Below are positions 1-25,693 of a stretch of 25,693 nt of DNA, piece after piece. The stretch lies in IMG/VR virus record IMGVR_UViG_3300021963_000588, positions 1-25,693 of that record; one strand, 5' to 3'. The translations under genes and the position numbers were made by a program. The notes below the pieces were generated by a model, which did no database searches, had not been told where the DNA came from, and was given only the letters and a program-made list of their open reading frames with translations. The first letter of the stretch is position 1, and the number at the start of each line of letters is the position of its first letter. Origin of the DNA: a virus.

Positions 1-82
1 ACCAACACGCTTTTACTGTTCTTGATTCTGGCTCTATATCCAAAATCATATCATTGTAGCTTTTGTTTTCAATCTTACTCAT
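1..82 (-). CDS. N-terminus of probable prohead protease (partial)
   Basis: The minus strand opens with ATG at 82 and reads 27 residues (MSKIENKSYNDM..., then ESRTVKACW) to the window edge with no stop. It lies 22 nt after the stop of the MuF-like gene. A short N-terminus leading into an 'E-x-R-T-V' strand is typical of HK97-type prohead serine proteases (S78), and this is the expected slot after portal and MuF genes. The catalytic His/Ser region lies outside the window, so the call rests on position and a weak N-terminal resemblance. A scaffold or another head protein remains possible. Confidence 0.5.
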   Translation of the reverse strand, partial: MSKIENKSYNDMILDIEPESRTVKACW

Positions 83-83
83 A

Positions 84-120
84 TAACAAAGTTATTAATT
101 TTTTTTAATCTGCTAACAAA
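84..120 (-). promoter_or_regulatory. Candidate promoter before protease gene
   Basis: Minus-strand TAACTTTG (94-87) lies 22 nt downstream of TTTG (120-117), a full Bacteroidetes -33/-7 pair with the same spacing as the replication-operon promoter. The 11-mer TAACTTTGTTA is identical to that before the portal. The box ends only 4 nt before the ATG, so a transcript from it would be nearly leaderless. It lies inside the end of the MuF gene and could be chance in AT-rich DNA. Confidence 0.3.
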
Positions 121-986
121 TCTCTTATTAAATTAGAAATTTGCATCAAAGCCACGTTATTTATTAGATTCCATACTAACCCCATATCGCCTCTTGGCGG
201 ATTATCCTGTAACCTTTTTGGCTTACCATCTTCGCCTCTTACTGCTTCATAGCCTAACGTACAACGGCAATTGATAACATCCCCAGCACTTCCACTTGGG
301 TCGCAAGGATGTAACATTTGCTCAAAACCGCCGTACTTAGTCTTAACATTAAATTTTTCATCGTATGCTACTTTTATACCATCCATATTAAAATGGTCAA
401 ACGCATCTGGTGGAACTCTCCTTGTTCTTGCATCTCTTGATGCTATCCACTCTTTCATAGTTACAAGACCAGTTGCACTTACACCAATCATAGAACCATA
501 ATTTGCAGCTTTACCTGTTTCCGTTCTTGCTATCATCTCTGCTCTATAATCGGTTATACCAGCCGTTCTTAATAGCTTAATTGTTTCTGGTATTGTTAAA
601 CCTTCTTCAACTGACTTTATCAAGTATTGTTGAATCTGATTTTTAGTTGTTTGAGTTATTTCTTTAGCTACTTTATCTAATCCTTTTTGTTCTAAATAAG
701 CTAACATAAGGTAAGTAAACAAATCAGTTTTATTATTCTTAAACTCCTCTGGTCCGTAATTACCTTTAACCGACTTAGAAACATTCTTCTCGGCAATTTG
801 TGCCATCTTAACGCCCATTGCAATATGAACGTTTTGGATGGTCTTTTTTATCTTCTTATCGCTAATAGCGTTTAAATCTTGGGTATCGCAATAAGTATCC
901 ACTTGCCTTTGTAGTTCTTTCTTGAACTTAGGCGAATAGGTTTTTATTGCGTTTAAATATAGTTTTCTATAATCTTGCCAAATCAT
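105..986 (-). CDS. MuF/SPP1 gp7-like head morphogenesis protein
   Basis: This 293-aa protein is a minor head protein that in related phages associates with the portal or enters the capsid during assembly. The N-terminal ~140 residues are helical and Lys/Gln-rich. The family core follows: ARTETGKAANYG at about 153-164, RDARTR at 184-189, and the terminal block HPCDPSGSAGDVINCRC at about 226-242, where the two cysteines probably form the usual Cys pair. Its start overlaps the stop of the upstream 124-aa gene (ATGA), and a protease-like gene follows, so it sits in a normal portal-to-capsid cluster. No toxin domain follows the MuF core; the tail after residue 245 is short and ends in a helix. The family call is secure; the exact role is inferred. 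Confidence 0.85.
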   Translation of the reverse strand: MIWQDYRKLYLNAIKTYSPKFKKELQRQVDTYCDTQDLNAISDKKIKKTIQNVHIAMGVKMAQIAEKNVSKSVKGNYGPEEFKNNKTDLFTYLMLAYLEQKGLDKVAKEITQTTKNQIQQYLIKSVEEGLTIPETIKLLRTAGITDYRAEMIARTETGKAANYGSMIGVSATGLVTMKEWIASRDARTRRVPPDAFDHFNMDGIKVAYDEKFNVKTKYGGFEQMLHPCDPSGSAGDVINCRCTLGYEAVRGEDGKPKRLQDNPPRGDMGLVWNLINNVALMQISNLIRDLLAD

Positions 987-1357
987 TTGTTAGGATTGTA
1001 TGCCCAATTCTTTAAGGAAATATCCCTCTTAGATGGACACTCTTTGTTTACAGGTTTACCTTGCTCCATATTTTTCATTCTACTAACAAAGCTAATCGTT
1101 CTATTTGCCGACTTAACTTCATTTGCACCCCAATCCGCTTTTTTCTTGCTCAATAGATTTAAGTTCCTATTTACTGGACTTCTATCTAATGATGCTAAAC
1201 GTGAGCATTTAGTTTCACTCCAAGCCTTTAACTCCGAGTAAGACATATTAACAGTATCGTGATACTTTCCGTAAACTTCATCAATAACTTCTTGAAGGTC
1301 GGCTTTAAGGTCAACCTTTAAATCAAATAACTTATCAATAATCTCTTGGCTATTCAT
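983..1357 (-). CDS. Conserved phage protein between portal and MuF
   Basis: This 124-aa basic protein lies between the portal and MuF genes, overlapping the portal by 8 nt and MuF by 4 nt. Residues 1-35 form an acidic amphipathic helix. The rest carries a compact set of conserved-looking motifs: YSELKAWSETKCSRLAS, then RNLNLLSKKKADWG, ISFVSRMK and a C-terminal SKRDISLKNWAYNP. The 'S-K-R-x-x-S-L-K-N-W-x-x-(D/N)-P' ending recurs in small phage and bacterial proteins of unknown function that I recognise only by pattern. It has no membrane segment or signal peptide. Its place suggests a head-assembly or DNA-contacting role, but no function can be read from the sequence. Confidence 0.75.
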   Translation of the reverse strand: MNSQEIIDKLFDLKVDLKADLQEVIDEVYGKYHDTVNMSYSELKAWSETKCSRLASLDRSPVNRNLNLLSKKKADWGANEVKSANRTISFVSRMKNMEQGKPVNKECPSKRDISLKNWAYNPNK

Positions 1358-2729
1358 TTGGTAGCGTTAAGGGTTGAAACTCATCTGGACTTTGTAAACT
1401 TGATGGAATGTATAGTTTTTCCATTTCAGCTTGGTCAACGTAATCTGGAATCTCTAATCCCATAATATCCATCTTTTGCTTTGGTGCAATCCACCAAGCC
1501 TTATCTAACCATTCAACTTGCTCTGCTTTGTTAGCTTCTAATTCACCATAAACAGTTGGGTCAAAATCAACATAAATATCCGTTCCACGATATCCCCAAT
1601 CCGAATGTAGTTTACGATTCAAGTTATCTCTAATACCAACCAACAAAGGAATCGCACAACGAACTGTCAATGCTTTTTCTCCTTCTCTTTGGTTGTTATA
1701 AGTCTTGTTATCAGCATCGTTTAACAATTGAGATGGTACTCCATAAATATTACAAAGTGCTTTCATATCCCATTTCTCACTTTCAATAATATCTAATTCA
1801 ACAGGACTTAATCCGATTTGTTTCCAATCAACTTTATAGCCACTAACCGCAATTGAATTAAAGTTAGCAGAGCCACCTTTTTCGCTTACTGCTCTCTTAA
1901 GTGCTTGTGCTTGTTGTGTTCCGCTAATAGGGTCAAAGCGTTCATCATTCATAAATAAAACTCCAGCTGGACCACCATTCTGGAAAGAAGCAACCGCTGC
2001 AGTCTTGGCTTCGTTGGAACGAGTCAAGTTTCTCGCAGCAGCCATCAAAGGTGATTGACCATATAGTTGATTGCCTGTTGTATTCCATTGTAAGTTTATG
2101 TATTTATCTTGTAGTACTTCTTGTTTAGTAAAGTTCCAAAGTGGACCATAGTTCAATTGGTAACCGCTAATAGTTGGAGGAAAGTTTTGAATGTCCGCTA
2201 ACACGTACATATATTGAGAAGGAAGCACGTACATTTCAAACGGCTTACCATCATTGTTACCACCTTCAATCATCTTTGCGTAAACAAATGAGTTACCTGT
2301 AACTAATTTAAAAGTACACCAAGCCTCAACGAAATCACCAAATGTATCTTCCTCATTAGGGTATTTTAATAACTCGTTTAATCGTGCATCTTTTGTGTAT
2401 ATTTCAAATGCTTTCTTATGTAGCTTTTCAACATCCTTCCAGTTCTCAATCTTATCTGGTTGGCTCATTAACGCTTTGTATTTCTTTGCAGAAGTTTCAT
2501 CTACCACTCTATAAACGTGGAATGGAGCAAGTTTTGCTTTATCCGCAATTAATTTAACGATTGAATAAACTATATCGTTTGCTGAATAACCATCATTTAC
2601 GAAACTAATGTTATCGCCACCTTGCCAAGTTATTATCCCTTGTTGTATCGCAACTTGTCCGTTAAAAGGAATTTGTGGTAGTACAGTAGATAGTTTTTGT
2701 CTTTTACCAAAAAAGTCAAGTAATCCCAT
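1350..2729 (-). CDS. Portal protein, HK97 family
   Basis: This 459-aa protein has the usual length and architecture of an HK97-type portal. It begins MGLLDFFGKR, and the early region around 48-75 (YSANDIVYSIVKLIADKAK) matches the family's first conserved helix. GNSF lies at about 145-148, YGQSPLMAA at 223-231, GGPAGVLF at 252-259 and the clip/stem block DMKALCNIYGVPSQLLND at 321-338. It forms the dodecameric vertex ring through which DNA is packaged and to which TerL docks. It lies 35 nt downstream of the terminase stop, one of the larger gaps in this region, and that gap holds a promoter-like -7 box. The gene appears intact. Confidence 0.93.
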   Translation of the reverse strand: MGLLDFFGKRQKLSTVLPQIPFNGQVAIQQGIITWQGGDNISFVNDGYSANDIVYSIVKLIADKAKLAPFHVYRVVDETSAKKYKALMSQPDKIENWKDVEKLHKKAFEIYTKDARLNELLKYPNEEDTFGDFVEAWCTFKLVTGNSFVYAKMIEGGNNDGKPFEMYVLPSQYMYVLADIQNFPPTISGYQLNYGPLWNFTKQEVLQDKYINLQWNTTGNQLYGQSPLMAAARNLTRSNEAKTAAVASFQNGGPAGVLFMNDERFDPISGTQQAQALKRAVSEKGGSANFNSIAVSGYKVDWKQIGLSPVELDIIESEKWDMKALCNIYGVPSQLLNDADNKTYNNQREGEKALTVRCAIPLLVGIRDNLNRKLHSDWGYRGTDIYVDFDPTVYGELEANKAEQVEWLDKAWWIAPKQKMDIMGLEIPDYVDQAEMEKLYIPSSLQSPDEFQPLTLPNE

Positions 2730-2742
2730 TATATATGAATTT

Positions 2743-2753
2743 TAACAAAGTTA
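2743..2753 (-). promoter_or_regulatory. Candidate -7 promoter box before portal
   Basis: On the minus strand the gap between terminase and portal contains TAACTTTG (TAnnTTTG) inside the 11-mer TAACTTTGTTA, ending 13 nt before the portal ATG. No TTG/TTTG lies at the standard 17-23 nt upstream; the nearest TTTG is 28 nt away. The identical 11-mer lies before the protease gene. An internal late promoter or shared regulatory site is inferred. Confidence 0.3.
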
Positions 2754-2764
2754 GACAATTTATA

Positions 2765-3931
2765 CTAAAATACCGACACCTCAAATTTAGGCTTGGTTAA
2801 ATGTGTAAACACGGCATACCTACAAGCATCCATCAAATCATCATTTGCCTTTACAGGTTCCTCAATTACATTATCGTTTTTATCCTTTTTCCATTTGTAA
2901 GACATAAACTCCCTTCTTAGGTTTTTGCTATTGTAGTGCAAGTTTATTGGATAAGATTTCATTTTAACTATTCCTGCCCATACGTCCTTTTGTGCTGGTT
3001 TAATATTAAAGCCTTGTCTATAAAGTTCCTCAATAGACTTAGGCTCGGCTGCATCCGCATAGATTGTAGCTCGTTCTGGTAGTTTCTCTTTAATCAATCT
3101 TGATAGATCACTAAGAGTCAGTCCGCTTTGATAAACTATTTCCTCAAAGTAGTTTTGTCCTTCATAGTGCGTAACCTTTATAAGTGCAGCTGGGTGAACG
3201 TAACCAAAGTCTAATCCATAGAATACATCACCATCTGGTGCTTGGTCATATTGTTTCCATTGAGTGTATATAATTTCTTTTGCAGAGCCTCGTTCCCCTA
3301 ATCCGTAAACTTTCCACATAAAGTCATCTGGTAAATCCTTGTATTGCTCAATGTTTCTTATTTGGCTTTCACTAAGGTTTGAGATATTGTTTAGGTAGGT
3401 AGAATGTATGCGCTTGTTATTAGGATTATCGGCTACTTCATATACCCAAGAAATAAAGTCTGCTGGATTCCAGTCTAAGAATGATTGTCCAGTAGTACGA
3501 ATCAAAAGCTGGTCAAACAAAGCCTTGCTAATAAGGTTTGCCTCGTTTACGAATAGTATATCCCTTGCTGGTCCTTTTGCTTTATCTGGGTCTTCTAATC
3601 CAAATAACTCAATGTATGAGCCGTTCTTAAATGTATAAATGAAATCCGTATATCTAAAATCCTTTTCATCCCATATATTCCATTGCTCAAGTATGTTTTT
3701 AAAGTCCCTATAAACACCACGCTTGATATGTGGTAGGGAATGAGAAACACACGAAATTCTTGTGTTAGGCTTGGTTAAAGCTATGTGGATTAGCAACTGT
3801 ACTACTGAATAACTTTTGCTTGATCTTGACCCACCTTCATTGCATATTATCGGATATCCTTCCTCGTAAGCCTTTTTATTGGCATAGAATACTGGAGTAG
3901 CCTTAATCTTTAATTGGTTGACAATCTGCAT
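2765..3931 (-). CDS. terL: Large terminase subunit (TerL, PBSX-like)
   Basis: This 388-aa packaging motor has both domains. The ATPase has a Walker A-like EGGSRSSKS at 32-40, Walker B with the catalytic carboxylate in DILFVNEAN at 124-132, and LDWNPAD at 152-158. The RNase H-like nuclease has acidic residues in GLDFGY (D241), YADAAEP (D293) and NDDLMDACRYAVF (D364, D365, D368). This layout fits the PBSX/Terminase_3 group, although at 388 aa it is slightly compact. It overlaps the small terminase gene by 29 nt, implying coupled translation. All expected catalytic positions are visible, so the gene is probably functional. The packaging mode (cos or pac) cannot be read from this window. Confidence 0.93.
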   Translation of the reverse strand: MQIVNQLKIKATPVFYANKKAYEEGYPIICNEGGSRSSKSYSVVQLLIHIALTKPNTRISCVSHSLPHIKRGVYRDFKNILEQWNIWDEKDFRYTDFIYTFKNGSYIELFGLEDPDKAKGPARDILFVNEANLISKALFDQLLIRTTGQSFLDWNPADFISWVYEVADNPNNKRIHSTYLNNISNLSESQIRNIEQYKDLPDDFMWKVYGLGERGSAKEIIYTQWKQYDQAPDGDVFYGLDFGYVHPAALIKVTHYEGQNYFEEIVYQSGLTLSDLSRLIKEKLPERATIYADAAEPKSIEELYRQGFNIKPAQKDVWAGIVKMKSYPINLHYNSKNLRREFMSYKWKKDKNDNVIEEPVKANDDLMDACRYAVFTHLTKPKFEVSVF

Positions 3932-4250
3932 CTGGTTCTATTGTGATTTGCACATTACCCTTTATGTCAGCGGTTATGTCGGTTGTTTGTTTAGGCTTAC
4001 CTTCTAATCTATCAACTACTGCTTCATAGGCCTTTTGATCTCCTTTCAATGCTTTGCTAATCATTTGCATATCCATCAATTCAAGTACAGTAAAATCTTC
4101 ATCTTCACCTGTAATTGGATTCCTTCTTTTTTGTACTAATTCAAGCAACCTAAGTAAACGAGTCTTTGAGTTTTGAACTCCTTTAGGTCTACCATTTGGG
4201 TTACCAGATTGACCTTTTTCAAAGTGTTTTAAGTTATCTATTCCTGCCAT
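3903..4250 (-). CDS. DUF5681-type protein, probable small terminase subunit
   Basis: This is a 115-aa basic protein. Residues 12-24 contain KGQSGNPNGRPKG, the hallmark of the DUF5681 domain found just upstream of TerL in many phages. A helical middle section and an acidic C-terminal tail follow. It overlaps the TerL start, the standard place for the small subunit that recognises phage DNA and loads the motor. The DUF5681 match is direct; the terminase role is inferred from position. A -7-like TATCTTTG lies 18 nt before its ATG, inside the end of the ParB-like gene. Confidence 0.75.
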   Translation of the reverse strand: MAGIDNLKHFEKGQSGNPNGRPKGVQNSKTRLLRLLELVQKRRNPITGEDEDFTVLELMDMQMISKALKGDQKAYEAVVDRLEGKPKQTTDITADIKGNVQITIEPDADCQPIKD

Positions 4251-4265
4251 TGTATTTCCATTGTT

Positions 4266-4700
4266 TTACAAAGATATGCCACAATTAGGGCAAACCTTAC
4301 CTTTTTTGGTATTGTCTATTGATTTTGGTTCATCATTACTTGGAACAAGAAAGTCAACATTAACTCCCCAATCGCTTAAATCTTCTAATTGCCAATCATT
4401 GTTTGCTAACATATCCATATCCCACATTCCATAGTGAGTGTTATCAATTACGAGTAACTTTTGCTTTTCTCTTTCGGTTAAGTTAGGCATTTTGATTACA
4501 GGTATATCTTGGATGCCTAATTCTAAACAAGCACGATACCTTTGATTGCCTCCTAAGATTACGTTATTTTCATCTATGATTAAAGGCTTTGCTTCAAGTA
4601 ACTTTTGATCTTCTTGAATAGACTTAACCAACTTTGCAAAGTCATTAGCATCAATCTTTCTTGGATTGTTAGGATTAGGTTTGATTTCATTGATATTCAT
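4266..4700 (-). CDS. ParB-like N-terminal domain protein with C-terminal zinc knuckle
   Basis: This 144-aa protein starts with a ParB/sulfiredoxin-type core: MNINEIKPNPNNPRKID, the loop NNVILGGNQRYRACLELG at about 45-62 (the family's 'GxxRxxA' box) and IPVIKMPNLTEREKQKLLVIDN. No helix-turn-helix segregation domain follows. It ends with CPNC, half of a treble-clef or ribbon. Such short ParB-fold proteins are common in phages next to terminase genes and are thought to be nucleases or NTP-binding regulators, not partition proteins. It follows a 63-aa zinc ribbon with a one-base TAATG overlap. It may work with the PAPS-reductase-like protein upstream, as in IbrA/IbrB pairs; that pairing is inference. 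Confidence 0.75.
   Translation of the reverse strand: MNINEIKPNPNNPRKIDANDFAKLVKSIQEDQKLLEAKPLIIDENNVILGGNQRYRACLELGIQDIPVIKMPNLTEREKQKLLVIDNTHYGMWDMDMLANNDWQLEDLSDWGVNVDFLVPSNDEPKSIDNTKKGKVCPNCGISL
4269..4294 (-). promoter_or_regulatory. Weak candidate promoter before terminase genes
   Basis: Minus-strand TATCTTTG at 4276-4269 is identical to the -7 box of the replication-operon promoter and lies 18 nt before the small-terminase ATG. The nearest upstream TTTG (4294-4291) is only 14 nt away, shorter than the usual 17-23. It would separate packaging genes from early genes, a sensible place, but the sequence support is partial. Confidence 0.28.
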
Positions 4701-4891
4701 TATCGGTTTTTTGTTGGTGTTCGTATTGAAATAATGCTATCTACTTTTTTCTCTAAATTGTCATATCCGACCCATTTGCCACACTTAGTACATTCAAATT
4801 GGGTTTCTTTTATCTTACCAAACCAAAGATATCCTTCGGTAACTGTACCGCATTTACAGGTATATAGCTTCTTTCCGTAAGTATCTTTCAT
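4700..4891 (-). CDS. Small zinc-ribbon protein
   Basis: This 63-aa protein has two cysteine pairs, YTCKCG (C12, C14) and FECTKCGKW (C34, C37). They are spaced as in a small zinc ribbon, and a Lys-rich tail follows. It overlaps its neighbours by one base on each side (TAATG), so it belongs to the same translational chain as the ParB-like gene. A nucleic-acid-binding or adaptor role is plausible, but no specific family is recognised. Confidence 0.65.
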   Translation of the reverse strand: MKDTYGKKLYTCKCGTVTEGYLWFGKIKETQFECTKCGKWVGYDNLEKKVDSIISIRTPTKNR

Positions 4892-5010
4892 TATCTGCCT
4901 TGTTTATTGTAAGGTTTAACCGCCTTGTCCTTTGGACCAGATGTCTTTTTGTACTTGCCACACTTTCTTTTGCCAAATGATTGTTTGCCCTTACTGTCTA
5001 ATTTTGCCAT
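4891..5010 (-). CDS. Very small basic protein (39 aa)
   Basis: ATG at 5010 opens 39 residues (MAKLDSKGKQSF...KPYNKQGR) before TAA at 4893-4891. About a third of the residues are Lys or Arg, with a single Cys and no hydrophobic core, so it is likely disordered and nucleic-acid binding. It starts 20 nt inside the end of the preceding 58-aa gene and its stop overlaps the next ATG by one base. The tight coupling on both sides is the main reason for calling it. Function is unknown. Confidence 0.55.
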   Translation of the reverse strand: MAKLDSKGKQSFGKRKCGKYKKTSGPKDKAVKPYNKQGR

Positions 5011-5167
5011 TATAATTGTTTATTAAATCTGCCATAAAATCAAATCTTTGTTCTTGTGTTTCGCCAAATACATAGTGCGTAGTTCCATCAATGTCAAAAA
5101 CATAGCAAGGATAACCTGCTATTTCTTGCTCTTTGCACGTTTCAAATATGTTTGATTCTAAGGTCAT
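4991..5167 (-). CDS. Small hypothetical protein (58 aa)
   Basis: The frame runs from ATG at 5167 to TAA at 4993-4991. It encodes an acidic, soluble-looking protein (MTLESNIFETCKEQEIAGYP..., then CYVFDIDGTTHYVFGETQEQ and a C-terminal helix). The start overlaps the NinG-like stop as ATGA, and the end overlaps the 39-aa gene by 20 nt, filling an otherwise empty interval. I do not recognise a family. A beta-hairpin (CYVFDIDGTTHYVFG) followed by a helix is the likely fold. Confidence 0.6.
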   Translation of the reverse strand: MTLESNIFETCKEQEIAGYPCYVFDIDGTTHYVFGETQEQRFDFMADLINNYNGKIRQ

Positions 5168-5523
5168 TTATATTTCTCTATTATTTCTTCTAATTCGTTT
5201 CTTTGCCATTTTTTAACCCTATTATTAACCGCCTCAAACTCCAACTCCTTAACCGCCTTTTCACCAATCCTTTCTACTAAGCCGATTCGGTACATTGCTT
5301 GGTTGCCGTGCTTATAGCAGTTACAAGACGGGCATTGAAGCCAAATATTCCATTCGTTAAACCTTAAAGCTGAATACCCCTTAACAGGGAAGTAGTGTCC
5401 AGCTTGATTACCATTGTAGCTTCCGCAACTAATACAAGGCAATCCTTCATCTCTTTTCCTTATATACGCATTAACTACCTTTTGTGTCTTTTCTAACAAC
5501 TTTGGTAAAGGTATCAATGGCAT
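5164..5523 (-). CDS. NinG/Rap-like HNH-type recombination nuclease
   Basis: This 119-aa protein resembles lambda NinG. A helical N-terminus (AYIRKRDEGLPC) leads into a treble-clef nuclease fold with C30-x2-C33, AGHYFP (H43), a hydrophobic WNIWLQ strand and C64-x2-C67 followed by YKHGN, then a helical tail. In lambda-like phages NinG acts in recombination as a Holliday-junction or branch-directed nuclease. Here it sits between the PAPS-reductase-like gene and small coupled genes, in the same operon as the Red-beta-like annealing protein. The Cys and His ligands are all present. The family call is good; its substrate in this phage is inferred. Confidence 0.78.
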   Translation of the reverse strand: MPLIPLPKLLEKTQKVVNAYIRKRDEGLPCISCGSYNGNQAGHYFPVKGYSALRFNEWNIWLQCPSCNCYKHGNQAMYRIGLVERIGEKAVKELEFEAVNNRVKKWQRNELEEIIEKYK

Positions 5524-5539
5524 AAAGCAAAATTAGGGT

Positions 5540-6268
5540 TTAACTTGTACAAGAACAAGAATATGCAGAATTTAGTTCGTTTAGGTCTTGACCTTTGAAT
5601 AGATCATTTTGTGCCAACATTAAAAGATGCTTGTAAGTTGTATCCTGAAAGTAAGTATGCCCATTACCAAACTCCTTGCTCATTTCCTCATCCTCAATCC
5701 ATTCTTTTGCTAACTCTGGATAGCTTCTCATAATATTTACTATTGCATTTTTGCCTTTAAGAAAGCATAAAGTACAATTTCCTAAAATAGCTGGTATTTC
5801 TAAAGTGTATGGTTTTTTACTCCAATAATCATTTACTTGTTGCTTGTCTATACCTTGTTCGTACAAAGGAAACTTTGGGTGTATGTAAGCCTGTCTTTTC
5901 TCATAACCTTTAACTCTACGTTCCTCATCTGATCTAAAACCTACAAGCCATTCGTAGTTTTGTTTGCCGTGATTTGCCCTTAACCAGCGTTTGGCAGTCT
6001 TTATCTTTAGTTCAATTGTACATTCTCTTTTAACTCTATTTGGAATTAATTTCCATTTCTTTTTTTCAAGCATACCCCTAAAACCACCTTCAAACATTAC
6101 CCTAATAATTGGGATGCCTTCGTGTGCCTCAAAGTCATTAATGAACTTATAAGTCTTTGGATGTTCCCTTCCTGTGTCAGCAAATATGACCAAATCGCCT
6201 TCACGATAGTTTAAAATAGTCATCAACGCACTTGTTTTGCCACCGCTAAAGTTTATTACTCTTTTCAT
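5540..6268 (-). CDS. PAPS reductase/ATP pyrophosphatase-like protein
   Basis: This is a 242-aa PP-loop enzyme. The start is taken as MKRVINF at 6268, because that ATG overlaps the upstream stop as ATGA; a longer frame from 6289 exists. The PP-loop SGGKTSA lies at 8-14, FADTGREHPKT at about 29-39 and KRECTIELK at 81-89. Cysteines at about 83, 165, 168 (CTLC) and 238/240 (SCSC) could hold an iron-sulfur cluster or zinc, as in thiolation enzymes. The family activates substrates by adenylation. Phage members are linked variously to sulfate metabolism, nucleic-acid thiolation or regulation with ParB-like partners (IbrA/IbrB). Fold and motifs are seen; the substrate is unknown. Confidence 0.8.
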   Translation of the reverse strand: MKRVINFSGGKTSALMTILNYREGDLVIFADTGREHPKTYKFINDFEAHEGIPIIRVMFEGGFRGMLEKKKWKLIPNRVKRECTIELKIKTAKRWLRANHGKQNYEWLVGFRSDEERRVKGYEKRQAYIHPKFPLYEQGIDKQQVNDYWSKKPYTLEIPAILGNCTLCFLKGKNAIVNIMRSYPELAKEWIEDEEMSKEFGNGHTYFQDTTYKHLLMLAQNDLFKGQDLNELNSAYSCSCTS

Positions 6269-6462
6269 TTTTTTAGTCGCACAACACATAATCGGTTGTT
6301 ATGCTTGTATCGTTTCTTGTTTATTGGGTTCATATAAGTCATAATGGTTTTATAGTCAGTACCTAAAAACCTAATCGCCTTTGCTATTGATCTAAACCAT
6401 ATTTCCTCTTTTGTATCTAAATAAATTAATCTTACCTCAATGTTGTTGTCTATTCCTGTCAT
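6265..6462 (-). CDS. Small NUMOD1-like DNA-binding protein
   Basis: This 65-aa protein has a short beta-strand pair (VRLIYLDTKEEIWFRS) and a helix-turn-helix-like stretch (SIAKAIRFLGTDYKTIMTYM), then a basic end. The pattern 'F-x-S-I-x-x-A-x-x-x-L-G-x-x-x-x-T-I' is that of NUMOD1, a DNA-binding module usually found at the C-terminus of homing endonucleases. No nuclease domain is attached. It may be a free-standing regulator or the surviving piece of a homing endonuclease. Start and stop both overlap neighbours as ATGA, so it is cleanly integrated in the operon. Confidence 0.6.
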   Translation of the reverse strand: MTGIDNNIEVRLIYLDTKEEIWFRSIAKAIRFLGTDYKTIMTYMNPINKKRYKHNNRLCVVRLKK

Positions 6463-6578
6463 CTCAATAATCGTTTTATTTCAAAGTATAAATGTGCAGT
6501 TAAATAAATGCAAGAAGCTAAAGGAACTGATATCAGCATAAACTTTAGCAATTCGTAAATAAATGTTAATTGTTTCAT
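6459..6578 (-). CDS. Small membrane peptide (39 aa)
   Basis: The frame runs from ATG at 6578 to TGA at 6461-6459 and reads MKQLTFIYELLKFMLISVPL, then ASCIYLTAHLYFEIKRLLR. A single hydrophobic segment (about residues 12-28) with a basic end fits a membrane peptide. Both ends overlap neighbours as ATGA, matching this operon's style. It is in the replication operon, not the lysis cassette, so a holin role is unlikely. Function is unknown. Confidence 0.55.
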   Translation of the reverse strand: MKQLTFIYELLKFMLISVPLASCIYLTAHLYFEIKRLLR

Positions 6579-7321
6579 AATTGGTTTTGTAAAAATAGGT
6601 ACAAAGTGTAACGTTTGCACTCGTTTTTGATAAATATTTCGTTATTTAATTTCTCTAAATCCTTTGGTGTTTTAGCCGTTACCTTGTAATGTGCTATTAT
6701 CTTTTTCTTTATTTGATCTGCTTTCTCTTGACTTAGATTATTCTTGTTCAGTTCCTTTCGTTTCCATAGTACATCAAAAGCCATTGTATTTAGCAACTCC
6801 CAGCCTCTTTTAGCTGACTTCTCCCAGTTTTCGTACAATGCCTCAATAATTTCATTATCGTTGATTTTTGGTATCTCTACTGGTTGCGGTTCTACATAGG
6901 TCTTTTGTCTTACTTGTAAAGCTATTGGCTTATAAGCTGCCATCACATCCCCAAAGAATTTAGGTGTAAACATAATTGCTTTGTCAACTGAAAGTTTCCC
7001 CATTGCGTAAAGTTCAAAAGCCACTCCTAATTCCTTTAGTTTAAAGTTTCCGTAATTCTTAATTACAAATTCGCATAAAAATTGAAACAACTCTATTGTA
7101 GGTGTTTGACATCCGCTTAAAGCAATACAGGTTTTTAAATGCTCTTTTACCTCAATAGGTGAGCATCTACTAACACTCATTGTATCTAAAGCAACCACAA
7201 CCTTTAATTCATCTGGTTCAAGTTTAGTGTAAATTTCTAAGGGCATCCCATTCTCTCTCACTAAAACTTGGTTTGTGATTGTTGCTAATTCCTGTTGCAT
7301 TTGTTTCGTTTTTAAGTGCAA
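6575..7321 (-). CDS. Conserved replication-module protein (function unknown)
   Basis: This soluble, mostly helical 248-aa protein directly follows the replication initiator. Features include a mid segment FKLKELGVAFELYAMGKLSVD at about 94-114, then FTPKFFGDVMAAYKPIALQVRQ, a Pro-rich linker and a Lys-rich helical C-terminus. Its place and the 'E-x-x-x-A-F-E-x-x-x-x-G-K-L ... Y' pattern recall proteins downstream of DnaD-like initiators, for which a helicase-loader role has been guessed. No Walker motif is visible. The longest frame overlaps the initiator by 98 nt. Internal Mets at residues 8 (7300) and 26 (7246) would shorten the overlap, so the start is uncertain. Confidence 0.7.
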   Translation of the reverse strand: MHLKTKQMQQELATITNQVLVRENGMPLEIYTKLEPDELKVVVALDTMSVSRCSPIEVKEHLKTCIALSGCQTPTIELFQFLCEFVIKNYGNFKLKELGVAFELYAMGKLSVDKAIMFTPKFFGDVMAAYKPIALQVRQKTYVEPQPVEIPKINDNEIIEALYENWEKSAKRGWELLNTMAFDVLWKRKELNKNNLSQEKADQIKKKIIAHYKVTAKTPKDLEKLNNEIFIKNECKRYTLYLFLQNQL

Positions 7322-7952
7322 AAAAACCTTTCCAGCCTTTTGCTAATGATTGTTCAATTATTTGTAGTGCAATTTGTTCATCTCCATTTGATAGTTTTAC
7401 CAAGTCTTTTAAAGCCGCTTGTTCGCTTTGTGGTGTAGCGTATGTAAACTTAAATTGTTTTCTTTTAAATTCCTTCCACATTTGCCAATAATTTAAAAAT
7501 TCTTCGCTTTCAAATGGCATTATTACCATTACCTTAACCTTATCTTTAACCATTACCTTATCCATAACCATATCCTTGTCCCCTTGCAAGGGGCTTGTAT
7601 GGGGCTTATAGTTATCAATTTGTTCTTTATACCTTTCTAAATTTTTGATTATTCCAGTATGCGCTTTGTTGTTTTCACTTAAACCGCTTGGATATTGAAA
7701 CTCAATAAAACTTGGAATAAACCATTTAGTATTATTTTCTAATGGTATTATCTTATCCCCAAAATATTCTAATGCTTTTTGTTCATCTAACTTTTCGCCA
7801 ATCCTTATTTGAGCAACTTCTATATCAACTTGCCATATACCAGAATGGTCGCAGTCATCACAAACATATAACCAAAGCAGCTTATAAGGGGCTTTTAAAG
7901 ACCTAATAAAAGGCTTTTTCCATTTTTCTGTATCAGTAAATCTTTTAGCCAT
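7224..7952 (-). CDS. DnaD-like replication initiator protein
   Basis: This is a 242-aa protein. Residues 1-115 resemble the winged-helix N-terminus of phage replication proteins (RFTDTEKWKKPFIRSLKAPY, then KLLWLYVCDDCDHSGIWQVD). Residues ~121-145 are a low-complexity Lys/Met/Val/Asp linker (DKDMVMDKVMVKDKVK), and the C-terminal domain (FKFTYATPQSEQAALKDLVK, then GWKGFFALKN) resembles initiator or helicase-recruiting tails. The arrangement of wHTH, repeat-encoded linker and C-terminal recruiting domain parallels lambda O, whose linker DNA carries the origin. The linker DNA here contains repeats and a palindrome. The gene overlaps the GIY-YIG gene before it by 8 nt. Confidence 0.75.
   Translation of the reverse strand: MAKRFTDTEKWKKPFIRSLKAPYKLLWLYVCDDCDHSGIWQVDIEVAQIRIGEKLDEQKALEYFGDKIIPLENNTKWFIPSFIEFQYPSGLSENNKAHTGIIKNLERYKEQIDNYKPHTSPLQGDKDMVMDKVMVKDKVKVMVIMPFESEEFLNYWQMWKEFKRKQFKFTYATPQSEQAALKDLVKLSNGDEQIALQIIEQSLAKGWKGFFALKNETNATGISNNHKPSFSEREWDALRNLH
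7526..7593. other. Candidate replication origin inside the initiator gene
   Basis: On the plus strand CCATTACCTTA occurs at 7526-7536 and again at 7550-7560, 24 bp apart. ACCTTATC occurs at 7537-7544 and 7555-7562. TTATCCATA (7558-7566) differs by one base from the DnaA-box consensus TTATCCACA. A perfect 14-bp palindrome, CCCCTTGCAAGGGG, follows at 7580-7593. The block encodes the low-complexity linker of the initiator, as lambda ori lies within gene O. The repeats are seen; origin function is inferred. Codon bias in a Lys/Met/Val linker could also create them. Confidence 0.45.
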
Positions 7953-8301
7953 TGTGTTGAGTATTATATTTTGGTCTAATATTTTTAATTAATTCAATTT
8001 CATAATTTATATAATCTTCAGTTTCTTTAAAATAGAAAAATATATGATTGTAAATTTTTAATAAATGCCTTTTTACTTCGTGTCTTTCCCTTCTTTGATT
8101 TAAATTAATAGAACTTCCAACATATAATATGTTTGGATTAATTTCTAATCTTTCATAATCAATTAGATTTTCAAAATAGACCAACAAATAAACTCCAGCT
8201 TTTTTGGGAACAGATGAATAATTAGTACCATAAGTATTAGGAGTTTTCCAATCAATCTCTTTAATACTTAAATTTTCATTTTTAAATAAATAAACTTCCA
8301 T
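7945..8301 (-). CDS. GIY-YIG homing endonuclease
   Basis: This 118-aa protein is a minimal GIY-YIG nuclease: GVYLLVY at 36-42 (GIY), ILYVGSSINLNQR at 58-70 (YIG plus catalytic Arg), H74, the catalytic Glu among EIELI at 101-105, and RPKYN at 109-113. There is no separate DNA-binding domain apart from 30 N-terminal residues. Such free-standing enzymes cut phage DNA and promote their own spread. It lies directly before the replication initiator, overlapping its start by 8 nt, and behind a 100-nt leader with a strong predicted pseudoknot. Its DNA is more AT-rich than the flanking genes, consistent with acquisition. Confidence 0.8.
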   Translation of the reverse strand: MEVYLFKNENLSIKEIDWKTPNTYGTNYSSVPKKAGVYLLVYFENLIDYERLEINPNILYVGSSINLNQRRERHEVKRHLLKIYNHIFFYFKETEDYINYEIELIKNIRPKYNTQHNG

Positions 8302-8312
8302 AAAATAAAATA

Positions 8313-8384
8313 GCCCGCAGATTTGCTGGTAGTACGAGTACCAACGCCTCCTTGGGCAAAAAGTTTTAGATTAGAATCTCGTAC
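8313..8384 (-). ncRNA. Candidate structured leader RNA (hairpin/pseudoknot)
   Basis: On the minus strand a 7-bp stem (GUUGGUA 8345-8339 with UACCAGC 8331-8325) encloses a 7-nt loop CUCGUAC (8338-8332). A perfect complement to the loop, GUACGAG, lies upstream at 8384-8378. GCCC (8357-8354) and GGGC (8316-8313) can close the hairpin. The intervening AAGGAGG is a strong Shine-Dalgarno-like sequence, unusual in this genome. The element ends 12 nt before the GIY-YIG start. A TATTTTTG box at 8401-8394 could start a transcript just before GUACGAG. It does not match a riboswitch class I know. Confidence 0.4.
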
Positions 8385-8393
8385 ATTCTATTG

Positions 8394-8401
8394 CAAAAAT
8401 A
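8394..8401 (-). promoter_or_regulatory. Possible -7 box for the GIY-YIG leader
   Basis: TATTTTTG fits TAnnTTTG and would start RNA about 5-7 nt downstream, just before the pseudoknot strand GUACGAG. No TTG/TTTG lies at the normal -33 distance, so it is half a promoter at best. Confidence 0.22.
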
Positions 8402-8403
8402 CA

Positions 8404-8598
8404 TTAATTAACCGAATACTGTGCTATTTGTTTGTTGTTTTTTAGCTTAACAATAGTAGTTTTTATGTTCATACCATCATTCCTAAGATCACTTATTCGT
8501 GCTGCTAATCTAAAGCATCCGAACTTGTTTAAAGCATCAATTGGTGTTAACTTTCTACCTTTATTTAGATAGTTAGCGATTTGTGTTGTTTGGCTCAT
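8404..8598 (-). CDS. Small winged-helix DNA-binding protein
   Basis: This 64-aa protein fits a family of short phage winged-helix proteins: QIANYLNKGRKLTPIDALNK, then FGCFRLAARISDLRNDGMNI, then KTTIVK and a hydrophilic end. The 'L-T-P-x-x-A-L-x-x-F-G-x-x-R-L-A-A-R-I-x-D-L-R-x-x-G' pattern is the helix-turn-helix core, with a two-stranded wing after it. It lies between the SSB-tail protein and the GIY-YIG leader. It is a likely DNA-binding regulator or replication accessory factor; its target is unknown. Confidence 0.75.
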   Translation of the reverse strand: MSQTTQIANYLNKGRKLTPIDALNKFGCFRLAARISDLRNDGMNIKTTIVKLKNNKQIAQYSVN

Positions 8599-8650
8599 AG
8601 TTGTAGGTTTTAAATTTGCGCTTAACGTTTTCGCCCAACGAGGGGATGTT

Positions 8651-8932
8651 TTAGAATGGTAAATCGTCTTCGCTTTCCTGTTGGTTTACGGCAAATTCCT
8701 TTTTAGCAGTTGGTGCAGTAAAAGAAACTTGCTTACCTCTGCCACAGTAGTTTTTCTTTGCTTTTTCTGCTCTGGCTTCAGCTGATTGATTATTCCAAAC
8801 TGCGTGAGTTTGACCCCTTTCGTCTGGTTCTTTTAAAAAATCAAGTGCTAAAGTTGCATAATGTTTTAAGCCATTTTTAGTTTGTACTGGCTTCCATTCA
8901 ATTTTCTCTTGTTCAATGTTAATTACAATCAT
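8651..8932 (-). CDS. SSB-tail protein, probable ssDNA-binding protein
   Basis: This 93-aa protein ends in SEDDLPF, the acidic-Phe tip through which bacterial SSBs recruit replication and repair partners. The N-terminal two-thirds (WKPVQTKNGLKHYATLALDF, then a conserved-looking AVWNNQSAEARAEKAKKNYC) is not a classical OB fold that I recognise and is short for an SSB. A glycine- and alanine-containing linker connects it to the tip. It sits in the recombination/replication operon with the Red-beta-like protein. ssDNA binding is inferred from the tip and context. A homing endonuclease gene is inserted directly upstream. Confidence 0.65.
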   Translation of the reverse strand: MIVINIEQEKIEWKPVQTKNGLKHYATLALDFLKEPDERGQTHAVWNNQSAEARAEKAKKNYCGRGKQVSFTAPTAKKEFAVNQQESEDDLPF

Positions 8933-8942
8933 AGATTTTGTT

Positions 8943-9437
8943 TTAAACGTAAATTAAAGTTGTTTTGTTTTTATAATATCCTAATAGTTGACCTCTTAAT
9001 GTTGATAGTTTTATATTATTATAATATGCAGCTTCTTTAACTGATTTATAATAAATACCACTCGTAGTATTTAAAACTAATCTTGAAGTATCTATAAAAT
9101 TATTAATCATTTTATTTTTTGAGTCATCTTTTATAATGTTATTCCAAGCGTGTTTCATATTTTCACTTCTTGTTGCCCATTCTAAATTTGATAAATTATT
9201 GTTAGATTTATTTCCATCAATATGATTTACATCGCATTTGTTATTTGGATTTGGCAAATATGCTAATGCTAATAATCTATGTACTTTTCTTTTATACCAG
9301 TTATTATTTTTTCGTAAATTAACTAAAATATACCCATAATTATCTTTATTAAAATGACAATATTTATTTTTTTCTACGTCAAAAACATTGCCATTAATAT
9401 CAATAGTGTAATTAGGAAATTCTTGTAATACAATCAT
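8943..9437 (-). CDS. HNH homing endonuclease (NUMOD4-HNH-NUMOD1)
   Basis: This 164-aa protein has all three homing modules. NUMOD4-like sequence (FPNYTIDINGNVFD) occupies the N-terminus. An HNH_3 nuclease follows: KVHRLLALAYLPNP, then CDVNHIDGNKSNNNLSNLEW at 68-87, with His72, Asp74 and Asn81 as catalytic or metal positions. NUMOD1-like sequence (GIYYKSVKEAAYYNNIKLST) ends the protein. It sits between the Cys-rich 56-aa gene and the SSB-tail gene. It is markedly AT-rich with Asn/Lys-rich translation, unlike its neighbours, a sign of recent acquisition. The gene looks intact. Confidence 0.88.
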   Translation of the reverse strand: MIVLQEFPNYTIDINGNVFDVEKNKYCHFNKDNYGYILVNLRKNNNWYKRKVHRLLALAYLPNPNNKCDVNHIDGNKSNNNLSNLEWATRSENMKHAWNNIIKDDSKNKMINNFIDTSRLVLNTTSGIYYKSVKEAAYYNNIKLSTLRGQLLGYYKNKTTLIYV

Positions 9438-9442
9438 TGTTT

Positions 9443-9613
9443 TTAGTTTTGGTGTTTATTTAATTGTTCTTGTTCTAATGCTATTTCGTTTTGTCTATCT
9501 TGTTCTAATTCTTCCTCATCTTCTTCTTCCCAATCGCAATGTTCTAAACAATCTGGACAAATGTCAATTTCCGGCATTGTAGTGTGTGCGCCGCAGCAAG
9601 TTGAGTATGACAT
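9443..9613 (-). CDS. Small Cys/His-rich acidic protein (56 aa)
   Basis: The frame runs from ATG at 9613 to TAA at 9445-9443. The first half has metal-ligand-like residues (STCCGAH, then ICPDCLEHCDW: six cysteines and two histidines in 27 residues). The second half is a highly acidic Glu/Gln helix. It starts 2 nt after the stop of the 81-aa gene and ends 5 nt before the HNH start. A small zinc-binding protein with an acidic tail suggests a protein-interaction or DNA-mimic role, which is inference only. The spacing and ligand pattern make it a credible gene. Confidence 0.65.
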   Translation of the reverse strand: MSYSTCCGAHTTMPEIDICPDCLEHCDWEEEDEEELEQDRQNEIALEQEQLNKHQN

Positions 9614-9615
9614 AG

Positions 9616-9861
9616 TTAATCGTTTAAATAGTTTTCAAATACTTCAAATTTATCAGCTAACATTTGATAAGGAATGTAATCCCTTTTAGGTTGCTCTAAT
9701 AACTCTGGAAAGTGTTTTTGTTTATGTAGTTTAAGTTTATACTTAGCTAAATTTAATTGATGAATCATTTCACTTGCGTTTTGTGGATAGCTTGTATCAA
9801 CTTTGTAATTCCAGAACTTAACTGCTTCCCTTAAATCCCATAGTCTTTGTAATGGTGTCAT
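9616..9861 (-). CDS. Hypothetical protein in recombination operon (81 aa)
   Basis: This is an 81-aa soluble, helical, basic protein (MTPLQRLWDLREAVKFWNYK, then two further helices and an acidic end). Its ATG overlaps the stop of the annealing-protein gene as ATGA, so the two are translationally coupled. A recombination accessory role is plausible from position. No motif or family is recognised. Confidence 0.65.
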   Translation of the reverse strand: MTPLQRLWDLREAVKFWNYKVDTSYPQNASEMIHQLNLAKYKLKLHKQKHFPELLEQPKRDYIPYQMLADKFEVFENYLND

Positions 9862-10589
9862 AAAGTTTGTTTTTTCTTGGTAAATAATTTTGTTACTTCT
9901 TTAGCTACTTCTCTTTCTACGATGTCATTGTTTAATGCATAAAGTTGGCTCAACTCGGTAGTATTAACACATAAGTCAATCGCTAACTCTAAGTCATCAA
10001 CGCTTTCGTGAGCCTTAATGTAGGTTGGAGTTTCATCGGTTGATTGTGCCATTTCATCGCCTGTGTAAAGACCGCTTAAATCTTGTGGGTATGCCTTACG
10101 CAAAGCTAATGCCTCTGCAACTTTAGAAAGCATTGTATGTGGCATCTTTGCCCATAAACCCATAGGTTTACCATCGTTTGTTCTTTGGCAATACTCATCC
10201 CAGTATGCAACTCCAACGGCTGCTTCATACCTTGTATCGCCATTAAATCTAAATACTGAAACCTTACAGGAAACTAACTTACCATCTTCTTCTACAAAGA
10301 TAGGTTCGCTTTGTCCTCCGTAATTTCCGCTTCTTTCAGCGATAACTCGGAAGCCATCAATGCTTGTTTGGATTGTCATTTTTTTACCCCATCCGTTTGG
10401 TGTTTTAACATTCCTGTGGATGCAATAAATCTGCCTTGATAACGCATCAAGTCCAGTTCTTTGTGCTTGATAAAGAAATAGTTTTAGTTCATCAACTGTT
10501 GCCTCTGGAGCAATCTGTGATTTTACTAACTCTACTTGGTCTTTCGTGTACGAAAGTTGTGGCTTTTTAGCCAGTTGTTGGTCATTCAT
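9858..10589 (-). CDS. Red-beta/RecT-like single-strand annealing protein
   Basis: This 243-aa recombinase pairs complementary ssDNA during phage replication and recombination. Family signatures in order are LKLFLYQAQRTGLDALSRQI at 35-54, TIQTSIDGFRVIAERSGNYGG at 72-92, LVSCKVSVFR at 105-114 and the core MPHTMLSKVAEALALRKAYP at 149-168 with LSGLYTGDEM. These match the Bet branch more than classical RecT. No exonuclease gene lies beside it; lambda exo or RecE would be the usual partner. It shares the operon with the SSB-tail protein and NinG-like nuclease, giving a replication-linked annealing module. Confidence 0.9.
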   Translation of the reverse strand: MNDQQLAKKPQLSYTKDQVELVKSQIAPEATVDELKLFLYQAQRTGLDALSRQIYCIHRNVKTPNGWGKKMTIQTSIDGFRVIAERSGNYGGQSEPIFVEEDGKLVSCKVSVFRFNGDTRYEAAVGVAYWDEYCQRTNDGKPMGLWAKMPHTMLSKVAEALALRKAYPQDLSGLYTGDEMAQSTDETPTYIKAHESVDDLELAIDLCVNTTELSQLYALNNDIVEREVAKEVTKLFTKKKQTL

Positions 10590-10640
10590 ATTGGTTGGTT
10601 TTAGAGTTTAAAATTAGGTACTTTAGTGTTAATAACCAAA

Positions 10641-11078
10641 TTAAAGTAGCACATTTAAGTTGAAAATGTCCTTTTTTATGGTATCATCAAACTTATTTGA
10701 TAGTTGACCCTTAATCTTAGAAATAGAATGTAAAACAGTGGTTCTATCCCTTTTGAATAATTGTGCAATTTCCTCGCCATTTAACTCGGTTTTTTGTTTA
10801 GTAAAATACATAGTCATTTGCCTTGCCAAAGTAACTTCCTCGCCTCTGTATTTTGACATCATTTGTCCGTACTTAATTTGGTAGTAATTGCATATCTTTT
10901 CAGCCATTTGAACTGCATACTCTTTTTGTTGTTCCTTGTCCATTCTTGTTGTTTTTATGTTTAATTGTTGATCTAATAGGTCTTTTAACCTGTTTATCTC
11001 TTTCTTTAGTTCTTTGTTCTTATCTCGCAAAACTTCAATTTCAAGTTCTGCCATATATGTTTTATGTACTTCTTTCAT
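10641..11078 (-). CDS. DnaA domain IV-like DNA-binding protein
   Basis: This 145-aa protein has an N-terminal coiled coil (residues ~10-55, heptads of Leu/Ile with Lys/Glu) followed by a DnaA C-terminal-type domain. The domain includes YRGEEVTLARQMTMYFTKQK at 78-97, LNGEEIAQLFKRD and the signature RDRTTVLHSISKI at 110-122, which corresponds to the DnaA-box recognition helix 'RDHTTVLHAxxKI'. The AAA+ ATPase domain of DnaA is absent. It could dimerise through the coiled coil and bind DnaA-type boxes at the phage origin or at host sites. It overlaps the upstream gene by one base (TAATG). Confidence 0.85.
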   Translation of the reverse strand: MKEVHKTYMAELEIEVLRDKNKELKKEINRLKDLLDQQLNIKTTRMDKEQQKEYAVQMAEKICNYYQIKYGQMMSKYRGEEVTLARQMTMYFTKQKTELNGEEIAQLFKRDRTTVLHSISKIKGQLSNKFDDTIKKDIFNLNVLL

Positions 11079-11374
11079 TAGAAATGTAAAAGGTTTATTG
11101 GGAGCATAAAGTCCTCTGTTAAGGTATAAAGGTCCAGAATCAAGTAATGGTAGCTTTTAAGGATTCTGCGCTGGATGTCATTCATCCTTGCAATCTTAAT
11201 TAGTAAATCCTCCTCGCTTATCATTGTCCTTGTGTCATCAAGTCCTCGCCTCCATTCCGATAAATCAGCCTCAAATAGATTTTGCCTTCCCTGTGCTTGT
11301 TTTAGCAGTTCCAGTAGGATTGTTGCTCTTTTGTGCAACTTTAGTTGTTTCTCTTGATAGATTAGTTTGCTCAT
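11078..11374 (-). CDS. Hypothetical helical protein (98 aa)
   Basis: This is a 98-aa charged, largely helical protein (KLHKRATILLELLKQAQG, SEWRRGLDDTRTMISEEDLL, then a more hydrophobic end). The first 35 codons overlap the end of the ribbon-helix-helix gene in another frame (104 nt), and the end overlaps the DnaA-like gene by one base. An internal start could shorten the overlap, but the longest frame looks coherent. No family is recognised. Confidence 0.6.
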   Translation of the reverse strand: MSKLIYQEKQLKLHKRATILLELLKQAQGRQNLFEADLSEWRRGLDDTRTMISEEDLLIKIARMNDIQRRILKSYHYLILDLYTLTEDFMLPINLLHF

Positions 11375-11489
11375 ATTGTTTTAGGATTTTATAAACCAAC
11401 TTACTTAAAGTAATGCCTTTTGTGTCGGCTTCAGTTTGTAGGTTAGTCTTGATTTGGTTCGTTACTAATGTTGTTATTAGGGTTTTCAT
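11271..11489 (-). CDS. Ribbon-helix-helix-like small DNA-binding protein
   Basis: Residues 1-40 of this 72-aa protein fit a ribbon-helix-helix fold: a strand (MKTLITTLVTNQIKTNLQ), a helix (TEADTKGITL) and a helix (SKLVYKILKQYEQ). The remaining ~30 residues are Thr/Lys/Ser-rich, probably disordered, and encoded across the overlap with the next gene. RHH dimers normally bind inverted repeats in promoters. The palindrome at 12102-12119, 126 nt before the first gene of this operon, is a natural candidate target (inference). The gene starts within the end of the 55-aa gene. Confidence 0.6.
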   Translation of the reverse strand: MKTLITTLVTNQIKTNLQTEADTKGITLSKLVYKILKQYEQTNLSRETTKVAQKSNNPTGTAKTSTGKAKSI

Positions 11490-11610
11490 AACTTGCTTTA
11501 ATGCCTTGTGCTAATTCTAAACAGGCTTGAACTGTTTGTTTTACATAGCCTTCTGGCATATTAATTAATTGGGTTTGTAGTGTTTTAATGTAAAGTTCAA
11601 TTGCAGTCAT
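11443..11610 (-). CDS. Small hypothetical protein (55 aa)
   Basis: The frame runs from ATG at 11610 to TAA at 11445-11443. It encodes a helical N-terminal two-thirds (MTAIELYIKTLQTQLINMPE, then GYVKQTVQACLELAQGIK) and an Asn-rich tail. The last 15 codons overlap the ribbon-helix-helix gene. It fills the only free space between two supported genes and starts 3 nt after the preceding stop. No family is recognised. Confidence 0.55.
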   Translation of the reverse strand: MTAIELYIKTLQTQLINMPEGYVKQTVQACLELAQGIKASYENPNNNISNEPNQD

Positions 11611-11613
11611 AGT

Positions 11614-11844
11614 TTAGTTTTTATAGGTTTTGTTATAATAGTCCATACCACCTTCAAATTCAAATGATTCATCTCTTTTGCCGTTCCATACGTTGATTTC
11701 GCCATTATCAAAAGCATTTCTTAGATCAGCTTTTTCCATTGGTAAATATTTATCTTCAATAGTTTTAGCTAATTGTTCTGGAAGGAATGTAAAGGTGTGA
11801 GCAGTTTTAATGTACTCTAATAGTAATTGCATTGGTGTTTTCAT
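11614..11844 (-). CDS. Small phage protein with YYNxTYK ending (early copy)
   Basis: This is a 76-aa acidic protein (MKTPMQLLLEYIK ... GGMDYYNKTYKN). It shares its start (MKT-x-MQ-x-LL) and its end (YYN-x-TYK) with the 67-aa product of 17946-18149 in the tail/lysis region, so the two are paralogues or members of one small family with a variable middle. Similar short proteins recur in Bacteroidetes phages, but I know of no assigned function. It starts 3 nt after the stop of the membrane peptide gene that leads the replication operon. Confidence 0.65.
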   Translation of the reverse strand: MKTPMQLLLEYIKTAHTFTFLPEQLAKTIEDKYLPMEKADLRNAFDNGEINVWNGKRDESFEFEGGMDYYNKTYKN

Positions 11845-11847
11845 AGG

Positions 11848-11976
11848 TTAAATGTTTTGAAGGATTGCGGTAATTAAAAATGCCACGCATACAATAATAA
11901 ATGCGTAAAGTGGTTTAATGCTTTCAGCTTTGTAGCGTTCGTTTGCTTTCTCTTGTGGAGTTTTTAGTCTGTTCAT
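11848..11976 (-). CDS. Small membrane protein, first gene of the replication operon
   Basis: The frame runs from ATG at 11976 to TAA at 11850-11848 and gives 42 residues: a charged N-terminus (MNRLKTPQEKANERYKAES) and a hydrophobic helix (PLYAFIIVCVAFLITAI). The leader CCAACCAATATG resembles those of other genes in this phage. It is the first gene after the best promoter of the window and so would be made early. A membrane-targeted early protein could alter host physiology or exclude other phages (inference). Coupling to the next gene is close (3 nt). Confidence 0.6.
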   Translation of the reverse strand: MNRLKTPQEKANERYKAESIKPLYAFIIVCVAFLITAILQNI

Positions 11977-12000
11977 ATTGGTTGTTTTTGGTTTAGGATT

Positions 12001-12034
12001 CAAAGATAGGGTAAAACCTTATAACTTTATCAAA
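12001..12034 (-). promoter_or_regulatory. Bacteroidetes-type promoter of the replication operon
   Basis: On the minus strand TTTG (12034-12031) and TATCTTTG (12008-12001) are 22 nt apart, a full match to the -33 / -7 TAnnTTTG consensus of Bacteroidetes. Transcription would begin near 11995, about 20 nt before the first ATG at 11976. It follows two terminators and lies in the only large gene-free gap, which makes it the most convincing promoter here. Confidence 0.65.
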
Positions 12035-12093
12035 CAAGCCAATTATTTTAAATAAATGTGATGAACGGCAAATAATAAGGATAAATGGTAAAT

Positions 12094-12119
12094 AAGTCAA
12101 AAAGTCAAGTAATTGACTT
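12094..12119. promoter_or_regulatory. Inverted repeat plus half-site (operator candidate)
   Basis: AAGTCAA (12102-12108) and TTGACTT (12113-12119) form a perfect 7-bp inverted repeat around GTAA. A further AAGTCAA lies at 12094-12100. It sits about 60 bp upstream of the -33 element. The ribbon-helix-helix protein of the operon is a possible ligand (inference). Confidence 0.45.
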
Positions 12120-12154
12120 ACTTTATTCCAATATGTGTCAAATTATACCTTTAC

Positions 12155-12190
12155 TTTATCAATCAATAAAAGGTCATTTATCAATCAATA
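12155..12190. repeat. Two 14-bp direct repeats, 22-bp period
   Basis: TTTATCAATCAATA occurs at 12155-12168 and 12177-12190. The 22-bp period is about two helical turns, so bound proteins would face the same side. These are binding-site-like repeats; function is unknown. Confidence 0.6.
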
Positions 12191-12195
12191 GGCAT

Positions 12196-12226
12196 AAAAA
12201 ACCCCGAAATAAGAATAAATCGGGGT
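12196..12226 (-). terminator. Rho-independent terminator 2
   Basis: On the minus strand ACCCCGA/TCGGGGT forms a 7-bp stem with a 12-nt loop followed by T6. It lies about 85 nt after the metalloprotein stop, behind a first terminator. No T-run follows in the plus direction. Confidence 0.75.
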
Positions 12227-12265
12227 CTAAACCTAAGTTCTCCAATATGAAAGCCAAAGATATAT

Positions 12266-12289
12266 AAAAAACCCCACCTTTTTAGGGGT
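12266..12289 (-). terminator. Rho-independent terminator 1
   Basis: On the minus strand ACCCC/GGGGT forms a 5-bp GC-rich stem around a 9-nt loop, followed by T6 and then ATATA. It lies about 20 nt after the stop of the HExxH gene. In tandem with terminator 2 it would end the tail/lysis transcript. Confidence 0.65.
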
Positions 12290-12309
12290 GAGGAACTATG
12301 AACGAACAA

Positions 12310-12579
12310 CTATTTAGAACCATCTTGCAATGGTGTATCATTAGAATTATCAACCATCCGGTAACCTTGTTGCCAAAGAACCTTACATAAAGTTACACTT
12401 TTCTCAATAATCTGATCTTCATCATCCATTGGATTAAGTATGTGTAAGCACTCGTGTAACAGGATTTCAAGCTGCTTCTTGCCTTTTAGCCGTGAGTCAA
12501 TATAAACTACACCATCACTTTCAGCAATGCCGTGTGCTTGTTCCCTACCTAATTTGCGATATATGATTTTAATCTTCAT
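12310..12579 (-). CDS. Minimal HExxH metalloprotein (SprT/ImmA-like)
   Basis: This 89-aa protein contains LLHECLHILNP at about 40-50, a HExxH zinc-protease helix (H-E-C-L-H) preceded by a strand-rich N-terminus (KIIYRK, VVYIDSRLKGKKQLE). A helical end (EDQIIEKSVTLCKVLWQQGY) follows. It is short for SprT or ImmA families, but the strand-then-HExxH order fits such compact peptidases. The third zinc ligand is not obvious. It is the last gene before the terminators, after the phosphoesterase, and overlaps the previous gene by 11 nt. Proteolysis of a host or phage protein is inferred; the substrate is unknown. Confidence 0.7.
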   Translation of the reverse strand: MKIKIIYRKLGREQAHGIAESDGVVYIDSRLKGKKQLEILLHECLHILNPMDDEDQIIEKSVTLCKVLWQQGYRMVDNSNDTPLQDGSK

Positions 12580-12760
12580 CTTTCATTAAAGCTAAATCTG
12601 GTCTATCTATTTCTTTAAATATAAGTTTCTCACCACCTCTTATTTTGCCTAAAGTGTTTTTAATCTCTTGCTCTAAGTTGTGCAGTTCAATTAGTTTAGC
12701 AACCAACCATTGCTCTTGTTGTAGTGATGTCAATTTTGCAAAGTTTTTAGGGTATCTCAT
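12569..12760 (-). CDS. Small hypothetical protein (63 aa)
   Basis: The start is set at MRYPKNFAKL (12760), 1 nt after the phosphoesterase stop (TAA-T-ATG). A longer frame from 12820 would overlap that gene and is less likely. Residues 1-20 are basic (YPKNFAKLTSLQQEQWLVAK), a charged helix follows (LHNLEQEIKNTLGKI), and the C-terminus is mixed acidic/basic (IDRPDLALMKDED). No family is recognised. Its neighbours are both predicted metal-dependent hydrolases. Confidence 0.6.
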   Translation of the reverse strand: MRYPKNFAKLTSLQQEQWLVAKLIELHNLEQEIKNTLGKIRGGEKLIFKEIDRPDLALMKDED

Positions 12761-12761
12761 A

Positions 12762-13802
12762 TTAGAAAATTTTGTTTTTATAGATTCTTTTATTTTGTAC
12801 CGAGTAATAACCTTCAACATCTTTTTCTAATATCGCAAACCCTTGTGAGTAATTATCAACGTGCTTACAATATTCCACGTTAGGATGCATCAAATGTCCA
12901 GTTGTCCAGCAAGTAAAAACTTCTTCATCAAATTGATTCTTAGTTGTGTAAGATTGTACTTGGTGAACGTGCGAAGCTATTGCCGACTGCTTAACTCTAT
13001 CATATAAAGTCTTTGCTGGATTTACACCGCTTCCCCTTCTAAATGTAGTATCGCCGTGAATAATAGGTAACTTGCCAAATTTAACGTGGTCTATATTTTT
13101 AATTCCTATAATGTTAAAAGTATTTAGCATTAAGATTTCCTCAATGTCAAACTTACCGCTTAAACCTAATAACTCTGGTGCTTTTGTTCTCATATACCTT
13201 TCATAGCGGAATTCATGGTTACTGTCTAAGTTATAATAAATAGGAATTAAAGGAAAGGTTGCTCTTATAAATCCAAGCATCTCAATTATTGCCTCGTGTT
13301 CTTCATCAAACTTTCTAACTCTTGGGTCTTTTTGGAAATCGCTTAATTGGTAAAAGTCAACCAAATCGCCATTAATAAATAATGAATCAATCTTTTGTTC
13401 CTGTAAGTATTTAAAGCAAACCTCAATAGCTTTTGGGTCATGGAATGGCACTTGTAAATCACTTATAAATCCCATTTTTTTAATTGCTATTGGCAATGTA
13501 TAAACAACCTTTTCTTCTACCCAAGTAGGCGGTTGAGCAAAGTTTGAAGCAGTACGTTTAAAATCTTCTACAAATTGTTTGTTAGTTCCTTTTACACTTT
13601 TTGTTTCACCTGTCTTACCCCTGTAATAACGTACTAAATAACGTACGTTTTCGTGATTGTCAAAGTGTGCGCTTTGCTCCTTCATAATCAAAGAAGCTAA
13701 AGTGTTAGACGGCATCCATTGAGGATATTTAGCTAAATAGTCCAATACTATTTGACCACTCATTGTGGTTTTGCTTCCGCCTTTCTTTTTTGTTGTTGTC
13801 AT
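12762..13802 (-). CDS. Calcineurin-like metallophosphoesterase
   Basis: This 346-aa protein has a basic, possibly DNA-binding N-terminal ~100 residues followed by a metallophosphoesterase domain. Metal motifs in order are SDLQVPFHD at 114-122 (D115, H121), NGDLVD at 144-149, SNHE at 194-197, IHGD at 248-251 and SHVHQ at 277-281. The first motif has Q in place of the usual His of 'DxH', and 'SNHE' replaces GNHE, as in many phage members. It could act on nucleic-acid ends, nucleotides or phosphoproteins. It sits downstream of the lysis genes. The fold is secure; the substrate is unknown. Confidence 0.85.
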   Translation of the reverse strand: MTTTKKKGGSKTTMSGQIVLDYLAKYPQWMPSNTLASLIMKEQSAHFDNHENVRYLVRYYRGKTGETKSVKGTNKQFVEDFKRTASNFAQPPTWVEEKVVYTLPIAIKKMGFISDLQVPFHDPKAIEVCFKYLQEQKIDSLFINGDLVDFYQLSDFQKDPRVRKFDEEHEAIIEMLGFIRATFPLIPIYYNLDSNHEFRYERYMRTKAPELLGLSGKFDIEEILMLNTFNIIGIKNIDHVKFGKLPIIHGDTTFRRGSGVNPAKTLYDRVKQSAIASHVHQVQSYTTKNQFDEEVFTCWTTGHLMHPNVEYCKHVDNYSQGFAILEKDVEGYYSVQNKRIYKNKIF

Positions 13803-13812
13803 AGGTTTATTT

Positions 13813-14415
13813 TTAGGTTAGTGAGTTTAGTATCAAATCCGCCTCCTCCTCCCTTCGCTTGACCAATCCATCAAGTCCAACATTTTCCCAAAGTCTTTTA
13901 GACCTTTCTATTTGGTCAGCTATGCCCTCGTAGTCTTTTTTTGCCACAAGGTCAACTATTGCCCTCATTTCCTTTCGCCTATCGCCTTGTAACTTATTAC
14001 CCCTGTTATAAATCATTGAAACCAACGCACCTCTTGTGTCCTCGTTTAAGGTGTCAAGTTCTGGATAAATAGCTTTAGTCAAAGCATAGTATTTAGGTAG
14101 CGACTTATTAACGAATACATCATAGGCAAAATTGTATGGAATCCTAACTTGTAGTATTTCGCCACGCATCATTGATTTAACCGATTCACCTTTTATCCCT
14201 ACCACTTTTCTTAACGCATTAATAAAGTTCAAATTTAAGCCTTGCCAGTCGCTAAAGAATTGCTTTTCGGTTACATAACCCAAATCATAGCCCAAGCCAA
14301 TTGTGCAGCCCGAATCGCCTCCAGCCCAAATAGGCTTTTGGTATCTTTTTTCGTACACGGCTCTGCCTCCTACTTCGTGCTTAATAATCATCTCAATTGC
14401 TTTGCGACTAATCAT
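13813..14415 (-). CDS. Phage lysozyme (T4/pesticin-type muramidase)
   Basis: This 200-aa cytoplasm-made endolysin has the active-site order of T4-type/pesticin lysozymes. IIKHEVGG at 10-17 carries catalytic Glu14, and GGDSGCTIGLGYDLGY at 32-47 carries Asp34 and Thr38. A helical C-terminal lobe includes GALVSMIYNRG and a basic helix. There is no signal peptide, so export would need a holin. It follows the M15 peptidase gene, with a homing endonuclease gene wedged between them and overlapping its start by 8 nt. Two different cell-wall hydrolases in one cassette imply cutting of both glycan strands and peptide stems. Confidence 0.85.
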   Translation of the reverse strand: MISRKAIEMIIKHEVGGRAVYEKRYQKPIWAGGDSGCTIGLGYDLGYVTEKQFFSDWQGLNLNFINALRKVVGIKGESVKSMMRGEILQVRIPYNFAYDVFVNKSLPKYYALTKAIYPELDTLNEDTRGALVSMIYNRGNKLQGDRRKEMRAIVDLVAKKDYEGIADQIERSKRLWENVGLDGLVKRREEEADLILNSLT

Positions 14416-15022
14416 TGTTAATGTTTTTTCGTTTTTCCCAAGCCTTTAATCCAGATAATCTCATTTTCTCTTTTGTTTCATTTGACATTTTTTTGCCTAA
14501 CATTGAACTTCTTAGTCTATTTTTTTCTTTTTCTGATACAATTCTATTTTTCATTCTATCGCTTACTTTTTGCCTCATAGAATCAGGCATTTTTCTGCCT
14601 TTATTGATTTTGCTAATTTTATCTTTATACTCTTTAGTTTGCATATAACTTCTATCAAACTTAGAGTAATCTTTTAATTTATTAGATTCACCAATTTTAC
14701 GTTTAGCTTCTTCAGTATGCTTACCTCCAGAATTACCATCTCCACCATCCGAAATATTAGTTAAAATACCTGTTTTATCTATTTTTTTACCATACAAAGC
14801 TATAAATTCAATTTCTTTAATTTTAGCTTCATCTCTTGTTAAGTTATCTAATAATATCTCTACTTCATAATTAGTTTTTTGCACAATTCTATTCCAAAAT
14901 ATATTTCTAGATTGTTTAGAATATGCCCTTTGGTATTTACTATCTGTACCTATACCAATATAAAAAGGCTCATTTTTATCAAGTCTTATATGTCTATAAA
15001 TATATGTACTATTACTTATCAT
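14408..15022 (-). CDS. GIY-YIG homing endonuclease with NUMOD3 repeats
   Basis: The start is set at MISNSTYIYRH (15022), 1 nt after the M15 peptidase stop; a 10-codon longer frame would overlap that gene. The 204-aa product has GIY-YIG elements (YIYRH at 7-11, FYIGIG at 20-25) and a catalytic-type Glu (EIEFIALYG). At least three NUMOD3-type DNA-contact repeats follow (HTEEAKRKIGESN; INKGRKMPDSMRQKVSDRM; LGKKMSNETKEKMRLSGLKA). It is Lys-rich and AT-rich, unlike the flanking lysis genes. It is a mobile gene inserted between two endolysin genes without breaking either frame. Confidence 0.87.
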   Translation of the reverse strand: MISNSTYIYRHIRLDKNEPFYIGIGTDSKYQRAYSKQSRNIFWNRIVQKTNYEVEILLDNLTRDEAKIKEIEFIALYGKKIDKTGILTNISDGGDGNSGGKHTEEAKRKIGESNKLKDYSKFDRSYMQTKEYKDKISKINKGRKMPDSMRQKVSDRMKNRIVSEKEKNRLRSSMLGKKMSNETKEKMRLSGLKAWEKRKNINND

Positions 15023-15023
15023 T

Positions 15024-15488
15024 TTAGTAGTTTTGGTATGTTGTTTTACCATTCACTCGCACCGCCTTTAACACTTGCTTTCTTTGTTTACCTGTTGACT
15101 CATAAGAAACGTGAACCCAATCTGGATTCTTGCTATCACCAAACTCATAAATAAGCTGGTCAAAAACTAAATTATCCTTAATGTAGTCAAATACCATTCT
15201 ATTAGTTACTCCGCTTGTTGATGAATCCATATCAATATCAATAGCTTCGCCTTGACAATGTTGGCTCGTTAATGAACCGCCAATGCATTTGTTTAATTCA
15301 ACACTACGATAACCACTTGATATGTGGATAGGCACTCCAAAGTGCGTTCTAATTGGTTCAAATACTTTTTCTGCTAATAGCTTAAAGTTTTCAATGTGTA
15401 AAGCGATAGGCATATTGCTAATGCCGTTTCTTTTAGCTGATTCACTACGAATTACTTCGCTAAGCTCTAAATGTGCTGATAGTTTCAT
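15024..15488 (-). CDS. M15-family peptidoglycan peptidase
   Basis: This 154-aa enzyme belongs to the peptidase M15_3 type, which cleaves peptidoglycan peptide stems (D-Ala-D-Ala carboxypeptidase or endopeptidase fold). Motifs are ISSGYRS at 56-62, SQHCQGEAIDID at 75-86 with zinc ligands His77 and Asp84, and DWVHVSY at 123-129 with His126. It is a single catalytic domain without signal peptide or binding domain. Its start overlaps the small membrane protein gene as ATGA. Together with the lysozyme it forms a two-enzyme endolysin set. All ligands are present, so it is probably active. Confidence 0.88.
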   Translation of the reverse strand: MKLSAHLELSEVIRSESAKRNGISNMPIALHIENFKLLAEKVFEPIRTHFGVPIHISSGYRSVELNKCIGGSLTSQHCQGEAIDIDMDSSTSGVTNRMVFDYIKDNLVFDQLIYEFGDSKNPDWVHVSYESTGKQRKQVLKAVRVNGKTTYQNY

Positions 15489-15568
15489 ACGTTATAAAAA
15501 AAATAAGTTAATAATATTACCCATAAGGTAAAGCCAATTGCAAATGCTCGTTTTTCGTTATTCGGCAT
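15485..15568 (-). CDS. Tiny membrane peptide, lysis cassette (27 aa)
   Basis: The start is set at MPNNEKRAF (15568), overlapping the holin-like gene's end by 11 nt. A longer frame starting at 15715 lies wholly within the holin gene in another frame and is rejected. The 27 residues are a charged head (PNNEKR) and one hydrophobic helix (AFAIGFTLWVILLTYFFYNV). Its stop overlaps the M15 start as ATGA. It is likely an accessory membrane peptide, for instance an antiholin or pinholin subunit (inference). Confidence 0.5.
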   Translation of the reverse strand: MPNNEKRAFAIGFTLWVILLTYFFYNV

Positions 15569-15788
15569 CTTTTTTAGTTGAAAATTTGTCAATAGTGCTT
15601 GAACCCATTGCTGCAATACATATAGCCATAACTGCATCAACAAGTTTATCGCTTGGTGCAATCTCTTGATGTGTAAACGAGTTTGCCAATAATGTAATAC
15701 ATAAAAATAACGCACTTAATAGAGCAATAACTCTTTTTGTGCTTATTGAACCCCTTTCATCGCTTAATAAATTTGCTATCCATTTCAT
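15558..15788 (-). CDS. Holin-like membrane protein (76 aa)
   Basis: This 76-aa protein begins MKWIANLLSDERGSISTKR, then has a hydrophobic helix (VIALLSALFLCITLLANSF), an acidic bend (HQEIAPSDK) and a second hydrophobic helix (LVDAVMAICIAAMGSSTI) before a basic end. Two membrane passes with a short loop and a charged tail are typical of class II holins, and the 'D-E-R-G-S-x-S-x-K-R' lead is common in Bacteroidetes phage holin-like proteins. It directly precedes the endolysin genes, so it is the best holin candidate. Confidence 0.75.
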   Translation of the reverse strand: MKWIANLLSDERGSISTKRVIALLSALFLCITLLANSFTHQEIAPSDKLVDAVMAICIAAMGSSTIDKFSTKKDAE

Positions 15789-15789
15789 T

Positions 15790-16176
15790 TTACTGTGTTT
15801 TAATAAGTACTAATGCCATAAACAATACTAAAGTCCATAACCTATTTATCCCTTTTTCTTTCTCAAAGGCTTCTTTGAACTCTTGGTCAATTCCTGTGGT
15901 TGGTTTAGTATTTTGGATATGATATCTGTAAATGTTGATTGTATCTTGCTTTTTACTAATTTGATTAATTGCTGAATCATAATATCTTGTTTTAATTTGT
16001 AATGAATCTATTGTCTTTTTATAACCTAAATACAAAGCGTTTATTTCTTTGCCTTGCTCAATGGTCATTATAACAACCGAATCTTGTTTAATTTTCTTTA
16101 TTATTGGGTATTGCGAGTAGCTTGAAACTGACACCAGTATCATTACTAACACTATCCAAAGATGCTTTGACTTCAC
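15790..16176 (-). CDS. Exported coiled-coil protein with C-terminal membrane helix
   Basis: This 128-aa protein has an N-terminal signal peptide (HLWIVLVMILVSVSSYSQ, a typical Bacteroidetes 'SYSQ' end). A polar coiled-coil region with repeated Ile/Leu spacing follows, and then a C-terminal hydrophobic helix (LWTLVLFMALVLI). It is anchored at the end opposite to the usual i-spanin. The first 30 codons overlap the previous gene in another frame (89 nt), recalling the nested Rz/Rz1 genes. A role in outer-membrane disruption is inferred. An internal start near 16068 is possible but would lose the signal. Confidence 0.6.
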   Translation of the reverse strand: MKSKHLWIVLVMILVSVSSYSQYPIIKKIKQDSVVIMTIEQGKEINALYLGYKKTIDSLQIKTRYYDSAINQISKKQDTINIYRYHIQNTKPTTGIDQEFKEAFEKEKGINRLWTLVLFMALVLIKTQ

Positions 16177-16414
16177 TTAATTCGGTTTTTAATATTTTAA
16201 CTTCTTGTTTTAATTCGGTTATTGTTGCAATTGCTTTTGTAACTAACTCTGCTTCCTTTTTACTTGCCTTAGCTTGTACTTTAACTGACAAATCGTTTGT
16301 TTCCGATACCTTATTCATTAGCTTTTGGAACTCTATGTCCTCTTTTAAGTCCTCGTTTTGATTTTGAGCTGATGCCGTACACCCCATTAAAAATATAAAT
16401 AATAAGTATTTCAT
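16088..16414 (-). CDS. Lipoprotein-like coiled-coil protein, o-spanin candidate
   Basis: This 108-aa protein has a short export signal ending at a cysteine (YLLFIFLMGCTASAQ, C12), a near-match to a lipobox. A long charged coiled coil (EAELVTKAIATITELKQEVK, then ILKTELSEVKASLDS) and a short tail follow. Lipid anchoring in the outer membrane with a periplasmic coiled coil is the o-spanin pattern. It shares one base with the upstream gene (TAATG) and overlaps the downstream exported protein by 89 nt. Spanin assignment is inferred from topology and cassette position. The lipobox is not canonical (LMGC). Confidence 0.55.
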   Translation of the reverse strand: MKYLLFIFLMGCTASAQNQNEDLKEDIEFQKLMNKVSETNDLSVKVQAKASKKEAELVTKAIATITELKQEVKILKTELSEVKASLDSVSNDTGVSFKLLAIPNNKEN

Positions 16415-16683
16415 TACTTAATAGATTGAATTTTGCCTAAACTTTCAAGTGTGCTTAGTTTAGCCGTTGCAGATGCCAAAGATGAATCGCATCTTCTTAA
16501 AGCCACTTGCATAATGTCAACCTTTTCATCTAATTTTTGCACCTTAACCGCTTGACTTGTGATCTGGTCTTTGAAGGTAGAACGTACATCAATATACAAT
16601 GCAGATATTCCACATAGAACAATAAATAAAGTTGCCACAACTGGATTCTTTGCAAAATCTTTAAACGATACAGGTAAAGCCAT
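16414..16683 (-). CDS. Membrane-anchored coiled-coil protein, i-spanin candidate
   Basis: This 89-aa protein has a short basic head, one transmembrane helix (VVATLFIVLCGISALYI, about residues 14-30) and a periplasmic coiled coil (AVKVQKLDEKVDIMQVALRR, then SLASATAKLSTLESL). N-in, C-out topology with a coiled coil is the Rz-type inner-membrane spanin pattern. It is followed with a one-base overlap by the lipoprotein-like gene, so the pair has the right order and topology for i-/o-spanins. The name is inferred from topology, since spanins diverge beyond sequence recognition. Confidence 0.6.
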   Translation of the reverse strand: MALPVSFKDFAKNPVVATLFIVLCGISALYIDVRSTFKDQITSQAVKVQKLDEKVDIMQVALRRCDSSLASATAKLSTLESLGKIQSIK

Positions 16684-16684
16684 T

Positions 16685-17245
16685 TTAGAATAATTTTATA
16701 TAATAACCTAATGAATAATGATTTGTAGTTGCGTTTATCGTAAATAAGCCGTTTTTAGCCGTTTTATATCCTAATCCAAGTCCTAAGCCTACTTTGTTAT
16801 CAAATGCCCTTAAATCGCCTATAACACCCAAATAAACCTCTTTTTTAGGCTTTGGAGTAATAGTCTTGGTAACATAGATAGTTTTTTCGCTTATTTCAGC
16901 CTTAAAACTTCTGCCTTGTATCTTGTTTTGTGAGATTGTATCTTGGATGTATGCGTATCCTAAAGAGTCTATGCGTATAGTATCGGAATAAGATTTAACT
17001 GTCAAGTAATCCTTGACTATTGAAAGTGTATCAGTTTTATAAATAGTTGTTGTATCAATATTATAAATTGTGTCTAAAACTACAAAAGGGATAGATTTCC
17101 CTTTGATATACTTAGTAAAAGTTTTCTGTTGGTAAACTGTGTCGGTATCTATGATAACCGATGGTTGACCTATGTATGAAGATTTATCCTTAATGAAAAG
17201 AAATACTATAATAACCAAAATTGCTATTACAATATTCTTATACAT
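16685..17245 (-). CDS. Anchored envelope protein in lysis region (186 aa)
   Basis: This protein has an N-terminal membrane helix (NIVIAILVIIVFLFI) followed by an extracytoplasmic beta-rich region. The region has repeated Thr/Asp strands (IDTDTVYQQKTFTKY, IYNIDTTTIYKTDTLSIV) and a C-terminal strand set (VGLGLGLGYKTAKNGLFTIN, then YSLGYYIKLF) that resembles porin-type or outer-membrane strands. Similar N-anchored proteins precede spanin-like genes in Bacteroidetes phages. I do not recognise a family. Possible roles are envelope disruption or superinfection immunity. It is coupled to the small membrane gene upstream (one-base overlap). Confidence 0.65.
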   Translation of the reverse strand: MYKNIVIAILVIIVFLFIKDKSSYIGQPSVIIDTDTVYQQKTFTKYIKGKSIPFVVLDTIYNIDTTTIYKTDTLSIVKDYLTVKSYSDTIRIDSLGYAYIQDTISQNKIQGRSFKAEISEKTIYVTKTITPKPKKEVYLGVIGDLRAFDNKVGLGLGLGYKTAKNGLFTINATTNHYSLGYYIKLF

Positions 17246-17418
17246 TACTTAAATCTTTTAGTCGCTTTGATGTAATAACGGATTGCCATAATACCTGAAA
17301 CAATAGCAACCAAACCCGCAATCATTGTAATCAATGGCTGCACTTGTGTTATGGTAAGTGATGCGGCAGTAATTGAAACTGCGGTATTCGCAAGGGCTTG
17401 GCTGCTATCTTGTACCAT
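17245..17418 (-). CDS. Small membrane protein, holin candidate (57 aa)
   Basis: The frame runs from ATG at 17418 to TAA at 17247-17245. It has a polar N-terminus (MVQDSSQALANTAVSITAAS), one or two hydrophobic segments (LTITQVQPLITMIAGLVAIVSGIMAI) and a basic end (RYYIKATKRFK). Both ends overlap neighbours as TAATG. Its size, topology and basic tail fit small phage holins, so it competes with the 76-aa protein for that role; one may be the antiholin. Confidence 0.6.
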   Translation of the reverse strand: MVQDSSQALANTAVSITAASLTITQVQPLITMIAGLVAIVSGIMAIRYYIKATKRFK

Positions 17419-17570
17419 TAGTCTTCTGTTTGTGGTTCTTGTACTTGTGGTGGATTTTGTTCTTGTGCAATTTTACCCAAGAAGCCTAAAATTGGGTTAG
17501 CAAACTTTGCTGGAATCTCCATTAAATAAGTTTCTAACTCCTTGATTTGATCTGCTGAAAGTTGTATCAT
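17418..17570 (-). CDS. Small acidic hypothetical protein (50 aa)
   Basis: The frame runs from ATG at 17570 to TAA at 17420-17418. It encodes an amphipathic helix (MIQLSADQIKELETYLMEIP), a short hydrophobic turn (ANPILGFLGKIA) and a Gln/Pro/Glu tail. It overlaps the next gene by one base. It follows a 43-nt gap that contains TATATTTG. No family is recognised. Confidence 0.55.
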   Translation of the reverse strand: MIQLSADQIKELETYLMEIPAKFANPILGFLGKIAQEQNPPQVQEPQTED

Positions 17571-17587
17571 AGTTTTAATTTTATATA

Positions 17588-17595
17588 CAAATATA
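17588..17595 (-). promoter_or_regulatory. Possible -7 box before the lysis cassette
   Basis: TATATTTG on the minus strand lies in the 43-nt gap after the 108-aa gene, 17 nt before the 50-aa gene's ATG. No TTG lies at the usual -33 distance. It may be a late promoter needing an activator or a chance match. Confidence 0.25.
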
Positions 17596-17613
17596 GTTAA
17601 ATATTCAATTTAA

Positions 17614-17940
17614 TTAAGGATTTGTAAAAGGTAACGGAAGTACCACAATAGGTGGGTTAACTTGATTCTCTATTTGAGCATCTAAATTAAGGTCTAAAGC
17701 AGCAACATCTATTGAAGCATCCAACCAACCACAAACGATTTCATAGGTTAAGTCCTCGTAAGGGATAAAGTTAGTAACGTCATCCTTTGAGAATGATTGA
17801 CTGCCGTAAACACTTGCAAAGTATTCTACTCCGTTAATTGTTTCTTTAGCGTTACGATTCCAATGTGCGACTACCACAAAGTCAGTTAAATCACCATCTT
17901 GTGGAACACAGTCTAATTGATTAATGTACCAATATTTCAT
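17614..17940 (-). CDS. Conserved small protein after tail fibre (108 aa)
   Basis: This acidic, soluble 108-aa protein is beta-rich. MKYWYINQLDCVPQDGDLTD and VVVAHWNRNAKETINGVEYF are followed by ASVYGSQSF, a mid stretch FIPYEDLTYEIVCGWLD and a Pro/Val-rich tail. The pattern (opening 'L-D-x-x-P-x-x-G-x-L-T-D-x-V-V-x-x-H-W', later 'Y-G-S', 'F-I-x-Y-E-x-L-T ... V-x-x-W-L') recurs in small phage structural-region proteins, including those of cyanophages. Function is not established; a fibre-associated or virion role is suggested by position. Confidence 0.7.
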   Translation of the reverse strand: MKYWYINQLDCVPQDGDLTDFVVVAHWNRNAKETINGVEYFASVYGSQSFSKDDVTNFIPYEDLTYEIVCGWLDASIDVAALDLNLDAQIENQVNPPIVVLPLPFTNP

Positions 17941-17945
17941 ATTAT

Positions 17946-18149
17946 TTATTTTTCTATTTCTTGTTTATAGGTTTGGTTGTAGTATTCTTCTCCAAATTTA
18001 AAAGGAATTGCACTATTATAAGCTTTTATTATCTGTTCTTTTTCTACATTTAATTGACTTTCGCACATATCTATTACTTCAATAGGTATATTAAATTCTA
18101 ATTGATATTCTTTTAATTCATCTAATAATTCTTGCATTGCTGTTTTCAT
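17946..18149 (-). CDS. Small phage protein with YYNxTYK ending (late copy)
   Basis: This is a 67-aa acidic helical protein (MKTAMQELLDELKEYQLEFN ... GEEYYNQTYKQEIEK). Start and end motifs match the 76-aa product of 11614-11844 in the replication operon. It lies 5 nt after the tail-fibre gene in a run of small genes. Having one copy in the late region and one in the early operon hints at a general role, such as a decoy or adaptor, but nothing in the sequence tells which. Confidence 0.65.
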   Translation of the reverse strand: MKTAMQELLDELKEYQLEFNIPIEVIDMCESQLNVEKEQIIKAYNSAIPFKFGEEYYNQTYKQEIEK

Positions 18150-18154
18150 AGTGT

Positions 18155-21100
18155 TTATTTTGATTCCAAAGCTACTATTTTATTCTTTAATTCGTCTATT
18201 TCTGCTTTAAGTTCTTGTATTGCTTTTACTAAAGTTGCGTAGATAGCATCTTTTTCAAGTCCTAAGTATTTTACATCATTACCAAACTCTTTAATAGCTT
18301 CTGGCATTGCTTGTTGAACCTCTTGTGCTATAAATCCAAATTGAACTCCTTGATTAATTTTATCATCTTTCCAATGATAGCTAACAGGTCTAAGTTTTAA
18401 TATATTACTAAGACCCCAAGAAATATCATTAATATTTTCTTTTAATCTTTCATCCGATGGATTAGTATTAGTTAAAACACCTGCATTAGAATATATAGCA
18501 CCAGTACCAAAACTATAAGAACCTACACCACCCGAACTATTAACATATAAATCTGGAGTTGTTCCACCTGCTGAAACTGCAAATTTATTTGAACCAGAAC
18601 TTGTAAAACCAACCAATAATGCCCCCCCCGAAGTGATTCTCATTCGTTCGGTAGCACTACCATTTGTAAAGAATGTAATATTACCACCACCACTTACTCC
18701 ACCTTCAGCAACAAGTGAAACGTTATTTGCACCTGCAACACCTGTCCATTGAGTTTCAGTTAATAAGAATCCTGAAGTTACTGAATTATAAAAAATATCA
18801 AATGCATTACTTCTTGTAACACCATTAACATCTAATTTTCTACTTGGACTTGTGATTCCGATTCCAACGTTACCGCTACCTAAGATAGTCATTTTTTGAG
18901 AACCGGAAGTAGCAAATACAATAGGATTATTTCCTGTATTCCATAATACAGTAGAATATGCAGTTACACCAAATTCAGTACCAGCACTATTTTCTCTACC
19001 AAAATAAAATACACCACCAGTATTTTGAAAATAACCATAAATTGGAGAAGTACCAGCAGAAGCAATATTTTGAAATACTGCACCACTTCCTGTAAATAAA
19101 TAATCATTAGCAGTTACACTACTTGAGAATGTAGCAGCACCAGTAGCAGCTATTGTAAATAAATCACTTGTTTGATAACCGCCATTATAAAGAGAACCAA
19201 AACGCATTGTACTACCAGTTCCAGCATCATAGCTAACGCTAATTCTACCTAATGGACTTGTTGCATCTTTCCAAATTATTGATTTATTTCCACTTGGATT
19301 ATTAAATCCAGTTTCTAAAACCAACATATCTAAAGCACTACCAGTAGGATTTGAAACCTTTAATTGTGTACTAAACGTAGCACTTGTACCACTTAAAGCA
19401 CCAGTAAGCGTACCACCTGTTAAAGGTAGGTAAGCAGATAGGTTGCTTGTAAGGGCTAAAGTACCTGTTGCTGCAGGGAAGGTATAATTATAACCTGTTG
19501 CACTTTGGAAAATAAAACTTGCACCGCCAGTACCATTTCTTAAAGCAAAATTAATACCATTATCAGAACCCCACATAAGAGTATAAAATGCACGAGCACC
19601 AGCATTTGCATTTGATAAATAAAATCCATTTTGAACAAATTGCGCACCTGTTGTAGTAACATTTGCAGACAAAGTCATAGCTCCATTACTATTGATTGAT
19701 AATGGCGTAGATGAATTATCATAAGCAAATATGTCAAAAGTATTTACACCAGAAGCGTAATTATTTCCTATTCTCCATTTATTTGTTCCAGCACTTTGTA
19801 ATATTGTATAAGCACTATTTGTTCCAGTACCATTTATTATAGGATTATCAATAAATGTCTTACCACCTGTAAATGTTTGGCTTCCTTCTAAAAGTGCAAT
19901 AGTTCCACTTATTGCTGGGAATGTGTAAGTATAAGTTGCTGGAGAACCAACAAAATCTAAATTAATAGCTTTTACTGAATTACCATCTGCTATTTTTAAA
20001 GACAAAGTTGAACCTGAACCTGTACCACTTTTTGCATATCCTTGTGAAATATAACCACTAACATTAGCTAAAGAAGCATCTGTTTTATAATTTATTCCAA
20101 AATCAAATGAATTTACATCTGTAAAAATATTTTCTGCTTCTAAAAGTGCTAAAGTACCAGATAGGTCTGGTAGAGTGTATGTTCTATTTGTATTGTTACT
20201 TAAAGAACCTAATTCAAATAAAGCAATTTTGCCATTAGAAGAACCTGCATCTGAAAAGAATATGTATTTTGTTCCATCTGCCGTTATAGAATTTGCACCT
20301 GTTAAAGTACTATATGGAGTTATTCCTTGTTTTAAATATAAATAACCGCCTTGTGTACCATTGCCTTGTGCATAAAAACTATTTGCAGTAACACCAGTAG
20401 CAGTTAAACTATATGCTCCTAAATTAACACTTGCAATTGCTCCTGTATAAGGAACTTTGTTATTAAATGTACTCCAATCAGTTGAGCTTAACTTACCTGT
20501 ATTTGTAGCCGAAGCCACAGGTAGGTTAAAAGTATGTGTAGCCGTTGAACTTGATATGTTAAAGTCAGTTCCGCTTGTTCCTGTCGCTAAAAATTGTACT
20601 TGTCTTGTTAAGTTATTTAACGAAGTTAATCCCTTTGAAAATGTTGTAACTACTTGGCACAAATGATTATTCTCTGTATGTAAAGTTACTGTTCTACCAT
20701 CTACGTTTACATAGATTCTAATCGCTATTCTATCTGTTACAGTCAATACGCTTTGAGCAACTGGTATAGCAAAGTAGTAAGGGTTAATTACAGTTCCTTG
20801 ATTGATGTACTCTGGGACTCCAACGCTTGTACCTATTAAGGTAAAAGTTGTGCCGTCATATTTGTAAACCTCTGCATAAACAAAAGGATTACCTGTATTG
20901 TTATTTACACTAAAATAAAACTCACAATTAAAGTTACCAGCAGGTACTTCTAATAAAGCAGGGTCATTGGCATCCGTTAAATAACTCGCTATGTAACCAT
21001 TAGTTGATGCCGTAATATCCGTTCCTGCACCGCTTATAGGTGTTTTACTTAATTGTCTATAAGCAACCCCTCCTATTGTACCTTGACTTACACTTGAATT

Positions 21101-21280
21101 TAGATAGTAACTAACCGAACTACCTCCACCTGTTGATGTTGGGAAATCCGCTAATGTACCATCCCCTCGTACATATTGAGAAGCAGCACCATCTAAAGCG
21201 GTTATAACACCATCATTAGCCACTACTGGACCTTGTATATCCCTAATCTTTGCTTCGCCTGTTACTTGTAATTGACTCAT
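18155..21280 (-). CDS. Tail fibre with C-terminal S74 chaperone domain
   Basis: This 1041-aa receptor-binding fibre has a conserved-looking N-terminus (MSQLQVTGEAKIRDIQGPVV). A receptor or collar-like region spans to ~240. A long repetitive shaft contains three (Y)T-x-P-x-x-x-GT(L/I)AL units at about 367-381, 451-465 and 598-612, and KLDVNG at 815-820. The intramolecular chaperone follows: SDERLKENI at 942-950 with the catalytic Ser942, then FGFIAQEVQQAMPEAI and a terminal coiled coil (KAIQELKAEIDELKNKIVAL). S74 domains trimerise, assist folding and cut themselves off. A run of eight G at 18629-18622 spans codons 884-887. The stop is 5 nt before the next gene. Confidence 0.9.
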   Translation of the reverse strand: MSQLQVTGEAKIRDIQGPVVANDGVITALDGAASQYVRGDGTLADFPTSTGGGSSVSYYLNSSVSQGTIGGVAYRQLSKTPISGAGTDITASTNGYIASYLTDANDPALLEVPAGNFNCEFYFSVNNNTGNPFVYAEVYKYDGTTFTLIGTSVGVPEYINQGTVINPYYFAIPVAQSVLTVTDRIAIRIYVNVDGRTVTLHTENNHLCQVVTTFSKGLTSLNNLTRQVQFLATGTSGTDFNISSSTATHTFNLPVASATNTGKLSSTDWSTFNNKVPYTGAIASVNLGAYSLTATGVTANSFYAQGNGTQGGYLYLKQGITPYSTLTGANSITADGTKYIFFSDAGSSNGKIALFELGSLSNNTNRTYTLPDLSGTLALLEAENIFTDVNSFDFGINYKTDASLANVSGYISQGYAKSGTGSGSTLSLKIADGNSVKAINLDFVGSPATYTYTFPAISGTIALLEGSQTFTGGKTFIDNPIINGTGTNSAYTILQSAGTNKWRIGNNYASGVNTFDIFAYDNSSTPLSINSNGAMTLSANVTTTGAQFVQNGFYLSNANAGARAFYTLMWGSDNGINFALRNGTGGASFIFQSATGYNYTFPAATGTLALTSNLSAYLPLTGGTLTGALSGTSATFSTQLKVSNPTGSALDMLVLETGFNNPSGNKSIIWKDATSPLGRISVSYDAGTGSTMRFGSLYNGGYQTSDLFTIAATGAATFSSSVTANDYLFTGSGAVFQNIASAGTSPIYGYFQNTGGVFYFGRENSAGTEFGVTAYSTVLWNTGNNPIVFATSGSQKMTILGSGNVGIGITSPSRKLDVNGVTRSNAFDIFYNSVTSGFLLTETQWTGVAGANNVSLVAEGGVSGGGNITFFTNGSATERMRITSGGALLVGFTSSGSNKFAVSAGGTTPDLYVNSSGGVGSYSFGTGAIYSNAGVLTNTNPSDERLKENINDISWGLSNILKLRPVSYHWKDDKINQGVQFGFIAQEVQQAMPEAIKEFGNDVKYLGLEKDAIYATLVKAIQELKAEIDELKNKIVALESK
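18622..18629 (-). repeat. G8 homopolymer in the tail-fibre gene
   Basis: Eight consecutive G on the coding strand (codons 884-887, Ser-Gly-Gly-Ala) lie in otherwise AT-rich DNA, about 55 codons before the S74 domain. A one-base slip would remove the chaperone from the product. Such tracts can be phase-variable; none is shown here. Confidence 0.6.
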
Positions 21281-21286
21281 AATATT

Positions 21287-21979
21287 TTATTGAAATAATC
21301 CTCTAATATACTCCCCAGCTGCTAAAGGTCTACCAAAAGTAAGAACTCCTGTTGAACTTATAAACTTAACATCATCACCCGTTGGAGTTCCTGTTGTTAA
21401 AATGTTTTGTGCATCCACACCACCTCTTGAAACGTAAAGACAAGCATAACCTATCGTGTCCGCAAAAGTAATTGATGTTTCGCCACCACTTGCCGTGTAA
21501 CCTTTTGTCTTAACAGGGTTTGAACCTACTATAATTACACCGCTTGGGTCAACCTCCGTTCCTGTTGTATTGTATGCACCTGTACCTTGTAGGCTAATAT
21601 TGTAAGTAGCCACATCCTTTTGTGGTGCGTTTATTGCTAAACTTGATATATTACAAGTTCCGTTAATAATAGTCAAACCATCAACCCCGTTATCAACTAC
21701 AAACTTAATCTCTATTGGCTCTCTTGCTAATTGCTTTTCTAACATAAACAAATATGAAAAGCCAGTCAAAGTAATCAATCCATCACAAGTTACACTCCAA
21801 ATAGCTAAATTATTCTTAAATTCTCTAAACCAAGCACTTGATTGACTTGTTACCTCTTTTTGATCTACGTTCACACTAAACGTACAATTTGTACTACACG
21901 CAAAAGCGACATCAACCTCTGGGTCAACATCTGTTCTATGCCAATAAAGCATTACATTATTTCCTATTACTGCTGCCAT
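21287..21979 (-). CDS. Tail-tube-like protein with C-terminal extra domain
   Basis: This is a 230-aa protein. Residues 1-135 resemble the TP901-1/phage tail-tube fold: GNNVMLYWHRTD, a 'V-D-Q-K-E-V-T-S-Q-S-S-A-W-F' stretch, WSVTCDGLI and a long strand set ending ATYNISLQGTG. Residues ~150-230 form a second beta-rich domain (KTKGYTASGGETSITFADT, RPLAAGEYIRGLF). A major tail protein is normally encoded before the tape measure; this gene follows the hub gene. It may instead be a second tube-like protein at the tail tip or a decorated copy. A TAAATTTG box lies 4 nt before its ATG. Confidence 0.65.
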   Translation of the reverse strand: MAAVIGNNVMLYWHRTDVDPEVDVAFACSTNCTFSVNVDQKEVTSQSSAWFREFKNNLAIWSVTCDGLITLTGFSYLFMLEKQLAREPIEIKFVVDNGVDGLTIINGTCNISSLAINAPQKDVATYNISLQGTGAYNTTGTEVDPSGVIIVGSNPVKTKGYTASGGETSITFADTIGYACLYVSRGGVDAQNILTTGTPTGDDVKFISSTGVLTFGRPLAAGEYIRGLFQ

Positions 21980-21983
21980 ATTA

Positions 21984-21991
21984 CAAATTTA
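21984..21991 (-). promoter_or_regulatory. Possible -7 box before the tail-tube-like gene
   Basis: TAAATTTG (TAnnTTTG) on the minus strand ends 4 nt before the ATG at 21979, in a 19-nt gap. No -33 element is seen. Start would be nearly leaderless. Confidence 0.22.
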
Positions 21992-21998
21992 CGCATTA

Positions 21999-23978
21999 TT
22001 ACTCTATATATTTAATACTTTCAGTTGAAGCATTATCTTGATCTGTAACCTCAATTATTTGATATGAATTAACTTCATCTATTCTTGGATTAATTGTTCC
22101 TCTATTCATCAAAAACTTTTTACCATTATAACTTAAAGCGTTAGAAGTAGAATCAGTTAAAGTATAAACTTTATCTAAATAGTTAAGTCCTTTTGTAGTT
22201 TTAAACTTACCCAATTCAGCTTCTAAAGTACCAAAGTTTCTATTTAATAAATTAGAAAATTGTCTTGCTATAAGCATTTGCAATAAAAGAAAAGTTTCAG
22301 TTCTTGGGTATCTATACCAATTTTTTAAAGGCGATGCCGTGCTATTATATAAAACTCCTAAATTATTTGTATTAATAAGACTAATGGCTAATCTTAAATA
22401 AACAAAAGAAGCATAAGCCTGTGAAGTAGTTTTGATATTTGTATTACCAGTTCCAACTTGCCTTGTTACCTCAATAGATTTAATTTCTTGAGTATTTTGT
22501 GTAATCTTAATATTTCTTAAAGTTGTAGTAAAATGATTTGTAGATGTATCACCAACAAAAAATTTAACTCTAATAAATCCACCCCAATTTTGACCAAAAG
22601 CAAAAGGTATTGCTGGGTAACTCATTTTAACATTAAGACTATAAGAAGCCCAAGGCACTCCTAAAAATGATTCAGGAACTTCTTCATATGTTACATATCG
22701 TTGTGATGTACCCCAAGTATTATTAGTTTCATTATAATAATAAGTTGTAGCACCAACAATACAAGCTATTTCAACCTTACCAGTAGCACTTATCATTTTA
22801 TATTCAAATGAAAAAGTAAAACTTGGACCTATCATATAAGGTAAGTAATAAGTTGGTTGAAAAGGAGGTGTTGGTGTATTTTGTAAATATGCAGTATTTC
22901 CTCTACCACCTATTACAGTCAAAGTAATTTCATTAAATTCAGAATCTTGAACTATTGTAACAACATCACCAGAAATAGGAGAAGTTGTAGATTGATAATA
23001 ATACCATCCATAAGGTAAATTAGTTAATAAACCTGAATTATATAATCCTTTAAGTGTTCCATTATGAATATAATTATTTGGATAACTAAAGTTATAATTA
23101 TGCACCAATTTTGGATAACCTTTTCTAACTATTTTTGTTTGTTCATTATTTATAAAATGCACATTCCCATCTGCATAAGGAGCAATATTTACTGATTCAT
23201 CTAATACTCCAGATGCACCTACTGAAACAGTAGGATATAAAAAATATTGAGTGTAATATCTTGTAGCTTGAGCCATTTCATTAATAGCTAATATTTGCCA
23301 TTGTCCATCACTTTGAAATAATCTACAACCGAAAGAACTAACTATATTTTCTAACACCTCGTAATATGTCTTGCCTTGTAAATCTCTTATGTAAATATAA
23401 CTTTGCGAAAAAGGTTCATCACCAGTTGCATCTGATCTATCAAACATTCCTTCTGCATAATATGAACAAGAAGTAATCATACTAATTGGCTCTGGGTAAT
23501 CAATTATATTTATACATTGAGAAATTACATCTATAATTCTTGTTAGACTATTTATGCTAATATTATCTACATTGTTAAATTGACTATATTCTAATAAAGA
23601 AAGACCATCAATAGCAACAATATCAACTTGCACAAAACCAGTAGTAAAAGGCAAAGAAACGTAATCATTAAATAAGAATCCACACCATAAAAGAGTATCA
23701 CCATTATAAAACTTAACAAAATACTTTCTATCGTCAAAACTTAATAAGGCAGGAAAAGTTATAGCTGAATCTGCTTCTGATATTATAAAAGAAACATTTA
23801 ACTGCGAAGATACAATTGCAGGCAAAGGTTCATCTCCACTTGAATTAGATTGTAAATTAATACTAACTGCTTCATATGTCTTTATGGCACCTACATAATC
23901 TTTTTCAAGTATTTCTACTTTTAATAAAGTGTCATTTCTTAATAATTGAGTTATTGTATATTTTAATCCGTATGCCAT
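21999..23978 (-). CDS. Tail hub/distal-tail-like protein
   Basis: This 659-aa protein follows the tape measure and overlaps its stop (TAATG). The N-terminal ~140 residues (YTITQLLRNDTLLKVEILEK; ITFPALLSFDDRKYFVKFYN; LLWCGFLFNDYVSLPFTTG; VDIVAIDGLSLLE) match the first domain of tail-tip hub proteins of Bacteroidetes phages, a strand-rich ring-forming fold. A helical segment with IIDVISQCI and YEVLENIVSSFGCRLF follows, then a long beta-rich region that could bind fibres. No lysozyme or endopeptidase domain is seen. Its slot, size and start pattern support a baseplate hub to which the fibre attaches. Confidence 0.75.
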   Translation of the reverse strand: MAYGLKYTITQLLRNDTLLKVEILEKDYVGAIKTYEAVSINLQSNSSGDEPLPAIVSSQLNVSFIISEADSAITFPALLSFDDRKYFVKFYNGDTLLWCGFLFNDYVSLPFTTGFVQVDIVAIDGLSLLEYSQFNNVDNISINSLTRIIDVISQCINIIDYPEPISMITSCSYYAEGMFDRSDATGDEPFSQSYIYIRDLQGKTYYEVLENIVSSFGCRLFQSDGQWQILAINEMAQATRYYTQYFLYPTVSVGASGVLDESVNIAPYADGNVHFINNEQTKIVRKGYPKLVHNYNFSYPNNYIHNGTLKGLYNSGLLTNLPYGWYYYQSTTSPISGDVVTIVQDSEFNEITLTVIGGRGNTAYLQNTPTPPFQPTYYLPYMIGPSFTFSFEYKMISATGKVEIACIVGATTYYYNETNNTWGTSQRYVTYEEVPESFLGVPWASYSLNVKMSYPAIPFAFGQNWGGFIRVKFFVGDTSTNHFTTTLRNIKITQNTQEIKSIEVTRQVGTGNTNIKTTSQAYASFVYLRLAISLINTNNLGVLYNSTASPLKNWYRYPRTETFLLLQMLIARQFSNLLNRNFGTLEAELGKFKTTKGLNYLDKVYTLTDSTSNALSYNGKKFLMNRGTINPRIDEVNSYQIIEVTDQDNASTESIKYIE

Positions 23979-25522
23979 TATGCTAAACTTATGTTTTGTC
24001 CTTTAAGTGCTGATGCTTGTTGTGTTCTACTAACTGCAACTAATAAATCTTGTCCTCTTAATACCGCTACTCCACCTCCAGAAGCAGCACCTACCATTCC
24101 TAAACCAGTACCTACTGCGTTGCCAATTTCACTTGTTCCACCTGATATAGCAGCCATAATTGCTCTAAACAATAACGCTTGTGCAACCATTTGCACTAAC
24201 TGAATAACTATTTGTTTAAACGCTTGTTCTAAAGCCAATCCTATATCTTCACCCATTGCCATTGCTTGTATCACACTATTAAAAGCTGGAGCAAGAAGAT
24301 TTGTTATTTCTTGTGTTTCAGCTAATTGCATATTATATAATGCTTGTGCCTTAGCTTGTTCGTTTATATCACGAGTTGCTTGAATAGCATTAAAACCACT
24401 TGTTCTACCACCTAAAGGTGCATTCCCTGTTGGATTTGTTATTGTAGGCGCAGCTCCTCTTTCCATTAATACAGGAGCATTCATTTCTGGAGTAATTGCT
24501 CTTGCTTGTTTACCTATTCTTTGTATGTTATCTCCTACCTCTTTAGTTGAATTTGCTAATTGATTTGCACCTTTATCTAATACATAAAATGGATTATCTA
24601 AAGCTAAAGTTATTGTATTAGCCAATTCAGTATTTAAACTAATAATTCCACTTCTTAAATCTAATGCTGCATTACGAGCATCTAAGTTAGCTTCTTTTGC
24701 TTTAGATATAGAACCAGCTTGAACAATAGATGCATCCGAATAACCATTAGACATTTTGGTAGTCATCTCTAAAACCTTATAATACTCTCTACCAGTTTCT
24801 AAAATCTTTTTATTTGCATCTGATAAAGCAATTGTTTTGTTAGCAATTTCATCAATATATCTTGATGTTATCGCTTGTGCAACCAACGCTTTTGTATATA
24901 GATCAACCGCTGCTCTTGCTTGGTCAACATTTGTGATTGTTGAAGCATACGCAGAATTTACTTTACTTAATTCGCTTTTAACCGCTTTTAATGCCTCCGC
25001 CCTTCTTTCATCACTTACACTTGCATTTTGCGTAATTGTCAAATATGCTTGTAATCTTATTCCTGTCTCACTTGCTTCGGCTCTTGCATCACTTAAACTT
25101 TGTGCAAATTTATCTTCTGCTTTTGTAGCTTCGTTTGTGCCATTTATAAAATCTGCTATTTTAGGACCAAATGCAACAATGATTGAAGAAACTGCACCCA
25201 AAGCTAAACCAATACCTGCTGGACCCATTAAGCCACTTGCCATTGCTTTTAAAGCACCACCTGCACCTCCAGCATCTTTACTTAATCTTTGGAATGATTC
25301 TAATAATGGATTCAAGTTATTCGCAATACCTATAAATCCGTAAGGAGCATCTTGCGCAACCCTTGATAAGTTTGTTAAAGCATTTGTAGCTTGATTGCTT
25401 GTACTTGGCAACGTTTTAAACGCAGTACCTAACTTTGTTGTTGCGGTTACTGTTTCTTGTATATTTTTAACCGCTTGTTGATTATCTGCGGTAATCGTAA
25501 TTTTTAACGTTTCTTGTGCCAT
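23978..25522 (-). CDS. Tape measure protein (514 aa)
   Basis: This is the tail-length ruler and scaffold. The N-terminus (LKITITADNQQAVKNIQETV) leads to QDAPYGFIGIANNLNPLLES at about 57-76, a recurring motif of Bacteroidetes phage tape measures. Hydrophobic, Gly-rich membrane-like segments lie at ~95-125 (GLMGPAGIGLALGAVSSIIV) and ~435-460 (IVIQLVQMVAQALLF, IMAAISGG), with long charged coiled coils between. Ala and Thr content is high. By the usual ~0.15 nm per residue, 514 aa implies a tail of about 75-80 nm. No embedded peptidase or lysozyme domain is visible. It follows the chaperone-like gene and overlaps the hub gene by one base. Confidence 0.85.
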   Translation of the reverse strand: MAQETLKITITADNQQAVKNIQETVTATTKLGTAFKTLPSTSNQATNALTNLSRVAQDAPYGFIGIANNLNPLLESFQRLSKDAGGAGGALKAMASGLMGPAGIGLALGAVSSIIVAFGPKIADFINGTNEATKAEDKFAQSLSDARAEASETGIRLQAYLTITQNASVSDERRAEALKAVKSELSKVNSAYASTITNVDQARAAVDLYTKALVAQAITSRYIDEIANKTIALSDANKKILETGREYYKVLEMTTKMSNGYSDASIVQAGSISKAKEANLDARNAALDLRSGIISLNTELANTITLALDNPFYVLDKGANQLANSTKEVGDNIQRIGKQARAITPEMNAPVLMERGAAPTITNPTGNAPLGGRTSGFNAIQATRDINEQAKAQALYNMQLAETQEITNLLAPAFNSVIQAMAMGEDIGLALEQAFKQIVIQLVQMVAQALLFRAIMAAISGGTSEIGNAVGTGLGMVGAASGGGVAVLRGQDLLVAVSRTQQASALKGQNISLA

Positions 25523-25526
25523 TTTA

Positions 25527-25693
25527 TTATTTTACTCCATACAACTTTAATGTCCTTGCCAATTGTTCTTGTGTCAGTTTTGGCTTATCTTCCTCTTGTT
25601 CATCACTTGGTAAAGGGAAAAATGATTTTAAACTCTTTGGACTTTTATCGGTTGTATTAGCTTTATAAATTAAATAACTAATCATCCTTGTTC
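25527..25693 (-). CDS. C-terminus of tape-measure chaperone-like protein (partial)
   Basis: An open frame enters at the right edge and ends at TAA 25529-25527. It gives TRMISYLIYKANTTDKSPKS, then LKSFFPLPSDEQEEDKPKLT and a terminal QEQLARTLKLYGVK. A short 'Y-L-I-Y-K-A-N' helix followed by a Pro/Phe 'F-F-P-L-P' turn and a charged tail just before the tape measure is typical of the second tape-measure chaperone, which in many phages is made by a programmed frameshift (gpG/gpGT type). The upstream part, where any slippery site would lie, is outside the window. The call rests on position and this C-terminal pattern. Confidence 0.5.
   Translation of the reverse strand, partial: TRMISYLIYKANTTDKSPKSLKSFFPLPSDEQEEDKPKLTQEQLARTLKLYGVK

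Follow-up and report, generated by a model that had tools for sequence, protein, structure and literature searches.

The locus considered here is a 102-nt gap (8302-8403, minus strand) in a 25,693-nt viral stretch, IMGVR_UViG_3300021963_000588 (the window), that runs from a 64-aa ORF to the start codon of a GIY-YIG-like endonuclease gene. The question it raises is whether the gap encodes a structured RNA and, if so, which gene that RNA serves. An earlier note had described a leader RNA filling the gap exactly, and the parts that it listed (the stem GUUGGUA/UACCAGC with a 7-nt loop, a complementary GUACGAG, a GCCC/GGGC stem and the box TATTTTTG) are all present on the minus strand. The features of the region are as follows.

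8404-8598, minus strand: HTH_39 gene (64-aa ORF) just upstream of the RNA (Pfam PF14090, 3.8e-14)
8394-8401, minus strand: -7 promoter box TATTTTTG (TAnnTTTG, Bacteroidota sigma-A type)
8389 (about), minus strand: predicted transcription start, from the box end at -5
8372-8390, minus strand: hairpin 1, a 6-bp stem UAGAAU/AUUCUA with loop GUACGAG at 8384-8378 (MFE fold and covariation)
8358-8371, minus strand: 14-nt linker AUCUAAAACUUUUU
8313-8357, minus strand: hairpin 2 (MFE fold and covariation of pairs)
8357-8354/8316-8313, minus strand: closing stem of hairpin 2, GCCC/GGGC
between closing and apical stems, minus strand: internal loop of hairpin 2, AAGGAGGC/AAAUCUGC
8345-8339/8331-8325, minus strand: apical 7-bp stem of hairpin 2, GUUGGUA/UACCAGC
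8338-8332, minus strand: loop of hairpin 2, CUCGUAC
8384-8378 with 8338-8332, minus strand: 7-bp kissing helix (covariation and unbiased pattern scan)
8302-8312, minus strand: U-tract UAUUUUAUUUU, from closing stem to AUG
7945-8301, minus strand: GIY-YIG-like endonuclease gene behind the leader (weak GIY-YIG Pfam match and PHROG endonuclease match)
7224-7952, minus strand: O-like replication initiator gene (phrog_678, E 4.5e-4), in relatives usually the first gene after the RNA

The complementarity between the loop of hairpin 2 and the upstream segment stands as described in the earlier note, but that segment is not a plain strand: GUACGAG caps a 6-bp hairpin of its own, which had been missed. 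Since the two 7-nt loops, GUACGAG and CUCGUAC, are exact complements and each caps its own hairpin, their contact is a loop-loop kiss. The AGGAGG within the element is indeed found, at 8352-8347, but its supposed rarity does not hold (there are seven sites on the same strand), and as it is also not conserved in the family it was rejected as a Shine-Dalgarno-like functional core. A reading of the internal loop as tandem G-A pairs or a kink-turn was likewise set aside as inconsistent across RNA types. As a single sequence the window leader has only a mildly unusual fold (z = -2.0; 7 of 200 shuffles were equally good). Among 40 Markov-shuffled windows, not one contained, in a span of 80 nt, a pair of hairpins with stems of at least 6 bp and 7-nt loops that are perfect complements; with stems relaxed to 4 bp there were 0.25 such pairs per shuffled window. 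A further kissing pair at 11527-11600 was dismissed as chance, as it sits in a coding ORF and its fold is not unusual, and the remaining intergenic gaps of the window hold no other copy of the leader RNA.

Relatives were gathered using the upstream HTH_39 gene as the anchor, by which 80 viral contigs were fetched, and through additional scans with an initiator, a DnaA-C protein and DNA patterns. In contigs that keep the usual gene order the gap contains the same architecture in several unrelated sequence types, and the two loops change together (GUACGAG/CUCGUAC, GUACCAG/CUGGUAC, GUCGGAU/AUCCGAC, GUAGGAU/AUCCUAC, GUUGCAG/CUGCAAC and GUCGCAU/AUGCGAC). About 20 different loop pairs were found in total, with loops of 6, 7 or 8 nt, a number that, on this comparison, cannot be put down to chance. 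At least 178 distinct element-plus-gene contexts were classified in viral contigs. In L033-L036, L050, L055, L066 and L068 a methylase-type gene follows the HTH gene, and the box and RNA lie behind it. A single hit was obtained in 33 of the 37 phage records searched; of the other four, one carries the element at each end of its contig, another contains a genuine second copy, and in two the second hit is weak. At L160:2409-2500 the loops are swapped relative to the GTCGCAT type, with AUGCGAC on hairpin 1 and GUCGCAU on hairpin 2; the assignment of the two strands to the hairpins thus counts for less than their pairing.

The members of the first alignment (A1) had been picked for kissing. To control for this bias, the kissing pairs were left out of a new covariance model, which then served to align 60 representative hits. 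All 24 pairs had changed on both sides, including the seven kissing pairs, and all five modelled pairs of hairpin 1 covary across the 60 elements. The kissing helix, although absent from the model, is paired in 99.5% of cells (96.1% of cells pair in A1); because related sequences share events, these cell percentages overstate the number of independent changes. The alignment has a covariation score of 0.789, which none of 500 shuffles reached (0.193 for shuffles), and pairing falls to 39-47% when the partners are slid by one column. In six rows the aligned columns do not give 7-nt loops; inspection by eye showed that these rows have perfectly complementary loops of 6 or 8 nt. In an unbiased scan the pattern specified nothing beyond one sub-type's closing stem and internal loop, both kissing loops being left free; it gave 41 new loci, of which 40 have perfect kissing hairpins and the remaining one is cut by the contig end.

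The search for homologues with compensatory changes proposed in the earlier note thus gave a strongly positive answer (24 of 24 pairs), which supports the claimed leader RNA with tertiary loop pairing and removes the worry that the palindrome GTAC makes the complementarity a matter of chance. The two-hairpin kissing structure is near certain. The apical stem contains 33 G-U and no C-A combinations, and because of this imbalance the functional strand is taken to be the minus-strand RNA. Judged by the compensatory changes in its stems and kissing helix, the leader appears to constitute a structured RNA family of its own.

The claim that this RNA has its own -7 box is borne out in the family, where a TAnnTTYG box lies upstream of 58 of the 60 representative elements. 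Between the end of the box and hairpin 1 there are usually 3-5 nt; the L107, L136 and L221 groups, which are a minority, have the box 10-19 nt away. The -7 box consensus of Bacteroidota occupies positions -12 to -5 (PMC9723704), and from the position of the box transcription is predicted to start at the first bases of hairpin 1. The linker between the hairpins is 13-18 nt long in the family and often ends with ACUUAUU. At the 3' border, the first 8 nt after the closing stem hold five to seven U in all 60 elements, a UUUUAUU motif has a fixed position relative to the closing stem in nearly all rows, and the distance from closing stem to AUG is 9-12 nt in 59 of the 60. The exception, L297, has a start codon about 20 nt from the stem, before a 43-codon ORF that is followed by a further ORF. 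A GC-rich stem leading directly into a U-tract is a feature of attenuators and conditional intrinsic terminators, and it is present here; hairpin 2 is imperfect, with internal loops, and hairpin 2 and its U-tract were not listed by a simple terminator scan of the window. No other fold stood out as an antiterminator alternative in the MFE or centroid structures of the window leader. The start context behind the leader is U-rich (61% U in -15 to -1, with U at -3 in 44 of 54), whereas the window's other genes have A-rich starts. In F. johnsoniae A-rich, unstructured starts favour translation, and Shine-Dalgarno signals are not used by Bacteroidota (PMC6847099).

Conservation does not extend to the gene behind the RNA, which in most cases is a replication initiator belonging to one of at least six unrelated kinds (Lin1244_N/phrog_2562, DUF1376-like/phrog_270, phrog_6251 replisome organizer, O-like, HTH_36 types and DnaD-like types), and in L005, L009, L046 and others an O-like initiator directly follows. 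An HNH, GIY-YIG or methylase gene stands between the RNA and the initiator in some phages, with its own AUG at the same spacing. The RNA types and downstream gene kinds occur in 40 combinations, and the same RNA is also found without a GIY-YIG gene. The RNA therefore leads a phage replication operon and is not a GIY-YIG feature; control of the endonuclease, which the earlier note had suggested as its purpose, was abandoned, as many other and unrelated genes, mostly replication initiators, stand behind the same RNA. Because the downstream gene varies while the same RNA precedes many kinds, the most fitting view of the window's GIY-YIG gene is that it was inserted between the RNA and the initiator. 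The suggestion of a group I or group II intron remnant fared no better, with no intron core match in Rfam and no intron parts seen anywhere in the family.

The leader has the look of a control element built into the virus for switching on its replication. We tentatively favour, as quite possible though short of probable, a cis-acting 5' leader of the replication operon in which hairpin 2 and the U-tract gate expression. Transcription would start at hairpin 1 from the leader's own -7 box, and the kissing helix of 6-8 bp would form within one nascent RNA. The kiss could then set how often hairpin 2 and the U-tract stop RNA polymerase or hinder 30S loading at the adjacent AUG. By default the output of replication initiator would probably be low, through termination, poor initiation or both, because the U-rich structured start contrasts with the A-rich unstructured starts favoured in F. 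johnsoniae (PMC6847099); it would rise once RNA dose, a factor or the speed of transcription and translation changes the fold. HNH, GIY-YIG and methylase genes landing behind the leader would borrow both promoter and leader. The covariation of 24 pairs including the kiss, the one-sided G-U pairs, the fixed -7 box and the varied initiators behind the RNA all speak for a cis-acting leader. The best evidence for action in cis is the constant stem-to-AUG distance across unrelated genes, and that for a terminator is the anchoring of the U-tract to the closing stem. Against it, the U-tract is imperfect in some types (UAUUUUAUU) and the internal loops of hairpin 2 may make termination weak, and the place beside the AUG could partly reflect compact genomes.

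An alternative with an outside but real chance is a free-standing small RNA, about 80-90 nt long, that has a promoter and an intrinsic terminator to itself and would act in trans, the replication gene being merely the next one in a compact genome. The box at hairpin 1, the GC-rich closing stem followed by a U-tract in 60 of 60 elements, the fixing of that tract to the stem and not to the AUG, and the usual single copy per phage record would all suit such a molecule. However, in 59 of 60 elements 9-12 nt separate the stem from the AUG although the genes that follow are unrelated, second copies likewise precede a gene at this spacing, and loops engaged with each other leave little for target pairing. 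An RNA that moves together with its promoter, whatever gene comes next, could also be a put-like antitermination RNA, binding the polymerase that made it and letting it pass pauses and terminators in the operon. Its size, two hairpins and early phage promoter resemble HK022 putL (PMC9378689), but we consider this reading unlikely: the putRNA description includes no loop-loop kiss, a U-tract and a fixed distance to the AUG would be unexpected, and there is no Rfam match.

The same spacing across unrelated genes, together with the lack of an A-rich context, might instead indicate a ribosome-recruiting leader, in which the fold positions the 30S subunit on the AUG 9-12 nt downstream and so replaces the missing Shine-Dalgarno and A-rich signals. 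That Bacteroidota make no use of Shine-Dalgarno signals (PMC6847099) also speaks for this reading. It appears improbable, since initiation would normally be hindered by a stable stem lying some 11 nt before the AUG, and we know of no bacterial precedent for a structure-guided landing site beyond the activity of a eukaryotic viral IRES in Escherichia coli (PMC9458429). A protector of the mRNA 5' end or a DNA site (an origin or recombination site) is very improbable. A transcript starting inside a hairpin would be consistent with the former, and the location of the element at the replication module, where it marks the junction at which genes swap, with the latter; but stability alone needs neither fixed AUG spacing nor a U-tract, and one-sided G-U pairing (33 against no C-A) favours RNA over DNA.

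Searches of Rfam 15 with the window and seven loci of other types gave no match at the gathering threshold, and permissive searches gave only hits with E > 1. The RNA was not found in cultured phages and plasmids by blastn with 11 RNA types, nor in six named phage regions with related genes. None was detected at E <= 0.01 in 396 Bacteroidota genomes, which is a weak negative as that search had no positive control. No description of a kissing-loop leader was found in the literature.

Several known systems share parts of this architecture. In ColE1 RNAI/RNAII, all bases of the 7-nt loops pair in a loop-loop helix that is tied to the control of replication, but the loops are on two antisense RNAs, whereas here both are on one RNA, joined by the 13-18 nt linker. 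Purine-class riboswitches have two 7-nt hairpin loops in contact, within a three-way junction with a conserved ligand core; the present RNA has no junction core, a fully Watson-Crick kiss and no Rfam match. The leaders of IncI-alpha, IncB, IncL/M and IncK plasmids involve both a reading frame within the leader and an antisense RNA. For these leaders (ColIb-P9 repZ of IncI-alpha, IncB, IncL/M repA and IncK), in which loop pairing of RNA gates synthesis of the initiator, PMC10724649 and the titles it cites describe a structured leader before the initiator with long-range hairpin-loop pairing, as here. In those leaders the pairing makes a pseudoknot, whereas here two hairpins kiss and the carriers are phages; in the window, the plus strand of 8302-8403 and its immediate surroundings has no TAnnTTTG that could serve as an antisense promoter. 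HK022 putRNA is a cis-acting RNA of about 70 nt with two hairpins just downstream of an early phage promoter (PMC9378689), and two stem-loops next to a promoter are also found here. It differs in being described without a loop-loop kiss, U-tract or fixed AUG distance, in its phages and hosts, and in giving no sequence match. The plasmid initiator leaders and HK022 putRNA are nearest in logic, but on the features compared the RNA cannot be filed with either. We class it as a new RNA family of a known kind, the regulatory leader with a defined structure; its design of two kissing hairpins is unusual.

This places a covarying RNA family that is absent from Rfam at a central control point of many environmental phages, probably of Bacteroidota, and offers a lead on phage replication control in a phylum without Shine-Dalgarno signals. 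The roughly 20 naturally orthogonal kissing pairs in one scaffold provide a clean system for loop-loop RNA switching. The family also shows homing endonucleases slotting in behind a ready-made leader and gives a practical means of locating, in phage contigs that lack annotation, where the replication module has its promoter and start codon. Should the ribosome-landing alternative be true, the RNA would be a phage counterpart of an IRES for the replication operon.

The best relatives of the terminase are in Bacteroides phages, and 75 Flavobacterium records match too. From these and the promoter type, the host group is probably Bacteroidota, and the carriers are probably a large group of uncultured viruses of Bacteroidota-type bacteria. 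The N-terminal 124 aa of the initiator (7224-7952) are 54.8% identical to the protein at 35854-36207 of Pseudanabaena phage Pan5 (ON968456.1), which is reported from a cyanobacterium, an odd host for this gene; the leader RNA is absent from that region of Pan5.

Leader and GIY-YIG gene together (window 7200-8390 against L002, L003 and L004) are 98-100% identical, whereas the flanks are mostly about 86-93% identical. Such a contrast among the four phages is what a homing gene that spread recently would leave, and the segment is read as a tract of recent transfer or homing. An HNH-like gene at 8943-9437, recognized by eye, is absent from L002 and L004, where the alignment skips over it, and is a candidate for another mobile endonuclease gene. 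Second RNA copies with different kissing loops lie in other parts of the genome, directly before NUMOD-type HNH genes, at L087:3933-4023, L153:4617-4707 and L287:4875-4968, and the RNA and this type of gene may move together. A small protein at 10641-11078 of the window consists only of a DnaA C-terminal DNA-binding domain (Bac_DnaA_C, 1.1e-18), and its relative in L107 directly precedes the RNA. Tandem classical hairpin-plus-T6 terminators occur on the minus strand of the window at 12272-12293, which the simple terminator scan did list, and at about 12195-12225, upstream of a TATCTTTG box at 12001-12008; they probably mark the boundary of the early operon.
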